From Altererythrobacter lutimaris (GTDB lineage: Bacteria > Pseudomonadota > Alphaproteobacteria > Sphingomonadales > Sphingomonadaceae), in contig NZ_JABWTA010000001.1 of the NCBI RefSeq assembly GCF_013371495.1, positions 2,640,693 through 2,704,692 on the forward strand: a DNA stretch of 64,000 nt. Direction: 5' to 3'. The translations under genes and the position numbers were made by a program. Of the stretch, positions 1-64,000 are shown one piece after another. The notes under the pieces are model-generated. The model did no database searches, was not told the origin of the DNA, and saw only the letters and a program-made list of their open reading frames with translations. Numbering within the stretch: the first letter of the stretch is position 1; each line of letters starts with the position of its first letter.

Positions 1-1
1 T

Positions 2-463
2 CTGTCTTCTCGCGAGAGTACTTCTGACAGCACCCTGATAGGCACGTCCTCGAAACTGAGGCCCCAGTCTTATTTCGCGACTCTTATCAAGCAACCAATT
101 CTCTGCGCCCTCATAGGCAAACGGGTGGTTGGATTTCTTTCTTACAAGACCGAATTCACCTACCCGAACACCAGTTTGTATTTTGATGCTTATGTTTCGA
201 CAATTGCGGTGACGCAGAGCGCCCGTCGCAGGGGCATTGCGAAACAACTCTACCAACGACTCTTCGAACGCTTGAAAGAGGATCGCGAAATCGTGATCGC
301 AGTACGAACCTGGTCAACAAACCTGGATCATATCGAATTGCTCACATCATTGGGTTTTCGAGCAATCAGAACATTCTCCAACGACCGGGGAACCGGAGTG
401 GATACTGTTCTGCTGTCAATCAGTATTGGTCGCTCGTCGAAGGATCCTGCAAGATCCGCCTGA
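2..463 (+). CDS. GNAT-family N-acetyltransferase (5' end outside window)
   Basis: The reading frame is open to the left edge of the window, so the true start lies upstream. An internal GTG at 125 would cut into the fold. The visible part carries the GNAT core: a beta-strand pair, then the acetyl-CoA pyrophosphate-binding stretch with the RRRGIA signature, then a typical LLTSLGFR segment near the C-terminus. GNAT enzymes transfer acetyl groups from acetyl-CoA to amines; the substrate cannot be told from sequence. The next gene converges on it from the other strand. Confidence 0.75.
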   Translation: MSSRESTSDSTLIGTSSKLRPQSYFATLIKQPILCALIGKRVVGFLSYKTEFTYPNTSLYFDAYVSTIAVTQSARRRGIAKQLYQRLFERLKEDREIVIAVRTWSTNLDHIELLTSLGFRAIRTFSNDRGTGVDTVLLSISIGRSSKDPARSA

Positions 464-517
464 GTTAGCTCGACGCTGCACCTTGCGCAGCCCAAGTTGG
501 ATGAATTGCGAACCGAA

Positions 518-937
518 CTACTCCTCCTCATCCTCCTCGACATACTCGATCGGCACAAACTTACCTAAGCTGCACCCCGGTCCACGCCGGATTTCGCCGC
601 CAAAATTCTCCAGCACATAGATGATGTCCGTGCTGCACAGCTGGTTGATCGAGGTCTCGTAAGTGAAGGCTTCTTCAAAGCCCAGTCGAGGGCAGCTGCG
701 CGTGAGCGTGTTGCGGTAAATCTTCCCGCCGGGCGCGCGGAAATCGATTGTCCGATCATCGTGCACTGTCGACTGGCGGACACCCGACAGCGGGATGCAG
801 TTTTGCGCTTCGCCAACAACTTTGGCAGCAGGCGCTCGCGAGACGAAATCATCATCGCCTTCGACCGGTGCGCAAGCAGCAATCACAGTCAGCGAAGCGA
901 GGGGCAGGGCGTAGCGAAGCGTTTTCGGACGGATCAT
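518..937 (-). CDS. DUF6491-type small lipoprotein
   Basis: A 139-residue protein with a signal peptide and a lipobox (VIAAC, predicted lipidated Cys22). Beyond the lipobox it has four conserved-looking cysteines in the contexts QNCIPL, RSCPRLGF, QLCSTD and GPGCSLG, the pattern I associate with DUF6491, a family of unknown function common in Sphingomonadales. The tail is strongly acidic (EYVEEDEEE). It probably sits in the periplasm attached to a membrane. It is convergent with the GNAT gene and shows no functional link to nth downstream. Confidence 0.7.
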   Translation of the reverse strand: MIRPKTLRYALPLASLTVIAACAPVEGDDDFVSRAPAAKVVGEAQNCIPLSGVRQSTVHDDRTIDFRAPGGKIYRNTLTRSCPRLGFEEAFTYETSINQLCSTDIIYVLENFGGEIRRGPGCSLGKFVPIEYVEEDEEE

Positions 938-1026
938 GGGGACTCTCCTGTTTGAGTCGCCATCATGCGCTTCGCCCCCTTAACCTGCGATTTCTAGCAC
1001 GGCTCAACTGCCGGTCATCGCCCTGT

Positions 1027-1677
1027 CTATTTTCTTGGGGGCTTCTCCAGCACTTTCTTGCGGAAGCTGCACAGATCCGTGAGCTCGCATCGCCAGCATT
1101 CGGGCGTTCGCGCTTTGCAAGTGTAGCGGCCGTGCAGGATCAGCCAGTGATGGGCGTGCAAGCGGAAAGGCTGGGGCACGCGCTTTTCGAGCTTGGCTTC
1201 GACCGCTTCGGGCGTCTTGCCTCTCGCGAGGCCCGTGCGGTTGCCGACCCGCAGGATATGCGTGTCGACCGCGAAGGTCTCCTGTTTGAACCAGCAATTG
1301 AGCACGACATTGGCGGTCTTGCGGCCGACGCCGGGCAGCCGCACCAGATCCTCGCGCGTATCCGGCACTTCGCCGCCATACTCATCGATCAGCAGCTGCG
1401 AGAGCGCGATGACATTTTTGGCCTTGGAATTGAACAGGCCGATGGTCTTGATGTGCTCGATCAGGCCTTCAAGGCCGAGATCCAGCATTTGCTGCGGCGT
1501 TTTGACTTTGGCGAACAACGCGCGCGTCGCCTTGTTGACGCCGACATCGGTCGCCTGAGCGGAAAGCGCGACGGCGACGACCAGCTGATAGGCATTGCCA
1601 TATTCCAGCTCTGTCTCAGGCTCGGGGTTGTCTTCGGCCAGGCGGCGGAAGAACTCGAAAATTTGGTCTTTGGTCAT
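1027..1677 (-). CDS. nth: Endonuclease III
   Basis: A 216-residue base-excision repair DNA glycosylase/AP lyase that removes oxidised pyrimidines. The helix–hairpin–helix LPGVGRKTANVVL ends with catalytic Lys120, and Asp138 lies in VDTHI; both match E. coli Nth numbering. The C-terminal [4Fe-4S] ligands follow the C-x6-C-x2-C-x5-C spacing (Cys187, 194, 197, 203). The ATG at 1677 is preferred because a longer frame from 1707 would run into dapB. From 1677 it begins 10 nt after the dapB stop, so the two are probably co-transcribed. Confidence 0.96.
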   Translation of the reverse strand: MTKDQIFEFFRRLAEDNPEPETELEYGNAYQLVVAVALSAQATDVGVNKATRALFAKVKTPQQMLDLGLEGLIEHIKTIGLFNSKAKNVIALSQLLIDEYGGEVPDTREDLVRLPGVGRKTANVVLNCWFKQETFAVDTHILRVGNRTGLARGKTPEAVEAKLEKRVPQPFRLHAHHWLILHGRYTCKARTPECWRCELTDLCSFRKKVLEKPPRK

Positions 1678-1687
1678 TGGAGTGAGA

Positions 1688-2416
1688 TCACAGCCCCAGC
1701 ACGTCATTCATTGTGTAGCGCCCGGCGGGCTTGCCGATCAGCCACGCGGCCGCTTTCACGGCGCCGCGTGCAAAGATCATGCGGTTCTCCGCATTGTGCG
1801 TGAGCGTGATCCGCTCTTCATTGCCAGCAAAGATCGTGCTGTGATCCCCAGCGACAGTCCCGCCGCGAAGGCTCGCAAAGCCGATCGCACCTGTCTCGCG
1901 CGCGCCAGTCATGCCATCGCGGGCGCTTTCCGTATTGCTGGCGAGATCAATGCTGCGTCCTTTTGCAGCCGCTTCGCCGAGCAGTTTGGCGGTTCCTGAT
2001 GGTGCATCCACCTTGTGCCGGTGATGCATCTCGACGATTTCGATATCCCAGTTATCGCCGAGCTTCGCAGCGGCGGTCTCGACCAGATGTGCGAGTAATG
2101 TCACACCCAGCGATGTGTTGCCGGTCTGAAGCACAGGGATGACGCTTGCGGCTTCGTCGATCATCATGTGATGCTCGGCTTCAAGACCGGTCGTGCCGAT
2201 GAGGATCGGAATGCCTGCAACGCGTGCAGCGGCAATGCTCGCTTCCAATGCGCTTGGCGCGGAAAAGTCGATCAATGCATCGCTTTGTGTAGCAAGCGGG
2301 CCCGGCTGGCCACCGGCATCAATGCCGCCCGCCGCGCCATGGCCTGCCTCTTCGATCGCTGCGAACAGCGCCTGACCCATGCGGCCCTTGTGCCCGATAA
2401 TGCCAAACTGCGCCAT
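1688..2416 (-). CDS. dapB: 4-hydroxy-tetrahydrodipicolinate reductase
   Basis: A 242-residue enzyme of the diaminopimelate/lysine pathway that reduces HTPA to tetrahydrodipicolinate with NAD(P)H in the cytoplasm. The N-terminal nucleotide-binding glycine motif GHKGRMG is at residues 8–14. The substrate-binding and catalytic box EMHHRHKVDAPSGTAK places the His pair at 131–132 and Lys at 135. It is about 30 residues shorter than E. coli DapB. It is the first gene of a dapB–nth pair and is divergent from the sirtuin gene, with only 35 bp between the two start codons. Confidence 0.96.
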   Translation of the reverse strand: MAQFGIIGHKGRMGQALFAAIEEAGHGAAGGIDAGGQPGPLATQSDALIDFSAPSALEASIAAARVAGIPILIGTTGLEAEHHMMIDEAASVIPVLQTGNTSLGVTLLAHLVETAAAKLGDNWDIEIVEMHHRHKVDAPSGTAKLLGEAAAKGRSIDLASNTESARDGMTGARETGAIGFASLRGGTVAGDHSTIFAGNEERITLTHNAENRMIFARGAVKAAAWLIGKPAGRYTMNDVLGL

Positions 2417-2451
2417 TGCATGACCTCCGTTTCACATGCTTCATTACGCGC

Positions 2452-3153
2452 ATGAGTGAACTTCGCAACATCGTGATCCTGACCGGCGCAGGGATCAGCG
2501 CGGAAAGCGGTATTGATACCTTCCGTGACGCAGGTGGCCTTTGGGAGCAGCACCGGGTTGAAGATGTCGCAACGCCGGAAGGTTTTGCGAAGGACCCGGA
2601 CTTGGTGCTGGGCTTTTACGACATGCGGCGCGAGGCTCTCGCTAAGGTCAAACCCAATGCCGCGCATCATGCACTGGGCAGGCTGGAGGCAGAGTTTGCA
2701 GGCGAGCTGCTGCTTGTCACGCAGAATGTCGATGATTTGCATGAGCGGGGCGGGGCACGCGATGTGCTCCATATGCATGGCGAATTGAAGAGCGCGCTGT
2801 GCCTTTCGTGCGAGATGCGCTCGCCATTCGATGGCACGATGAGCGCCCGTCCGCCTTGCCCAGTATGCAAAGCGCCGAGCTTGCGCCCCGATGTCGTGTG
2901 GTTTGGCGAAATGCCCTATCAGATGGAGCGGATATACGCGGCCATCCGAAAGGCAGACCTGTTCGTGAGCATCGGCACGTCAGGCGCGGTCTATCCCGCC
3001 GCTGGCTTTGTTCGCGATGCGCTGGATTGCGGCGCCAAGACATTGGAACTGAACCTGGAACGCTCCGAAGGATCACACTGGTTCCATGAAACGCGGCTTG
3101 GCCCCGCGGGCGAATTGGTGCCTCGGTGGGTTGAGGAAATGCTCACCGATTAA
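2452..3153 (+). CDS. cobB: NAD-dependent protein deacylase (sirtuin, CobB/SIRT5-like)
   Basis: A 233-residue sirtuin that removes acyl groups from protein lysines using NAD+. Seen: GAGISAESGI at 12–21, TQNVDDLH at 90–97, catalytic His109 in MHGEL, and zinc-binding Cys117/120 and Cys136/139. The FYDMRRE stretch supplies Tyr56 and Arg59, the Y-x-x-R pair that in CobB and SIRT5 binds succinyl or malonyl groups, so desuccinylase activity is likely. The start at 2452 is chosen because residues encoded upstream do not look like the family. Its 3' end overlaps the next gene on the opposite strand by 11 bp. Confidence 0.92.
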   Translation: MSELRNIVILTGAGISAESGIDTFRDAGGLWEQHRVEDVATPEGFAKDPDLVLGFYDMRREALAKVKPNAAHHALGRLEAEFAGELLLVTQNVDDLHERGGARDVLHMHGELKSALCLSCEMRSPFDGTMSARPPCPVCKAPSLRPDVVWFGEMPYQMERIYAAIRKADLFVSIGTSGAVYPAAGFVRDALDCGAKTLELNLERSEGSHWFHETRLGPAGELVPRWVEEMLTD

Positions 3154-3580
3154 GCGAATCCGCTTTCTGGTCTTCGGCTCCTGTGTGCGGATAATATTCG
3201 AAGCTCAAAGTTGGCCCGAATTCGTAATACCCGACAATCAATAGGGATGGCCCTTCGGTCTCGTCGCTCTCGATGATTTCGACATCTTGACTATCAAGAA
3301 TACACTGTATCGCGGCCCGCTTTTCCGGCGTGTCTCCTGTCAGTCTTTCGAAACTTGCGTCAAATGCGAAGCCCTTTTGCCACCAATCCGATTGGCGTAT
3401 TTGGTGCTGCTCTTCGCACCGCTCCAATTTTTGCCGTTGATACTTACCATACACGATCGGAGCCCAAACCGAGGCAATGACGACCGTCAGATACACCACA
3501 ATAGATCCAGCGATCGTTCCAAAGACAATTCTAGGCCATCTATCTGGTCGGTACGTCAAGGGACTGAGCACCCGCCACAT
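3143..3580 (-). CDS. Hypothetical small membrane protein
   Basis: A 145-residue protein that I do not recognise. After a basic N-terminus (WRVLSPLTYRPDRW) there is one clear membrane segment (about residues 18–40), then a charged extramembrane domain with two cysteines (RCEEQ and IQCILDS). The start at 3580 overlaps the end of the MoeB-like gene by 25 nt, and the stop overlaps the sirtuin gene by 11 nt on the opposite strand. It is therefore wedged between two real genes. Its composition looks protein-like rather than a shadow of either neighbour. Confidence 0.6.
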   Translation of the reverse strand: MWRVLSPLTYRPDRWPRIVFGTIAGSIVVYLTVVIASVWAPIVYGKYQRQKLERCEEQHQIRQSDWWQKGFAFDASFERLTGDTPEKRAAIQCILDSQDVEIIESDETEGPSLLIVGYYEFGPTLSFEYYPHTGAEDQKADSLNR

Positions 3581-4335
3581 TCCGGATCCTTTGCGATCGT
3601 AAGCGTGCGCATGCCAGGCTTCATCCCGTCGAGGATATGGAGCTTGCCCCACATGGGATCGCCGAACATCGAGACACCATTGAGCAAAACGCGCACCGCT
3701 TGCATGGCGGCAAAGGTCCCGGCCCAGCCTGCCATTGCGCCCAGCATGCCGTCCTCCGCGCAGGTGTCGCAATCCTCGGCATCGAAAGCATCGCCAACGA
3801 AACATCGATAGCAGGCCTGGCCGACGAGATGTCCTGCGAAGGCTCCGACTTGGCCCTGGAAACGACCAACTGCAGCTGAAAGAAGTGGCGTGCGTTCAGC
3901 AACGCAAGCATCGGACACGCAGAGGCGCGTCGTAAAATTGTCCGTTCCGTCGAGCACGAGATCAGCGCCTGCGATCAAATCGCCAACATTGTCTCCATTG
4001 ATCCGTTTGTCGGAAATCTCGACTTGCAAAGCCTCGTCGAAATTGGCGAGCCAGCGCCGGGCAGATACGGCCTTGCCATGCCCCACATCGCGGGTGGAAT
4101 AGATCGTCTGGCGCTGCAGGTTACTCGCATCGACCGTGTCATCGTCAAGCAGAGTGAGTTTTCCAATGCCTGCGCCTGCCAGATACTGAAGTGCCGGGCT
4201 TCCGATCCCGCCAAGCCCGACGAGGACGACATGGCTTTCCGCTAGTTTTGCCTGACCTGCGCCGCCGATCTCAGGCAGCACAATGTGCCGCGCAAAGCGG
4301 TCCAGGCGTTGTGGAGAAAGCGGTGCAGCACTCAT
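3556..4335 (-). CDS. moeB: HesA/MoeB/ThiF family adenylyltransferase
   Basis: A 259-residue E1-like enzyme that adenylates the C-terminus of a small sulfur carrier (MoaD or ThiS type). Seen: GLGGIGSPALQ at about 40–50 (nucleotide binding), LLDDDTVDASNLQRQ, and two zinc Cys pairs, CYRC in the middle and CGGC four residues from the C-terminus. Whether it serves molybdopterin or thiamine synthesis cannot be decided, since no moa or thi gene is nearby. It lies downstream of dnaA on the same strand, and the gap holds an unusual phased repeat array. Confidence 0.9.
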   Translation of the reverse strand: MSAAPLSPQRLDRFARHIVLPEIGGAGQAKLAESHVVLVGLGGIGSPALQYLAGAGIGKLTLLDDDTVDASNLQRQTIYSTRDVGHGKAVSARRWLANFDEALQVEISDKRINGDNVGDLIAGADLVLDGTDNFTTRLCVSDACVAERTPLLSAAVGRFQGQVGAFAGHLVGQACYRCFVGDAFDAEDCDTCAEDGMLGAMAGWAGTFAAMQAVRVLLNGVSMFGDPMWGKLHILDGMKPGMRTLTIAKDPECGGCSVP

Positions 4336-4343
4336 GGGACAAG

Positions 4344-4430
4344 CTGTTTACAGCCTGTAGAGAAGCTGTCGACAGGTCTGTGGATGGACCTGTCGATTAA
4401 CTGTTCGCAGCGTGTTGAAATTGTGTGCGA
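4344..4430. repeat. Eight-copy helically phased TGT array between moeB and dnaA
   Basis: On the + strand TGT occurs at 4345, 4356, 4367, 4379, 4391, 4402, 4413 and 4424, giving spacings of 11, 11, 12, 12, 11, 11 and 11 bp. The first six copies are CTGT, with heptamers CTGTTTA, CTGTAGA, CTGTCGA, CTGTGGA, CTGTCGA and CTGTTCG. The units face the same side of the helix and fill nearly the whole 96-bp gap. Two units (TGTGGATGG and TGTCGATTA) match the reversed DnaA box TGTGGATAA at 7 of 9 positions. An array of weak protein-binding sites is my inference. Confidence 0.55.
4369..4396. repeat. 10-bp perfect inverted repeat inside the phased array
   Basis: The arms 4369–4378 and 4387–4396 are perfect reverse complements (TCGACAGGTC type) around an 8-nt loop that contains TGTGGAT. 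There is no T-run on either side, so it is a poor intrinsic terminator for dnaA. A protein-binding dyad is as likely as an RNA hairpin. Confidence 0.55.
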
Positions 4431-4431
4431 A

Positions 4432-5892
4432 TTAACTCTCTAGCTGCCGCAAAAGACTGCGCACATCGCCGTCCATATCCACATCGCGCTGACGCAGGTC
4501 TTCGATCAGCCGCACGGCGTGGATAACCGTGGAATGATCGCGACCGCCGAATTTGCGGCCGATTTCGGGGTAGGAGCGCGGCGTGAGTACTTTCGCAAGG
4601 TACATCGCGACCTGACGCGGACGAACCACGGCTCGCGCGCGGCGCTTGGAACTCATCTCGCTGCGATCGATCCGGTAGAACTGGCAAACGGTCCGCTGGA
4701 TCTCGTCAATCGTGATCCGGCGGCGATTGGCAGACAGGATATCGGTCAGCTGCTCTTCAGCGAGATTAAGCGAGACTTCCTGGCCTGTCAGCTGCGCGTA
4801 AGCGATCAGCTTGTTAAGCCCGCCTACCAGTTCGCGAACATTGCGCGTGATGGTGCGCGCAAGGAAGTCGATCACATCGTCCGGCACATCAAGTGGAGCA
4901 AAGCGCGTCAGCTTCGATTCGAGGATCTTGCGGCGCAGCTCGATGTCAGCCGCTTGAATGTCAGCGACCAGCCCCATCGACAGGCGGCTGAGCAAGCGCG
5001 GCTCAACTCCGTCGAGGGCTTGCGGTGCGCGGTCGGCAGCGAACACCAGACGCTTGCCTTCCGCGAGCAGCGCATCGATCGTGTAAAGCAGCTCTTCCTG
5101 AGCGCTCGCTTTGCCAATGATGAATTGAATGTCGTCAACCAACAGCAAATCAAAGCTGCGCAGCCGCGCTTTGAATTCGATCATCTGGTTGTTCTTCAGC
5201 GCTTGAACGAACTCGACCATGAAGCGCTCTGCACTGCAATAGAAGATACGAGCGCGCGGGTGCGATTGCAGGAACGCGTGCCCGATAGCGTGGAGCAAAT
5301 GCGTCTTGCCCTGGCCGGTCGCGGCTTTTAGATAGAGCGGTGAGAATTGCGGCTGTTCGCTCGCCGCCATACGCTGTGCGGCGTTGCAAGCAAGGATGTT
5401 GGTCTCGCCGGTCACGAAAGCAGCGAAGGTCAGCTGTGGGTCGAGCCCGACAGAACTGGTGAAGCCTGCTTCGCCAATCGTACCGGCCGCAACCGCAATG
5501 GCGCTTGCATCAGCATCATTGGCCGGGCGGCGGCCATCATCCAAGCGCAGTTCAGGCAGCTGGCGGCGCCCCGGATGTACGGAGATTCGCACCTTGCGGA
5601 CTTCGCTGCGCATGATCTTCCATGCGAGCTGTAACCGGTCATGGAAGCGGTCATTGACCCAGTTTGCTGAGAACTCGGTTGGAAGGAAAAGATCGAGCGT
5701 TCCGCTTTCTTTTTCAAAGCCACCAACCTGGATCGGCTTGATCCATTGGCTGTGCAATTGATGCCCAAGATCCTTACGCAGGCCTTGGCTGATGTCGGCC
5801 CAGTCAGCGGCAAGGTTCACCGCTTCCATGTCTTCCATCAGGTCTGCATCCTTTGACTTTGCTACCCCAACTTTGTCGCTTTTATTGACCAT
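4432..5892 (-). CDS. dnaA: Chromosomal replication initiator DnaA
   Basis: From the ATG at 5892 this is 486 residues, a normal DnaA length. Domain I is at about 28–100, a low-complexity linker at about 105–150, the AAA+ core at about 155–350, and the DNA-binding domain at about 390–486. The P-loop ATGQGKTH ends with Lys196-Thr197, and its first position is Ala, allowed by [AG]x4GK[ST]. Walker B is LLVDDIQF (249–256), sensor II ELRRKIL, and the domain IV signature YPEIGRKFGGRDHSTV (441–456). An open frame extends to 6165 but its extra residues are not DnaA-like. An internal ATG at the MEDMEAV stretch is an alternative start. Confidence 0.95.
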   Translation of the reverse strand: MVNKSDKVGVAKSKDADLMEDMEAVNLAADWADISQGLRKDLGHQLHSQWIKPIQVGGFEKESGTLDLFLPTEFSANWVNDRFHDRLQLAWKIMRSEVRKVRISVHPGRRQLPELRLDDGRRPANDADASAIAVAAGTIGEAGFTSSVGLDPQLTFAAFVTGETNILACNAAQRMAASEQPQFSPLYLKAATGQGKTHLLHAIGHAFLQSHPRARIFYCSAERFMVEFVQALKNNQMIEFKARLRSFDLLLVDDIQFIIGKASAQEELLYTIDALLAEGKRLVFAADRAPQALDGVEPRLLSRLSMGLVADIQAADIELRRKILESKLTRFAPLDVPDDVIDFLARTITRNVRELVGGLNKLIAYAQLTGQEVSLNLAEEQLTDILSANRRRITIDEIQRTVCQFYRIDRSEMSSKRRARAVVRPRQVAMYLAKVLTPRSYPEIGRKFGGRDHSTVIHAVRLIEDLRQRDVDMDGDVRSLLRQLES

Positions 5893-6255
5893 TCCCAGAC
5901 AAACCTCATGCGCTCTCGCAAAGCGGTTCTTTTGCTTTGCAAGTCCCCCAAATTTATTGCGACAGGCAAAGCTACGCCATGGCCCGGAATCGGAAACCCG
6001 GGAACAACCCCTGTCGAACGATAATGTAAGAACCCAGGCTGTCCCGCCCCGGATACGGATATGATTTATGAACGCCTCAGCGCGAGAGACAAGGGGGGAA
6101 ATTGTCAAAAAAGCGAAATAAAAATGTTGACTCGTCGCAACCCCGCAGGCTTGCGTTGATGTCATTGAATCTAAAGCGTTTCGCCGATTTGTGCGATGCG
6201 AATCGCGATAAATCCTAGGGTTGCGTCAAGTTACCTTACGGCAATGTGCAAATGA
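5893..6255 (-). promoter_or_regulatory. dnaA upstream region with clustered GANTC sites
   Basis: This non-coding stretch separates dnaA from the rpsT terminator. It holds GANTC sequences, the target of the alphaproteobacterial cell-cycle methylase CcrM, at 5997–6001, 6129–6133, 6167–6171 and 6200–6204. Three of them fall within 76 bp. In Caulobacter a GANTC site in the dnaA promoter links transcription to methylation state. A TTGACA is present on the minus strand without a convincing -10. No DnaA box close to consensus was found here. Confidence 0.45.
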
Positions 6256-6288
6256 AAAAGGGTCGAGCCCTTTCAGGCTGACCCTTTT
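6256..6288 (-). terminator. Intrinsic terminator of rpsT
   Basis: Read on the minus strand, a 9-bp stem (6280–6288 with 6256–6264) continues inward through a 4-bp stem (6266–6269 with 6276–6279), with one bulged base and a 6-nt loop. It is followed by a T-run at 6259–6255. It sits about 60 nt after the rpsT stop and shields dnaA from rpsT read-through. Confidence 0.85.
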
Positions 6289-6348
6289 GCAACTTCGATC
6301 CTTACGATTTGGTTCCGAGAGACCCTCGGAAAACCCCGTAAAGCCGAA

Positions 6349-6609
6349 TCAGAGAGCAGCGACTCGCTTGCTGAGTCGGCTCATTTTGCGTGCCACGGTG
6401 TTCTTGTGCATCACACCGCGAGCAACACCGCGGGCCAATTCAGGCTGCGCGTTCTTCAATGCTTCAGCAGCGGCTTTCTTGTCGCCAGCTTCGCATGCAG
6501 CTTCGACCTTCTTCACGAAGTTGCGGATGCGGCTCATGCGTGCGCCATTGACTTCGGCGCGGCGGTTGTTGCGACGGATGCGCTTACGGGCTTGCGGCGT
6601 ATTGGCCAT
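6349..6609 (-). CDS. rpsT: 30S ribosomal protein S20
   Basis: An 86-residue, very basic helical protein of the small ribosomal subunit that binds 16S rRNA. It begins [17 protein letters not shown] and contains the family's [11 protein letters not shown] and [17 protein letters not shown] segments. Length and ends match S20. The rpsT–dnaA adjacency is a classical alphaproteobacterial arrangement. It has its own strong terminator downstream, so dnaA should rely on its own promoter. Confidence 0.97.
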
Positions 6610-6699
6610 GTTCGTCCTTATGTCAGATCGCCGCTTTGGCGACCGATTGCTCTTGTGTGTTCAATGTCAGATTTGGCGATTCATCGCCGGAAAGGCGCG

Positions 6700-6728
6700 C
6701 AAATAGTCTTGAGGGGGAGAAAGGTCAA
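6700..6728 (-). promoter_or_regulatory. Candidate sigma70 promoter of rpsT
   Basis: On the minus strand a TTGACC -35 (6723–6728) is followed after 17 nt by TATTTG (6700–6705). Spacing is ideal and the -35 is close to consensus, but the -10 matches only at its first three bases. It lies just past the mutM stop, about 90 nt upstream of the rpsT start. Confidence 0.4.
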
Positions 6729-6736
6729 GGTTTCCC

Positions 6737-7552
6737 TTACTTCTGACACTTCGCGCAGAACCAGGTGCTGCGCCCGCCTTGCTCGATCCGGCGGATGATC
6801 CCTCCATCCGCGCGGCGGCATGGCTCGCCTTCACGGCCGTAGACATCAAAGCGCGTCGCGAAATAGCCGAGCTCGCCATCGGGCTGCGCGTAGTCACGCA
6901 AGGATGATCCGCCATCCTTGATCGATTGCGCGAGCACGTCCTTGATGGCGGGCACGAGGCGCTCGAGTTGCGGTTTAGTGACTTTGCCGCCTGCCTTTCG
7001 CGGACGGATGCCTGCACGCCACAAGGCCTCGCATACATATATATTGCCGAGCCCTGCGACGATCCTCTGATCGAGCAAGCAAAGTTTGATGGCTTGAGTC
7101 CGGCCTTTGAGCGCGTCTTTCAAATATTGCGGGGTGAGGCCATTGCTCAAAGGCTCTGGTCCTAGCGTGGCAAATTGTGGCCATTGGTCAAGCTCTGCAG
7201 TGCCCACCAGATCAACCGAGCCGAAGCGGCGCGGATCGCACAGCGCAAAACGATTTTGCGCTGTCTCTATTATGAGGTGGTCGTGCGTATCGGCGTCGTC
7301 CGGATCGATGCGCCATCGTCCGCTCATACCTAAATGGAAAATCATCGTCTGGTCGCGGTCGAGATGGAGCAGGCCATATTTCGCACGCCGCGAGAGGCCG
7401 GTGACTGTCGCGCCCGTCATCACTTGGACAAGATCAGGAGGGAAGGGGCGCCGCAAGTCAGGACGGTTGAGCACAACTCGTGTGATCCGCGCACCATCAA
7501 GGAACCGCGCGAGCCCGCGGACCGTTGTTTCGACTTCTGGCAATTCAGGCAT
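6737..7552 (-). CDS. mutM: Formamidopyrimidine-DNA glycosylase
   Basis: A 271-residue repair glycosylase/AP lyase that removes 8-oxoguanine and FaPy lesions. The start at 7552 is fixed by the family N-terminus MPELPEVE, where Pro2 is the nucleophile and Glu3 the proton donor; longer frames are excluded. The C-terminal zinc-finger region reads GEPCRRADGG then WFCAKCQ. Three of the usual four cysteine ligands are present, and the second one of the first pair is replaced. The gene is divergent from ubiE. Confidence 0.95.
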   Translation of the reverse strand: MPELPEVETTVRGLARFLDGARITRVVLNRPDLRRPFPPDLVQVMTGATVTGLSRRAKYGLLHLDRDQTMIFHLGMSGRWRIDPDDADTHDHLIIETAQNRFALCDPRRFGSVDLVGTAELDQWPQFATLGPEPLSNGLTPQYLKDALKGRTQAIKLCLLDQRIVAGLGNIYVCEALWRAGIRPRKAGGKVTKPQLERLVPAIKDVLAQSIKDGGSSLRDYAQPDGELGYFATRFDVYGREGEPCRRADGGIIRRIEQGGRSTWFCAKCQK

Positions 7553-7603
7553 ATTTTTTGCGTCTATCCGGTCCAGCTTTGCTGGCCCTGCGCACGGTGC
7601 CAG

Positions 7604-7665
7604 CCCACTCCCCCTCCCGGCCACCCATGGCATAATCCTGTTGGGTGGCCGGGAGGGGGAGTGGG
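7604..7665. repeat. 24-bp perfect inverted repeat between mutM and ubiE
   Basis: The arms 7604–7627 and 7642–7665 are perfect reverse complements over 24 bp, separated by a 14-nt loop. One arm is very C-rich and the other very G-rich (GGGAGGGGGAG core). There is no T-run. It lies in the shared upstream region of two divergent genes, so it is not an ordinary terminator. A REP-like or MITE-like palindromic element is the most natural reading. I found no second copy in the window. Confidence 0.8.
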
Positions 7666-7677
7666 CCGGTGCCGCAA

Positions 7678-7699
7678 GGTCAGGACGGAGGTCCTGACC
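7678..7699. repeat. Second small hairpin next to the 24-bp palindrome
   Basis: The arms 7678–7686 and 7691–7699 (GGTCAGGAC / GTCCTGACC) are perfect complements around a 4-nt GGAG loop. It begins 12 bp after the large palindrome, so the two together look like one compound repetitive element of about 95 bp. Confidence 0.65.
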
Positions 7700-7797
7700 G
7701 CACGCAACAAAAAACTCATTCGCGTGCGCCCCGAGCCAAGGTCTAGTTCTCATTTAACACCCTTTGCCCCTGTGACAATTCCCTCTAAGGCGCTCGC

Positions 7798-8532
7798 ATG
7801 ACTCAAGACAAAGTCTCTTTCGGCTACGAAGATGTAGCTCCTGAAGAAAAGACGCGCCGAGTGGGCGAAGTGTTCTCCAGTGTCGCGGCTAAATACGACA
7901 TCATGAACGATGCGATGTCAGGCGGCATGCACCGGCTCTGGAAAGACCGTTTCGTCCGGCGCGTAAAGCCGCAGCCGGGTGAAGCGATCCTGGACATGGC
8001 GGGCGGCACAGGGGACATCGCATTCCGGATGGCGGCGCGCGGTGCAGAAGTGACTGTCGCGGACATCAATCAGGACATGCTTGATGTTGGCATCGAGCGC
8101 GCGATGGATCGCGGGATCACAGGGCTGAGCTGGTCGTGCCAGAATGCGGAGAAAATGAGTTATCCCTCGCGCAGCTATGACGCTTACACAATCGTGTTCG
8201 GCATTCGGAACGTGACGGATATTCCTGCCGCGCTGAGAGAGGCACACCGTGTTCTGAAGCATGGCGGGCGGTTCTATTGCATGGAGTTCTCGACCACGAC
8301 CTGGCCGGGCTTCAAGGAAATCTACGACGTCTATTCGCACAAGATCATGCCGCAAATGGGCAAGATCATCGCGCAAGATGAAGAGAGCTATCGCTATCTG
8401 GCCGAGTCGATCCGCCGCTTCCCGCCCATGCCTGAATTCGAACGGATGATCCGCGAGGCTGGTTTTGCCAATACCCGCGTTGAAGCAATTTTCGGCGGCG
8501 CAGTCGCGATCCACTCGGGCTGGAAAATCTGA
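7798..8532 (+). CDS. ubiE: Demethylmenaquinone/2-methoxy-6-polyprenyl-benzoquinol methylase
   Basis: A 244-residue SAM-dependent C-methyltransferase of ubiquinone synthesis. Seen: the N-terminal EVFSSVAAKYDIMNDAMS segment, SAM motif I DMAGGTGD at 66–73, and the conserved GIRNVTD and ESIRRFPPMPEFERM stretches near the C-terminus. Length matches UbiE. It is followed 39 nt later by ubiB on the same strand, a pairing conserved in alphaproteobacteria that places both in ubiquinone biogenesis. Confidence 0.96.
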   Translation: MTQDKVSFGYEDVAPEEKTRRVGEVFSSVAAKYDIMNDAMSGGMHRLWKDRFVRRVKPQPGEAILDMAGGTGDIAFRMAARGAEVTVADINQDMLDVGIERAMDRGITGLSWSCQNAEKMSYPSRSYDAYTIVFGIRNVTDIPAALREAHRVLKHGGRFYCMEFSTTTWPGFKEIYDVYSHKIMPQMGKIIAQDEESYRYLAESIRRFPPMPEFERMIREAGFANTRVEAIFGGAVAIHSGWKI

Positions 8533-8571
8533 AGTAATGGCACTGCTTGAGGTCTCAGACGTTTCTGCCGC

Positions 8572-10131
8572 ATGACCCGCCCCGCAACGCATATCTTCCG
8601 GCTCCTGAAGTGGGGCCGAACGCTCGCGAAGCATGGCGCTTTGCGCGGGATCGAGAACGATCCGAATACGCCGACGCCAGTTAAGCGGCTGGCGCGGCTG
8701 GCGCGCTTTGGTACTTTTCAGCCGGCAGAGCCTGACTATGCCAGTGCTTTCCGCGCGATTGGCCCTGCAGCCATCAAGCTTGGCCAGACGCTTGCGACCC
8801 GTCCTGATCTCGTTGGCGAAGAAGCCGCGCGCAATCTCCTTAGTTTGCAGGACGATCTGCCGCCGGTTGATTTCAAGGAAGTCGAAGCTTCGATTGCGGC
8901 AAGCTTCGGGCAACCGCTCGACACACTCTTCCAGTCAATCGATCCAGAACCTGTTGGTGCCGCGTCGATCGCACAAGTGCACCGGGCGGTCACAACGGAT
9001 GGCAAGCATGTTGCGCTGAAGGTCCTGCGCCCCGGCATCAAGGAACAGTTCGCCAAGGATATTCAGACCTATGAATGGGCGGCGGCCCATCTCGAAGCGC
9101 TGGGCGGCGAAGCTTCCCGGCTGCGTCCGCGACTGGTGATCGCGAACTTCAAGCGCTGGACACTAAGTGAGCTCGACCTGCGGCGCGAAGCGGCCTCCGC
9201 CAGCGAACTCGCGCAATCCATGCAAGGTATTCACGGCTATCGCATTCCGGAGATCGACTGGGACCGCACCAACGGCCGCGTGATGACGGTCGAATGGATT
9301 GACGGGGTCAAGATCAGCAAGACCGAAGAGCTGGTCGCGCGCGGTCATGACTTGCCAGAAATGGCCGAGCGTCTTGTGATTGCGTTTCTCACGCAAGCGA
9401 TCAGCGGCGGCTTCTTCCATGCAGACATGCACCAGGGCAACCTGTTCGTTGAAGACGACGGGACGATCGTAGCGATCGATTTCGGCATTATGGGCCGGAT
9501 CGACCGACAAGCACGCGTCTGGCTGGCGGAAATCCTCTATGGCCTCACAACCGGTGACTATTACCGCGTTGCTGAAATCCATTTCGAAGCGCAATATGTG
9601 CCGAGTTATCACTCGGTCGATGAATTCGCGACGGCTTTGCGTGCAGTGGGCGAGCCGATGCGCGGCAAGCCTGTGAGCGAGCTCTCCGTCGGTCAAATGC
9701 TCGACGGATTGTTTGCCATCACGCGCGATTTCGACATGCAGACGCAGCCGCATTTGCTGCTGCTGCAAAAGACCATGGTCATGGTCGAAGGCATTGCGAC
9801 GCAGCTCAACCCGCAGATCAATATGTGGGATACCAGCGCGCCATATGTGCGAAGCTGGATCCGCGATGAGCTGGGACCAGAAGCAGCCGTGGCGGACCGG
9901 ATCAAGACAGATACGGAAACCCTGTTCCGTTTGCCTGGCCTTATCCGGCGCTTGGAAGAGAAATTCCCGCCTAAGGGAGGCGCGCCCGAGCCGCCTCCGC
10001 TGACGGATGTCGAATTGATGTGGGAACGCCGGACAAGCCCGCGCGGCGGCAGCTGGCTGGGTTACCTGGTCTCTGCCGCGATAGGTGCAGGGCTGGTTAT
10101 TGCCGCAGGCGAGATGGGCTGGCTTGGCTAA
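8572..10131 (+). CDS. ubiB: UbiB/ADCK-family atypical kinase for ubiquinone synthesis
   Basis: A 519-residue protein-kinase-like ATPase needed for ubiquinone biosynthesis. The family KxGQ motif appears as KLGQ at 69–72. The alanine-rich loop replacing the glycine loop is GAASIAQ at 129–135, with Lys150 in VALKVLRP. The catalytic loop begins at His283 (HADMHQGN) and the DFG motif at Asp303. A hydrophobic segment at the extreme C-terminus is a likely membrane anchor. It follows ubiE closely and converges with a small membrane protein gene 8 nt beyond its stop. Confidence 0.95.
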   Translation: MTRPATHIFRLLKWGRTLAKHGALRGIENDPNTPTPVKRLARLARFGTFQPAEPDYASAFRAIGPAAIKLGQTLATRPDLVGEEAARNLLSLQDDLPPVDFKEVEASIAASFGQPLDTLFQSIDPEPVGAASIAQVHRAVTTDGKHVALKVLRPGIKEQFAKDIQTYEWAAAHLEALGGEASRLRPRLVIANFKRWTLSELDLRREAASASELAQSMQGIHGYRIPEIDWDRTNGRVMTVEWIDGVKISKTEELVARGHDLPEMAERLVIAFLTQAISGGFFHADMHQGNLFVEDDGTIVAIDFGIMGRIDRQARVWLAEILYGLTTGDYYRVAEIHFEAQYVPSYHSVDEFATALRAVGEPMRGKPVSELSVGQMLDGLFAITRDFDMQTQPHLLLLQKTMVMVEGIATQLNPQINMWDTSAPYVRSWIRDELGPEAAVADRIKTDTETLFRLPGLIRRLEEKFPPKGGAPEPPPLTDVELMWERRTSPRGGSWLGYLVSAAIGAGLVIAAGEMGWLG

Positions 10132-10139
10132 TCCTTCGC

Positions 10140-10547
10140 TTAGCCCGGCAATCCTTCGCTATCGCCCATGATGTGATGGGGCAAGACGCGGCTGCCGATC
10201 AGCGCGAGGATCACTGTGATCGCTTCAGCGAGCATGGGCGTCCACCAGCCGTCATAGCTTCCGTCTACCGCCAGACTGACGGTCCGGCCCAGCAGCACAG
10301 TACCCATCAAGGCCGCTGTGACGAGGAGCATGTCGCCATAACGCTTCCACGCGCCAATGATCAGGCAACCGCCAGAAACCCAGAAGAAAGCAGTGAAGTC
10401 TCCGCGAATGGAAGACAGCCCTTTCGCACCGTCAGGGATGACGCCGAAATCAGGACCATTGCTTGCTGGATCAAGCAGAAACCCGGCGCCGAGCCCGATA
10501 TAGAAAATGCCGCCTAGCAGCAGCAGCGCTCTCAAAACTGTGACCAT
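10140..10547 (-). CDS. DUF4345-type small membrane protein
   Basis: A 135-residue protein with four hydrophobic segments. It looks like DUF4345: an N-terminal LLLLGGIFYIGLGAGFLLDP segment, then SSIRGDFTAFFWVSGG, then LLGRTVSL. Family function is unknown. It is a single gene convergent with ubiB and divergent from coaBC, with about 210 bp of upstream DNA in which I see no clear promoter. Confidence 0.7.
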   Translation of the reverse strand: MVTVLRALLLLGGIFYIGLGAGFLLDPASNGPDFGVIPDGAKGLSSIRGDFTAFFWVSGGCLIIGAWKRYGDMLLVTAALMGTVLLGRTVSLAVDGSYDGWWTPMLAEAITVILALIGSRVLPHHIMGDSEGLPG

Positions 10548-10758
10548 TTGCGTGCTCCCCCTTCAAAATTATGTCCACTCATCAGTGCTTTTAGCCCTTT
10601 GCTAGCTAAAATTTAACCACTACTCCTCACAATTGGACAAGGCGAAAAGTGCGGCTACTCTACCGTATGACACGCTATTGATCGATCGAATTTGAGGCTT
10701 TGGAGGTTTTTGCCCACCTTGGCCTTGTGTCTATGGACGTTGTTTAGGGACGGATTTT

Positions 10759-12519
10759 GTGAGCGCACCGCATCCGAAAATCCTGCTTATCGTAGGCGGC
10801 GGCATCGCAGCCTATAAGTCTTGCGAGCTGGTTCGCATGATCCGCAAGGGCGGCGGTGAAGTCACTTGCGTGGTGACGGAAGGCGGACAGCAGTTCGTGA
10901 CGCCGATGGCGCTCGCAGCGCTGAGCGAGAACGAAGTCTACACGAGCCTGTGGGACCTCAAGAACGAAGTCGAAATGGGCCATATCGAACTCAGCCGCGA
11001 AGCTGACTTGATAGTCGTTTGCCCGGCCACCGCAGATATGATGGCGAAGATGGCTGCCGGAATTGCAGATGATCTTGCGACCACTGTTATCCTCGCGACC
11101 GACAAGCCCGTCATGGCCGTTCCAGCAATGAATGTGCGCATGTGGGAGCATGAAGCAACACAGCGCAATGTCGGCTGGCTACGCGAAGCAGGCGTGCAAG
11201 TGCTCGATCCTGATGAAGGGCCAATGGCATGCGGCGAGTTCGGTTATGGCCGCTTGCCTGAACCGCATGCGATCTGGTCCGCGATTGCCGGACACTTCGA
11301 TATCGAAGTTGAAGCGCCTGAAGTTATCGAGCCTGCGCAGATTGCAGCGGCCGACAAGAGTGCGGACGAAATCCTCGAAGCGCTGGAGCCGGAACCCGAA
11401 GTCGAAACGAAGAGCGGCGGTCTTGGCGGTTTGCTCTCTTCTATCATCCCGCGCTCTACGCCTAAGCGCTCGGCTGAAGAGATCGAAGCGCAGCAACTCG
11501 AGGAAGAAGAGGCTGCGCGCATTGAAGCAGAAGCGGCCGCAGAAGAAGCTGCCCGCTTGGAAGAAGCCGCTGCTGCTGAAGCAGAAGATGGCGACGTTGA
11601 AGATGCCGACGAAGCTCTAGAATCTGATCCGGACGCGGTGCCGGATCTTGGTGGTCCGCTGATGGCGAAGAAAGGTGCGGCATCTGCTGCACCGCCGATC
11701 GATCCTGATGCGATCAATCATGAAGTTAATGATCGCCAGTTTGCGCCAGAACCTGCTGCGGAAGCGGAAGAGTCTGCCGCACCTATTGTACCGGACGATG
11801 TGGAATCGGCTGACGAAGACGCGCTCGACGGACAGGCAATCAAGGTCAAGAAGGGCCATCAGCCGCTTGAAGGACGCCATGTCCTCATCACGGCAGGCCC
11901 GACCTGGGAAGCCATCGATCCGGTTCGTTACATTGCCAACCGCTCATCGGGCAAACAGGGCTTTGCGATTGCGGCAGCTGCCGCTGCACTCGGCGCGAAA
12001 GTTTCGCTTGTTGCCGGACCTGTAGCGCTGAAAACGCCAAAAGGCGTTGACCGTATCGATGTTGAAAGCGCGGCGGACATGTCGCAAGCGGTCAAGGATG
12101 CGATGCCGGCTGATGTCGCGATCATGGTCGCCGCTGTCGCTGACTGGCGTCCGAAGGAATATCGCGACGAGAAGATGAAGAAGCGCGGCTCTGCCCCGCC
12201 TGCTCTCGTTCTGACGGAAAATCCTGACATTCTCACCAATGTGGGCGCATCCGACAAACGGCCTACGCTGGTTGTCGGCTTCGCTGCTGAGACAGAAGAT
12301 GTTCTCGAAAACGCCAAGCGCAAGCGCAAACGCAAGGCCGCTGACTGGATTATTGCGAACGACGTGTCAGGCGATGTCATGGGCGGCGATGAAAACCGCG
12401 TCCACATCGTTAGCGACGAAGGCGTTGAAAGCCTTGAGCAAATGCCGAAGATCGAAGTGGCAATGGCGCTGCTTGAACGGATCGCTGACAAGCTGACTAT
12501 GCCTGAGGCAGCCGAATGA
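10759..12519 (+). CDS. coaBC: Bifunctional phosphopantothenoylcysteine decarboxylase/synthetase with a long acidic linker
   Basis: A 586-residue coenzyme A biosynthesis enzyme, about 180 residues longer than usual. The CoaC half (about 5–180) has GHIELSR with catalytic His75, the PAMNVRMW box at 122–129, and the Cys-containing [12 protein letters not shown] clamp. The CoaB half starts near residue 370 with [21 protein letters not shown] and continues with AVADWRP and the KMKKRG lysines. Residues about 190–365 form an Ala/Glu/Asp-rich insertion that looks disordered. The start is GTG. It overlaps dut by 4 nt. Confidence 0.93.
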
Positions 12520-12974
12520 GCGCGACTGTGCCGGTAAAGGTCAAGCGGCTGCCGCATGGACAAGGACTGGAATTGCCGGAGTATGCCACGTCCGGTGCGG
12601 CGGGGATGGATATTGTTTCTGCAGAGACGGTGACGATTGCATCGGGCTCTCGGCACGCTGTGGCAACGGGCCTCGCGGTGGCAATCCCGGAAGGGTACGA
12701 GATTCAGGTACGTCCACGTTCAGGCCTTGCGTTGAAGCACGGCATCACTGTGCCCAATACGCCCGGCACGATCGATTCCGATTATCGCGGCGAATTGAAA
12801 GTCATCCTCATCAATCATGGCGAGGCGCCATTCCCGATTGCTCGTGGAGATCGCGTCGCGCAGCTCGTACTCGCGCCAGTGACGCAAGCGAGCTGGGACG
12901 AGGTTGACGACTTGGATGCAACCGACCGCGGTGAAGGCGGCTTCGGCTCAACTGGCGGCCACGGCAAGCTTTGA
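12516..12974 (+). CDS. dut: Deoxyuridine 5'-triphosphate nucleotidohydrolase
   Basis: A 152-residue trimeric dUTPase that hydrolyses dUTP to dUMP. All five motifs are visible in order: AAGMDIVSA (1), [11 protein letters not shown] (2), [10 protein letters not shown] (3), GDRVAQLV (4) and the phosphate-binding arm [10 protein letters not shown] (5). The start overlaps the coaBC stop (ATGA), so the two are translationally coupled. The coaBC–dut pairing is common in proteobacteria. Confidence 0.97.
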
Positions 12975-12980
12975 TCGCTT

Positions 12981-13007
12981 GACGAGCGCGCTCGGCTGCG
13001 TCATTTT
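12981..13007 (+). terminator. Possible terminator after dut
   Basis: GACG and AGC pair with GCT and CGTC around a GC-rich loop, with one bulged base, and four Ts follow at 13004–13007. The stem is short, so this is a weak call. Its position 7 nt after the dut stop fits. Confidence 0.4.
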
Positions 13008-13174
13008 CCTCGTATCCAACCCACTCAGGGAATTTATGTCAGAGATTGTCATCCGCTGAAGCAACCTGACCTGCGCTAGGCAGGACAGGGATTCGCGTGC
13101 GCAAATGAGAGTGACTGGTCTTCCGCCGTCTCTCCACTGCTCCTTCCTGCGATACCAGCAGATGGAATCTCTCA

Positions 13175-13432
13175 GTGAATATCTCGAAATACGAACAGCG
13201 CGTGTTGCACGCGTTGGCACAAGGTGGACGGATCGAATTCGTCCGCGACAGTCATGGGAAAGTTGAAATCGTAGACTGCTTCAGTCGCGACGGCTTTCGC
13301 CTGGCGGATTGCACATTGCCGGTTTTCAACCGGTTGAAGCGCAGGCGCTTGATCCGTAGCCGTTCCGGCGGTGCTTACCGGATCACGCGCGAAGGGCTGG
13401 AAGCTGTCCGCGCTCAACTCGACAATCGATAA
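13175..13432 (+). CDS. yjhX: YjhX-like protein (UPF0386)
   Basis: An 85-residue protein starting with GTG. It resembles E. coli YjhX along its whole length: [14 protein letters not shown] at the start, [15 protein letters not shown] in the middle, and the family's C-terminal VRAQLDNR. The fold looks like a small winged helix. YjhX has been listed as the toxin of a predicted pair with an acetyltransferase (YjhQ). No such partner is adjacent here, so a regulatory role is equally possible. A strong terminator follows. Confidence 0.8.
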
Positions 13433-13457
13433 TGCCGAGTCGTGGACGGACAAATGG

Positions 13458-13489
13458 AAAGGGCGGCTCGAACGAGCAGCCGCCCTTTT
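13458..13489. terminator. Bidirectional intrinsic terminator
   Basis: An 11-bp perfect stem (13458–13468 with 13478–13488, AAAGGGCGGCT type) with a 9-nt loop lies between two convergent genes. A T-run follows on the + strand, and the A-rich left flank gives a T-rich tail on the minus strand. It can therefore end both the yjhX and the DUF4136 transcripts. Confidence 0.85.
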
Positions 13490-13510
13490 CGGTTCGATCT
13501 TTTGCCAGTG

Positions 13511-14188
13511 TCAGTTGCTGACGCGGCGGATCTTCTTTTCTTCCGGCTTGATCGTGATGCGCACTGTTTCGCCAGAATTGCCAGGGAAATCCGTAAACAT
13601 CGCATCTACCAGATTGGGGACGAGATATTGCAAGCGGTTCGAAGTCGAAAGGGCTTGCGCGCTTCCTTCAAACAGACGCTCGCCTGTTGCCGCACGGTCG
13701 ATCTTTAGCTCGATCCCGCTAGTATAGACGGTGTAGCTGCGCACTTCTGGACCGCCGAAGAACGGGTCGTGGAAACCATAACCCCAATAGCCGATCGGAC
13801 GGCGATAGAAGCGCGAACGATAGCCATACCATGGGTGATAAAACGGATCGATGCCGGTCCCGACAGTGCGCACACGCTCGCGGCCATTGTCTACGTCATA
13901 GTCGAAGCGAACGAGCAATGACGCTTCTTCCGGACTTGCCGCCTGGACATAGCCGAGATTGGTCATCTCTTCTTCAACTTCGTCCGCATAAAGCGCAAAT
14001 TCCAATCCGCCGGCCAGCGCCGGATCGTCGGCGATAACAGCAAAACTTTCGCCCGCAGGTGCAGGAAGCTCAGCCTGGAAACGCGATACATCCGCTTTGA
14101 AGCTCGGCGCACAAGCAGCGAGGCTTGCCGCTAGCAAGGAAATGGAAGCCAGTTTGAGGGTCATTGCCCGATTGTTGATTGCACTCAT
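13511..14188 (-). CDS. DUF4136 lipoprotein
   Basis: A 225-residue envelope lipoprotein with lipobox LAAC and an N-terminal hydrophobic stretch. The mature part has the DUF4136 pattern: a FAVIADD strand, the LGYVQAASPEEASLLVRFDYDV segment (split here for reading), an aromatic/Gly-rich region (HPWYGYRSRF and YWGYGFHDPFFGG), and a final PGNSGETVRI. Function unknown. A second ATG at 14164 (MTLKLASISLL) gives a more typical signal peptide and may be the real start. Confidence 0.82.
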   Translation of the reverse strand: MSAINNRAMTLKLASISLLAASLAACAPSFKADVSRFQAELPAPAGESFAVIADDPALAGGLEFALYADEVEEEMTNLGYVQAASPEEASLLVRFDYDVDNGRERVRTVGTGIDPFYHPWYGYRSRFYRRPIGYWGYGFHDPFFGGPEVRSYTVYTSGIELKIDRAATGERLFEGSAQALSTSNRLQYLVPNLVDAMFTDFPGNSGETVRITIKPEEKKIRRVSN

Positions 14189-14389
14189 GATGTCACACCT
14201 TTTGTCTCGATCAACGTCAGTCGCTCACGCCTTTTGCGCAAGCCCAATCGACCAAGCTGCGGCCAGATGACCCTCGAAATCTGCCCAGTCCTTTGTCGAT
14301 AATGCGTGTTCTAGGGCAGGCGAAGTGAACAAGATTTGAACGCAGGGACAGGCCTTTATTGACGATATAATTCCAATAAAGTCATGGGC

Positions 14390-15406
14390 TTATCCTCTTA
14401 CTAGCCCCAGTACCTTGTAGGCCTCGTCCAAGGTCGGAGTGCCGATTTCGCGTGCTTTCGCTGCTCCGCGCGCGAGAATCGCCTGAAGCATTTCTGTATC
14501 TTCGCGAAGTCCCCGGAACAGCGAGTTGATCGGATCAAGCGATTCTACCAGCAACTCGCCAAGGGCAGGCTTGAACGCACCGAAACCCTGCCCGCCATAT
14601 TGGCTGAGCACCTGATCGACGCTTTCGCCAGAGATTGCCGCATAGATCGAGACGAGGTTCAGGGCTTCCGCGCGATCTTCCAAACCTTTGGCTTCGGATG
14701 GAAGCGGCTCGGGATCGGTCTTCGCTTTCTTGACCTTTTTCATGATCGTGTCTGCATCGTCTGTCAGATTGATGCGGCTCATCTCCGAAGGGTCGGACTT
14801 GCTCATCTTGGCTGAGCCGTCGCGCAAGCTCATGATCCGCGCAGCCTGAGGCGGGATGTACGGATCAGGCAGGGTGAAGACTGGCGAATCCTCAGCCGCG
14901 AAGTCATTGTTGAACTTTTGTGCGATATCCCGCGCCAGCTCCAAATGCTGTTTCTGGTCTTCGCCCACCGGCACATGCGTTGCCTGATAGAGCAACACGT
15001 CGGCTGCTTGCAGCACGGGGTAGCTGAATAGCGCGGTCGATTGACCTTCGCGGTTCTTGCCGGCCTTGTCTTTCCACTGCGTCATGCGGTTGAGCCAACC
15101 CATGCGCGCTGTGCCCATCAGCAGCCATTGCAGCTCAGCATGCGCGGGGACCTGAGCCTGATTGAACAGGACGGACTTGTTCGGGTCGAGCCCGCAAGCG
15201 ACCAGCGCCGCCGTCATTTCCAGCGTGTTCGAATGAAGCTCGGTCGGATCGTGCGGCATGCTGATCGCGTGGAGGTCAGCCAGGAAGAAAAGACACTCTG
15301 AACCTTCTTCCATTTCGTCCTGCATGCTGACCCAATTGCGGATCGCCCCGAGGTAATTACCGAGGTGCAGATTGCCAGTTGGCTGGATTCCGGAAACGAC
15401 ACGCAT
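14390..15406 (-). CDS. trpS: Tryptophanyl-tRNA synthetase
   Basis: A 338-residue class I aminoacyl-tRNA synthetase charging tRNA-Trp. The HIGH-type signature is in TGNLHLGNYLG at 10–20, and the flexible KMSKS loop is at 200–204. Length matches bacterial TrpRS. It begins 18 nt after the murJ stop, so co-transcription with murJ is likely. A weak AT-rich inverted repeat (14354–14361 with 14374–14381) follows the stop. Confidence 0.97.
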   Translation of the reverse strand: MRVVSGIQPTGNLHLGNYLGAIRNWVSMQDEMEEGSECLFFLADLHAISMPHDPTELHSNTLEMTAALVACGLDPNKSVLFNQAQVPAHAELQWLLMGTARMGWLNRMTQWKDKAGKNREGQSTALFSYPVLQAADVLLYQATHVPVGEDQKQHLELARDIAQKFNNDFAAEDSPVFTLPDPYIPPQAARIMSLRDGSAKMSKSDPSEMSRINLTDDADTIMKKVKKAKTDPEPLPSEAKGLEDRAEALNLVSIYAAISGESVDQVLSQYGGQGFGAFKPALGELLVESLDPINSLFRGLREDTEMLQAILARGAAKAREIGTPTLDEAYKVLGLVRG

Positions 15407-15424
15407 GAAGAAATCTCGCTGATT

Positions 15425-16996
15425 CTAAGTCTGGCGGCGCATTAAGCGCTGCATAGTCGCCTTGTCGAGTACGCCAAGCGCAATCGCTGCCGATCCGTAT
15501 GTCATCGCGCCAATTGTGATCAAACTAAGGATCGAAAGGCCGCGCTCCGTCGTCGTACCACTGAAATAGGGATCTCCGACCGGCATGGCATAGTAAAGTG
15601 CGATACCCATAAGTCCTGCAGCCACCGCGATGCGAAGCAGTCTTCCGACGACTCTGGCGGTCAGCCGGAAATAGTCGCGCTTCACAAGGATCGCGTAGAG
15701 CAATGCGGTGTTAACCCAAGCGCCGATCGCGCCGGCAATCGCAAGGCTCAGTACACCTAGGCCGAGCTCGAAGATGAAATACAAATTGAGTGCGACAGTC
15801 ACAAGAAGGCTCGTCGCTGCTGTATAGACCGGTGTGCGCGTGTCTTTCCGCGCAAAGAAATTGGGCGTCAGCACTTTGACGAGCACATAGGCGGGAAGAC
15901 CGATGACAAGTCCGGACACGACTTGGCCAGTGATCAACGCATCCTCGGCCGTGAATGCGCCTGATTGCATGAAGACGCGCACAAAAGCGCTTCCGGTGAA
16001 GAACAGTGCGACTGCTGCTGGTACCGTGAGCAACATTGCCAGCTCAACCGCGTTCGATTGTAGTCGCTGTGCTTCATCGCGCTCTTCCTTCGCAATGAAA
16101 CGAGACAGTGCTGGCAGGATTGCCGTGCCAAGCGCAATTCCGATGATCCCGAGCGGCAGTTGGTTCCAACGATCCGCCATCGCCATGTAGGTCAGGCTGC
16201 CGTCAGGGAGGCCGCGGATGAAGGCCAGGTCGATAAAGCGGCTGATCTGATAGACACCGGCTCCGAAGACTGCTGGCACGATCAGCACACCCATTTCCTT
16301 GACGCGCGCAGTGATTTTGGGCCGACCGAAAGGGATCGAAAAGCCTGCGCGCCGCATCCAGAAGGTCAGCCATGCAAATTGGAGCAATCCGCTAACCGAT
16401 ACGGCTATCGCAAGTAGGAAGCCGGTTGCTTGGCGGGTCTCTTCGCCAGCGGGTTGGTATGCGCCCCAGAACAAAGCCGCGAGCAAGCAAATGTTGAGCA
16501 GGATGGGTGCAGCCGCTGCAGCGGCAAAGCGCGAGAGCGAGTTGAGCACGGCCGCTGTCAGTGTCGCGAGGCTCATGAACATCAGATAGGGGAAAGCGAT
16601 CTGCCCCATGGTGACCGCCAAGCCATAAGTCTCCGCATCGCCGCGCATTTCGGCATTGGCAAACAGCCACAATATCCATGGCATGCCGACCATCATGAGT
16701 GCGCCGAACACGACCAGGATCGGCAGAAGGATCGCAAGAACTTCAGACGCAAAGCGTCGTGCTTCGCTTTCGCCTTCTGTCATATGCCGATTGAACAGCG
16801 GCACAAATGCGCTGGCAAATGCGCCTTCAGCAAACAGGCGCCGGAACAGATTGGGAAGCTGGAAGGCGAGCTGCCAGGCATCGGCCACGCCTCCCGCGCC
16901 AAGCACGCGGGCGAGCATGATGTCGCGGACAAAGCCGAACACCCGGCTGACAGCTGTCAGCCCGCCAATTGTTCCGACATTCTTGAGCAGGCTCAT
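15425..16996 (-). CDS. murJ: Lipid II flippase MurJ
   Basis: A 523-residue polytopic membrane protein (about 14 helices) of the MOP superfamily that flips lipid II across the inner membrane for peptidoglycan synthesis. Seen: the N-terminal TIGGLTAVSRVFGFVRD signature with its conserved arginines, GGVADAWQLAFQLPNLFRR, and the FFARKDTRTPV loop. It lies between secB (74 nt upstream) and trpS, all in the same direction. Confidence 0.95.
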   Translation of the reverse strand: MSLLKNVGTIGGLTAVSRVFGFVRDIMLARVLGAGGVADAWQLAFQLPNLFRRLFAEGAFASAFVPLFNRHMTEGESEARRFASEVLAILLPILVVFGALMMVGMPWILWLFANAEMRGDAETYGLAVTMGQIAFPYLMFMSLATLTAAVLNSLSRFAAAAAAPILLNICLLAALFWGAYQPAGEETRQATGFLLAIAVSVSGLLQFAWLTFWMRRAGFSIPFGRPKITARVKEMGVLIVPAVFGAGVYQISRFIDLAFIRGLPDGSLTYMAMADRWNQLPLGIIGIALGTAILPALSRFIAKEERDEAQRLQSNAVELAMLLTVPAAVALFFTGSAFVRVFMQSGAFTAEDALITGQVVSGLVIGLPAYVLVKVLTPNFFARKDTRTPVYTAATSLLVTVALNLYFIFELGLGVLSLAIAGAIGAWVNTALLYAILVKRDYFRLTARVVGRLLRIAVAAGLMGIALYYAMPVGDPYFSGTTTERGLSILSLITIGAMTYGSAAIALGVLDKATMQRLMRRQT

Positions 16997-17070
16997 TGCG
17001 GAGCATCCCCAACCCGTTTGAAGCCAGACTGTCCTAGCCTTGCGGGCAGGTCAACAAAGCCCGTGCTCTT

Positions 17071-17607
17071 TTAGGCTTCGCCTGCTGGCGGTGCGCCTGC
17101 TCCACCAGCTGCCGCTTCCTGCTCGCGCTTGGCTTGCAGCTGCTGGATGTAGAGGCCGTTGAAGTCGATCGGATCGATCATCAGCGGCGGGAACCCGGCA
17201 TCGCGTACAGCATCGGCAATGATACGACGTGCAAACGGGAAGAGCATGCGCGGTGCTTCCGCAAACAGGAAAGCATGCGCTTGATCTTCGGGCACATTGC
17301 GAATGCCAACAAGGCCGCAATAGGCCAGCTCGATCAGGTAGGCATCGCCTTCGCCTGTTTTCGCAGCCACATTCACTTTCAGCTCAACTTCGGTCACTTC
17401 GTCGCTGATCTTGTCTGCGCCAATATTGAACTGAAGGTCGATATTGGGCTGTTCCTGCCACTGATAGACCGCAGGAGCATTCGGATTCTCGACAGACAAG
17501 TCCTTGATATATTGCGTGATAATACCAACGCTCGGCTGGTTGTCAGCGCCATTGGGCTGTGTTGCATCAAGGTTGAGATCGCTCAGGACGTCGTTTTCGT
17601 CGGCCAT
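17071..17607 (-). CDS. secB: Protein-export chaperone SecB
   Basis: A 178-residue cytosolic chaperone that keeps preproteins unfolded and delivers them to SecA. The core reads QYIKDLSVENPNAP then FNIGADK, FLFAEAPRMLFPFARR and PPLMIDPIDFNGLY, all characteristic. The N- and C-terminal extensions are typical of alphaproteobacterial SecB. The upstream DNA carries a tandem 13-bp repeat. It is divergent from the Tim44-like gene. Confidence 0.96.
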   Translation of the reverse strand: MADENDVLSDLNLDATQPNGADNQPSVGIITQYIKDLSVENPNAPAVYQWQEQPNIDLQFNIGADKISDEVTEVELKVNVAAKTGEGDAYLIELAYCGLVGIRNVPEDQAHAFLFAEAPRMLFPFARRIIADAVRDAGFPPLMIDPIDFNGLYIQQLQAKREQEAAAGGAGAPPAGEA

Positions 17608-17619
17608 GGTGTAGACATC

Positions 17620-17646
17620 TTTCAGTTAAGGAATTTCAGTTAAGGA
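17620..17646. repeat. Tandem 13-bp direct repeat just upstream of secB
   Basis: TTTCAGTTAAGGA occurs at 17620–17632 and again at 17634–17646, period 14. On the secB strand it reads TCCTTAACTGAAA, about 12 nt before the start codon, so it overlaps the likely leader. The rest of the gap up to 17904 shows nothing I can name. Confidence 0.75.
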
Positions 17647-17904
17647 TAGGCTCAGCCAAAGCGGCGGATAGTGCGCCAAGCTGAAATGCGGCGACGCGCC
17701 TAGCATTGCGGATGCTTGCCCGCAACTGCCGCAACTCAGCGCCCCTTATGGTCCGCTGAGCGGGCAATTGTACAACGGGTGCGTCCAAACATGCGAAATG
17801 GGCGTAAATGACGTTGAGAATTTGTAATTCCCTCTTATGTAAGGCACGGAGGGGTTAACGCGCAGCCGATGGGGAACTGGTTGCAGAAATAGGCTGGTTT
17901 TTTT

Positions 17905-18564
17905 GTGATAGTCGAAATCGTCATCCTCGCTATGATCGCTGCCTTTCTGGGGCTGCGCCTCTATTCCGTGCTGGGTCGCAGGGCAGAGCATGAAGAAGAG
18001 TCGATCCCGCATCGTTTCGATGCCGGTGATGACGAGCGCAATGGCGAAGTCACTCCAAACGTGACGCAGCTGCGTCCAGCTCAGCCTGTCCAGCAGATTG
18101 AAGGTATGCTTCCGGCGGTAGAGCGCGGCGTGCGTTCTATTGCGGCAGCCGACAACAGTTTCGATATTATGGGCTTCCTCGAAGGCGCGAAGGGCGCTTA
18201 CGGCATGGTGCTCGAAGCATTCTGGTCCGGCGACAAAGAAACACTTCGCGAACTGTGCGACGATGATGTCTATGCAAGCTTCGCCGGCGCTATCGATGCG
18301 CGCGAAGCGGCAGGCCACACGCTCGACAACAAGCTGATCCGGATCGAGGACTACAAGATCATGGGCGCTGAGATGGATGGCCGCATGGCGCGAGTATCGG
18401 TCCTGTTCATTGCTGACATTGCAGCGGTCACGCGTGATGCTGAAGGCAATGTGGTTGCCGGCAGCCTGGATGATGCGGTGGAAAGCCGCGATGTCTGGAC
18501 GTTCTCACGCGATGTGAAGTCGCGCACGCCAGACTGGATTCTCGACGAAACCGACGAAGGATAA
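17905..18564 (+). CDS. Tim44-like domain protein
   Basis: A 219-residue protein with a single N-terminal membrane segment (about 1–18), a charged variable linker, and a C-terminal Tim44-like (NTF2-fold) domain beginning near FDIMGFLEGAKGAYGMVLEAF and including VWTFSRDVKSRTPDW. In alphaproteobacteria such proteins are inner-membrane relatives of the mitochondrial import subunit Tim44. The start is a GTG without a visible Shine–Dalgarno. It is followed 9 nt later by mltA, and the secB–tim44-like–mltA–smr neighbourhood is conserved in the lineage. Confidence 0.88.
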   Translation: MIVEIVILAMIAAFLGLRLYSVLGRRAEHEEESIPHRFDAGDDERNGEVTPNVTQLRPAQPVQQIEGMLPAVERGVRSIAAADNSFDIMGFLEGAKGAYGMVLEAFWSGDKETLRELCDDDVYASFAGAIDAREAAGHTLDNKLIRIEDYKIMGAEMDGRMARVSVLFIADIAAVTRDAEGNVVAGSLDDAVESRDVWTFSRDVKSRTPDWILDETDEG

Positions 18565-18573
18565 GGACCTGTC

Positions 18574-19869
18574 ATGGCCGCTTCGGCAATAAAGGAGCGG
18601 CGTGTTTGGGTTCAGCGCAGCCTTGTTGGCTTGGCGGGGCTTGCTCTGCTGAGCGCATGTGTGCGGCTGGTGCCGGATGCGGTGCCACCACAAACGGCAG
18701 TACCGACGGCACCTGAACAGCCTGCGCCGCAATACGAGAATGCAGCGGCCGCAGGCGTCACGCGGGGGCCAAGCATTGGTGCGCTTCCCTTTGATGATAC
18801 GGATGCGGGGACGGCGCTCGTCGGCTTTCTCGACAGCTGCCCGCAATTGCTGCGCCGGGAGGACAAGAGCCTTCTCACTTACGGCGCGGACTGGCAGGAA
18901 GCCTGCAGCGCGGCTGCCGACTGGCCGTTGAAGGATGCCCGCACTTTCTTCGTCAAGCATTTCGAGACCGCCCGCATCGGCGATGGAAACGGCTTTGCGA
19001 CCGGCTATTTCGAGCCGGAGATTGCTGGGTGCCGGACGCCGCGTGCTGGCTGCGATACGCCTGTCTACGCGATGCCACCTGACTTGATCCGTCGATGGCC
19101 GGCAGATACTCCGCAGTCAGAACGAACCGGACGACCGCCGCTCGGCCGGTATAGCGATCAAGGCGAATTTGTGCGTTACTACGAGCGTTCGGAGATTGTC
19201 GGCGGCGCGCTGGAAGGTAGAGCTCCTGTCATCGCTTACGTCGCGGACCCGATCGAATTCTTCTTCCTGCAGATCCAGGGCTCTGGCCGCTTGAAAGGGC
19301 CTGATGGCGAAGTCATCCGCATCGGCTATGCTGGGCAGAACGGGCGCGGCTACACAGCGATTGGCGCAGTCATGCGCGAGCGCGGTTTGATCGGTGATGG
19401 CACGCCTTATCCGACCTCCATGCAAGGCATCGTGGCCTGGCTGCGCGACAATCCCGCGCGGGCTAACGAGATCATGAACACCAACCAGAGCTGGATTTTC
19501 TTCCGCGAGCTCACGGGCGATGGACCGCTCGGTGCCCTTGGCATTCCGGTACGGCGCGAGACTTCGGTTGCCGCTGACCCGCGCTTTGTCCCGCTTGGTG
19601 CGCCGGTATGGCTCGATTTCGAACGGAATGAAGCGGATGGCTTGTGGGTCGCGCAGGATACTGGCGGCGCTATAAAGGGCGCAAACCGATTCGATACATT
19701 CTGGGGCGCTGGCGAGGATGCGCGCCAGATCGCGGGCGGCATGAGTGCCCGCGGACAGGCACTCCTGTTCCTGCCTAAAGGCACCGTTGGTCGATTGAAT
19801 GCGCGCTATGGCGCACCGCCCAATCCACTCAATGGACCCGACGCACCGCAGAACCGGCGCGAGCGGTGA
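18574..19869 (+). CDS. mltA: Membrane-bound lytic murein transglycosylase A
   Basis: A 431-residue lipoprotein (lipobox ALLSAC, Cys29) that cleaves the MurNAc–GlcNAc bond with 1,6-anhydro product formation. The MltA domain contains TGYFEPE, the IQGSGRLKGPDGEV substrate-groove strand, and a C-terminal 3D region VAQDTGGAIKGANRFDTFWG with the catalytic aspartates. It overlaps the smr gene by 4 nt (GTGA). Confidence 0.93.
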   Translation: MAASAIKERRVWVQRSLVGLAGLALLSACVRLVPDAVPPQTAVPTAPEQPAPQYENAAAAGVTRGPSIGALPFDDTDAGTALVGFLDSCPQLLRREDKSLLTYGADWQEACSAAADWPLKDARTFFVKHFETARIGDGNGFATGYFEPEIAGCRTPRAGCDTPVYAMPPDLIRRWPADTPQSERTGRPPLGRYSDQGEFVRYYERSEIVGGALEGRAPVIAYVADPIEFFFLQIQGSGRLKGPDGEVIRIGYAGQNGRGYTAIGAVMRERGLIGDGTPYPTSMQGIVAWLRDNPARANEIMNTNQSWIFFRELTGDGPLGALGIPVRRETSVAADPRFVPLGAPVWLDFERNEADGLWVAQDTGGAIKGANRFDTFWGAGEDARQIAGGMSARGQALLFLPKGTVGRLNARYGAPPNPLNGPDAPQNRRER

Positions 19870-20453
19870 GCGTTCCGCGCGGACTGACCGCGGAAGAAGC
19901 CGCTGCCTGGGCGAAGCTGGCGCAGTCCGTGACGCCGCTCGAAGGCAAGGCCGCGCCTAAAGCACTAGAGATCAAGGCAATAGCGCAAGTCAGCGGTCAT
20001 GCCGACCTGCTCGAAGCAGCATCACATGCCGTGCCGATCAAGCGTCCGCGCAAAGCTCCTGTCGCAAGGCCGCGCACATCGATGCCCGCGCAGCAGCCTT
20101 CCGCACATGCGGGCCTCGATTCGCATTGGGAGCGTAGATTCAAAGGCGGCGGAGTTCAGCCTGATGTTACACTTGATCTGCACGATCATTCGCTGGATGC
20201 GGCCTATCAGCGCTTGATGAGCGGGCTTGATCAAGCGCGTGCCATCGATGCGCGCGTCGTCTTGCTGATTACAGGAAGACCGCGTCCGGTTGATCCGGCA
20301 GATCGCGCGACACGGCGCGGCGCGATCCGTGCGAAGGTACTCGACTGGATTGCCGCGAGCCGTCATGAGGGTTCGATTGCAGCGGTTAGGAAAGCGCATC
20401 AGCGCCATGGCGGCGAAGGGGCGCTGTATCTTGTGATGAAGCGTCGCCGCTAA
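19866..20453 (+). CDS. Smr-domain protein
   Basis: A 195-residue protein with a disordered, Pro/Ala-rich N-terminal half and a C-terminal Smr domain (about 100–195). Seen: LDLHDHSLDAAYQRL, the LLITGR strand, and the closing KAHQRHGGEGALYLVMKR. Smr domains act as endonucleases on DNA or RNA; stand-alone versions like this are poorly characterised. The GTG start overlaps the mltA stop, so translation is coupled. Confidence 0.9.
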   Translation: MSVPRGLTAEEAAAWAKLAQSVTPLEGKAAPKALEIKAIAQVSGHADLLEAASHAVPIKRPRKAPVARPRTSMPAQQPSAHAGLDSHWERRFKGGGVQPDVTLDLHDHSLDAAYQRLMSGLDQARAIDARVVLLITGRPRPVDPADRATRRGAIRAKVLDWIAASRHEGSIAAVRKAHQRHGGEGALYLVMKRRR

Positions 20454-20456
20454 TCG

Positions 20457-22064
20457 TCAGGCGTTTTGCTCGCTCAGCATCATGCTCGCGGCTTTCTCTG
20501 CGATCATGAGGATCGGAGCGGTTGTGTTGCCGCTGACATGGGCCGGCATGACAGAACCGTCGACCACGGACAGACCTTCAACGCCGCGAACTTTAAGCTG
20601 AGGATCGACAACCGCGTCCTCGTCCTCGCCCATCCGGCATGTGCCAATCGCATGGGCATCAGAGCCGGCATGGTCACGCAGCCATTGCTCCAGCTCTTCA
20701 TCGCTCGCGACTTCGAGTGAGGGTGACATCCTCTTGCCGGTAAAGGGCGACATCGGTTTCTGAGCGAATATCTCCCGTGCCAGACGAATGCCCGAGCGGG
20801 CGCGCTCCAGATCTTCGCGCTCTGCGAGGTAATTCGCATTGATCGCAGGGCACGCACTGGGGTTTGCCGAGCGCAAACGGATCGTACCGCTGCTTTTGGG
20901 GCGCGTCATGGAAATGCGGACATGAAAGCCATGCTCGCTTGCGTGCATAGGCGTTTCTTCATCCGGCAAAACACTTGCGAGCTGAAGCTTGAGATCAGGC
21001 CAGCTAGGCTCACGCTCTGCAGCCACATCCGAACACAGCATGCCGATGGCCCGCACGCTGCTATGAGCAAAGAACCCGCGCCGTGTGAGCAGATATTGCG
21101 CCATGGCTTTGCCGCCCTTGATGGGCCCGGCAAAGCGCAAGTCAGACAATTCTTGCGAGCTTGTCATGCCGATCTGGAAGCCCAGGTGATCACTGAGATT
21201 CCGGCCCACGCCTGCCAGCGGCACGTGTACCCCAACACCATGCTCGCGCAAATGATCGGGATCGCCAATGCCGGATAGCAGCAACAGATGGGGCGAGCCG
21301 ATCGTGCCGCCGCTCACAATGACATGGCCGGCTTCAAAGCGTTGATCCTTGCCTTTGCGCCGGACGATCACGCCATGGCATTTCGCTTTGTCGATCAGCA
21401 ACCGCTCGACCAGTCCTCCGGTTAGGACTGTGAGGTTTGACCGCGCCATCACGGGCCGCAGATATGCGCTTGCCGAGCTCGTTCGCCTGCCGTCGAAAAC
21501 CGCTTGGTCTGGCGCACCTACACCGGTTGAAACCCCGCCATTGAGGTCTTCATTGAAACTGTGGCCTGCTTCGATCGCCGCTGCAATCCAGCCTTGCGCG
21601 ATAGGGTGGTCGAGTGGAGCCTGGCTAACTTTGAAAGGGCCGCTTCGTCCGCGATAGGCATCTTCGCCGTGCTTTGCGCTTTCCGATCGTTTGAAGAACG
21701 GCAGGACATCTTCAAATGCCCATCCAGCATTCCCCAGTTTTGCCCAGTGGTCGAAATCCTGCGGAGCACCGCGCGAATGCTGCGCGCCATTGATCGTTGT
21801 ATTGCCGCCGAGCACGCGACCACGAATCTCTTCGAGTTGACGGCCACTCAAATGCGCTTGTGGCTCCGTCTTGCAAAAATGGCTGTAGATTTGCCGCTTC
21901 AACATCGGACCCATGCCATTAGGCAGCCGGGCGAGCGGAGACCGGTCGGCAGGGCCTGCTTCGATCAGTAGAACGCGCGTCGAAGGGTTGGCTGACAGCC
22001 GATTGGCCATCACGCACCCGGCAGCCCCTGCGCCGACGACGATATAATCAAAACTGTGTTGCAC
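20457..22064 (-). CDS. GMC-family FAD oxidoreductase (choline dehydrogenase-like)
   Basis: A 535-residue flavoenzyme that oxidises an alcohol. The FAD-binding glycine motif VGAGAAG is at 11–17, followed by LLIEAGP. The GMC signatures RVLGGNTTING and SGGTIGSPHLLLLSGIG are present. The C-terminal active-site region has HAIGTCRMG and SGNTTAPILMIAEKA. The substrate is unknown. The start is GTG. It converges with smr, with stops 3 nt apart, and lies downstream of katG on the same strand. Confidence 0.93.
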   Translation of the reverse strand: MQHSFDYIVVGAGAAGCVMANRLSANPSTRVLLIEAGPADRSPLARLPNGMGPMLKRQIYSHFCKTEPQAHLSGRQLEEIRGRVLGGNTTINGAQHSRGAPQDFDHWAKLGNAGWAFEDVLPFFKRSESAKHGEDAYRGRSGPFKVSQAPLDHPIAQGWIAAAIEAGHSFNEDLNGGVSTGVGAPDQAVFDGRRTSSASAYLRPVMARSNLTVLTGGLVERLLIDKAKCHGVIVRRKGKDQRFEAGHVIVSGGTIGSPHLLLLSGIGDPDHLREHGVGVHVPLAGVGRNLSDHLGFQIGMTSSQELSDLRFAGPIKGGKAMAQYLLTRRGFFAHSSVRAIGMLCSDVAAEREPSWPDLKLQLASVLPDEETPMHASEHGFHVRISMTRPKSSGTIRLRSANPSACPAINANYLAEREDLERARSGIRLAREIFAQKPMSPFTGKRMSPSLEVASDEELEQWLRDHAGSDAHAIGTCRMGEDEDAVVDPQLKVRGVEGLSVVDGSVMPAHVSGNTTAPILMIAEKAASMMLSEQNA

Positions 22065-22201
22065 GCGTGCTCAGTCAACTGATCCGAAACCGTGTTGTTG
22101 CCGCGCGCTTGTCTCAGGTCAATCGGCAAAACTCAGCATACGCACAGTGTCGCAAAATCGGTCACATGTAGCTCGTCACTTGAGTAACGCGCAAAAGCAA
22201 A

Positions 22202-22225
22202 ACCCCCGACCGTTTGGCCGGGGGT
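22202..22225 (-). terminator. Intrinsic terminator of katG
   Basis: A 10-bp GC-rich stem with one mismatch (22202–22211 with 22216–22225) and a 4-nt loop is followed on the minus strand by a T-rich tail (TTTTGCTTTT). It lies about 50 nt after the katG stop. Confidence 0.85.
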
Positions 22226-22277
22226 CCTGAAGTGTTGAGAGACAGCGAACCGTCCGCTCAACGGGGGTCGCGTTTGA

Positions 22278-24458
22278 TCAAACGTCGAAGCGGTCCGCGT
22301 CCATGACCTTAGCCCATGCTTTTGCAAAGGTGTCGAGGAAGAGCTGCTCGTTGCCGCTTTCCGCAAAGGTTTCCGCTTGGGCACGCAGGAGCGAATTAGA
22401 GCCGAAGATCAGGTCGGCACGGGTGGCCTTCCATTTCTCTGCGCCAGTCTTGCGGCAAGTGCCGACATAGGTTTCTTCCGTCTCGTCGGTCGGAGCCCAT
22501 TTGGTGCTCATATCGAGGAGATTGACGAAGAAGTCGGTGGTCAGCTGGCCGGGACGGTCCGTGAAGACACCATGGCCAGTGTTACCGCTGACCGCACCAA
22601 GCGCGCGCATACCGCCGACCAGAGCTGTCATCTCCGGGATCGTCAGGCCCAGCAGATGTGCCTTGTCGATCAGCATGTCTTCGGTCTTGATGCTCGCCTT
22701 GGTCCGCAGGTAGTTGCGGAAGCCGTCAGCGAACGGCTCCAGCGGTTCGAAGCTCTCCGCATCGGTGTGCTCGTCGCCTGCATCGCCGCGACCGGTTGTG
22801 ACTGAGAGGTTGATCGAGTTGCCTGCATCGCTCGCTGCTTTCTCGATCGCTGCGACGCCCGCAAGGACGATCGCATCGGCCATGGAGAGCGAGCCGCGAT
22901 GTTCGTCGATCTTCGCAAGAACGCCAGCCAGTTCGGATGGGTCGTTTGCCGCCCAGTCTTTCTGCGGAGCGAGACGCACACGCGCGCCATTAGCACCGCC
23001 GCGGTGGTCAGAGTTGCGATAGGTAGACGCCGAGGCCCATGCCGCTTTCACGAGCTCGCTGACCGAAAGGCCTGAACCGAGGATCGCGGACTTGAAGGCA
23101 GAAACATCGCTGTCCGATGGCGTTGAGCCCGCCGGCACGGGATCCTGCCAGATCAGATCTTCTTCCGGCACTTCGGGACCCTGATAACGGACCTTAGGCC
23201 CCATATCGCGGTGGCACAGCTTGAACCATGCGCGCGCGAACGCGTCATCTAGCTGCTCTGGGTTCGCATGGAAACGCTCGGAGATCTTGCGGTAGTCCGG
23301 GTCCATCTTGAGCGCCATGTCAGCGGTCGTCATGATGGTCGGGACCTTCTTGTTCGGATCACGCGCGTCTGGTGCGAGATCTTCGGGATCAGGGTTGACC
23401 GGCGTCCACATCTTCGCGCCAGCCGGACTTTCCGTCAGTTCATAGTCATACTTGAACAGCAGGCGGAAATAGTCGTGGCTCCACGAAGTTGGATTGTTCG
23501 ACCATGACCCTTCAATGCCCGAGGTCGTGATATTGCCAGCGGCGATCTCTTCCTCATCATTGAGCCAGCCGAAGCCCTGCAAGGCAAGATGCTCGCCTTC
23601 TGGTGCGCCGCCAAAGGAGTCAGCCGGAGCTGCACCGTGAGCCTTACCGAAAGCATGGCCGCCAGCGGTCAGCGCGACGGTTTCCTCGTCATTCATCGCC
23701 ATACGCGCGAAGGTCTCACGCATGTCGCGAGCAGACTGAAGCGGATCAGGATTGCCGCCCGGTCCTTCCGGATTGACGTAGATGAGACCCATCTGGATCG
23801 CTGCTAGCGGGTTCTCAAGGGCCTTGCCTTCATCAGGGATAATGCGGGTTTCAGCACCTGTGTCGACCCACTGTTCTTCCGTACCCCAATAGACTGTTTC
23901 AGGCTCATAGACGTCTGCACGACCACCGCCGAAACCGAACACCGGACCGCCCATGCTTTCAATGGCGACGTTGCCTGTGAGGATGAACAAGTCAGCCCAA
24001 CTAATGTGCTTGCCGTATTTCTGCTTGATCGGCCACAGCAGACGGCGCGCCTTGTCGAGGTTGCCATTGTCCGGCCAGCTATTGAGCGGGGCAAAACGTT
24101 GTTGACCGCTGCCTGCGCCGCCGCGGCCATCGCCGGTGCGATAAGTGCCAGCCGCGTGCCATGCCATGCGAATGAAGAACGGACCGTAATGGCCGTAGTC
24201 AGCCGGCCACCAGTCCTGGCTGTCGGTCATGAGTGCGGTGAGGTCTGCCTTCAGCGCATTATAGTCAATCGCGTTGAAGGCTTCTGCGTAGTCGAAATCC
24301 TCGCCCATCGGATCAGGCGAGCGTCCGCCCTGCATCAGCAGCTCGACATTGGCGGATTCTGGCCACCAGTCACGGTTGGTACGGCCCAGCAGAGTCCGCA
24401 TTTCCTTACCGCCAAACGGGCAGCCTTCGATTGAACCGGTCTTCGCATCCATTGTCAT
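22278..24458 (-). CDS. katG: Catalase-peroxidase
   Basis: A 726-residue haem enzyme that degrades hydrogen peroxide. The distal haem site [11 protein letters not shown] supplies the Arg, Trp and His; [11 protein letters not shown] carries the Tyr of the Met-Tyr-Trp adduct; AFGKAHGA carries the proximal His. A second, degenerate peroxidase domain follows, as normal for KatG. Two ATGs are possible: 24458, and 24452, which is better spaced from the AGGAG. It is downstream of ahpC and ahpF on the same strand. Confidence 0.97.
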
Positions 24459-24547
24459 CTTCTCCTGTCGACTTGTCAGAGACTCGGGGGGGGTGAGTCG
24501 CTCTATCGAAGGTCAAGATGACGGTTTCGGGTTAATCCGTCCAATCG

Positions 24548-24569
24548 ATTAATTGAGAATTATTAATTG
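24548..24569. repeat. AT-rich direct repeat between katG and ahpF
   Basis: ATTAATTG occurs at 24548–24555 and 24562–24569, period 14, within the only AT-rich patch of the 121-bp gap. It could be a binding site for a peroxide or iron regulator upstream of katG; no consensus matches well enough to name one. Confidence 0.4.
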
Positions 24570-24579
24570 CCTGAGCCGA

Positions 24580-26169
24580 TCACGCGGCTTGGGCGATGTT
24601 TTCAGCCGGCTCGGTGCGGATCAGATAGTCGAATGCAGTCAGGCCCGCATTCGCGCCGTCGCCCATCGCTGCGACAATCTGCTTGTAAGGTGCAGTCGTC
24701 CCATCGCCAGCGGCGAAGATACCGGGCACATTTGTAGCACCCTTCGCATCGACTATGATCTCACCGTACTTTGACAGTTCAACCGGACCGTCTGCGAGCC
24801 ATTCCGTATTCGGCACGAGGCCGATCTGGACGAACACGCCTTCCAGCTCGACGCGATGCTCTTCATCGGTCTTGCGGTTCTTGTAGACGAGGCCATTGAC
24901 CTTGCCGTCCGATCCGGTGATCTCCGTGGTCTGTGCCGATGTCAGGATTTCGACATTGCTGAGGGAGTGTAGCTTGGCTTGCAGGACAGCGTCTGCGCGC
25001 AACTTGTCGTCAAACTCGATCAGCGTGACGTGACCGACGATCTTCGCAAGATCGATCGCGGCTTCGACACCTGAATTGCCGCCACCGATCACAGCGATGC
25101 GCTTGCCTTTGAACAGCGGACCATCGCAGTGAGGGCAATACGCAACGCCCTTGTTGCGGAATTCCGCTTCGCCCGGCACGCCGAGATTGCGCCAGCGCGC
25201 ACCGGTTGCAAGCACGAGGCTGCGCGCTTTCAAGATACCGCCATTGGCAAGCTCAAGCGTGTGCAATCCGCCTTCCTGTGTCGCCGGCTTCAATGCAACG
25301 CCGCGCGCATTCTTCATGAGCTCGATGTCGTTTTCAGCGACCTGCCGCTCCAGCTCGCCTGCGAGCTTGGGACCTTCTGTGTAAACAGTACCCGGCAAGT
25401 TTTCGATGCCGAGCGTATCGTTCAGCTGCCCGCCAAATCGATCCGTCGCGATCCCGGTGCGGAAGCCTTTGCGCGCGGTGTAGATGCCGGTCGCAACGCC
25501 AGCGGGGCCGCCGCCGACCACCAGAACTTCGAACGGCTCTTCCGCGGAAAGTTTCTCCGCAGCCTTCGCGTCAGCGCCATCATCGAGAAGGCTGAGGATC
25601 TCTGCCAGCTCCATCTTGCCATTGTAGAAGCTCTCGCCGTTGAGGAAGGTCGCCGGCACAGCCAAAACGCCGCGCTCTTCGACTTCTTCCTTGAATGCGC
25701 CGCCTTCGATCAGCGTCGCATTGATGCGCGGATTTTCCAGCGCCATCAGCGTCAACGCTTGCACCACGTCAGGGCAGTTGTGACAAGAGAGCGAGAAAAA
25801 CATCTCAAACTCGAAATCGCCTTCAAGTCCGCGAACCTGCTCGATCAGATCAGCATCAACTTTGGGCGGATGTCCGCCCGCCCAGAGCAGCGCGAGGACA
25901 AGCGAGGTAAACTCGTGCCCCATCGGAAGGCCGGCAAAGCGTACCCATTTTTCCGCATCGCTTGCGCGGCGGATTATGAAGCTCGGCTTGCGGCCCTCGG
26001 TCCCGTCAAAGCGCGCCGTTACCATGTCATGCAGCGCGGCGATGTCATCGAGCAGCGCGCGGGTCTTTTGCGAGGTCTCGCAGTCACCCAGCGTCGCAAC
26101 AAGCTCAATCGGTTCGCGCAGATTGGCGAGGTACGTAGAGAGCTGATCTTTCATGGCTTGTTCGAGCAT
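24580..26169 (-). CDS. ahpF: Alkyl hydroperoxide reductase subunit F
   Basis: A 529-residue NADH-dependent flavoprotein disulfide reductase that re-reduces AhpC. The N-terminal double-thioredoxin domain has the redox pair Cys129/Cys132 (SCHNC), identical to E. coli numbering. The FAD/NAD part has [12 protein letters not shown], the active-site CPHCDG, and a C-terminal [15 protein letters not shown]. The start at 26169 is set by an AAGGAG eight nt upstream; a longer frame to 26214 is not family-like. Confidence 0.96.
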
Positions 26170-26252
26170 GAGGCGAACTCCTTGGACTGGATGCGATGAT
26201 GCCGCAGCACTCAATGCTGTGGCGGATTATGATTAGGTCCTGGGGAGAAATG

Positions 26253-26300
26253 TGGCCCGGAGCGCGGGTGGGAGGGAGAGGGAGGTTGCGCTCCGGGCCA
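26253..26300. repeat. 13-bp inverted repeat between ahpF and ahpC
   Basis: Arms 26253–26265 and 26288–26300 are perfect complements around a 22-nt purine-rich loop. On the ahpC strand only a short T-containing tail follows, so it may be a partial terminator or a transcript-stabilising hairpin that makes ahpC more abundant than ahpF. Confidence 0.55.
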
Positions 26301-26312
26301 GTTTGCGACCCG

Positions 26313-26333
26313 GGCCTTCGGGGGGCGAAGGCC
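26313..26333. repeat. 8-bp hairpin downstream of ahpC
   Basis: GGCCTTCG (26313–26320) and CGAAGGCC (26326–26333) pair around a G5 loop. Together with the larger repeat next to it, this gives two consecutive GC hairpins in the ahpC–ahpF intergenic RNA. Confidence 0.5.
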
Positions 26334-26419
26334 GGGGCTTGCTTCGATCCACGCTATAGCCGGCGTGGTTACTCGAATTGGTTTTCGGGGTCCCCAGGAA
26401 GAACCCCTAGTCTGCGACC

Positions 26420-26986
26420 TTAGATCTTGCCGACGAGATCAAGCGAGGGCGCCAGCGTTTCGCTGCCTTCTTCCCATGCTGCCGGGCAAACCTGACCTGG
26501 GTTAGCGCGCACATATTGTGCTGCCTTGATCTTGCGGGTCAGTTCATTGGCGTTGCGGCCTACACCTTCACAGGTCTGCTCGACGATCTGGATTACACCG
26601 TCCGGATCGACCACAAAGGTCGCGCGGTCAGCAAGGCCGACGCCTTCGCGAAGCACGTCGAAGTTGCGCGCAAGTTCGTGGTTCTGGTCGCCGAGGAACG
26701 GGAAGGTGAGCTTGCCGATCTTCTCTGATGTGTCGTGCCATGCCTTGTGGCTGAAATGCGTGTCAGTGCTGACGCCATAAACTTCAACGTCCATGCCTTT
26801 GAGCATTTCGTACTTTTCGCCCAGATCTTCGAGCTCGGTCGGGCAAACGAAAGTGAAGTCCGCAGGGTAGAAGAAGAATACTGCCCACTTGCCTTTCACG
26901 TCTTCGTCAGTGACGTCGAAGAAGTCTTTGCCGGCCTGAAATGCAGTCGCCTTGAATGGCTTGATGGTCGAACCGATGATACCCAT
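26420..26986 (-). CDS. ahpC: Alkyl hydroperoxide reductase subunit C (peroxiredoxin)
   Basis: A 188-residue typical 2-Cys peroxiredoxin reducing hydrogen peroxide and organic hydroperoxides. The peroxidatic Cys48 lies in FTFVCPTE and the resolving Cys167 in VCPAAW near the C-terminus. The start at 26986 ([11 protein letters not shown]) matches the family and has AAGGGA upstream; the longer frame adds unrelated residues. First gene of the leftward ahpC–ahpF–katG cluster. Confidence 0.97.
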
Positions 26987-27021
26987 TGTGCTTTGTCCCT
27001 TGATTGGAGAGGTTTGATATT

Positions 27022-27055
27022 GTGCAGTGCACATAGTGATTGGTGCGATGCACAA
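27022..27055. promoter_or_regulatory. Candidate operator upstream of ahpC
   Basis: A dyad TGTGCA-G-TGCACA at 27022–27034 is followed by a degenerate second copy ending in TGCACA at 27050–27055. It sits about 35–70 bp before the ahpC start. It does not fit the OxyR ATAG-spacing consensus, so the regulator is unknown. Confidence 0.4.
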
Positions 27056-27158
27056 AAGCGAAGAAACACGATTGTTTAGATCGAATTTTCCAATCAAGTT
27101 TTCAGGAACAAATTGGTTCCGGGGCAACAGTGAAAATCGCCGCGAAACCCGAGCCTTA

Positions 27159-28088
27159 TTACTCCTTGTAGAGGTATCGGAAGCCATCCATCACGCCGCG
27201 GCCATAGATGGTGCGGTGGGTTTCGTTGTTATAGACTTCTGCATGCAGTTTGACCGAGGGATCCAGGTTGGGCCTGATGCGATCCACAAACTTCATCTGC
27301 AGCGTGTCGATCTGACCTTCAAGCTCGCCTGATCCCATGAAAACGCGCGCATCACGTTCCGGCAAGTCGAGAGATGCTGCGCTATCAACCAGAATGTTCT
27401 CGCGGTTCTCATCCCACGGCCACCACAGCGAAGGGCTTAGGATAAGGTAACGGTTGAACAGGTCCGACTGATAGAGAAAAGCATAGGTGCCATAGAGGCC
27501 TCCGTAAGAGTGACCGTAGACTGCGCGGTCGCCTTCGATGGTGCGGAATTTCGCGTCGACTTGCGGGATCAGCTCTTCGCGCAGGAATGCGCTGAATTTG
27601 TGCGCTTTGCCTTTGGTCTTCGCCGCTTGTTCAGGACTTGCGCCGAAGCTTTCGTCCCATGCGGGGCGCAAGTCGCGTTCACGCAGCTTGTAGAACGTGT
27701 CGTAATCGACGTCATAAGCAATCCCGACCAGAATCACTTCGGGCATCAACTTGTCCTTGGCGAGCCGCTGCACGACATATTGCATTGCGCCGAAATTGGT
27801 CTCTGCATCGGTTGCGTACACCACAGGATAGCGCTTGCCGGTCTGGTGGTAGTTGCGGGGGTACGCCACTTTGATGAGGTGCTCACCGCCCGTGTGCTGC
27901 GACGTGATCCTGAAGGTCTCGCTGTTCGCAAGTGTGACCGACGCTGGCTTTATAGGCGCTTCAGCTTGTGCAACCGGCGCTGTTTCAACGCTCGCGTTGT
28001 CTGCGCCAAGTGTTGCTGCTGCCCCCAGAGAAACAGCAGTAAATGCAGCCCAAGCCACTGAAATTTTGAGCAATTGTGATCCCCTCAA
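27159..28088 (-). CDS. Secreted alpha/beta-hydrolase (esterase D/IroE-like)
   Basis: A 309-residue predicted periplasmic esterase with an N-terminal signal peptide (hydrophobic stretch about 9–28). The nucleophile elbow is [10 protein letters not shown], and the [11 protein letters not shown] and SPSLWWPWD stretches are typical of the putative-esterase family. The frame opens with TTG at 28088. A second TTG at 28073 is better placed after GAGGGG and may be the actual start. Substrate unknown. It is upstream of ahpC on the same strand, separated by about 170 bp. Confidence 0.82.
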
Positions 28089-28190
28089 TGTGATGGATCA
28101 GAGCCTAGAACGTCTCCAGCAGCAAAAGCGAGAACTCATGCCAATCCTTGCGATCAAGCGCACATCAATCGAGGTGGAGTGACCCTTAGG

Positions 28191-29234
28191 CTAGGCCATA
28201 GCGCGTTTCGCTTCGCGGAAGCTGACGAGCCGGCGTCGTTTCTCGTCATAGAGCGCGAGCAGGAAAAGACGCGGTGTTTGGCGCGGCGTGATCCGGTTCA
28301 TTTCTCGCAGCTCCGGATAGGCCTCGAGCACATCGGGAAGGCGATAGAACGGAATCCGGCTCATCAAGTGATGCACGTGATGGACGCCGATATTGCCGGT
28401 GAACCAGCTTAGCATCGGCGGCAGGTCGAGATAAGAGCTACCCAGCATCGCGTATTTATGGAAAGACCACTCCTCGCGGTAATCCCATTGTGCTTCGTCG
28501 AACTGATGCTGGACATAGAACAGCCACACGCCGGTTGAAGCTGCGATCAGCAGCACTGGCAGAAACACAATCGCTACTGTTCCGGCGCCAAAGAGCAGCG
28601 CGAGGACGATTAGGATCGTGGCACTGACAGCATTGGTTGCAAGTGCGCTGATCCAGTAGATTGCGCCTGCTTTCATCAAGCCGATGGGTAGGCGGTGGCG
28701 CAGCAGGAAGAGATAGGCCGGGCCAAACCCAAGAAGAACGATCGGGTGGCGATAGAGCCGGTAGAACAGCCGCTGTATGCGCCCGCGGCTCATATATTCG
28801 TTGACCGTCAGCGTATCGACATCGCCAAATCCGCGCGCATCCAGATTGCCTGTGCTGGCATGGTGGAGCGCGTGGCTGCGCTGCCAACAATCGTAAGGTG
28901 TCAGCGTCAGCACGCCAATCGCGCGGCCAACCCATTTGTTACCATGCCGGTTTTTCAGGAACGCCTCATGTCCGCAATCGTGCTGGATAATGAACAGCCG
29001 CAGCAAGAGCAGCCCAGCGAGAGGGGTGAGCAGGAGTGCAACATAGTACCCCACATCCACTGCAAACAGCATGGCTGCAAACACAGCCATGAAGGGGATG
29101 AGCGTTGAGGCTAGCTCCCACGAGCTCCGGCTCAAACGCGGTGTGCGAAACTCTGCGAGCCGCTTGGTCCATTCGCGCGGATCAGGGGACGCCGCAGCGT
29201 CTGGCTCATGTAAATCCTGCATTGTCCATCCCAT
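28191..29234 (-). CDS. Fatty acid desaturase
   Basis: A 347-residue integral membrane di-iron enzyme that introduces double bonds into acyl lipids. Three His boxes are visible: HDCGHEAF, HALHHASTG and GVHHVHHLMSRIP. Hydrophobic hairpins lie between them. A second ATG at 29222 (MQDLHEP) is an alternative start. It stands alone, followed by a gap before the esterase gene. Confidence 0.93.
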   Translation of the reverse strand: MGWTMQDLHEPDAAASPDPREWTKRLAEFRTPRLSRSSWELASTLIPFMAVFAAMLFAVDVGYYVALLLTPLAGLLLLRLFIIQHDCGHEAFLKNRHGNKWVGRAIGVLTLTPYDCWQRSHALHHASTGNLDARGFGDVDTLTVNEYMSRGRIQRLFYRLYRHPIVLLGFGPAYLFLLRHRLPIGLMKAGAIYWISALATNAVSATILIVLALLFGAGTVAIVFLPVLLIAASTGVWLFYVQHQFDEAQWDYREEWSFHKYAMLGSSYLDLPPMLSWFTGNIGVHHVHHLMSRIPFYRLPDVLEAYPELREMNRITPRQTPRLFLLALYDEKRRRLVSFREAKRAMA

Positions 29235-29347
29235 TGCAATATCGGAACTGTGTAGAGGTATAGCCTCGCCCAGCGCGTTTAAGAAAGCGTTGATCGAAAC
29301 GCTTTGTGTGCAACCGACCTAAGCGCTTACTTGGCAGGCGCTATCGC

Positions 29348-30418
29348 TTAGCCCATTTGAGCGCGGTGCAGCAGCTTGTGGTCCGCGAGCACCAGCGCCA
29401 TCATCGCTTCAACCACTGGCGTTCCGCGAATGCCGACGCATGGATCATGGCGGCCCTTGGTGCGGACCTGTGTTGCTTCGCCATCCGATGTGATCGAGTC
29501 CACCGGCGTCAGGATTGAGCTCGTCGGCTTGAAGGCAACCCGGCACACGACCGGTTGACCGGTTGAGATGCCGCCCGCCGTGCCACCTGCATGGTTGCTG
29601 GCATAGACTGGCTTGCCGTCTTCGCCGGGGCTCATCGCATCGGCGTTCTGCTCACCCGTCAGTCTCGCGGCTTCAAAGCCTGCGCCAATCTCCACGCCTT
29701 TGGTCGCATTGATGGTCATCATTGCTGCCGCAAGATCGCTGTCGAGCTTTGCATAGACCGGCGCGCCCCATCCGGCAGGAACGCCCTCAGCAACGCACTC
29801 GACGACCGCACCCAGTGATGAGCCATTCTTGCGTGCTTCGTCGACTCTCTCTTCCCAGCGTTTGGCTGCCCAGCTGTCTGGGCAGAAAAACGGGTTCTTG
29901 TCGATATCATCGAGATTAATTGCCTCGGGATCGATCCGGTCACCGCCCAGCTCGCAAACATAGGCTGTGATCTTCACTTCGGGGATAATCAGCCGCGCAA
30001 CCGCGCCCGCTGCTACGCGAGCGGCTGTCTCGCGTGCGCTCGATCGTCCGCCGCCGCGATAATCGCGGATCCCGTACTTTGCATCGTAGGTGTAGTCGGC
30101 ATGGCCGGGGCGATAGCTCTTGGCGATCTCCGAATAGTCTTTGCTGCGCTGATCGGTGTTTTCGATCAGCATGGAGATCGGTGTGCCAGTGGTGGTGTCT
30201 TCGAACACGCCGGACAGGATCTTGACGAGATCGGCTTCCTTGCGCTGCGTTGTAAAGCGGCTTTGCCCCGGCTTTCGCGCGTCCATGTAGGGCTGGATTT
30301 CAGCTTCGCGCAGAGTGATCCCCGGCGGGCACCCGTCCAGCACTGCGCCCAGCGCAGGCCCGTGGCTTTCCCCCCAGGTTGTGAATCGCAATGCCCGTCC
30401 GAATGTGTTCCAGCTCAT
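29348..30418 (-). CDS. aroC: Chorismate synthase
   Basis: A 356-residue FMN-dependent enzyme converting EPSP to chorismate, the last shikimate-pathway step. Seen: [20 protein letters not shown] at the start (which fixes the ATG at 30418), then [31 protein letters not shown] and the C-terminal [17 protein letters not shown]. Divergent from ruvA across 480 bp of non-coding DNA. Confidence 0.97.
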
Positions 30419-30898
30419 GGCAAAGCCTCTTAGCGCAACTTGTGGGCCTGTCGAGACGCTTCGATTTCCTACATCGTTCACATGTGGGAGGAATGAGGCA
30501 TGATGATTGCGCGCTATCCTGCTGTATTTGCTCGCTGTAGGGAGGCGTGCGCGCCGGGGATTTTTAATCTCCAGGACTGTGTAACATGTGTAACCAACAT
30601 TCCCGTTTTGGCCTCAGGCGCCGGCGCTCACACCCGTACGCTTGGCTACCGCGCCATAAGGCGCGACGGCCGGTCGGCCTTTGACTGCCGTGACCAAGCC
30701 ATCTTGCCCGCGATAAACGGCGCGCAGCGCCGCAAGGGCGACTGCCCGCCCCCTTCGGCTGACTTGCAGCCGCTCAGGATAAACTACGCGAGGGCAGCTT
30801 GCCTGCCCGGATGCGAGGATATCGCGAGCGCGGATGCGCTTGCGGAAAACAAGAACTCAATGCTGGCGCGAACAGCAACATTGGTCCAAAACCGGAAC
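30419..30898. other. 480-bp non-coding region between aroC and ruvA
   Basis: No convincing gene. The left part carries a 27-nt element shared with the ispG leader (30573–30599). The right part (about 30650–30840) is GC-rich and full of short palindromes, for example GCGCC-ATAA-GGCGC near 30652–30665 and GGGCA with TGCCC near 30792–30808. Read in the ruvA frame it gives a Cys/Arg/Pro-rich peptide with no family look. It resembles a dispersed intergenic repeat or decayed sequence more than a promoter. Confidence 0.5.
30573..30599 (+). promoter_or_regulatory. 27-nt element shared with the ispG leader (copy A)
   Basis: This element contains the tandem GTGTAAC-AT-GTGTAAC and matches 44375–44401 (opposite strand) at 26 of 27 positions. 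Similarity extends further upstream through a TTTT-rich patch. It points toward ruvA but lies about 300 nt from its start. Its sequence does not fit a binding site that I can name. Confidence 0.6.
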
Positions 30899-31507
30899 AT
30901 GATCGCAAAGCTTAAAGGACTGCTCGACGAGACCGGCACGGACTGGGCGATCGTTGACGTGCAGGGCGTTGGCTATTTGGTCCATTGCTCGGCCAAGACC
31001 TTGAGCGCGCTAGGCGAGATCGGCGAGGCGTGTACCGTCCACACGGACTTGCAGGTGAGCGAGAATGACATGCGGCTTTTGGGCTTTGCGGAAAGCGCAG
31101 AGCGGGACTGGTTCCGACTGCTCACACAAGTCCAAGGCGTGGGAAGCAAGGTAGCGCTTGCGATCTTGTCGGCGCTCTCAACCGGAGAGCTGCGCGACGC
31201 CTGTGCCGGTGGAGACGCTGCGATGGTCGCGCGCGCTCAAGGCGTAGGACCGAAGCTTGCCGGGCGGATCGTCAATGAGCTGAAGGACAAGGCGGGCGCG
31301 TTACCGGGTGGGGGCATGGCAGGCGTTCCGGCTGGCGCGATCTCTCAAGCGGGCGGCGCGAGCGCGGATGCGGTGTCAGCTCTGGAGAACCTTGGTTTCA
31401 AACCGGCTATCGCTGCGCAGGCCGTGGCCCGCGCTCAATCCGAACTCGGCGAAGATGCGAGCGAAAGCGACCTGATCCGCGTCGCGCTGAAGAGGGCGGC
31501 AGGGTGA
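30899..31507 (+). CDS. ruvA: Holliday junction helicase subunit RuvA
   Basis: A 202-residue DNA-binding protein that holds four-way junctions for the RuvB motor. The N-terminal OB fold begins MIAKLKGLLDETGTDWAIVD. Two helix–hairpin–helix motifs follow (LLTQVQGVGSKVALAIL and ARAQGVGPKLAGRIVNEL), then a flexible Gly/Ala-rich linker and the C-terminal RuvB-binding domain (ALENLGFKP). The start at 30899 is set by the family N-terminus. No ruvC is adjacent. Confidence 0.96.
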   Translation: MIAKLKGLLDETGTDWAIVDVQGVGYLVHCSAKTLSALGEIGEACTVHTDLQVSENDMRLLGFAESAERDWFRLLTQVQGVGSKVALAILSALSTGELRDACAGGDAAMVARAQGVGPKLAGRIVNELKDKAGALPGGGMAGVPAGAISQAGGASADAVSALENLGFKPAIAAQAVARAQSELGEDASESDLIRVALKRAAG

Positions 31508-32043
31508 TGGCTGGCATTCCCGACACGCGCTCCAGGGGCAAGACGATCGGCGAGCCACCTGGCAAGTCCGACGTGATGCTCAATGGCAAGCCGATTAAGC
31601 TGGATGATATCAAGCCGTCTACCGCTGCTTTTCCGACCCCGCAAGACTCTGGGCCCTTGGAAATTGGAGCGAAGAATTCGACAAAGGCTTCACCCCATGC
31701 GGCATGGACGATGGCGCGTGTTGCGCCTCTCGTAGCTGCAGCGTTACTCATCATGGCGGTTACAGAAGGCAGCGGCCTCATTCTTCTCGGGATGATCGCC
31801 GCCTTTGCTTTTCTGCGTCAGAACGAGCTGGCCAAGCACGCCAAGGATGGCTGGAACCGCGACTGGTTCACTGACAAGCTGTTTCAAGGCAAATTGCCAT
31901 CATCCAATTGCCGCAAGTGTGGGCAGTCGATCTTCGATCGCTCGGTATCCGGTCAATACAAAACCAAGTTCGACTTGATGCATTTTCTGCCCGCACGCTC
32001 TTGCGCGAATTGCGGTCATGACCACACAGTGCCAGCTCAATAA
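31507..32043 (+). CDS. Membrane protein with zinc-ribbon-like Cys pairs, between ruvA and ruvB
   Basis: About 178 residues, no family recognised. A polar N-terminus is followed by two adjacent hydrophobic segments (about 70–105, including [14 protein letters not shown] and [14 protein letters not shown]), then a cytoplasmic-looking region ending with CRKCGQ and, 37 residues later, CANCGHDH. The paired CxxC units suggest a zinc ribbon. The ATG overlaps the ruvA stop by 1 nt (a GTG at 31504 is also possible), and its stop overlaps the ruvB start by 1 nt, so it is tightly embedded in the ruv operon. Confidence 0.7.
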
Positions 32044-33089
32044 TGACCGATCCCGTCCCCATCCATTCGCCTGAGCGGCAAGCTGACGACCCCGATGCAG
32101 CTTTGCGCCCCAAATCGCTGGCCGAGTTCATCGGACAAGAGGCAGCGCGTGAGAACCTGCGTGTCTTCATCGAGAGCGCCAAGTCGCGTGGTGAAGCCAT
32201 GGACCACACGCTGTTCTTCGGCCCGCCAGGGCTAGGCAAGACTACGCTTGCGCAAATTATCGCAGGCGAACTGGGTGTCGGCTTTCGCGCCACATCAGGA
32301 CCGGTGATAGCGAAGGCGGGCGATCTCGCTGCGCTGCTGACCAATCTTGAGCCGCATGATGTGCTCTTCATCGACGAGATCCACCGATTGAATCCGGTGG
32401 TTGAGGAAATCCTCTATCCTGCAATGGAGGACCGCGCGCTCGACATCATAATCGGCGAAGGTCCTGCGGCGCGCAGCGTGCGGATTGACTTGCCGCCGTT
32501 CACGCTGGTCGGCGCGACCACGCGGCAGGGCTTGCTGACTACGCCGTTGCGCGACCGTTTCGGTATTCCCGTGCGCTTGAACTTCTACACCCATGACGAG
32601 CTTGATCTGGTGGTGACGCGCGGCGCGCGGCTGCTCGGGCTCGATATTGATGCGGACGGTGCGCGCGAGATTGCTCGCCGTTCGCGCGGGACCCCGCGTG
32701 TGGCGGGACGCTTGCTTCGCCGGGTGCGCGACTTTGCCCATGTGGCGGGGCAGGGCACAGTGACGCGCGCGATTGCGGACGATGCCTTGACCCGGCTCGA
32801 GATTGACCGGCTGGGCTTGGATGCAATGGATCGACGCTATCTCACCATGATCGCGACCACTTACAAAGGTGGTCCGGTTGGCGTTGAAACGCTGGCCGCG
32901 GGCCTCGCTGAACCGCGCGATACGGTCGAGGAAGTGGTCGAGCCTTACCTCATCCAGCTCGGTTTGCTCGCACGTACTGCGCGAGGGCGCGTGCTCAACG
33001 ATGACGGGTGGAACCACCTGGAAATGCAGCCTCCCAAAGGAATCGACTCGCGAGGAAGCGGAGCGCAATCAGGTCTGTTTGAGGACTAA
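32043..33089 (+). CDS. ruvB: Holliday junction helicase subunit RuvB
   Basis: A 348-residue AAA+ motor that drives branch migration with RuvA. Seen: [11 protein letters not shown], Walker [11 protein letters not shown], Walker [10 protein letters not shown], sensor 1 [19 protein letters not shown] with the arginine finger, and the C-terminal winged helix ([12 protein letters not shown]). Start and stop spacing shows translational coupling with the upstream membrane protein gene. Confidence 0.97.
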
Positions 33090-33328
33090 CGCGCGACTAA
33101 AAATGTGCTGCAAATGTTTCGAATTGAGACTCGCGTCTCTGTAAGTCTCTGGATTCCCGAGAATGTAGCGAGATCGGGGGTTAGCTGACCTCATCATCCT
33201 CTTGCGCGAAACAGCTGTGAGGAGTTGCTTCATGCGTCAGCCAGAGCGGGCGTTACTTCGAGCCGCCTGCTCGGCTGGCACTCCTTGCGGAAGCGCTACG
33301 GCGCCCTCATGGAGCCGCAACCTTGGTC
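33090..33328 (+). other. ruvB 3' region or small RNA locus
   Basis: 239 bp with no convincing protein, ending in a very strong rightward terminator. It opens with an AT-rich stretch that could hold a promoter, and contains complementary segments such as GCTGAC (about 33184) and GTCAGC (about 33236). A short frame from 33232 (ATG after AGGAG) exists but runs through the terminator and has no protein look. Either a long ruvB 3' UTR or an independent small RNA. Confidence 0.35.
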
Positions 33329-33362
33329 GGGCGGCACCTCATCCCGGTGCCGCCCCCTTTTT
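33329..33362 (+). terminator. Strong rightward intrinsic terminator
   Basis: A perfect 10-bp stem (33329–33338 with 33346–33355, GGGCGGCACC type) with a 7-nt loop is followed by CCC and TTTTT on the + strand. The minus-strand side has no T-run, so it serves rightward transcription only, 240 nt beyond ruvB. Confidence 0.9.
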
Positions 33363-33382
33363 CGAAGAACGGCTTTCCTACT

Positions 33383-33814
33383 TCACTCTGGCGTGGCTAT
33401 CGGCAATTCAGCTTCTTTCCAGGCGAGAATTCCGCCTTCGAGATGCCTAACCTCAGTGTTCCATTCCGCCGCTAGCATTTCTGCGGCGCGCTTTGATCGG
33501 CCGCTGGAACGACAATAAAGGATTGTTTCTCGAGTGGCATCGCGCGGGATAGATTTCGCATCGAACGAGCCAACCGGCGCGTTGAGGGAGCCTGCAAGCC
33601 GCTCGCTCTCAAACTCATTCGGAGTGCGAACATCGATGAGAACGACTTTGCCTTCCTCAATCAGACTCGCGAGTTCTTGTGCGGGGAGCGTCGTGACAGA
33701 AGCGGTGACCGAGGCGGCTTTGGCCTGCGTGTCGAGCGCAATGTCATTGTTGCTCGCAGCACAACCAGCCAGCGCAAGTGCGCCTGCCAGACCCAGGGCG
33801 CTCAATAGGCGCAT
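33383..33814 (-). CDS. Rhodanese-domain lipoprotein
   Basis: A 143-residue envelope protein with lipobox LAGC (Cys near 18) and one rhodanese domain. Seen: VLIDVRTPNEFESERLAGSLN, the active-site loop YCRSSGRSKRAA with the catalytic Cys, and a closing LEGGILAW. Rhodaneses carry sulfur as a persulfide; the partner here is unknown. Its ATG overlaps the acnA stop (TGATG), so it is translated with aconitase. Confidence 0.88.
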   Translation of the reverse strand: MRLLSALGLAGALALAGCAASNNDIALDTQAKAASVTASVTTLPAQELASLIEEGKVVLIDVRTPNEFESERLAGSLNAPVGSFDAKSIPRDATRETILYCRSSGRSKRAAEMLAAEWNTEVRHLEGGILAWKEAELPIATPE

Positions 33815-36489
33815 CAGGACGCCGCAAGTTTGCGCAGAACGTAATGCAAGATGCCGCCATTGCGGTAATATTCCATCTCGTTCGCAGTATCGATGCGGCA
33901 AAGCGCTGTGAAAGTGAAGCTCGTGCCGTCGGCGCGGGTGACTTCAACTTCGACATCCTGACGCGGTTCGAGTGATGCTAGGCCTTTGATGCTGAACGTG
34001 TCATCACCGGTGAGGCCCAGCGTCTCGCGCGTATCGCCATCCTTGAACTGTAGCGGGAGAACGCCCATGCCGATGAGGTTTGAGCGGTGGATACGCTCAA
34101 AGCTTTCAACGATGACCGAGCGAACGCCCAACAAGATCGTACCCTTGGCTGCCCAGTCGCGCGACGAGCCCGTGCCATATTCCTTTCCGCCAATGACAAC
34201 GAGCGGCGTGCCGTCTTCCTTGTGCTTCATCGCCGCATCGTAGATCGGCATTTGCTGGCCCTTGTAGACAGTCTCGCCGCCTTCAACGCCCGGCACCATC
34301 TCGTTCTTGATCCGGATATTGGCGAAGGTGCCGCGCATCATCACATCGTGATTGCCGCGACGCGAACCGTAGGAATTGAAGTCCTTTTTCGCGACCTGGT
34401 GGCTGTTCAAGTAAGAGCCTGCAGGGCTGTCTTCCTTGATCGCACCAGCTGGCGAGATGTGGTCGGTCGTGACAGAGTCACCGAGGATCGCAAGCGGCTT
34501 CGCATCGGTGATGTCCGCAACCGGAGCCGGCGTCATCTCCATGCCGTCGAAGAAAGGCGGGCTCGCGACGTACGTGCTGGTCGGGTTCCACTTATAGGTG
34601 TCCGAGGCTTCAACCTTGATCGACTGCCAGTGCTCGTCGCCGTCATAGACATTGGCATAGCGGTCAACGAACATGGAGCGATCGATATTGGCCGCGCGGT
34701 TTTCTGCGATTTCCGCATTGCTGGGCCAGATATCGGAGAGCATCACGTCATTGCCATCCTGGTCCTGACCAATCGGGGTGGTCGTGATGTCCTCGGTCAC
34801 GGTGCCTTTTAATGCGTAGGCAACAACCAGCGGAGGCGATGCAAGGAAGTTTGCGCGCACATCAGGCGAGACACGGCCTTCAAAGTTGCGGTTGCCGGAA
34901 AGGACCGAGGCAGCAACGATGTCATTGCCGTTAATGGCTTGGCTGATCGGCGGCGCAAGCGGGCCGGAGTTGCCGATGCAAGTCGTGCAGCCATAGCCCA
35001 CGAGATCAAAGCCGATAGCATCCAAATCGTCCTGCAGACCGGACTTCACTAGGTAGTCCGTCACAACCTGCGAACCCGGTGCAAGTGAAGTCTTCACCCA
35101 AGGCTTGGGTGCTAGGCCCTTCGCGCGCGCTTTTTGAGCGACGAGACCAGCAGCGATCAGCACATCGGGGTTCGAGGTATTGGTGCAGCTGGTGATCGCT
35201 GCGATAACGACGTCGCCGTCGCCGATGTCATGGTCCTTGCCTTCGACCGCCACGCGTTCTGGCGCAGACTTCTTGTAAACCTTGGCAAGGTCGCCATTGA
35301 ACAGCTCGTCAACTTCCTGAAGGATTACTTTATCCTGCGGACGCTTGGGTCCAGCGAGCGAAGGCACAACCGAGCTCATGTCGAGGTCGAGCGTGTTCGA
35401 GAAAATCGGCTCATTGTCCGGCTCGAACCACATGCCTTGCTCTTTGGAGTAAGCTTCGACGAGTGCGATGGTCTCGTCGCTGCGGCCGGTAAGGCGCATG
35501 TAATCGAGCGTTTTGTCGTCAATGCCGAAGAAGCCGCAAGTCGCGCCGTATTCCGGTGCCATGTTGGCGATTGTCGCGCGGTCGGCCAAGCTGAGGTTCG
35601 CAACGCCCGGGCCGTAAAACTCGACAAAGCGGCCCACCACGCCAACTTCGCGCAGCATCTGAACGCAAGTAAGGACCAAGTCCGTCGCGGTGACACCCTC
35701 AGCCATTTTGCCCGTCAGCTTGAAGCCGACGACCTCAGGGATAAGCATGGAAATCGGCTGACCGAGCATGGCGGCTTCAGCTTCAATCCCGCCAACGCCC
35801 CAGCCCAGAACGCCAAGACCGTTGATCATGGTCGTGTGGCTGTCAGTGCCAACGCAAGTGTCAGGATAGGCTACAAGCGTGCCGTCTTGGTCGTCGGTCG
35901 ACCAAACGCCCTTGCCGATATATTCAAGGTTCACCTGGTGGCAGATGCCTGTGCCCGGGGGAACCGCAGAGAAGTTCTTGAAGCTCTTCGAACCCCATTT
36001 GAGGAAGTCATAACGCTCGGCATTGCGCTGATACTCAAGTTCGACGTTCTTCTCGAACGCCTTGGGATGGCCGAATTCGTCTACCATCACGGAGTGGTCG
36101 ATCACGAGGTTTACCGGAACCTGCGGATTGATCTTCGCGGTGTCGCCGCCGAGCTTGCTGATCGCATCGCGCATCGCGGCAAGGTCCACCACACAAGGAA
36201 CGCCGGTGAAGTCCTGCAGCAGAACGCGTGCCGGACGGTACTGGATCTCGCTGCCAGTGACAGGATTCTTCTGCCAATCGACAATCGCCTGCGCGTCGTC
36301 GGTAGAGACAGTGAAGCCACCATCTTCAAAGCGCAGCATGTTCTCCAGCAGCACCTTCAAGCTGATCGGGAGCTTGGAAACGTCGCCCAGTTTCTCCGCC
36401 GCTTTGGCGAAGGAGTAATAGGCGTATTCCTTGCCGCCGACGTTCAAAGTGGAGCGTGTTCCGAGCGTGTCTTTACCGACCTGTGTCAT
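33814..36489 (-). CDS. acnA: Aconitate hydratase A
   Basis: An 891-residue [4Fe-4S] TCA-cycle enzyme interconverting citrate and isocitrate. Cluster ligands lie in [12 protein letters not shown] and [14 protein letters not shown]. The catalytic-domain stretches [23 protein letters not shown] (read in parts), [20 protein letters not shown] and [16 protein letters not shown] are all present, and length matches AcnA. A rhodanese lipoprotein gene is translationally coupled to its end. Confidence 0.97.
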
Positions 36490-36652
36490 GGGCGCGTGTC
36501 ATCCTTTCATGGGACTGCGAGTTTTGTCTGGCTGAGCGTTCCGCCGCTTCGACCGATGCGGGGATTCGCCTTTGCGAGCCACCTGCTCTCTCGCGGGCGC
36601 GAGGTCAAGGTCTGCCGCCGCGTAAAGCGCTCAGACTTTGGTCTATCAGGCG

Positions 36653-37540
36653 CTACACGGCAGTCTGTTCTGGCGGGGTCTGGCGCGTCGCAATCCAGCA
36701 CCCGATGACAATCAGGACTGCGCCAGCTGCTGTGGCGATCGTGACTCTCTCGTCGAACATGAGCCAGCCGAACAAGGCTGCCCACAGAAAGCCAGTGTAT
36801 TCCACTGGCACCAGGACCTGCGCTTCCGCGCGCGCATAGGCCCACGACAGGAACAGAACAGCAAGGATGGTGAGAACCGCGCCCACGATGAGGTCGATCC
36901 ACACCGACTGGTCCTGCGGAATTACGAGCAGGAACGGCGTCCCGATCAACAGAACACTTCCGGCAATGCCATTCTGGAAGACGCTGACTTCGATAGGGCT
37001 CGCGACGAGAGCTTGCTGGCGCTGAAGGATAAGGTTCCAGGCATAAAGCACTGCGGACAGGAACAATGCAGCAAGGCCCAACGCAGCATCCTCTGTCATA
37101 CGCTCGAGTCCGATCTTCCCGCCCACGATAATAATCACACCAAGCAATCCGAGGATGGCCGCGATGATCGCTTTGCGTTCGATGGTTTCACCGAGCAGGA
37201 TCGCTGCAAGATAGAGCGCGATCAGAGGGGCGATAAAGGATAGAGCGATGGCCTCTGCAAGCGGCAGACGCACAATGGCGTAGAAAAAGCTCAAGCCCAT
37301 AAAGGCGGCTACGACGCCTCGAATGATATGGATGCGCAGAACTTCGCGGGCCGGCCAGCGCAGATTGGTCAATGCCCAAATGGGCATCGCGAAGCTCACT
37401 CCGATGGCGCAGCGCAAAAAGTAAGCGCTGTAAGCTCCAATCGCCAGTGCGGCGCTCTTCATCACTGCATCCATGGCCGAGAAGAAACCGATCCCAATGA
37501 TCGTTGCCAGAAGCGGCAGGAGAGCGGGATTGCGGGTCAT
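36653..37540 (-). CDS. EamA-family (DMT) transporter
   Basis: A 295-residue inner-membrane protein with about ten hydrophobic helices in two repeated EamA halves. Seen: an N-terminal GIGFFSAMDAVMKSAAL segment, FFYAIVRLPLAEAIALSFIAPL closing the first half, and VEYTGFLWAALFGWLMFDE in the second. Such proteins export or import small metabolites; the substrate is unknown. The ATG at 37540 is preferred over 37576, which adds only basic residues. Confidence 0.88.
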   Translation of the reverse strand: MTRNPALLPLLATIIGIGFFSAMDAVMKSAALAIGAYSAYFLRCAIGVSFAMPIWALTNLRWPAREVLRIHIIRGVVAAFMGLSFFYAIVRLPLAEAIALSFIAPLIALYLAAILLGETIERKAIIAAILGLLGVIIIVGGKIGLERMTEDAALGLAALFLSAVLYAWNLILQRQQALVASPIEVSVFQNGIAGSVLLIGTPFLLVIPQDQSVWIDLIVGAVLTILAVLFLSWAYARAEAQVLVPVEYTGFLWAALFGWLMFDERVTIATAAGAVLIVIGCWIATRQTPPEQTAV

Positions 37541-37680
37541 ATCCACGCGCCTAGGCTTGCGGACACGGTTCGTCATTAAAAATGGGGCAATTCAGCCTTG
37601 TGACAGCTCGAAACTTGTACGAAATCGTCGCAAGTTGCAGTATGAATCCAAATTGGACTGGTCGATAAGGGTCGAAAATC

Positions 37681-39087
37681 GTGGGACGAGTATTGAATTC
37701 AGGTGTCGCAGCGCTCGCTTTGTTGAGTGTAACCAGCATGGCTTTTGCGCAGGATAGCGAGCCGGAAAACCTTCTACCCGACGCACAATCCGAGGAGCGA
37801 CAGGACGCGCAAACGCCCGCTGATGCGCAGCCGTCGAACATGGAAGAAGCCTTCCCCAGCATGGTCTCAGACCCGATGGTTCAAGGAGACATTGCATTTG
37901 AACCGGCTCCGCTTGTTCAGCCATGGAGCGTTGAAAACGTCGACCGGCTGATCTCTGTCATCGAAGGTATTGCTGCCGAAGGCCTCGATCCGGCCGATTA
38001 CGATTTGCAGGCGCTGCAAACGGCGGTTCAAACAGGACCATCACAAGAGCTTGATCAGCTCGCCAGCAAGAACTTCATATGGCTGGTCGAGGATCTGCGA
38101 GATGGTCGCACGCCGATGGAAGCGCGCGAGCAGTGGTTCGTAGTCGACCCCGACCGCGACCGTTTCCGTAGCGGTGTACTGCTTGCAGCTGCGGTCGAAA
38201 GCGGCGACATTGCTGGAACAATTGCTCAGCTCAATCCGACACATCCGGATTATGCGATGCTGAAAGCCGCGCTTGCGGACACGCCTGAAGAGGATACCGC
38301 GAAGCGCAAATTGATCCGTGCGAACATGGACCGGTGGCGCTGGCTTGGTCGTGATCTTGGCAAGCAATATCTCATTACTAATGTGCCTGAGTATCAGCTG
38401 CGGCTGACGGTGAATGACAACATCATTTCGACCTACCGCACTGTAGTCGGCAAACCCGGTCGTACGGCTACTCCGCAACTGGCAGAGACTGTCGAAGGCG
38501 TGGTTTTCAACCCAACCTGGACTGTGCCGCAGTCGATAGTTGTCGGAGAGGGACTTGGCGAAAAGGTCAAGAACAACCCTGCCTGGGCGAAGCGCAATGG
38601 CTATAAGCGTACGGAATATAATGGCTGGGTAGGCGTGGTGCAGCAGCCCGGGCCAGGCAATTCGCTAGGCCGGATGAAGCTCGACATGCCTAACGAGCAC
38701 GCCATTTTCCTGCACGACACACCCTCGCGGCACCTCTTCGCAAATGAGAATCGGGCGCTGAGCCACGGTTGCATTCGGACAGAACGTGCTCTGGAACTCG
38801 CAATCACCATGGCTATCCTGGGCAAGGGTGCCGAGCGAGCGGAAGTCATCCAAGTCGCAACTTCGGGTGAGTACACGAAGGTTCCGATCAAGAAGGAAAT
38901 GCCAGTCTACATCACCTATTTCACCATGGCGACCGACATCAATGGTGAGCTTTCGACCTTCGTGGACATCTACGATCGCGATGCGCCAGTGCTGGCAAGC
39001 CTCGATGCTCCGCGCGTCCAGAACCGCTCAGGTGAAAGTGATGATGAAGTCATTGTGATCGAGGATGATCCGCGCGCGGGCGGCTGA
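37681..39087 (+). CDS. L,D-transpeptidase (YcbB/LdtD-like)
   Basis: A 468-residue secreted peptidoglycan enzyme. A GTG start is followed by a signal peptide (cleavage near FAQD) and a long scaffold region resembling the YcbB domain (EGLDPADYDLQAL and RWLGRDLGKQYLITNVPEYQL). The YkuD catalytic domain has FLHDTPSRHLF and SHGCIRT with nucleophile Cys364. It makes 3-3 cross-links or attaches proteins to peptidoglycan. It converges with a second L,D-transpeptidase-type gene, the stops lying 13 bp apart. Confidence 0.93.
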   Translation: MGRVLNSGVAALALLSVTSMAFAQDSEPENLLPDAQSEERQDAQTPADAQPSNMEEAFPSMVSDPMVQGDIAFEPAPLVQPWSVENVDRLISVIEGIAAEGLDPADYDLQALQTAVQTGPSQELDQLASKNFIWLVEDLRDGRTPMEAREQWFVVDPDRDRFRSGVLLAAAVESGDIAGTIAQLNPTHPDYAMLKAALADTPEEDTAKRKLIRANMDRWRWLGRDLGKQYLITNVPEYQLRLTVNDNIISTYRTVVGKPGRTATPQLAETVEGVVFNPTWTVPQSIVVGEGLGEKVKNNPAWAKRNGYKRTEYNGWVGVVQQPGPGNSLGRMKLDMPNEHAIFLHDTPSRHLFANENRALSHGCIRTERALELAITMAILGKGAERAEVIQVATSGEYTKVPIKKEMPVYITYFTMATDINGELSTFVDIYDRDAPVLASLDAPRVQNRSGESDDEVIVIEDDPRAGG

Positions 39088-39100
39088 TCAGATTGCCTTA

Positions 39101-39817
39101 TCAGTAGCGTGCTTGTCCCATCGGGACGCGGGCAGCGCGCAGGGCCTGACCGCTTGCCAAGAGTTCATAGGCTCCGCTTGGCGACGACAGATTGATGCTG
39201 CCGTCTTCTTCCCAGCCGAGGCTGTCCGCATATATCATTCGGCCACCTGAAAGATTGAGCAGGGCAATGCGAAATTGCTCGGTTCCCAGCGCAAAACACC
39301 CATTGGAGCGGCCAAGGCGGCCCCATTTATCAATATGGCTTGGCTCAGCATAGTCCGCGCGGTGCATGACGATGTAGCGGCGCAGTGCGGCTTCATTGGT
39401 TGCATCCAACCCGCCCAAGCGGACTGATGTTCCGTAACGCCCGACATACCATTCCCAAGTGACATAGGCCCCTTTGCTGCTCGCATTGGAACCTTCGACA
39501 TTGGAATATTGATTGAGATAACCGTCATGCTCGGGATCAGAGCCAGAGCCGTGTGTCACGTAATAGGAATTGACCTCTTCTAGCCCGAGATTGACGAAGT
39601 GAAAGCGCGGCTTTGACGAGTGCAAACCGTAATCGGCAATTGCAACAATATCGCGCTTCCAGATCGCATCGCCGGCCTTGTCAAGCTGCTGGCGGGCAAG
39701 CTCGAACAGCGCGCGATCCCGCGTCGAGCCCTTGCGAACCTGCGCAAAAACACGCGTCGGCAGCGCTAAGGCTGCGCTGGCGGCTACAGTGCCTTTCAAG
39801 AGATCGCGTCGTTTCAT
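39101..39817 (-). CDS. Murein L,D-transpeptidase catalytic domain protein (YkuD_2 type)
   Basis: A 238-residue exported protein with a twin-arginine-like leader (KRRDLLKGTVAASAALALP). The catalytic region has VTHGSGSDPEHDGY, IVMHRADY (His152) and GRSNGCFALG with presumed nucleophile Cys174, the arrangement of the YkuD_2 family. It probably acts on cell-wall peptides. Convergent with a larger YcbB-like enzyme. Confidence 0.87.
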   Translation of the reverse strand: MKRRDLLKGTVAASAALALPTRVFAQVRKGSTRDRALFELARQQLDKAGDAIWKRDIVAIADYGLHSSKPRFHFVNLGLEEVNSYYVTHGSGSDPEHDGYLNQYSNVEGSNASSKGAYVTWEWYVGRYGTSVRLGGLDATNEAALRRYIVMHRADYAEPSHIDKWGRLGRSNGCFALGTEQFRIALLNLSGGRMIYADSLGWEEDGSINLSSPSGAYELLASGQALRAARVPMGQARY

Positions 39818-39877
39818 GGTTCTTAGACTACTACAGCAATTCTATAGTTCCCGTGAACAGCCAATCGCCCACAATGC

Positions 39878-41329
39878 TTAATTCGCCTCGTGGATCGCTT
39901 TGGCCGCCATGCCAAGCTTTATAAGACCTGGCATGTTATCCTTCATCACCTTGGAAACGTTGGCAAATTGAGCAAGCTTTGGATTGCCTTCGGCGGCCAT
40001 CTTGGCAAAAGTAGGCCCAGTCATATCCAAGCGCGACTTGCTCATCCAGGCGCTGAGTTTCTCGTCCTGCATCCATGATCCTCGGTTCATCATATTGATA
40101 AACTGCGAATAGGGGAACGTCGCGGGCGTATCCGTCAATGGGCCGGGAGCGGCCATGGCGTTGCGTTTGTTGTCGTCGTCGTAATTCGCTTCGAGCCAAG
40201 CGGTAATCGCAGCGCTATAAACAACCAGCGGGACCATGAGCGGCTGAAGCACAATGGTGTCGCCGCGGAAGATCGGACCTGATTTGCCGCGTGCTTCGAA
40301 TGGTACAGCAGATGCCGTGCAATCGATGAACAACGTGTTCTGAGGCACGGAGACTTCGGTTTCCTCGAGCACCATCTTGCCGGGCTCGACCGACAGAACA
40401 TGGCCTGCCCGGATGACGTGCTTGATCTGGCGCAGGATCTCGATTTCACCGCGCGAGATGATTGCGAAGTGGAACATCTCTGGCTCAACCTCTTCGTCGA
40501 TGCGCAGATAATAGTCTTTCTCCGCCATCATCCGCATCATCTCAGGGCCGTCTTCAGCCTTGCCGGCGGCTTCCATCAACCCGACTTGCATTTGCATGAC
40601 GGCTTCGATGAAGTCTTCGCCGGGCTGGACATAATCGCGATTCCACAGCCAGCTTTCGCGTGGGCGCACCCAGCTGATGGCCTCCGGATCAACGCCTGCC
40701 TGGATCAGCCAGACGCCTGTATCCATCGCGGTCTTGCCCGCTCCCAAGATGACGTAGTGCTCAGGCAGGTCATCGGGCCTTTTCCAAAGCTGCGGCAAGT
40801 CTCCCGGCGGTGCGACTTGAACATCGCCAATCTCAGCAAAGGGTCGCTTGTGAGTAGAAGGCACTGATGTCTGATAGAATGTCGCATCGACCAGCTTTCG
40901 ACGCACGGTGACAGTGGTCTCTTCACCGGACAGAATGGATCTGAAACGAGCCGTGCCATCCTCATCGCGTCCCGTGAATTCACTCAAGCGATGATAGTCG
41001 ACGCGCCCGCTTGGCAGCAGGCGCATGTTCATTACTTTCTCGAAGTAAGCGAGGACTTCTGTTCCGCTGGCAAGCGCGTGCAGACCCTTATTGGGGCCGT
41101 GCGTGTCGATATGCTCGCTAGGAAAGGCCATGGAATTGACGCCATAGGTTCGGCTCGGCTGGTGCAGCGCGACGAAGCCATAAGCATCGTTCCAGTGACC
41201 ACCTGGTTTGGAGTGCTTGTCAACGAAAGTGATGTGGCAGTCAGGATCTTCGTCGAGCAACGTGTCCGCAAAGGCGAGGCCCACGGCGCCCGCGCCGACG
41301 ATAAGGTAGTCCGTTTCGAGATTGGCCAT
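39878..41329 (-). CDS. FAD/NAD(P)-binding oxidoreductase
   Basis: A 483-residue flavoprotein with an N-terminal dinucleotide fold (DYLIVGAGAVGLAFADTLL), the FVDKHSKPGGHW stretch, and a second nucleotide-binding motif (VILGAGKTAMDTGVWLIQ). It resembles flavin-dependent monooxygenase-like proteins; the reaction is unknown. The start at 41329 is set by AAGGAG six nt upstream. It is the last gene of a leftward run that starts with ispG. Confidence 0.8.
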   Translation of the reverse strand: MANLETDYLIVGAGAVGLAFADTLLDEDPDCHITFVDKHSKPGGHWNDAYGFVALHQPSRTYGVNSMAFPSEHIDTHGPNKGLHALASGTEVLAYFEKVMNMRLLPSGRVDYHRLSEFTGRDEDGTARFRSILSGEETTVTVRRKLVDATFYQTSVPSTHKRPFAEIGDVQVAPPGDLPQLWKRPDDLPEHYVILGAGKTAMDTGVWLIQAGVDPEAISWVRPRESWLWNRDYVQPGEDFIEAVMQMQVGLMEAAGKAEDGPEMMRMMAEKDYYLRIDEEVEPEMFHFAIISRGEIEILRQIKHVIRAGHVLSVEPGKMVLEETEVSVPQNTLFIDCTASAVPFEARGKSGPIFRGDTIVLQPLMVPLVVYSAAITAWLEANYDDDNKRNAMAAPGPLTDTPATFPYSQFINMMNRGSWMQDEKLSAWMSKSRLDMTGPTFAKMAAEGNPKLAQFANVSKVMKDNMPGLIKLGMAAKAIHEAN

Positions 41330-41391
41330 GCGCTGCTCCTTCACCTTTCGGCAGGTCGCCTAACATGCCAAACCCGAACCGCGAAGCGCAA

Positions 41392-41931
41392 TCAGCGCGA
41401 GCCCATGATCATCCGATCGTCTGCGATCCGCACTGAGCCGATTTGTGAGAGATAGGATTGTCCGAGCAAGGATATCTCTAGCCCTTCCGGAATGATGACG
41501 GCATCAACATCATAGCGTGTCATGCCGCCAATTTCGATTTGTTTAATACGAGCTGGGACACCGTAGACTGCGCCGCTTGCACCCGTCCCGATTCTGCGCA
41601 CGTCTGCGTCGTACCAATGCAAGCCAGCAGAGATCGCATCCTGACCTGTCAGTGCGATGACGCTCGCCCCGGTATCGACCATCATTCGGATCGATGTACC
41701 CCCGACCGTGGCGTCGGCATAGAAATGACCGTCGCTTTGGCGGGGCAGCGTATGTTCACCGGCATACCAGTCTGCGGTTCGCGCCCCGGCTTGCGAATTG
41801 TGCAGTTGGTAATCGGAGGCAATCTCTGCAGTTTGCGCGCCCTCCCTAACCGAGTCTTCCTGAGAGGGGGACGCAATCAGCACGGCGATAAGACAAGCGC
41901 CAAAGGCAAAGGCGAGATATCGGCTCAGCAT
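41392..41931 (-). CDS. Retropepsin-like aspartic protease
   Basis: A 179-residue membrane-anchored protein with an N-terminal hydrophobic helix (about 4–20) and a retropepsin fold. The single catalytic motif MMVDTGASVIALT places Asp86, preceded by the flap-like strand ATVGGTSIRM and followed by GVPARIKQIEIGG and LLGQSYLSQIG. Such proteins form dimers like retroviral proteases and face the periplasm. Substrate unknown. 24 bp downstream of the deacetylase gene. Confidence 0.9.
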   Translation of the reverse strand: MLSRYLAFAFGACLIAVLIASPSQEDSVREGAQTAEIASDYQLHNSQAGARTADWYAGEHTLPRQSDGHFYADATVGGTSIRMMVDTGASVIALTGQDAISAGLHWYDADVRRIGTGASGAVYGVPARIKQIEIGGMTRYDVDAVIIPEGLEISLLGQSYLSQIGSVRIADDRMIMGSR

Positions 41932-41955
41932 GGGTTCGAACTTATCGTCTCAGCG

Positions 41956-42900
41956 TTAACCCTCTCTAAAGCCCGCAATTGTGTTTGGATGGGCACGGTT
42001 CGCTCGCGCCATGGCCAGCATAGACCGCGCATGTCTTTGTCCGACCACGCGCTGATCATCGCCATAGCCGCCACCCAGAGCCGATGCGATCGGCAATCCG
42101 CGGCCGCGCGACTGATCCACGACAAAGGTGTCACGCGCGATCAAGCCCTCATCGCTTAGGTTTAGTCGCCCCAGTCTGTCCTCAGCATGTGGATCGACCC
42201 CGGCCTGATAGAACACGAAATCAGGCGCGAACTGATCAAGCACTTGCGGCAAGCGCCGCGACAATTCTTCCATGAACCCGTCATCATCGATCCCGTCAGT
42301 AAGGCCTATGTCGAGGCTGGAGCGTGCCTTGCGCACGGGGAAGTTCTTATCTGCGTGCATGGAGAATGTGAACACATCCTCGCGGCCCGCCAGCAGGCTC
42401 GCCGTGCCATCGCCTTGATGAACGTCGAGATCGACGATCAGGACGCGTACCGCGTCGCCTTCTGCGATCAAGCGATTGGTGGCTACGGCGAGATCATTGA
42501 ACACGCAATAACCAGCGCCGGTGTCATGCAGCGCATGGTGACTTCCTGCAGCCGAGTTTGCGGCATAGCCATGCTGCATCGCGAGCTTGGCCGCGAGCCA
42601 TGTCCCGCCATTGGTATGCCTAACGCGGCTGGCTATGGCTGGCGTGACGGGAAAGCCGATCCGGCGTTCCTTCTCGCGCGGGACCTCGGCTCGGAAGACT
42701 TCATCGACATAGCTCGGGCAATGGACCGCCTCGAGCCACTGCCGAGGCATGGGCTCGGGTGCATATTCTGTGATCGCTTCGCCGCTTTCGCGCCCAAACT
42801 CGCGCAGCGCTTCCATCACAAGGTAGTATTTGTCGAATTTGAAGGTCCCGCGCGTCGGACGCGGCGCCATGTAGTCAGCGTGATGAACGACGTGGAGCAC
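41956..42900 (-). CDS. Histone-deacetylase-family amidohydrolase
   Basis: A 314-residue zinc hydrolase of the class II/IV HDAC-like family. Seen: GSHHALHDTGAGYCVFND with the tandem His pair, VDLDVHQGDGTA with zinc ligands Asp and His, and YQAGVDPHAEDRLG with the third Asp. Bacterial members deacetylate small amines or lysine side chains. The start is GTG at 42900 (MLHVVHH), 10 nt after the preceding gene's stop; a TTG at 42924 would overlap that gene. Confidence 0.9.
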   Translation of the reverse strand: MLHVVHHADYMAPRPTRGTFKFDKYYLVMEALREFGRESGEAITEYAPEPMPRQWLEAVHCPSYVDEVFRAEVPREKERRIGFPVTPAIASRVRHTNGGTWLAAKLAMQHGYAANSAAGSHHALHDTGAGYCVFNDLAVATNRLIAEGDAVRVLIVDLDVHQGDGTASLLAGREDVFTFSMHADKNFPVRKARSSLDIGLTDGIDDDGFMEELSRRLPQVLDQFAPDFVFYQAGVDPHAEDRLGRLNLSDEGLIARDTFVVDQSRGRGLPIASALGGGYGDDQRVVGQRHARSMLAMARANRAHPNTIAGFREG

Positions 42901-42910
42901 TGAACCAGGC

Positions 42911-43198
42911 TTAATCGTCGCCAATCTCGATCTTGTCGACCTTCAACCGGTCGATCCGCGCGTCCCGGATACGCAGGCGGCCAACCGCCATGCGCCCGAC
43001 GGCCAAGGCTCCGATTGCGACAGCTCCCATTGCAAGAGCACCCAGCGCAAACGCTCCAACTGCGACCGCACCAACTGAGCGGGCGCTGGTTGAAGGCGAA
43101 GCGATCGACTCTGGAGTGCGAACTGTCGGAAGTTGCCGCAACTTTTCAGGGTCACTGGCCGCATCTACATTGATAGAGTGCTCAACCCGCTCCGGCAT
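42911..43198 (-). CDS. Pentad-repeat protein of unknown function
   Basis: About 95 residues, with the start at 43198 lying 4 nt after the ispG stop. The first 40 residues are ordinary, but residues about 43–93 are a strict five-residue repeat: GAVAV, GAFAL, GALAM, GAVAI, GALAV, GRMAV, GRLRI, RDARI, DRLKV, DKIEI. Two positions per pentad are hydrophobic. The repeat is at first neutral and then becomes charged. Such regularity suggests a beta-solenoid or a stacked membrane-associated sheet. No family named. Confidence 0.65.
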   Translation of the reverse strand: MPERVEHSINVDAASDPEKLRQLPTVRTPESIASPSTSARSVGAVAVGAFALGALAMGAVAIGALAVGRMAVGRLRIRDARIDRLKVDKIEIGDD

Positions 43199-43202
43199 AA
43201 GG

Positions 43203-44342
43203 CTACTCCGCTGCTTCCGCATGCGGGTCAAATGCAACCGCTTCGCCTGCTTCAATCGCCGCGGCTTTCTCTTCGACCAGCTTCACAATGTGGTCGAGCA
43301 TATCGTCGCTCTGGACGTGGTGATCGGTGACGCCGGAGAGATAGACCATGTGCTTACCATTGCCGCCGCCGGTGATCCCGATATCGGTCTCGCGCGCTTC
43401 GCCCGGACCGTTGACGACGCAGCCGAGCACAGACAGGCTCATCGGTGTCTTGATATGCTCGAGCCGCTCTTCAAGCGCTTCGACTGTGCGGATCACATCG
43501 AAACCCTGACGCGAACAGCTGGGGCATGACACAACACGCACACCGCGTGTCCTGAGGCCGAGCGCTTTCAGCATTTCAAAGCCGACGCGCACTTCCTGCT
43601 CGGGCTCTGCCGAGAGAGACACGCGGATCGTATCACCAATCCCCGCCCAAAGCAGCGAGCCAATGCCGATTGAGCTCTTGACCGTACCGCCGATAAGGCC
43701 GCCTGCTTCAGTAATGCCCAAATGCAGCGGGCAATCCACCGCGTCAGCCAGCCCGTGATAGGCGGCGACCGCTAGGAACACATCGCTGGCTTTCACAGCG
43801 ACCTTGTATTCGTGGAAGTCGTGATCCTGCAGCAGCTTGATATGGTCGAGCGCGCTTTCGATCAGCGCTTCCGGGCAAGGTTCGCCATACTTCTCCAGCA
43901 GGTCCTTCTCGAGGCTGCCAGCGTTGACTCCAATGCGGATTGCGCAGCCGTTTGCTTTGGCAGCGCGGACGACTTCAGCCACACGATCTGAAGAGCCGAT
44001 ATTGCCGGGATTGATGCGCAGACAGGCCGCGCCAGCATCAGCAGCTTCAAGCGCGCGTTTGTAGTGGAAGTGGATGTCCGCGACGATCGGCACGCGCGCG
44101 GCCTTGGTGATCTTGCTGAAGGCTTCGCTCGCTTCCACCGTAGGCACGGAAACGCGAATAATGTCAGCGCCTGCCTCTTCGCACCGACGGATCTGGTCGA
44201 GCGTCGCGACCGCATCCTCAGTCGGCGTGTTGGTCATAGTCTGAACGGTGATCGGCGCATCGCCGCCCACGGGCACATCGCCGACCATGATCTGGCGGCA
44301 TTCGCGCCGTTCAATCGTTCTCCAGGGCCTGATTGCGTTCAT
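43203..44342 (-). CDS. ispG: 4-hydroxy-3-methylbut-2-en-1-yl diphosphate synthase
   Basis: A 379-residue [4Fe-4S] enzyme of the MEP isoprenoid pathway converting MEcPP to HMBPP. The TIM-barrel part has [28 protein letters not shown] and RINPGNIG. The cluster cysteines are Cys273 and Cys276 (CPSC) and Cys308 ([12 protein letters not shown]). Its leader carries a 27-nt element also found upstream of ruvA. First gene of a probable five-gene leftward operon. Confidence 0.96.
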
Positions 44343-44374
44343 CTTATTGCCATTTTCCCTGTCTGCCAGAGGCC

Positions 44375-44401
44375 TGTTGGATACACATGTTACACAGTCC
44401 T
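44375..44401 (-). promoter_or_regulatory. 27-nt element shared with the ruvA upstream region (copy B)
   Basis: On the minus strand this contains GTGTAACATGTGTATCC and ends 32 nt before the ispG start. It matches 30573–30599 at 26 of 27 positions, with further TTTT-rich similarity upstream. Position suggests a promoter or operator of ispG. Between it and 44641 I see no other structure. Confidence 0.6.
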
Positions 44402-44641
44402 GAGACTAAAAGTTCCGCGCTCGCACGGGCTTGCATTGCGGATATGGCAATTGTGCGACGAAAGGCGAGCAGAAAATCCATCATTTGCCGCCCTAGCATC
44501 GCTTGGCGTCCTAGGAAATGAACAGGCTGGACTTGTCGAAACGCGACAATTTGCAGGCGGCCGTTTGACTTGCGCGTGGTTTGTGCGGAGGATCGACCTC
44601 AAGCGCATTGACCGCTTGCATAGCCGAAGGGGGCTCGGCAT

Positions 44642-45952
44642 TTGATTTCCAATCCAACGATGACGGACAGCAAAGGCTTTCGTCTGTTCACGATCCTGAT
44701 GCTGTACGTGGCGCAAGGAATTCCCATTGGCCTCATCGACTTCGCGATCCCGGCATGGATGGCGACTAATGGCGCGACTGCGTTCGAGATTGCCTATGTC
44801 ATCGGCTTGGCCGGCATGCCTTGGGCGATGAAGTTCATCAATGGTGCGATTATTGACCGCTACACATTCCTTTCCATGGGAAGACGCAGAGCGTGGCTGA
44901 TTGGCTCACAGTTCGTCATGGTGGCTGCACTGATTGCAGCGGCCTTCATCGATCCAGCTCCGCGCGACTATGTCTTGTTGGGGGCGATTGCCTTTGCGGT
45001 TTATACAGCAGTTGTCTTTCAGGATGTCGCTGCCGACGCGCTTGCGGTGGACATTTCATTGAGCTCAGAACGCGGAATCACCGGTGGGCTCATGTCAGGC
45101 GGACAAGCGCTGGGGATCGCGATTGCAGCAGCCTTGGCAGGCACCATCATCTTTTTCTTTGGTATCTCCGCAGCCTTCCTTGCTTGCGGGATCTGCATGG
45201 CTGCCGTTTGCGCCTATCTTGTCTGGGTGAGGGAGCGAAGTGGAGAAAGGCGACTGCCGTGGAGTGAAGGGGAAGCGCATCCCATCAGTGTTGCGATTAA
45301 GCCAACTGATTGGCTCAACCTTCTCAAAGTCGCTCTTAGAAGGCTGCTCCGCAAACACAGTATCATCTGGCTGCTGCCGCTGTTCTGCCGAGGGATCGGC
45401 TATGGGTTCATGGCGGTCGCCATTCCGCTCATCGCCGCCAATTATGCCGGTTGGAATGAAGCACAGCTTGGCTCTGCCAATGGGACTGCAAACTTGATTG
45501 CTGCGCTAATAGTGATGACGGTAGGTGGATACCTTACGTCGAGATTGGGCGCGAAGCCCATGCAGATTTGCACGTTCTCAGTCTATGCCGCAGCGATTAT
45601 TAGCTTCGCGCTTTTAGAGCCAAGTTGGTCTACCCCTCTGATTATGATGATAATCGTCGTTGGTCAGACAATCACCTATACCCTCACTGGCCCACCCATC
45701 GCAGCCATCAATATGACGTTTTGCGATCCCAGAACGGGCGCGACGCAGTTTTCAATCTATATGGCCGTGGTCAATCAGGGGATTGTCTTTGGTAGCTTCG
45801 CATTCGCACTGCTCGAAAGCTGGGGCGGGATTGCCAATGCATTCATCGCATTAGCGCTCATCTTTGTATTGGCCGCAGGCGTGGTTTTCGTCCTGCGATT
45901 GCCTGATGATCGAGAACACGTACAAGAAAGCGCGGCTGAAGCTTTCGCTTAG
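44642..45952 (+). CDS. Major facilitator superfamily transporter (AmpG-like)
   Basis: A 436-residue inner-membrane protein with about twelve helices. Seen: LYVAQGIPIGLIDFAIPAW in helix 1, GMPWAMKFINGAIIDRY and FLSMGRRRAWLIGSQF forming the loop 2–3 signature, and ADALAVDISLSSERG. This resembles AmpG-type muropeptide permeases, though the substrate cannot be fixed. The frame opens with TTG at 44642 after AAGGGGG; an ATG at 44660 without a Shine–Dalgarno is the alternative. Confidence 0.87.
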   Translation: MISNPTMTDSKGFRLFTILMLYVAQGIPIGLIDFAIPAWMATNGATAFEIAYVIGLAGMPWAMKFINGAIIDRYTFLSMGRRRAWLIGSQFVMVAALIAAAFIDPAPRDYVLLGAIAFAVYTAVVFQDVAADALAVDISLSSERGITGGLMSGGQALGIAIAAALAGTIIFFFGISAAFLACGICMAAVCAYLVWVRERSGERRLPWSEGEAHPISVAIKPTDWLNLLKVALRRLLRKHSIIWLLPLFCRGIGYGFMAVAIPLIAANYAGWNEAQLGSANGTANLIAALIVMTVGGYLTSRLGAKPMQICTFSVYAAAIISFALLEPSWSTPLIMMIIVVGQTITYTLTGPPIAAINMTFCDPRTGATQFSIYMAVVNQGIVFGSFAFALLESWGGIANAFIALALIFVLAAGVVFVLRLPDDREHVQESAAEAFA

Positions 45953-45984
45953 CCGCGCCGTTCAGGTTTATCAGACTTGACGTT

Positions 45985-46629
45985 TTACCAGCGTACCAGA
46001 GGCGGCACGACAAGGCGTCCGACAATCGCCATGATCACGACAGGCGCGACGTGCGAGATGCCCAGATGCGTCACGCTATCGATGCTGCAGGAAATTCCGA
46101 AAGCCGCTGTGCCAAGCGCCCCAGCCGCCAGCCCTGTGAACCAGCCGGCAGGGTTAAGCGAGACCGGCGCACCGCGACGCAGCCACAGCGTAAGCGCAGC
46201 GCCTGTTACCAGCGATGCAGCGAGCGAGGATGTGATGCAGTGCGTTGCAAACAGGCTGCCAAGGCCGACATGGCCTTCATGCGCTGCAGGGATGATGCTC
46301 ATGATCGCTGCAAGCGGAAGGACTGCGAGCATAGCGCTGGCCCATTTGGGCGCGTCGTGACGATTGCCCACACGAGGGCTCGCCATCATGATGACAGAGG
46401 ATGCGGCTGCGAGGCCTAGCACCAGCAGCAGGCCGCTTGTGACCCAGAAGAAGGGCGCCGCTTCGCCTTCGACGATGCCGTGCCAGAAACCTTCAAACAG
46501 CAGGATGCCGACGACGCTGATCGCGCCGGCAATTGCGACCAGAATGGCTCCGTCGCGCGCGCTGAAAGCTCGGACCGGTTCCAGATCTTCCGTCAGGCTG
46601 GCGATCATGTTCTCTCTAGAGGCGTTCAT
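45985..46629 (-). CDS. nrsF: NrsF-family membrane anti-sigma factor (DUF1109)
   Basis: A 214-residue protein with six hydrophobic helices after a short polar N-terminus. It carries two single cysteines, Cys131 (ATHCITSS) and Cys181 (ISCSIDS), at the positions reported as functionally important in Caulobacter NrsF. NrsF holds the sigma factor SigF inactive at the membrane until heavy-metal or oxidative stress releases it. It lies 2 nt downstream of sigF. Confidence 0.92.
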   Translation of the reverse strand: MNASRENMIASLTEDLEPVRAFSARDGAILVAIAGAISVVGILLFEGFWHGIVEGEAAPFFWVTSGLLLVLGLAAASSVIMMASPRVGNRHDAPKWASAMLAVLPLAAIMSIIPAAHEGHVGLGSLFATHCITSSLAASLVTGAALTLWLRRGAPVSLNPAGWFTGLAAGALGTAAFGISCSIDSVTHLGISHVAPVVIMAIVGRLVVPPLVRW

Positions 46630-46631
46630 TG

Positions 46632-47162
46632 TTATTCTGCTTTCTCAACGAGCGCGGACAATTTCTTCAGGCCGCGATGGATATTCACTTTGACCAGGCT
46701 TTCGCTCTGGCCGGTTCGTTCAGCCGCTTCCCTGATGGAATGGCCTTCGATCTTCACAAGCTCGATCACTTCGGCTTGTTTGTCAGGTAAATGGATGAAC
46801 AGACGTTCCAGGCTCACGCGCGCTGCGATGGCTTCTTCATCGCTTTCTTCGATCGCATCATTGTCTTCGAGAAGATCGCTTTCATGCTTGTAGACTTTGC
46901 GAAGGTGGTCGACCCAGCGATAGCGTGCAATGGCAGCAAGCCAGGGAAGAAACGGACGGGTCTTGTCCCAGGTGGACCGCTTGTTGTGAACCGCGAGCAG
47001 CACATCCTGCACCAGATCATCGAGCTGATGCGGAGGGACGCGCCGGCGGAAATACCGCTCCAGCCACAGGCCCGCTTCTGACAGCAGCACATTGTAGGCG
47101 GTTTTGTCGCCGCCTTGCGATGCTGTCATCAAACGGGCGAGGGTGGCTTCGTCAGCGATCAT
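46632..47162 (-). CDS. sigF: ECF sigma factor SigF
   Basis: A 176-residue ECF RNA polymerase sigma factor. Region 2 has HQLDDLVQDVLLAVHNKRSTWD and PWLAAIARYRWVDHLRK; region 4 has LPDKQAEVIELVKIEGHSIREAAERTG (read in parts) with its helix–turn–helix. It overlaps the doxX stop by 4 nt and is followed by nrsF, the order found in SigF systems. It should recognise the two GTAAC[CG]-N16-CGAA sites upstream of this operon and of the divergent one. Confidence 0.94.
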   Translation of the reverse strand: MIADEATLARLMTASQGGDKTAYNVLLSEAGLWLERYFRRRVPPHQLDDLVQDVLLAVHNKRSTWDKTRPFLPWLAAIARYRWVDHLRKVYKHESDLLEDNDAIEESDEEAIAARVSLERLFIHLPDKQAEVIELVKIEGHSIREAAERTGQSESLVKVNIHRGLKKLSALVEKAE

Positions 47163-47617
47163 GACTTCACCTTAGCGGCAATTGCCGCATCAAGCGAGAA
47201 CACGCCTGCTCCGCGTGACATCAGCACCAGCGCCATGGCAACCCACACCAGGTGAACACTCCACCAGGCATCGGGATAGACGAAGAACTGGATGACCAGC
47301 GTCATGATCAGAAGCGAGAGCGAGGCGAAACGGGTTGCAAGGCCAAGGACAAGCAAAATGGGGAAGAAAAACTCCGCATAGGTCGCCATTGGCGCTGCGA
47401 TATTGCTTGGCAGCGGCACGCCGGCATATTCGCTCTCGAACAGGAAGTACGTGATGTCAGAGAGCTGGAACCAGGTCCCTTCTTCTACTTTCGTTGTGTA
47501 AGAGCGCCAGAATACGCCCGCGAGGGCAACACGGGTGAAGAGCAGTGCGAGCCCTTCGAACACACGGCCCGACAGGATGCCTGTCAGCCTGCTATATAAA
47601 GAAATCACACTGCTCAT
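47159..47617 (-). CDS. DoxX-family membrane protein (bufferin/gig cluster)
   Basis: A 152-residue inner-membrane protein with four helices. DoxX family: LALLFTRVALAGVFWRSYTTK, then AEFFFPILLVLGLATRFASL and VYPDAWWSVHLVWVAMALVLM. DoxX proteins are regular members of gig/bufferin clusters (GigD in Caulobacter). Their job there is unproven; a quinone- or thiol-related redox step is a guess. It sits between bufA1 and sigF in a leftward operon. Confidence 0.9.
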   Translation of the reverse strand: MSSVISLYSRLTGILSGRVFEGLALLFTRVALAGVFWRSYTTKVEEGTWFQLSDITYFLFESEYAGVPLPSNIAAPMATYAEFFFPILLVLGLATRFASLSLLIMTLVIQFFVYPDAWWSVHLVWVAMALVLMSRGAGVFSLDAAIAAKVKS

Positions 47618-47649
47618 CTTTACGCCTCCTGCGGTTCAGACTGTTGCGA

Positions 47650-47934
47650 TCAACGCTTGATCGGTGTCAGCGAACCTTTGCCCTTGGGCGTTTCGATGCT
47701 GGTGCATGTGCCTTTCTTGACGAGCTTCCAGGCATTGCCTTGATAGTCGCGCGTCGATGTGCCTGAGCAGCTGGTGCCTGGGCCTGCGGCGCAGTCATTC
47801 TTGCCTGCCTTGGCAACGCCGTAGCATTTTTCCATGCCGCCTGATTGCGCGGCAACAGGGGTTGCGATGAGTGTGGCAGCGGCGGCGCCGGTCATTGCGA
47901 GGCCAGCGAGTGCGGCGAGTGAATTGGTCTTCAT
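47650..47934 (-). CDS. bufA1: Bufferin precursor BufA1/GigA-like (DUF2282)
   Basis: A 94-residue secreted Cys-rich protein. Signal peptide to about 30 (ATPVAAQ), then four cysteines at 37, 48, 56 and 77 in [21 protein letters not shown] and KGTCTS, the DUF2282 pattern. In this class the cysteines are post-translationally modified by the DUF692 enzyme and the product binds copper or similar metals. The start at 47934 has GGAGAG six nt upstream. First gene of the leftward operon, driven by a SigF-type promoter. Confidence 0.9.
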
Positions 47935-48014
47935 GGTTTCTCTCCAAATCAAAAGAACGAGTGGGGGTTTTCAGCATTAAGCGCCCCGACTTGTGTTTCG
48001 GAGCTGCTCGCTGG

Positions 48015-48040
48015 TTCGGCGCGGATCGGAGAAGCGTTAC
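48015..48040 (-). promoter_or_regulatory. SigF-type promoter for bufA1–doxX–sigF–nrsF
   Basis: On the minus strand GTAACG (48035–48040) is followed after exactly 16 nt by CGAA (48015–48018). The published Caulobacter SigF consensus is GTAACC-N16-CGAA, so only one base differs. It would start transcription about 70 nt before bufA1 and make sigF autoregulated. Confidence 0.8.
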
Positions 48041-48064
48041 AGGCCTATAAAACTTTTTTTGGCT

Positions 48065-48090
48065 GTAACCGGATGCTGGAAAGCAGCGAA
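48065..48090 (+). promoter_or_regulatory. SigF-type promoter for bufA2–bufB–bufC
   Basis: GTAACC (48065–48070), exactly 16 nt, then CGAA (48087–48090): a perfect match to the SigF consensus. It lies about 90 nt before the second precursor gene. Its -35 is 24 bp from that of the divergent promoter, and a T7 tract lies between them. Confidence 0.85.
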
Positions 48091-48179
48091 CCCGGCCATG
48101 TCCCCGCTGCGCTTGGACGCGAGAAAAGGAGGGGGCACCCTGATATTGACTACCCCCTTTATTCTATTGGAGAGATTTA

Positions 48180-48467
48180 ATGAGCACTCAAATCCGCAAG
48201 CCAGTTTTCGCTGCAACCGCTGCTGTATTCGCGTTGTCATCCATGGCCGCGTTTGCCGCGGAGCCGCCTGCTGGCTCCACCGGTCGCGCCATCAATAGCG
48301 ACGACACCGTCCACTGTTATGGCGTCCATAGCTGTAAGGGCCAGGCTGACTGCGCGACCACGGAAAACGCCTGCAAGGGCCAGAACGAATGCGCCGGCCA
48401 TGGCTTCAAGGCCATGAAGGCTGGTGAATGTCTGTCCGCTGGCGGCACGATCGGCGACCTCGGCTAA
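48180..48467 (+). CDS. bufA2: Second Cys-rich bufferin-like precursor
   Basis: A 95-residue secreted protein: signal peptide with cleavage near AAFA/AEPP, then six cysteines at 46, 52, 58, 65, 71 and 84, with CKGQ occurring twice (SCKGQADCATTENACKGQ). It is unlike the DUF2282 precursor across the divide but fits a metal-binding substrate of BufB. The bufA2 name is by position and cysteine pattern. The Shine–Dalgarno GGAGAG is the same as for bufA1. Confidence 0.8.
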   Translation: MSTQIRKPVFAATAAVFALSSMAAFAAEPPAGSTGRAINSDDTVHCYGVHSCKGQADCATTENACKGQNECAGHGFKAMKAGECLSAGGTIGDLG

Positions 48468-48486
48468 GGCTTGAGCTTACCCCCTC

Positions 48487-48535
48487 GCGGCCCGGCACCC
48501 ACCCAACCCCCGACCCTCAAGCGGTGTCGGGCCGC
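48487..48535 (+). other. Hairpin between bufA2 and bufB
   Basis: Arms 48487–48499 and 48523–48535 pair at 12 of 13 positions (one G:U in RNA) around a 23-nt loop. No T-run follows, so it is not a full terminator. It could protect the bufA2 message or cause partial termination, giving more precursor than enzyme. Confidence 0.55.
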
Positions 48536-48555
48536 ACCCTCAAACCCGTATCGGA

Positions 48556-49413
48556 ATGGCAGCAATGCAGACCATCGACCCTTTCTCCGGCTTCGGACTT
48601 GGCCTCAGGCGGACGCATTATGCGGACTTTCTCGAGGGCAATGTCGATGTCGACTTTGTTGAGGTAATCTCCGAAAACTATATGGTCGAAGGCGGAAAAC
48701 CGCTGCGCGTGCTGGAAGATATCCGCGCAAAGCATCCTGTGATCCTGCATGGCGTTTCCATGTCGATCGGATCAGCGCACGGGCTCGATACAGCCTATCT
48801 TCAGCGGCTTAAAGCACTCGTGGACCGGATTGAACCGCTCTGGGTCAGCGATCACCTTTGCTGGACGCGCACCAGTGCGCATAACAGCCACGATTTGCTC
48901 CCACTTCCGCTCACGCAAGAAGCGTTGCAAGCGGTGTGCGACAATATTTCCCAGGCGCAGGATACGCTGGGTCGGGCCATGCTGTTCGAGAACCCGTCAA
49001 GCTATCTCACTTTCCCCGAAGACGAGATGAGCGAATGGGAGTTCCTGAGCGCAATGGCGCGTCGGACGGGGTGCTACTTGCTGCTCGACGTCAACAACAT
49101 CTATGTGAGCGCGCAGAACCACGGCTTCAGCGCGGAAGACTATCTCAATGGATTGCCGCTTGACCGCGTTCGCCAGATTCATCTGGCTGGCCATGATCCG
49201 GCCAATGAAAGCCGAGATTTGATCATCGACACGCATGACCGCGAAGTGTGCGAGCCGGTCTGGGCGCTTTATTCCAAAGCCATGACAATGATGCCGCAAG
49301 GCGTTGCGACCATGATCGAGCGTGATGACAAGATCCCGCCACTGCCTGAACTGCTGAGCGAGCTTGAGCTAGCCCGCGATCTGGCACGTACAGCACAAGC
49401 GGTTCCGGCATGA
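48556..49413 (+). CDS. bufB: DUF692 multinuclear iron oxidase, bufferin maturase
   Basis: A 285-residue TIM-barrel enzyme of the MNIO family (DUF692), which oxidatively modifies cysteines of small precursor peptides. Metal-ligand motifs are visible in order: HGVSMSIG, WVSDHLCW, FENPSSYL, LLDVNNIYVSAQNHG, IHLAGH, DTHD and MIERDD. A second ATG three codons in (48565) is also possible. It overlaps bufC by 4 nt. It is the only DUF692 gene here although two candidate precursors flank it. Confidence 0.95.
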   Translation: MAAMQTIDPFSGFGLGLRRTHYADFLEGNVDVDFVEVISENYMVEGGKPLRVLEDIRAKHPVILHGVSMSIGSAHGLDTAYLQRLKALVDRIEPLWVSDHLCWTRTSAHNSHDLLPLPLTQEALQAVCDNISQAQDTLGRAMLFENPSSYLTFPEDEMSEWEFLSAMARRTGCYLLLDVNNIYVSAQNHGFSAEDYLNGLPLDRVRQIHLAGHDPANESRDLIIDTHDREVCEPVWALYSKAMTMMPQGVATMIERDDKIPPLPELLSELELARDLARTAQAVPA

Positions 49414-50195
49414 GCCTCGCATCCTCACAAGCTGCATTCATGGCGCAAGTCCTCGACGAAGAGGCATCACTGCCATCTGCATGGGGCAATACCCAAAGCG
49501 CAGGCATGGGGGTCTATCGCAACAATTACCGCAGCTCGGTCGTCGAAGCCTTGCGTTCAACCTACGAGCGCACAGCGCGCTGGGTCGGCAAGGATGCATT
49601 CCGTCAGGCGGCAGCGCACCATATCATTATGCATCCGCCAGCGAGCTGGACCTTGGACGCAGCTGGCCAAGGCTTTGATCTCACCTGCGCGGAACTGTTC
49701 ACAGACGATCCTGAAGTGGCGGAGCTTGCATGGCTCGAATGGACCATGCTCGACATCTTCACCATGCGCGATCAAGCGCCGCTCGATCAGGCCGGATTTG
49801 CTGCGGCGACCGCCGATTTCGCGGAAAGTGACTGGGGCACGATGCGTTTGGCATTCCTTCCCGGCACGACGCAATGCAAAGTGCGGCACGATCTTCTCGC
49901 GCTTTGGAACAAGCTGTCTTCGGACGACTTCGAACGCGTAGATGCTGCGCTGGAAGCTGCGCAATCCTGCGTCGTGTGGCGTGAAGGCGAGCGCCCGGTT
50001 TTTGCGCTGGTCCCCGTCGATGAAGGCACGGTCCTCGACGCGATGATCGAAGGCGCAAGCTATGAAGAGGCCTGCGCGATCCTCGCTCGTAAAGCCAGTT
50101 CAGATGAAGAGGTCCAGCAAGCGGCGATGCGCGCTGGCGCGATGCTCGGGCGCTGGCTCAATGATGGCCTGATCGCAGCGGTCAATCCGGACTGA
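49410..50195 (+). CDS. bufC: DUF2063 partner protein BufC
   Basis: A 261-residue protein of the DUF2063 type, the usual partner of DUF692 enzymes and thought to bring precursor and enzyme together. Seen: the N-terminal GVYRNNYRSSVVEALRSTYE segment typical of the family, WVGKDAFRQAA, and a C-terminal domain ending AGAMLGRWLNDGLI. The ATG overlaps the bufB stop (ATGA), so the two are made in equal amounts. Confidence 0.92.
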   Translation: MSLASSQAAFMAQVLDEEASLPSAWGNTQSAGMGVYRNNYRSSVVEALRSTYERTARWVGKDAFRQAAAHHIIMHPPASWTLDAAGQGFDLTCAELFTDDPEVAELAWLEWTMLDIFTMRDQAPLDQAGFAAATADFAESDWGTMRLAFLPGTTQCKVRHDLLALWNKLSSDDFERVDAALEAAQSCVVWREGERPVFALVPVDEGTVLDAMIEGASYEEACAILARKASSDEEVQQAAMRAGAMLGRWLNDGLIAAVNPD

Positions 50196-50242
50196 TGACG
50201 AGCCCACTGGCGTGATCAGCGTCGCGTGCTAAACCTGCCCGC

Positions 50243-51355
50243 ATGTTCGATACACTCAAGCGCATTTCTACCGCTTTGTTCGCTGCGCTGATGGCGCTGA
50301 GCGCTGCTTCTCAACTGCACGCGGAGGACGCGATGGAAACTGAAACGCCGCGCTGGTCGATCGCCATCCATGGTGGTGCCGGAACGCTTGATCCTGACAG
50401 TATGACACCGGAGCGCCGGACTGAATATGAAGCCGCTCTTCAAGAAGCATTGGATGCGGGAGCAGCGGTGCTGGCAGCTGGCGGCACTGCCACGGACGCT
50501 GTGCAGGCAGCAATCCTTCCGATGGAAGACAGCCCGCTGTTCAATGCCGGACGCGGCGCGGTTTACACCTGGGATGAGACGCACGAGCTCGACTCTTCGA
50601 TCATGGATGGACGCGATCGCAGCGCCGGAGCAGCCGCTGGCGTAACGGGGATCAAGAACCCTATCCTACTAGCCGAAGCGATCCGTCAGGACGGCCGCCA
50701 TGTGATGCTCGCAGGCGACGGTGCGGAGCAATTTGCAAGCGAGAACGGAATTGATACGGCACCGCCAGAATATTTCGCGACTGAGCGGCGCAAGCGCTCG
50801 CTGGAGCGGATGAAAGCGAAAGAGCTGTCAGCGCTTGATGTCGATCACAAGTTCGGCACGGTTGGCGCGGTGGCCCTAGATATGGACGGCAATCTGGCGG
50901 CGGGGACTTCAACCGGCGGCATGACCGGCAAGCGCTGGGGGCGTGTCGGAGACTCGCCGCTCATCGGCGCAGGCACTTATGCGGATAATCGCAGCTGCGC
51001 GGTCTCCGCGACCGGCTGGGGCGAATTTTTTATCCGCGTGGGTGTTGCGCAGGAGATCTGCACGCGCATCCGCTTCCTTCGAAATCAGGCTCTCTTTGCG
51101 AGCGGCGGCAACCCGGAACATATGACGTGGCTTCACGGTCAGAATTGGGAGCAAGAAGCTGCCGATGCCGTCATGGCAGAAGTCAAACAGCTCGGCGGGG
51201 ATGGCGGCGTTATCCTCGTCACACCCGAAGGCGATGCTCTGTTCTCATTCAACACGACGGGCATGTATCGCGGTCGCGCGAACAGCACCGGTATGAACGA
51301 GATCGCGATATTTGGCGGGCAGGACACAGGCGCAGCTGATACGCCTGACCACTAA
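50243..51355 (+). CDS. Secreted isoaspartyl peptidase/L-asparaginase
   Basis: A 370-residue Ntn-hydrolase with an N-terminal signal peptide (about 1–27). Family motifs: AIHGGAG, PLFNAGRGAVYT and ELDSSIMDG. The autocleavage site is HKFG/TVGAVALD, where Thr206 becomes the catalytic N-terminus, followed by GTSTGGMTGKRWGRVGDSPLIGAG (read in parts). It hydrolyses isoaspartyl dipeptides or asparagine in the periplasm. It begins about 50 nt after bufC but has no evident link to it. Confidence 0.92.
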   Translation: MFDTLKRISTALFAALMALSAASQLHAEDAMETETPRWSIAIHGGAGTLDPDSMTPERRTEYEAALQEALDAGAAVLAAGGTATDAVQAAILPMEDSPLFNAGRGAVYTWDETHELDSSIMDGRDRSAGAAAGVTGIKNPILLAEAIRQDGRHVMLAGDGAEQFASENGIDTAPPEYFATERRKRSLERMKAKELSALDVDHKFGTVGAVALDMDGNLAAGTSTGGMTGKRWGRVGDSPLIGAGTYADNRSCAVSATGWGEFFIRVGVAQEICTRIRFLRNQALFASGGNPEHMTWLHGQNWEQEAADAVMAEVKQLGGDGGVILVTPEGDALFSFNTTGMYRGRANSTGMNEIAIFGGQDTGAADTPDH

Positions 51356-51361
51356 GCAGCC

Positions 51362-52279
51362 TCAGGCGCTTTCAGAAAACTTGTCTGCTTTGCGCTTGCC
51401 GAAACGCATATCGCTTTCCAGCCGCGCCCGCAGCTGCGCATAGAAGGCCTCAAGGAATGCGCGTTCATCGCCTGCGCCAGGGGCCCAGCCGATCTTGTTG
51501 CAGATCGCTTCGTGGACAGCGCCCATCGCTTTGTCATCGCCTGCGCGCAGCACCCGCTCGAGCGTTTGGAGCTCGTGCTCGCCATAGATAGCTAACTCCG
51601 CTTCGCCAAATTCGTAAGTGGTGCCTGTGAGGTCGCTGCGTCCGTCAGCCGCACCTTGTGTGGAGAGCGCATCGGCGAGCTTCGTGCGTGGAGCTTCCAC
51701 GACCCAGGTTCCCGCAACCACATCGCCGGCTCGCAAAGCATCCTTGTTGAAGAAGGGAAACGCCATGAACAGGACAAACCAGATCATGCCTGCGATCCCG
51801 GCATTGCCCATATCGCCGCTCGGAGCGGTGAGGAGGAAAGCGATGGGCAGGAACATCTCGATATCGCGCAACAGGTTCCGCGCGATCACAGCTTCTGCGG
51901 TCAGGCGCCCTCCATCTCTCGCTGCGATACGAATGCCGCAAGCGCGCTTGCCGAGTGTGGCACCTCTTGGTCCCAGCTCGAAGGCAAGGAAGTACCCATA
52001 ACGTGCCAGGAAGAAGAACAGGATTATAACAATGACGAGGAATTCTCCCGCCCCGGAAACGCTTTCTTCCGCTTCGGCCATGGCGTCTTCAAAAACGCCC
52101 GCTGCCATCCACAGGATCAGCATGAAGAAAAGGAACATCCCGATGTAGAGAATAAAGAAGTCAAGCAGGAGTGCAGCCACACGAGCGCCGCGTGATGCGA
52201 CTGTTACCGGCATGGCAACGCCTTCCGGCGTCACCACAACGCGGCGGCGCTTGTCTATATGTCTGACAGCGAGGCTCAT
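51362..52279 (-). CDS. RDD-family membrane protein
   Basis: A 305-residue protein whose first 200 residues hold an RDD domain: RGARVAALLLDFFILYIGMF (Arg and Asp in helix 1), a second helix (FLVIVIILFFFLARYGYFLAFE), GATLGKRACGIRIAARDGG, and a third helix. The C-terminal third is cytoplasmic and polar. RDD proteins are poorly understood transporters or scaffolds. Last gene of a six-gene operon, overlapping the SpoIIM gene by 4 nt. Confidence 0.9.
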   Translation of the reverse strand: MSLAVRHIDKRRRVVVTPEGVAMPVTVASRGARVAALLLDFFILYIGMFLFFMLILWMAAGVFEDAMAEAEESVSGAGEFLVIVIILFFFLARYGYFLAFELGPRGATLGKRACGIRIAARDGGRLTAEAVIARNLLRDIEMFLPIAFLLTAPSGDMGNAGIAGMIWFVLFMAFPFFNKDALRAGDVVAGTWVVEAPRTKLADALSTQGAADGRSDLTGTTYEFGEAELAIYGEHELQTLERVLRAGDDKAMGAVHEAICNKIGWAPGAGDERAFLEAFYAQLRARLESDMRFGKRKADKFSESA

Positions 52280-53340
52280 TGCTCATCTTCCTGCGGTTGG
52301 CCGCGATAAGCAAAGAAGTAAGCCAGCCACAGCATCAGGAATGTCCCGCCGATCAGCAGGCGGTTTTCAGCCCCTCCGACCAATTGCCGCGGGAATGCTT
52401 CGAGTAGCGCCGCAACAACCATCATGATGACGACGCCGACCATGACGAGCGCGCCGCGCTTGCCGCTTTCTGACGCTGCTGCAAGGATTGTGCGATCGCC
52501 GGGGAAAGCCATGTTCCGCCCGATATGAAGCCCTGCCGCGCCGGACAGCAGGATCGCGAACAACTCGGTCGTGCCGTGGACGGACAGCCATGCAGCGAAC
52601 TCGACGGTTAGTCCTTGCCCAGAGAAGAGCCACAGCATCGCGCCAAGCACCGCCATATTGTGAACCAGCAACATCAGCGACGGGATGCCGAAGGCAAAGC
52701 CCAGCGCAAAGGCCAGGATCGCGACGCCCGCATTGTTGCTGAATAGGCTCGCGGCGAAGACCGACAAGCCGCCTGTCTCGTTTTCAACCCTCAGCGTTTC
52801 TTCCAGTACTTCGCGGCTGGCTCCGGGCACGCGGCTGTCAGTGAACTTGGCGGGCACCAGCCGGTAATACCACTCGGTATCGCTTGCGACGAGCAGCCAG
52901 CCCACGATCGTGCCGGCAACCATCACAAACAGAGCGATGCAGACGTCCAGCCAGATCTCGCGCACTGCCCGGCTCCATCCGCCGCGCAGGAAGCCGCTGA
53001 GCCAGCGCCATAGGCCCTGACGCGGTCCGTAGACTTGAAACCAGGCGCGCTGGACAAGCGATTCCAAGTAGGCAAGCGTTGCCGCGTCGAGTGAAGTTGC
53101 GCGCGCAACGGAAAGACTGGAGGCAGCGGTGCGATAGAGAGCTGGTAGAGCGAGCAGCTCTTCATCCGTGACGCGGCGCATGCTGCCGCCTTCCATCCGT
53201 CGCAGGATGTCTTCCAATTGCGTCCATTCCGCTTCGCGCTCCAGCCGGAAGCGATCAGAGCTGAGCGCTGCACTTTCTACGTCAGCAGGCGCTTCGATTT
53301 GGCCGCGCCCGAACCAGCTTGAGATGACAGGAGCCTTCAT
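52276..53340 (-). CDS. SpoIIM-family (stage II sporulation protein M-like) membrane protein
   Basis: A 354-residue protein with a helical N-terminal domain (about 30–110) and about six membrane helices. The SpoIIM-type stretches include FSNNAGVAILAFALGFAFGIP, VHNMAVLGAMLWLF and LSVHGTTELFAILLSGAAGLHIG. In Bacillus SpoIIM belongs to an engulfment complex; this organism does not sporulate, so the job here must differ. It overlaps both neighbours by 4 nt. Confidence 0.88.
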   Translation of the reverse strand: MKAPVISSWFGRGQIEAPADVESAALSSDRFRLEREAEWTQLEDILRRMEGGSMRRVTDEELLALPALYRTAASSLSVARATSLDAATLAYLESLVQRAWFQVYGPRQGLWRWLSGFLRGGWSRAVREIWLDVCIALFVMVAGTIVGWLLVASDTEWYYRLVPAKFTDSRVPGASREVLEETLRVENETGGLSVFAASLFSNNAGVAILAFALGFAFGIPSLMLLVHNMAVLGAMLWLFSGQGLTVEFAAWLSVHGTTELFAILLSGAAGLHIGRNMAFPGDRTILAAASESGKRGALVMVGVVIMMVVAALLEAFPRQLVGGAENRLLIGGTFLMLWLAYFFAYRGQPQEDEQ

Positions 53341-54668
53341 CCGATTGCCTCATGCCTGCGAATATCGAAATAGCGGTCGATCAAACTGTAGCCGATATCT
53401 TCCCATGGCGCTTCGACCACATCGACGCCGAGCTGGCGCAATTGCTCGAGCACTGTGGCGCGCTGCGTGACCAGCGTGTCGGCTGTGACATTACGTGCTA
53501 GTGTCGCTAAGTCGTGAGGCTCTTCGCTCACAAGCTCTTCGAGCTCGCTATCAGTGATCGTGACGAACAGCACCAAGTGTTTCTTCACGAGCCGTCCGAT
53601 GCTTTCGACCATAAGCTGCGCGGCAGTCGGATCAGCGAAGTCGGAGAACAGCACGATCAGGCTGCGGCGCTGCAGCTTCGAAGAGAGAGTCGCTAATGCG
53701 AGTGTGAAATTGGCTTCAGCGCTGTGATAATCCAGGCCTGCGGCCGCGCTCTGTAACCTATTGAAACCGCGCACGTCGCTGACGAATGGCGTGAAGACTT
53801 CCGGCCGTTCTGCAAAGCCGAACAGGGCAACCCGGTCATTGCCTTTGAGTGCCACATATGCGCAGGTCAGGCCTGCGGAGACTGCACGATCAATACGCGG
53901 CAAGCCATCAACCGGCTCGCACATGGATTGGCCGCAATCAAACGCAAGCACGATCTGGTTGTTGCGCTCGCTTTCGTTTTCCCGGGCGTAAAGCTTGGTA
54001 TGGCGGGCGGAGGCTTTCCAGTCGATTCGGCGGCGATCCATGCCCGCTTCGTATTCGGACAAAGCTTCGAATTGTGTGCCTTCGCCGCGAATGCGCCGCG
54101 CGATGAGGCCGATCTGCGCATCGCGCAGGAACATCTGCAATTCAGGCGCGCGAACTGGCGACAAGTCAGGCCAGATTTCCACATCTTCTTCCAGCGCGCG
54201 TGCTTGCTGCTTGGCCCCAAGACCCAGAGGGCCGGTCCAGCGCAGCCAAGCTCGGTCTATCCTCGCGGTGCCTCGCCGATTGGGTTCAACTTTCGTCGAA
54301 CCAGCAAGCGTTCCGGGCTGAGTGGATGGCGCCAGTGTAATGTCTGCGCGTCCGCCTTCGCCAAGCCGCGGATCGAATTGCAAGGCCGCTTCCACAGTGC
54401 CAGCCGGCTTGCTCGCAAAACGCGCTTCGACCGTGAGTGTCGTCGGTTCGCCTACTTCCGCATCGCCGGGCGTGATGACCTCCCAATCGCTCATCCTGCC
54501 GGCCAGAAGACCATCGAAGATGATCAGCGCGAGGAGCATCACTGCCGCGACTGGTGCGGCAAGCCATGCGCCCGGGCTGACCGCGCCGATGACAAGTGCA
54601 ACCGGCGCTGCAATCGCTGCAAGCCAGGCCGCTCTGGCGGTAGGAACAAGAGGAAGCGACCTGCGCAT
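53337..54668 (-). CDS. DUF58 protein (vWA-like, MoxR partner)
   Basis: A 443-residue protein with two N-terminal membrane helices (about 10–50), a beta-rich region, and a C-terminal DUF58 domain with a vWA-like fold. Seen: RRIRGEGTQFEALSEYEAGMD, RRIDWKASARHTKLYARENE, IVLAFDCGQSMCEP (MIDAS-like) and LIVLFSDFADPTAAQLM. Almost always encoded next to a MoxR ATPase, as here. Confidence 0.92.
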   Translation of the reverse strand: MRRSLPLVPTARAAWLAAIAAPVALVIGAVSPGAWLAAPVAAVMLLALIIFDGLLAGRMSDWEVITPGDAEVGEPTTLTVEARFASKPAGTVEAALQFDPRLGEGGRADITLAPSTQPGTLAGSTKVEPNRRGTARIDRAWLRWTGPLGLGAKQQARALEEDVEIWPDLSPVRAPELQMFLRDAQIGLIARRIRGEGTQFEALSEYEAGMDRRRIDWKASARHTKLYARENESERNNQIVLAFDCGQSMCEPVDGLPRIDRAVSAGLTCAYVALKGNDRVALFGFAERPEVFTPFVSDVRGFNRLQSAAAGLDYHSAEANFTLALATLSSKLQRRSLIVLFSDFADPTAAQLMVESIGRLVKKHLVLFVTITDSELEELVSEEPHDLATLARNVTADTLVTQRATVLEQLRQLGVDVVEAPWEDIGYSLIDRYFDIRRHEAIG

Positions 54669-54673
54669 GTTTG

Positions 54674-55636
54674 TCAGCGCGGCGCCTCAGTGCTTTCGAC
54701 GAGCTCTGCAACCAGAACCTCTACATCGCGCCCTTCGATCTCTGCCGAGGGCGAGAGCGTGAGGCGGTGGCGCAGCACGGGCACTGCCAAGGCCTTGATA
54801 TCGTCGGGAATAATGTAGTTGCGACCGTGGAGCGCTGCTCGCGCACGGCCCGCATTGGCGAGCATGACGGCAGCGCGCGGGCTTGCGCCTACGGCCAAGT
54901 CGGTATGATCGCGGGTCGCGCGCACCAGCCGGACGACGTAATCGATAATCTCCTGCGCGACAGTGACTTGATCCACTGCAGCGCTGGCTTCTGCGAGTTT
55001 TGCCGGGTCAGCGACAGCAGTCACACCGATTTCTGCTGGGCGCGGCGGGCCTTGTTTCTGGCCGAACTGCGCGACAATTCTGGCTTCCTCGCTCTCTTGC
55101 GGATAGGGCACTAACAGCTTGAAAAGAAAGCGATCGAGCTGCGCTTCCGGCAAAGGATAGACCCCTTGGCTTTCGATAGGGTTCTGTGTTGCCACCACCA
55201 TAAACCGGTCGGGCAAAGCGTGCGTTTCTCCATCCAGCGTCACGCGGCGTTCCTGCATCGCTTCGAGCAAAGCGGCTTGCGTCTTGGGCGGTGTGCGGTT
55301 GATCTCGTCTGCCAGCAGCAGCTCACAGAAGATCGGACCGCGTGTGAGCGTGAATTGGCTCGTCTGGAAATTGAACAGATTGGAGCCGAGAATATCACCC
55401 GGCAGCAGGTCCGGCGTGAACTGGATGCGCCCGAAATCAAGCCCCAGCGCAGTCGCAAAGCTCTGACCCAAAAAGGTTTTTGCAGTCCCCGGAGGGCCTT
55501 CTAACAAGACATGGCCCTGGCTGACGATTGCGATCAACAGATGCTCGATCATCTCGTCCTGGCCGACGATAGCTTTGCCAACTTCGCTGCGAATACTGCC
55601 AGCCAGATCGCGCAATTGGTCTAGCGTCATGGTCAT
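54674..55636 (-). CDS. MoxR-family AAA+ ATPase
   Basis: A 320-residue chaperone-like ATPase. Walker A GPPGTAKT is at 47–54, Walker B LLLADEINRTPPKTQAALLEAM follows, sensor 1 is in MVVATQNPIESQGVYPLPEAQLDRF (read in parts), and the C-terminal lid has GASPRAAVMLANAGRARAAL. MoxR proteins remodel or activate vWA partners, here the DUF58 protein encoded 5 nt downstream. Confidence 0.95.
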   Translation of the reverse strand: MTMTLDQLRDLAGSIRSEVGKAIVGQDEMIEHLLIAIVSQGHVLLEGPPGTAKTFLGQSFATALGLDFGRIQFTPDLLPGDILGSNLFNFQTSQFTLTRGPIFCELLLADEINRTPPKTQAALLEAMQERRVTLDGETHALPDRFMVVATQNPIESQGVYPLPEAQLDRFLFKLLVPYPQESEEARIVAQFGQKQGPPRPAEIGVTAVADPAKLAEASAAVDQVTVAQEIIDYVVRLVRATRDHTDLAVGASPRAAVMLANAGRARAALHGRNYIIPDDIKALAVPVLRHRLTLSPSAEIEGRDVEVLVAELVESTEAPR

Positions 55637-57015
55637 CTCTCGAGTTTCCTTTCTAGTTCCTTCAGCGCGCCAGCGGCTCGCAAAATGTCTTTAGGTTTGC
55701 GTGCGTTACGCAAGGTATTGGCTCTGTTGAGCAAAGGTTCTTCGTCCGGAAAACGCTCTTGAAGAGCCTCAGAGATGACCCCTAGATCACCCCTAGATAT
55801 GCCGAGACGCCGCCCAATTCGCCGCGTTGTGAGCGAGATGTAAGGCTCTGCGAGCAAGTTCAGCCGGCGCGCGCGCAGGATCAGGCCTGCACCGTTCGAA
55901 ACCAGCCGCCTCTTGCCGAATGCCATCGCCTGCGCTTCTGCTAGCGGCGGGCCGAACCGAATGAAAGCGCGCCAACCAATGATGAGCAGCGCGAGGATCA
56001 GGCACAGCGTTGCAGCAAGAAATGGCGGGCGGAAAGCGAGCGTCAGCAGATTCTCTGAACCGCCGAGCCCGTTCAGTGTCACATCGAATACGATCTCGTC
56101 GAATTCGTCGTAAGCAACCTCGTCAATGATCGCGAGAGCGGCAGCCGCGCGGGTGCGATCAGACAGGCCGTAATTGTTCATGAGGTCCGGCTCGATCACG
56201 ATTGTGACAGGATAGGCATCAACAAAGAAATCGCTGTCTTCTTCGCCGAGGACCGAGCTCACGAGAATGTCGCCATCTTGCGTCGTGACCAGAGGCATGT
56301 GGCCCGGAGTGTCTGGCGCGGAGTTGTAGCGCCCTTCCGGCAGCTTTCCTGAGAGGCCAAGGCCCGACCAGTTGGTGGGCTCAAGATTCTCGATAATCCT
56401 GCGTCTTTCCTCTGAGGCAGCTACAAGCTCTTCCACCGCAGGCTGGTCGCCTTCCTCAGCGTCAAAGGTTTCATCCTCGCTTTCAAGAATTCCTTCCCAG
56501 GGTTGCTGGACACTAAACCAATAAGGTTTGTCCAACTCCTCCATCCATTCGGGGTTCGCTGTAAAGAGCAGCCGTACCCAGCCATCTTCGACTTCAATAT
56601 CGTCCGCCGGATTGTCCTGGACTTGCTGCGCATACCATTTCGGCAAGATGATGAGCGTTGGGCCAGTGTAATAGCGATCTTCAAGGATCGCCTGGATATC
56701 CTCTGCATCGGCGTTCATCGGCGGGGTAAGTACCAGCAGGCCAAAGGTTTCCATGCCGCTGGGTGTGCGCGATACTGTGACATCGCGGCCTTCCAGCCTG
56801 AGTAGTTCGACCAGCCCGGCATAGCCATTGAGACCATTGGCAGAGGCATGGCTTCCGCCATCATTGGACTGGCGGCTGGTCTGGCCGGCCCCTATCAGCG
56901 CGAGGAATGCGATAAATGCGAGGAAGCTTGCAATCACCAGCGCAAGCACTGTGCGTTTGCTGAATGGGCTGGCGCGGTGGCTTGCCTGGACAGGGGCTGC
57001 GGTCGCGGCGCTCAC
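55633..57015 (-). CDS. DUF4350-type membrane protein
   Basis: About 460 residues from the GTG at 57015, which overlaps the preceding stop by 4 nt like every other junction but one in this operon. One N-terminal helix (VLALVIASFLAFIAFLALIGA, about 23–43) is followed by a periplasmic domain with the DUF4350 opening GLNGYAGLVELLRLEGRDVTV (read in parts). A C-terminal membrane helix (near PPFLAATLCLILALLIIGW) and a cytoplasmic tail with DILRAAGALKELERKL close the protein. Function unknown. Confidence 0.85.
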   Translation of the reverse strand: MSAATAAPVQASHRASPFSKRTVLALVIASFLAFIAFLALIGAGQTSRQSNDGGSHASANGLNGYAGLVELLRLEGRDVTVSRTPSGMETFGLLVLTPPMNADAEDIQAILEDRYYTGPTLIILPKWYAQQVQDNPADDIEVEDGWVRLLFTANPEWMEELDKPYWFSVQQPWEGILESEDETFDAEEGDQPAVEELVAASEERRRIIENLEPTNWSGLGLSGKLPEGRYNSAPDTPGHMPLVTTQDGDILVSSVLGEEDSDFFVDAYPVTIVIEPDLMNNYGLSDRTRAAAALAIIDEVAYDEFDEIVFDVTLNGLGGSENLLTLAFRPPFLAATLCLILALLIIGWRAFIRFGPPLAEAQAMAFGKRRLVSNGAGLILRARRLNLLAEPYISLTTRRIGRRLGISRGDLGVISEALQERFPDEEPLLNRANTLRNARKPKDILRAAGALKELERKLER

Positions 57016-57731
57016 CACGCACTGCCTTTCATCGGCACTTGCGCAAAGCGGGCATAGGCAGAGCGCGCTGCCTCCCAATCGGATTGGTCCAGACTGCGCA
57101 AGGCGAACAGGCTGCGCTCGACGCGTTCTGCAATAACTCCGAAGGCTTCGCGCGCGGCCTGCGGAAGCTCGCTCAAGACGGAAAGCTCGCGCGCAGTGGA
57201 AGATGGTTCGACCCAGTCAGGCCGGGCAGCAGCGATCTGGCCGACGCTGCGCTGCAGGAGTAGATGGGTTGCTTCATCGAATTGCCCGCTTGCAGCCAAT
57301 TTGTCCGCGTCTTCCAGCAAGGCCAGGCTTTCCTGTTGGTTGGGTACCCATTGCGCATCATCCTCGCCTGCAACATCGGCTTTGCGATTGCCGAGCATGG
57401 GCAAGTCTAGCAGCCGGACAAGCAGCATGAGTGCGGCCGCCACGAGAAGCGCGATCAGAACCCATTTCAGGATCGGCCAAGAACCGACCAAGACCTCACC
57501 GAGATTGAGGCTGTCGATCAGCCATTGGAAGAACCGCTCGAACCAACCCGGATCGCGCGGTTCGCGCGGCGGAAAGACGATTGGCTCGAATTGAATGTCG
57601 CTATTGTCGCGCAGTTCCTGCCAGCCGGACAGGTCGTTCGGCTCGCTACCTGTAGCGTTCACAGCCTCACCGCTCAGGACCTCGTCCTCAGCCTCATTGA
57701 TCGCTGGCAGTGTAAGGGAGCCACTCGACAT
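57012..57731 (-). CDS. DUF4129-type membrane protein
   Basis: A 239-residue protein: a periplasmic N-terminal part rich in Pro and aromatic residues (PREPRDPGWFERFFQWL), a single membrane helix (about 85–105, ILKWVLIALLVAAALMLLVRL), and a C-terminal helical domain (DEATHLLLQRSVGQIAAARPD and SLDQSDWEAARSAYARFA) as in DUF4129. First gene of the MoxR operon. Confidence 0.85.
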   Translation of the reverse strand: MSSGSLTLPAINEAEDEVLSGEAVNATGSEPNDLSGWQELRDNSDIQFEPIVFPPREPRDPGWFERFFQWLIDSLNLGEVLVGSWPILKWVLIALLVAAALMLLVRLLDLPMLGNRKADVAGEDDAQWVPNQQESLALLEDADKLAASGQFDEATHLLLQRSVGQIAAARPDWVEPSSTARELSVLSELPQAAREAFGVIAERVERSLFALRSLDQSDWEAARSAYARFAQVPMKGSAW

Positions 57732-57836
57732 TGATCACAGTGTTGGCATGCAGCGGGGAGCCACGCAACTGCAAGCTAAGGCCAGAACCGCTTAAATCGC
57801 AGATAAATGGCCCTGATCTTAGGAGCTGGTTAAGAC

Positions 57837-58730
57837 TTAGTTCCGTGCCCGGGCCTGACGATAGCTGCCAAGGATCCGCAATTCCTTTGAATGGAAGGCA
57901 AGTTCTTCCAGCGCGCGATCCACTGCCGGATCACCGGGCGCGCCTATAATGTCGGCATAGAATGCGGTCGCGGTAAAGCTCGTCCCGATCTGGTAGCTTT
58001 CCAGCTTGGTCATATTGACGCCATTGGTCGCAAAGCCGCCCATCGCTTTGTAGAGCGCTGCAGGAATGTTTTTCACTTCGAAAACGAAGGTCGTGATCGC
58101 GTCCTCGCCTGCGAGCGATGCTGGATCGTTGGGCTCCGGCGCCAAGATAACAAAGCGCGTCATATTGTCCGACGCATCCTGCACGTCGTTTTCTATGATC
58201 TTGAGGCCGTAAAGCTCCGCTGCAATCGGAGGCGAGATCGACGCCAGGCCCGGATCACCTTTCTCTGCGACAAATGCTGCCGCGCCAGCTGTATCAGCAT
58301 GGCTAAGTGGCACGATCCCCCGCTCGCGCAGGAAGAACCGCGATTGGCCAAGCGCTTGCGGATGGCTGTAAGCGGCAGTGAAGGGCCCATCGCCGAGCGC
58401 CATCAAGGCGTGGCGGATCGGCATGAAGTGCTCGCCGACTATTGAAAGCCCGCTTTCGGGCAGCAGGAAATGTATGTCTGCGACACGCCCGTGCTGCGAA
58501 TTCTCGATCGGGATGATTGCGGAACCTGCGCGGCCATCCTTTACCGCGTCCAGCGCATCTTCGAAACTGAAGCAAGGCAGCGGGAGCGCTTCTGGCAAGG
58601 CTTCCATCGCTGCGCGGTGCGAGTTCGCGCCGGGACAGCCTTGGAAAGCGACTGCATTCGTGGGCGCCTCTGCCGCTGCGGCTTGCATGGTTTCGACCAT
58701 CTCGGTGGCGGGTGCGGGAAAGCTCTGCAT
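57837..58730 (-). CDS. pheA: Prephenate dehydratase
   Basis: A 297-residue enzyme converting prephenate to phenylpyruvate for phenylalanine synthesis. Seen: VAFQGCPGANSHRAAMEA, IPIENSQHGRVADIHFLL, and the catalytic Thr-Arg-Phe in DNMTRFVILAP. A C-terminal ACT domain contains ALYKAMGGFATNGVNMTKLESY (read in parts), expected to bind phenylalanine for feedback control. The start at 58730 is preferred over 58796, whose extra residues are not family-like. Divergent from the cytochrome c gene. Confidence 0.95.
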   Translation of the reverse strand: MQSFPAPATEMVETMQAAAAEAPTNAVAFQGCPGANSHRAAMEALPEALPLPCFSFEDALDAVKDGRAGSAIIPIENSQHGRVADIHFLLPESGLSIVGEHFMPIRHALMALGDGPFTAAYSHPQALGQSRFFLRERGIVPLSHADTAGAAAFVAEKGDPGLASISPPIAAELYGLKIIENDVQDASDNMTRFVILAPEPNDPASLAGEDAITTFVFEVKNIPAALYKAMGGFATNGVNMTKLESYQIGTSFTATAFYADIIGAPGDPAVDRALEELAFHSKELRILGSYRQARARN

Positions 58731-58884
58731 GATGGATCGTCTGCTATCGCCAGGCGCGCCATGCGGCAAGTGTGTTGCACGTCTTGCACTCAGCAATGCG
58801 CCGTATGGTCTTGCGCCTTCGCCTGTCCGCGACTAATGCGGCGCGCAAACGCATAAGACACGTTCTCGGGATACAAGACTTACC

Positions 58885-59517
58885 ATGGATGATCGTTTCA
58901 ACACTATCGCCGGCTGGGTGCTGTTCGCAGGCATTATCGCGCTGGGCTTCTCAATTCTGAGCAGCAAGTATTTCCACGCTGACAGCGCCGAGCGTCCTGA
59001 AGTTCTGGGCTATGTCATCGAAGGCGTAGTCACCGAAGATACCGGTGCCGCTGCTGAAATGACCATGGCAGAAGCGCTCAACATGGATACGCCTGACGCA
59101 CTGATCGCCGCAGGCGAGCGTGTGTTTGCGAAGTGTCAGGCTTGCCACACTGTTGATCAAGGCGGCGCGAACGGTATCGGCCCGAACCTTTATGCGACGA
59201 TGGGTGCAACGATTGGCAATCACTCACCTGGCTTTGCTTACAGCTCTGCTCTGCAAGGTGTTGGCGGCGTGTGGGATTGGGAGACCATGAACGCTTGGCT
59301 CAAGAACCCGCGCGGCTTTGCTGATGGCACAACGATGAGCTTCGCTGGTCTCAACAAGATCGAAGATCGCGCAGCTGTTGCAATGTATCTGAACTCGCTG
59401 GGCTCGAACCTTGAAGTACCTTCCTACGTTGCTGATGCAGCGGAAGAAGCGGTCGAAAGCGAAGATGTTGTCGACGCAGCGGCAGAAGATGTCGCTGAAG
59501 AAACGGCAGCTGAGTAA
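58885..59517 (+). CDS. Membrane-anchored cytochrome c
   Basis: A 210-residue class I c-type cytochrome with an uncleaved N-terminal anchor (about 9–26). The haem site CQACH has Cys84, Cys87 and His88, and the axial Met is in TTMSFAG. After the haem domain comes a Glu/Ala-rich acidic tail of about 35 residues. It resembles the cytochrome c552/cy carriers that link the bc1 complex to terminal oxidases. Its stop and that of rlmE lie in one 12-bp palindrome (59515–59526). Confidence 0.92.
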   Translation: MDDRFNTIAGWVLFAGIIALGFSILSSKYFHADSAERPEVLGYVIEGVVTEDTGAAAEMTMAEALNMDTPDALIAAGERVFAKCQACHTVDQGGANGIGPNLYATMGATIGNHSPGFAYSSALQGVGGVWDWETMNAWLKNPRGFADGTTMSFAGLNKIEDRAAVAMYLNSLGSNLEVPSYVADAAEEAVESEDVVDAAAEDVAEETAAE

Positions 59518-59523
59518 TCGCGA

Positions 59524-60189
59524 TTAAGCGCGGGGCTTCAGGCCCTGCGCAATCACATACCATTCCGATGAACCTTTGCGACTAGCCGGCGGCTTGGCGT
59601 GTTTCACTGTCTTGAAGTGCGACTTCAGCAGCGAGAGCAGCTCTGTGTCGGTTCCGCCTGCCAGAACCTTGGCGACAAAAGTCCCGCCTTCTTCCAGCGT
59701 TTCAATCGCGAACCAGGCGGCCGCTTCGACGAGGCCCATTGTGCGCAAGTGATCGGTCTGCTTGTGCCCGACTGTATTTGCAGCCATGTCTGACATGACG
59801 AGATCGGGCGGACCGTCGAGTGCCGCGGTAAGTTTGTCAGGCGCAGCATCGTCCATGAAATCCATCTGCAGGATCGTGACGCCTTCAATCGGCTCGGTCT
59901 CCAGTAAGTCGATGCCGACGATCCCCGCCTTTGGCGCGAGCTTGCGCACGACTTGGGCCCAGCCGCCCGGTGCGATCCCTAGATCGACGACGCGCTTGGC
60001 CCCGCGGATCAAGCGGAACTTTTCATCGAGCTCGATCAGCTTGTAGGCAGCGCGGCTGCGATAGCCGTCGGCCTTTGCTTGCTTCACATAAGGATCGTTC
60101 AATTGCCGCTCGAGCCAGCGGGTCGAGGAGGCTGTGCGTTTTTTCGCGGTGCGAACGCGCCGGTCAGTGTTGCGGCCAGAGCGGCTCAT
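59524..60189 (-). CDS. rlmE: 23S rRNA 2'-O-methyltransferase RlmE (FtsJ)
   Basis: A 221-residue SAM-dependent enzyme methylating U2552 in the A-loop of 23S rRNA. The K-D-K-E tetrad is visible in SRAAYKLIELDEKF, VMSDMAANTVG, FVAKVLAGGT and SSEWYVIA. The SAM motif is VVDLGIAPGGWAQV. A basic N-terminal extension of about 25 residues is present. Its ATG overlaps the stop of the upstream Ppx/GppA gene by 4 nt. Confidence 0.96.
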   Translation of the reverse strand: MSRSGRNTDRRVRTAKKRTASSTRWLERQLNDPYVKQAKADGYRSRAAYKLIELDEKFRLIRGAKRVVDLGIAPGGWAQVVRKLAPKAGIVGIDLLETEPIEGVTILQMDFMDDAAPDKLTAALDGPPDLVMSDMAANTVGHKQTDHLRTMGLVEAAAWFAIETLEEGGTFVAKVLAGGTDTELLSLLKSHFKTVKHAKPPASRKGSSEWYVIAQGLKPRA

Positions 60190-61436
60190 GAAGTTTTTCC
60201 GTGGTCGCGCGCAGCGGTAAGCTCTGTCGCCATGAGGCTGCGCAAGATCCCTTCGCGAATGCCGCGGTCAGCAACGCCAAGTCGCTCGGCTGGCCAGATG
60301 TCCAGGATCGATTCAAGGATTGCGCAGCCAGCGACGACCAGGTCGGAGCGGTCATTGCCGATGCAGGGCAGCGCGCTGCGGTCATCGCGGCTGAGGCTGG
60401 ACAGGCGCGCGCTGATATCGCGCATGGATTGCGACGGCACGATCAGCCCGTCGACGGCCTTGCGGTCATAGGCGGGCAGCTCCAGATGCAAGCTCGCCAG
60501 CGTTGTGACAGTGCCGCTTGTACCCAGCAGACGGATGCCGGGCGCATTGACGGCGTCACCGATCCGCTCTTTGAATGGCGCAAAGCTCTCCAGCACCAGA
60601 CGCCGCATTTCCGCATAGCGCTCAGCGCGCGCTTCATCGCTGCTGGCCGTGCGCGGGACAGTATCCGTTAGTGAAACGACGCCCCAAGGCACGCTCAGCC
60701 AATCCTTGATCTGCGGGATCGGGCCGCCTGCTTCAAGCAGGACAAGTTCGGTCGAACCGCCGCCAATATCGAAAATGATCGCGGGTCCTTGGCCCTGTTC
60801 CAAGAGGATATGGCAGCCAAGCACCGCGAGCCGTGCCTCTTCTTCCGCAGAGATAATGTCGAGCACAATCCCGGTCTCTTCGCGCACGCGTTCGATGAAC
60901 TCCGCGCCGTTTTCTGCGCGGCGGCAGGCCTCTGTTGCGACCGAGCGCGCCAGATGGACATTGCGGCGACGCAGCTTGTCGCTGCACACCTTCAACGCTT
61001 CGAGCGTGCGGTCCATCGCTGCATCGCTCAAGCGCCCTGACTTGGCGAGGTTTTCGCCCAGCTTCACCACGCGACTGAAGGCATCGATGACTGTGAAATT
61101 CTCGCCGGAAGGCCGTGCAATCAGAAGTCGGCAGTTATTCGTGCCGAGGTCCAATGCGGCATAGGCCTGATTGGGACGGGGCCCGGAGAAACGCGGCTTG
61201 TTAGAGTGATTGGCGGTAAAGCGAGGCTTGTGAGATACTCGCTGCGAGGAGCCGTTCGCATCGCTGCGTACTCCATTATCGCGCCCGCCGCCCTTGCCTC
61301 TGCCTTTACGCGCTGCAGGGTTTCCATCTTTTGACCGGGAGGGACGTTTGTAGCGGAAATCGGCTACTTTACCGGACTTGCCGCCCCTCTTTTTCCCAGT
61401 CTTGGTCTGTGTGTCCGGCGGCTGGGTATCCGCCAT
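60186..61436 (-). CDS. Ppx/GppA phosphatase with long basic N-terminal extension
   Basis: A 416-residue protein of the exopolyphosphatase/pppGpp phosphohydrolase family. The actin-like phosphate-1 motif AALDLGTNNCRLLIA starts near residue 93, and later motifs include DIISAEEEARLAVLG, IIFDIGGGSTELVLLEAGG and LLGTSGTVTTLASL. Residues 1–90 are almost entirely Lys/Arg/Gly/Ser and look disordered, like an RNA-binding tail. It lacks the C-terminal HD-like half of longer Ppx enzymes. Translationally coupled to rlmE. Confidence 0.92.
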   Translation of the reverse strand: MADTQPPDTQTKTGKKRGGKSGKVADFRYKRPSRSKDGNPAARKGRGKGGGRDNGVRSDANGSSQRVSHKPRFTANHSNKPRFSGPRPNQAYAALDLGTNNCRLLIARPSGENFTVIDAFSRVVKLGENLAKSGRLSDAAMDRTLEALKVCSDKLRRRNVHLARSVATEACRRAENGAEFIERVREETGIVLDIISAEEEARLAVLGCHILLEQGQGPAIIFDIGGGSTELVLLEAGGPIPQIKDWLSVPWGVVSLTDTVPRTASSDEARAERYAEMRRLVLESFAPFKERIGDAVNAPGIRLLGTSGTVTTLASLHLELPAYDRKAVDGLIVPSQSMRDISARLSSLSRDDRSALPCIGNDRSDLVVAGCAILESILDIWPAERLGVADRGIREGILRSLMATELTAARDHGKTS

Positions 61437-61588
61437 ACAGCTGGTGTCTTTCTTGTTCCTCTTGCGAAGATTTCCCGCAAGGACTTAAAGCCAAACTAGC
61501 GCGATGCAGCATGTGAGACAAGATTGCGTCTTAACCTTTCGCATTCGCTCGCCGTGATAGGATCGGCGCCAGCATGCAATCACAGAGC

Positions 61589-61617
61589 TTGACCTCAGCG
61601 ATGCGCGAAACTAGATG
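61589..61617 (+). promoter_or_regulatory. Candidate promoter of tRNA-Gln
   Basis: TTGACC (61589–61594), 17 nt, then TAGATG (61612–61617). Spacing is ideal, the -35 near consensus, the -10 weak. It would start a leader of about 55 nt before the tRNA. Confidence 0.4.
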
Positions 61618-61652
61618 CGCCACGCCTGCCGCCAGAGAACTTGGGGTTTTCA

Positions 61653-61667
61653 GGTGATCAGATCACC
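61653..61667. repeat. 15-bp perfect palindrome before tRNA-Gln
   Basis: GGTGATC and GATCACC are perfect arms around one A, ending 14 bp before the first base of the tRNA. It may be a hairpin in the tRNA leader or a protein site. Confidence 0.5.
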
Positions 61668-61680
61668 GGCGCGCAGCTGA

Positions 61681-61754
61681 TGCCCCGTCGTCTAATGGTA
61701 AGACTACGGACTCTGACTCCGTCAATTGAGGTTCGAATCCTCACGGGGCATCCA
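61681..61754 (+). tRNA. tRNA-Gln (anticodon CTG)
   Basis: The acceptor arms TGCCCCG and CGGGGCA pair over 7 bp. D stem GTCT/AGAC; anticodon stem ACGGA/TCCGT with loop CTCTGAC, giving anticodon CTG; T stem TGAGG/CCTCA with loop TTCGAAT. Discriminator T, and CCA is encoded at 61752–61754. Confidence 0.97.
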
Positions 61755-61810
61755 GCTTTCCCACGATCGTCCCACATTGCGGTAGAGCGCGCCCCGCTTG
61801 CGAGCGCGGA

Positions 61811-62533
61811 TCAGACTTTGGCAATCGCGGGCGTGAGATCACCATCCCAGGTAAGGCGCCAGGTTGATCCCTGACGCACATTCTGAATGAGGTTTGTGCG
61901 AAAGGCAGCGAGGCAAAAACCTCCAGCATAGCGGAGCGAGGGATAGACTACTCCATTCGCGCCCGCTGCCCTGAGTTCCTTCGCAAGCAGCTGACCGGCC
62001 AAATGTCCTACCGCTGGGTCTGGATCCAGCCACGCTTCGCCAGTCGTATCGCGAAGATCGGCGAATGGACCGATGAACGAGGCTACCAGTTCGCGATAGT
62101 CGGTTGTGTTCTCGAACACGCCGACATTCCCTAGCTCTCTGGCAAGATGAAAGGAGACCTCTGCGATGGCGGTGTCAGCGGCGTGCTCGCCCCATGCCGC
62201 ATACCACGCACCGCGCTTCTCATCGTTGAAGCGGTTTCCCGCAGGCCGGGTGTAGCAGAATGCCGCGTTGATCAAGCTCCAGCCATAACCGGATGCGTCG
62301 GTCAGGAGTTCACGCCGGTCGACATCAGGCGGGAGAGGCAAGTCCTCATTTTGGCGCAGCGATGTCTTGCGTTCGATCTCTGCGAGAAAACCCAGATCAT
62401 CGTCGTCATCGACAAGCGGCGCCATGGCAGGCTCATCGATATAGGCTGTGCTGATGAGCCTGATTGTATTCGACTCTGCAATGTCGGTTGCTTCGAGCCC
62501 ATGTGGAAGCGGGGAGGGCTGCTTTTCAGCCAC
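61811..62533 (-). CDS. RES-domain toxin
   Basis: A 240-residue protein with an acidic N-terminal extension and a RES domain (about 85–230). Expected active-site residues are visible: Arg101 in CYTRPAGNRFND, Tyr111 in GAWYAA, Glu125 in TAIAEVSFH, and the Ser in VVYPSLRYAGG. RES toxins such as MbcT deplete NAD+. It lies 9 nt downstream of a DUF2384 antitoxin gene, the standard order for this toxin–antitoxin type. Confidence 0.9.
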   Translation of the reverse strand: MAEKQPSPLPHGLEATDIAESNTIRLISTAYIDEPAMAPLVDDDDDLGFLAEIERKTSLRQNEDLPLPPDVDRRELLTDASGYGWSLINAAFCYTRPAGNRFNDEKRGAWYAAWGEHAADTAIAEVSFHLARELGNVGVFENTTDYRELVASFIGPFADLRDTTGEAWLDPDPAVGHLAGQLLAKELRAAGANGVVYPSLRYAGGFCLAAFRTNLIQNVRQGSTWRLTWDGDLTPAIAKV

Positions 62534-62542
62534 GGATCCGGA

Positions 62543-62953
62543 TCAAAGCCCGCCGCGCAATGCATCAATATGCTGCCGGACAGAGGCCATCGCAGGAATG
62601 CCTCCTGCAATCATCATATCGACTGGGCGCTGGCCATTATACGGCGCTCCGCGATTGGGGAGGGTCGGCCAGTTGTAGGTAAGTGGACCATTGAACAGCA
62701 AGCGAAGACCCTTGAAAATGCCAATGATGAGGCTTGCCCTCGTCACCTTGTCGCGGTCCAGCTTGCCCTTGTAAGTGTCCGCCTTCATGCGGCTCCAAGT
62801 GGCCATTGGCACGTCGAACAGAGCTGCTGCTTCTGCACTGGTCAAATCCCACGCTGCTGAAGCACGGACAACCGCTTTGACGATCTTCGACACTTCATCG
62901 CGGTCAGCCACAGGCTGTATTTGCGGTTCAACAAGTTTGATTGCAGTAGCCAT
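62543..62953 (-). CDS. Xre/MbcA/ParS-type antitoxin (DUF2384)
   Basis: A 136-residue antitoxin. An N-terminal helix–turn–helix (LTSAEAAALFDVPMATWSRM) is followed by the DUF2384 toxin-binding part (LDRDKVTRASLIIGIFKGLRLLF and NRGAPYNGQRPVDMMIAGG). The ATG at 62953 is preferred because GAGGG lies 5 nt upstream; a first ATG at 62965 falls inside the operator palindrome. It should neutralise the RES toxin and repress the operon. Confidence 0.9.
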   Translation of the reverse strand: MATAIKLVEPQIQPVADRDEVSKIVKAVVRASAAWDLTSAEAAALFDVPMATWSRMKADTYKGKLDRDKVTRASLIIGIFKGLRLLFNGPLTYNWPTLPNRGAPYNGQRPVDMMIAGGIPAMASVRQHIDALRGGL

Positions 62954-62960
62954 TGAAGCC

Positions 62961-62992
62961 CTCATATGAGATATATTTGACTATCATATGAT
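62961..62992. promoter_or_regulatory. Paired palindromic operator of the RES/Xre operon
   Basis: Two perfect 10-bp palindromes, CTCATATGAG (62961–62970) and ATCATATGAT (62983–62992), share the core TCATATGA. Their centres are 22 bp apart, two helical turns. They lie directly upstream of the antitoxin start, as expected for autorepression by its helix–turn–helix. Confidence 0.75.
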
Positions 62993-63117
62993 GAGAAAAA
63001 AGTCAATTGGCAAGCCATTGATCGACATTTGTTGCCCGCGCCACTCAATCTACCTCTTCACCATTCGCGATCATTGCTCGCTTGCTCCATGGGCGAGCCG
63101 CGCCTAGGACTTTCGCA

Positions 63118-63990
63118 ATGACAGAAAAAGATTTGATGGATCGCCGGTTCTACCCGGCTGAACAAGAAGCCCGCTTTTCCGACGATTGCCCGGAATGCAC
63201 CCCGCAGACAGAGCATCCAGCCTATAAACTCGCATTCCGCGATACGGACTTCCTGCTGCGCGAAGAATTGCGCCCCATTCGCTTCCAGCTTGAGCTACTG
63301 AAGCCGGAAATGCTGCTTGATGAAGCGCGGGTCGGCTCGACGCTTGTCATGTATGGCTCGGCTCGCATTCCGTCGCCGGAAACTGCGCAGGCGAAGATCG
63401 ATGCGGCCAAGGATGGTAGCGAATACGAGCAGAAAGTCGCGCAGCGCTTGGCTGACAAAGCGAAATACTACCAGGAAGCGTACACGCTTGCGCGGATGGT
63501 GAGCGAGAAAGCTATCATCGAAGATGGCAAACGCCAGTTCGTCGTGTGCTCAGGCGGCGGCCCTTCGATCATGGAAGCGGCCAATCGCGGTGCAAGCGAC
63601 GCGGGTGCAGAGTCCATTGGTCTCAATATCGTCTTGCCGCATGAGCAAGCGCCCAACGCTTACGTGACGCCTTATCTCTCGCTCAATTTCCATTACTTTG
63701 CGCTGCGCAAGATGCATTTCCTGATTCGCGCGCGCGCGGTTGCAGTCTTCCCCGGCGGGTTCGGTACGTTTGACGAGCTGTTCGAGCTGTTGACGCTGAT
63801 CCAGACAGGTAAGATGCGTCCGCTTCCGATCCTGCTGTTTGGCAAGGACTTCTGGAACCGTGTGGTCGATTTTGACGCGATCGCTGAAGAAGGCACAATT
63901 GCGAAGAAGGATCTCGAGCTGTTCAAATGGTGCGAGACCGCTGACGAAGCCTGGGCGCACATTGCGGACTTCTACGATCTGGATCGTTAG
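63118..63990 (+). CDS. LOG-family protein (TIGR00730-like)
   Basis: A 290-residue Rossmann-fold protein of the lysine-decarboxylase-like/LOG family, many members of which release cytokinin-like bases from nucleotide monophosphates. Seen: TLVMYGSARIPSPETAQAK, VCSGGGPSIMEAANRGA, and the PGGFGTFDELFELLTLIQ signature. Its N-terminal about 75 residues precede the core, as in the larger class. The start at 63118 excludes a frame that begins 36 nt earlier with unrelated residues. It ends 10 nt before the window edge. Confidence 0.88.
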   Translation: MTEKDLMDRRFYPAEQEARFSDDCPECTPQTEHPAYKLAFRDTDFLLREELRPIRFQLELLKPEMLLDEARVGSTLVMYGSARIPSPETAQAKIDAAKDGSEYEQKVAQRLADKAKYYQEAYTLARMVSEKAIIEDGKRQFVVCSGGGPSIMEAANRGASDAGAESIGLNIVLPHEQAPNAYVTPYLSLNFHYFALRKMHFLIRARAVAVFPGGFGTFDELFELLTLIQTGKMRPLPILLFGKDFWNRVVDFDAIAEEGTIAKKDLELFKWCETADEAWAHIADFYDLDR

Positions 63991-64000
63991 GAATTCACGC

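Follow-up and report, generated by a model that had tools for sequence, protein, structure and literature searches.

PMC12452194 poses as an open question whether a single MNIO-partner complex is able to mature more than one kind of bufferin. The locus described here and its relatives offer a direct test of that question: the locus combines two precursors with a single enzyme, and one of these precursors is missing from 39 genomes of the genus. The locus lies in a window of 64,000 nucleotides, the whole stretch of DNA analysed; the source organism is a marine bacterium. The arrangement is likely to represent one SigF-controlled copper-buffering module, in which two bufferin precursors share a single maturase. 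Profile searches of the window identify a left-running unit, bufA1-doxX-sigF-nrsF, and a right-running unit, bufA2-bufB-bufC, with the following features:

45985..46629, minus strand: nrsF, membrane anti-sigma factor (PF06532, 121.5 bits, above cut-off; Cys131 and Cys181)
46632..47162, minus strand: sigF-like ECF sigma factor (Sigma70_r2 and Sigma70_r4_2 above cut-offs; TIGR02937, 68.5 bits)
47159..47617, minus strand: doxX, membrane protein (PF07681, 57.7 bits)
47650..47934, minus strand: bufA1 (DUF2282), four-Cys bufferin precursor with signal peptide (PF10048, 86.7 bits; ATG at 47934)
48015..48040, minus strand: candidate SigF-type promoter of the left unit (GTAACG-N16-CGAA)
48065..48090, plus strand: candidate SigF-type promoter of the right unit (GTAACC-N16-CGAA)
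48180..48467, plus strand: bufA2, six-Cys bufferin precursor with signal peptide (NF050166, 100.9 bits, cut-off 60)
48487..48535, plus strand: predicted RNA hairpin between bufA2 and bufB (-32.2 kcal/mol, z -2.82, 2/200 shuffles equally good)
48556..49413, plus strand: bufB, MNIO (DUF692) maturase (NF050167, 385 bits, cut-off 310; base Asp257, substrate-contact Asp258)
49410..50195, plus strand: bufC, DUF2063 partner (PF09836, 64.1 bits, 261 residues)

All parts named by a sequence-only reading of positions 46632..50195 are found where it placed them, the nrsF end of the left unit falling just beyond that span, and the gene layout bears out its description of a bufferin cluster split into two divergent units. 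The classical gig/BufA1 operon, with precursor, MNIO, DUF2063 and DoxX in a single transcription unit, is not present, because the MNIO and DUF2063 genes follow bufA2 on the other strand. BufA1 belongs to the DUF2282 bufferins by its PF10048 match, with the four cysteines and signal peptide judged by eye; a search of NCBIfam profiles returned no match for it. BufA2 exceeds the curated NCBIfam cut-off for Buf2 and contains two CKGQ motifs, all six cysteines and two Cys-Lys sites. The suggestion that the six-Cys protein forms a little-described bufferin class is thus set aside: it is BufA2, of the Buf2 or Buf_6/12Cys family (Antoine et al., 2025; PMC12452194). BufB passes its family cut-off with conserved catalytic residues and aligns with PDB 3bww (E 6e-43); across 169 BufB proteins, 29 polar positions, including base Asp257, are at least 97% conserved. 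BufC matches PF09836 above the cut-off at the length of type 1 PME partners (about 250-260 residues); it scores below the cut-off of the HvfC model NF050145 (24.5 bits, cut-off 142), and a sequence search for solved structures found no close one. Similarly, DoxX falls below the HvfX model NF050144 (55.6 bits, cut-off 80). NrsF falls below the NCBIfam NrsF equivalog (28.9 bits, cut-off 300), and is assigned to the anti-sigma factors by its PF06532 match and two sensor cysteines, each conserved in 101/102 aligned NrsF proteins and numbered as the sensor cysteines of Caulobacter (PMC3511200). The hairpin between bufA2 and bufB perhaps sets the ratio of precursor to enzyme; a z of -2 or below recurs in 34/37 split loci under a cruder mononucleotide shuffle, by which the window itself scores -1.3.

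Both divergent units start at a SigF-type motif, GTAAC[CG]-N16-CGAA, the right copy matching the consensus GTAACC-N16-CGAA (PMC3511200) exactly and the left deviating at one position. Between the two units, both strands carry a looser form, GTAACN-N16-CGAN, in 36/37 split loci and 19/20 bufA2-less loci, counting distinct BufB sequences, and a stricter pattern in a narrower stretch occurs at 49/67 junctions, duplicates included. Promoter pairs of this type are found in 47/49 members of the genus set. As a background estimate, the strict motif is matched 218 times in 1.59 Mb of loci and its reversed form 8 times. The conserved pairs are candidate SigF promoters that would place both units in one regulon. 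Seven other fetched loci (two of them, L082 and L148, on the same contig) carry SigF and/or NrsF upstream of an A2 unit, and the stretches fetched for them contain no A1.

A search of the source genome (2.95 Mb, 99.95% complete) found one PF05114 gene. As the assembly is in 33 contigs, the two units might be ordinary neighbours, functionally unlinked, with a second maturase that is unassembled or not an MNIO. This is very improbable: besides the near-complete assembly, several split or bufA2-less relatives with single-contig genomes carry one MNIO (G150, G159, G195; G151, G186, G192, G204, G208), and the promoter pairs are conserved across relatives. The split layout with one BufB is present in 25/80 named loci and is therefore not a one-genome accident, and 13/15 split genomes of the genus yielded no second PF05114 match, a second DUF692 gene elsewhere being what would have spoken against a shared enzyme. 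It is very probable that one BufBC enzyme pair matures both of these dissimilar copper-binding peptides, encoded by back-to-back genes. The proposal that the one maturase serves two distinct substrates gains support from the sole MNIO, the conserved layout and those relatives in which the same enzyme faces BufA1 alone.

Such relatives are common. In 39/114 genomes of the genus, the sole MNIO is this BufB, divergent to bufA1, with no BufA2 above cut-off in a whole-genome search. The count excludes 16 sub-cut-off places, most of which coincide with DUF2282 matches and are therefore BufA1 cross-matches. Of 56 split-type loci present at full length in the genus, 15 are split, 40 are bufA2-less and one has no precursor. 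Judged by sequence, bufA2 has been lost and bufA1 retained in many relatives. A hidden precursor replacing bufA2 is rejected: of the cysteine-containing open frames in the gap of 21 loci, none is bufferin-like by eye, and the whole-genome search of the 39 genomes likewise gave no BufA2 above cut-off. BufB and BufA1 of bufA2-less loci are under purifying selection (median dN/dS 0.097 for BufB, 0.087 for BufA1), as are BufA1 (0.106) and BufA2 (0.118) in split loci.

These data bear on the alternative that BufA2 alone is matured, BufA1 being a relic or working unmodified after the loss of its own BufB-BufC. The position of bufA1 outside the bufB operon and its missing classical partners would fit this, and unmodified precursors are left possible by Antoine et al. 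(2025; PMC12452194). However, the four-Cys frame of BufA1 is intact in 36/37 split and 20/20 bufA2-less loci, its dN/dS is low in both, and in the 39 genomes a sole, intact BufB has no known substrates left other than BufA1 proteins; the alternative is accordingly unlikely.

The kinship of the enzymes is with the BufA2 units. By identity, BufB and BufC are closer to BufA2-unit than to BufA1-unit proteins in 48/48 loci, and the best identity of the window BufB is 66.4% to a BufA2-unit vs 44.3% to a BufA1-unit protein. Iterated BufA1 and BufA2 profiles mixed both families, and stricter profiles were used instead; of six genus loci first sorted as 'none', five were reassigned by coordinates before trees and residue counts were made. 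In the trees, the window BufB falls beside the bufA2-less clade, as its sister or close to it. As to where the BufA1-unit enzymes attach, AU tests reject neither trees in which they share a side with the split enzymes (p 0.738 for BufB, 0.716 for BufB + BufC) nor trees in which they do so with the bufA2-less ones (p 0.25 and 0.264). The case for descent from a BufA2-unit enzyme is therefore one of sequence identity and not of rooted phylogeny.

PMC12668002 names the residue that follows the base Asp as the contact for the Cys-Lys sites of BufA2; that paper numbers FonB, and the site was placed here via the ERD motif and the 3bww alignment. Asp occupies it in 36/38 BufA2 units, 45/48 split loci, 1/26 BufA1 units and 17/39 bufA2-less loci, sequences that are not independent; exceptions thus run both ways, in the 17 bufA2-less loci retaining Asp258 and the 3/48 split loci that lack it while keeping bufA2. 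Among 103 conserved positions, a strong drop in bufA2-less loci is seen only at 258, chosen beforehand from PMC12668002, and at 44 and 49, found post hoc; the next falls by 0.10. On the tree, 7/8 changes at position 258 lie in the bufA2-less clade, a count that is too low for changes outside it because the split rows L133 and L068, both lacking Asp, are omitted. On the precursor side, the residue after the DC cysteine is Lys in both BufA1 and BufA2 in 7/8 loci with sigF beside bufA2, while in split loci it is Ala or Ser in BufA1 (34/34) and in BufA2 (24 of these), a comparison confounded by two clades and therefore set aside. Three features had escaped the sequence-only reading: the SigF promoters common to both units, the disappearance of bufA2 from relatives, and the drift at the specificity site.

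The same residue weighs on a further possibility, that BufA1 is already the true substrate, the switch of BufBC having been made, and that BufA2 is in the process of being lost. The absence of bufA2 from 40/56 genus loci and the place of the window BufB on the tree lean that way; yet split loci, including the window, mostly keep Asp258, BufA2 evolves under constraint, and the window copy retains its six cysteines and both Cys-Lys sites. We regard this as quite improbable.

The preferred reading, a shared maturase under SigF, would work as follows. As in Caulobacter, metals acting on the cysteines that NrsF exposes to the periplasm would free SigF under stress, which would fire both divergent promoters together, yielding BufA1, DoxX, SigF and NrsF on the left and BufA2, BufB and BufC on the right. 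BufBC, of the kind seen in BufA2 units, would act before Sec export on both precursors, oxidising their inner cysteines, probably to thiooxazoles; once mature, the peptides would bind periplasmic copper as chelators. The arrangement seems to have arisen when two complete units became placed back to back, after which the BufA1 side would have lost its own BufB-BufC; later, in many Erythrobacter relatives, loss of bufA2 would have left a BufA2-type maturase serving BufA1 alone. On balance, we lean slightly towards a RiPP maturase handover within the genus, whereby a BufA2-type BufBC took on a foreign BufA1 that had been deprived of its own enzymes; in many species the native substrate of this BufBC then disappeared, and changes at Asp258, 44 and 49 followed; the sole BufBC there would also serve an unlinked, SigF-controlled, probably lipid-anchored BufA1, and the window would represent the two-substrate stage. 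These loci also link a published specificity residue with the disappearance, in nature, of the substrate concerned. A maturase that would accept two dissimilar precursors, and of which nature provides variants at three positions, is a useful starting point for peptide engineering.

Among the closest known systems is the SigF regulon of Caulobacter vibrioides/crescentus, whose gig-type BufA1 operon CC3254-CC3257 also involves a DUF2282 precursor, MNIO, DUF2063, DoxX, SigF, NrsF with Cys131/Cys181, and GTAACC-N16-CGAA (PMC3511200). As in the window, two bufferin units are under a single SigF; however, each precursor of Caulobacter has an MNIO-DUF2063 pair of its own, two pairs in all (PMC3511200), whereas the window has one pair for BufA1 and BufA2, back to back. 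The Buf2 clusters described in PMC12452194 share the bufABC order of six-Cys precursor, MNIO and DUF2063, and the modification chemistry of Caulobacter Buf2 is there called not identified. That account places sigma factor and NrsF genes in Buf1 and not Buf2 clusters, while the Buf2 unit of the window shares its promoter region with Buf1-sigF-nrsF; contrary to this statement, BufA2 units would be brought into the SigF regulon. Genomes with several bufferin precursors and one MNIO-PME pair present the same general situation, given in PMC12452194 as an open question and, in that account, without lineage, layout, promoter or residue evidence; here, a conserved example comes with natural losses. 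Captophorin MNIOs likewise have a base Asp followed by Asp in enzymes acting on Cys-Lys (BufA2) substrates, as in Asp257-Asp258 of the window, and the specificity site probed there in FonB (PMC12668002) is seen here to drift where the natural Cys-Lys substrate appears to have been lost.

The open reading frames and families at the locus match those listed by the sequence-only reading, in which a leftward DUF2282 unit diverges from a rightward unit with a six-cysteine precursor:

Genes and promoter motifs of the window locus
45985-46629, minus strand: nrsF (below the NrsF equivalog cut-off, 28.9 of 300)
46632-47162, minus strand: ECF sigma factor, sigF (family match)
47159-47617, minus strand: doxX (below the HvfX model cut-off, 55.6 of 80)
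47650-47934, minus strand: bufA1, DUF2282 precursor (family match)
48015-48040, minus strand: SigF-type motif GTAACG-N16-CGAA, between bufA1 and bufA2
48065-48090, plus strand: SigF-type motif GTAACC-N16-CGAA, between bufA1 and bufA2
48180-48467, plus strand: bufA2, six-Cys precursor (NF050166, 100.9 bits, cut-off 60)
48556-49413, plus strand: bufB, MNIO enzyme (NF050167, 385 bits, cut-off 310)
49410-50195, plus strand: bufC, DUF2063 protein (below the HvfC model cut-off, 24.5 of 142)

The doxX, sigma factor and nrsF genes overlap or nearly touch one another, and bufB and bufC share four bases. The genome holds one PF05114 gene and one DUF2282 gene, with no unlinked DUF2282 copy. The locus has joint promoters, one enzyme pair and two intact precursors. 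The Caulobacter SigF promoter is GTAACC-N16-CGAA (Kohler et al., 2012; PMC3511200), and GTAAC[CG]-N16-CGAA has 18 matches in the whole window genome, or ~0.0007 per strand per 245-base stretch. Among loci with distinct BufB, motifs on both strands occur in 36 of 37 split loci (the window layout, with one BufB) and 19 of 20 bufA2-less loci (bufA1 divergent from bufB-bufC), when the looser GTAACN-N16-CGAN is sought from the bufA1 core to bufB. The strict pattern in a narrower stretch gives the pair in 49 of 67 junctions, duplicates included, and the pair recurs in 47 of 49 of the genus set (114 genomes of the window's genus). The fetched loci, 1.59 Mb in all, contain 218 copies of the strict motif and 8 of its reversed form. 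NrsF Cys131 and Cys181 are each conserved in 101 of 102 aligned NrsF, and in the window protein they bear the same numbers as the Caulobacter sensor cysteines. Other strict motifs of the window genome (G000 contig C10 and fetched loci L277, L278, L283, L287, L288 and L290) lie 19-78 bases ahead of genes for VTT-domain/pyridine nucleotide oxidoreductase, thioredoxin, disulphide reductase, redoxin, DUF1223 and DM13 proteins. A SigF regulon with a thiol-redox arm is possible; 16 of the 18 strict matches were fetched, and several are apparently intragenic.

Among 567 confirmed MNIO loci, the best 80, a sample biased to near kin, comprise 25 split loci with one BufB, 19 with bufA1 divergent from bufB-bufC and no bufA2, 26 BufA2 units (bufA2 with its own bufB-bufC) with BufA1 absent from the fetched stretch, 9 whose stretch contains two BufB, and a single locus that has BufA1 on the same strand. 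Among the named and family loci, two BufB point apart in four stretches (L075, L086, L098, L115; the L098 units face each other, not back to back) and lie in tandem in six. A further arrangement, doxX-bufA1 divergent from sigF-nrsF-bufA2-bufB-bufC, is represented by eight distinct BufB. In L079, L080, L082, L083, L088, L148 and L150 (L082 and L148 being the same contig), SigF and/or NrsF genes precede a BufA2 unit whose fetched stretch lacks BufA1, which runs against the statement of Antoine et al. (2025; PMC12452194) that Buf2 clusters carry no sigma-factor or NrsF genes. The split layout also occurs in the gammaproteobacterium Luteimonas kalidii (L068), whose BufB is 65% identical to that of the window and sits within the split clade of the BufB tree; horizontal transfer is the probable cause.

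By identity, BufB and BufC are closer to BufA2-unit than to BufA1-unit proteins in 48 of 48 split and bufA2-less loci, a comparison repeated without the doubtful row L069. Median identities of split loci to BufA2-unit versus BufA1-unit proteins are 61% versus 40% for BufB and 32% versus 20% for BufC. In IQ-TREE trees the BufA1-unit enzymes form one side of a support-100 branch, so the split enzymes are not inside the BufA1-unit group. Trees grouping the BufA1-unit enzymes with the split ones are not rejected by AU tests (p 0.738 and 0.716), so the data fit more than one attachment point. The bufA2-less BufB form one clade of 20 in one tree and groups of 36 and 3 in another, the 3 beside two split rows. 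The BufB trees fit alike histories in which bufA2 may have been lost once, lost twice or regained once.

In Cys-Lys (BufA2) enzymes the substrate Lys is placed beside the Asp that follows the catalytic base; the corresponding residue is Phe in Lys-Cys enzymes, and DUF2282 enzymes have no clear preference (Gadgil et al., PMC12668002). In the window BufB, Asp257 is the base and Asp258 the following residue. The base is present in 48 of 48 split and 39 of 39 bufA2-less rows, and all 29 conserved polar residues in 46 of 48 and 37 of 39. Asp occupies 258 in 36 of 38 BufA2-unit, 3 of 3 double, 8 of 8 sigF-beside-bufA2 and 45 of 48 split BufB, in 1 of 26 BufA1-unit BufB, and in 17 of 39 bufA2-less BufB (the others having 16 Glu, 4 Gly and 2 Ala). 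Of the 103 positions conserved at ≥85% in both BufA2-unit and split sets, three lose conservation strongly in the bufA2-less set: position 49, where Gln replaces Pro, drops by 0.93, position 44, where Ile replaces Val, by 0.73, and position 258 by 0.50. The next-largest drop is 0.10. Fisher's p at 258 is 2e-7 over rows that are related to each other. On a tree omitting two non-Asp split rows, at least 7 of 8 changes at 258 lie inside the bufA2-less clade. The inner BufA1 sites are DCAA and SCAG. We read this as BufA2, where present, holding the enzyme to Cys-Lys sites, a hold that would loosen with BufA1 alone. The window retains Asp258, and the dN/dS of the split set (BufA2 0.118, BufA1 0.106) points to both precursors being under selection.

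MNIO is present in 69 of the 114 genus genomes, with 74 matches: 40 have a divergent bufA1 and lack bufA2, 15 are split, another 15 have bufA1 on the same strand, 3 are partial, and 1 lacks a precursor nearby. In 39 genomes the layout is bufA2-less, the MNIO is the only one and no BufA2 match exceeds the cut-off, so the sole maturase has only BufA1-type visible substrates; at least one additional DUF2282 gene is found in 37 of them. A single MNIO also characterizes 13 of the 15 split genomes, 5 of these 13 with a second DUF2282 gene. Genome G242 has bufA1 and bufA2 matches, no MNIO match and a frame open for 3510 residues; a masked stretch may conceal the enzyme. Of the unlinked DUF2282 genes of the genus (n=37; L240-L274, L171, L172), 35 fit a loosely defined lipobox, in most cases AAAC behind the signal segment, followed by an Ala/acid-rich linker and the BufA1 core; a SigF-type motif lies upstream of 28 of the 37. 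Such genes seem to specify a membrane-anchored BufA1 that is matured in trans. Antoine et al. (2025; PMC12452194) mention lipoprotein forms for Buf2 (about 16%), with no such statement for Buf1 in the text consulted. Inner cysteines have been lost from the DUF2282 proteins of L183, L184 and L185, two Cys being left in the last two, whose source genomes (G051 and G128) have a DUF2282 match and no PF05114 match listed.

In the mechanism suggested by the literature, metal or thiol stress would be sensed by NrsF, SigF would then fire, BufBC would convert inner Cys to thiooxazoles, and the peptides would be exported by Sec and bind copper in the periplasm. Copper induces the SigF regulon in Caulobacter, and a sigF mutant is copper-sensitive (PMC8224329). 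The bufA2-bufB gap can form a hairpin of -32.2 kcal/mol (z -2.82) that might, as a guess, hold precursor in excess over enzyme; a survey using another stretch and a cruder shuffle puts 34 of 37 split loci at z ≤ -2 and the window at -1.3.

Among the open-licence papers found by literature searches, no title or abstract opening describes the shared layout, bufA2 loss or drift at the contact residue. Whether one enzyme serves several precursors is a question that Antoine et al. (2025; PMC12452194) raised and left open.
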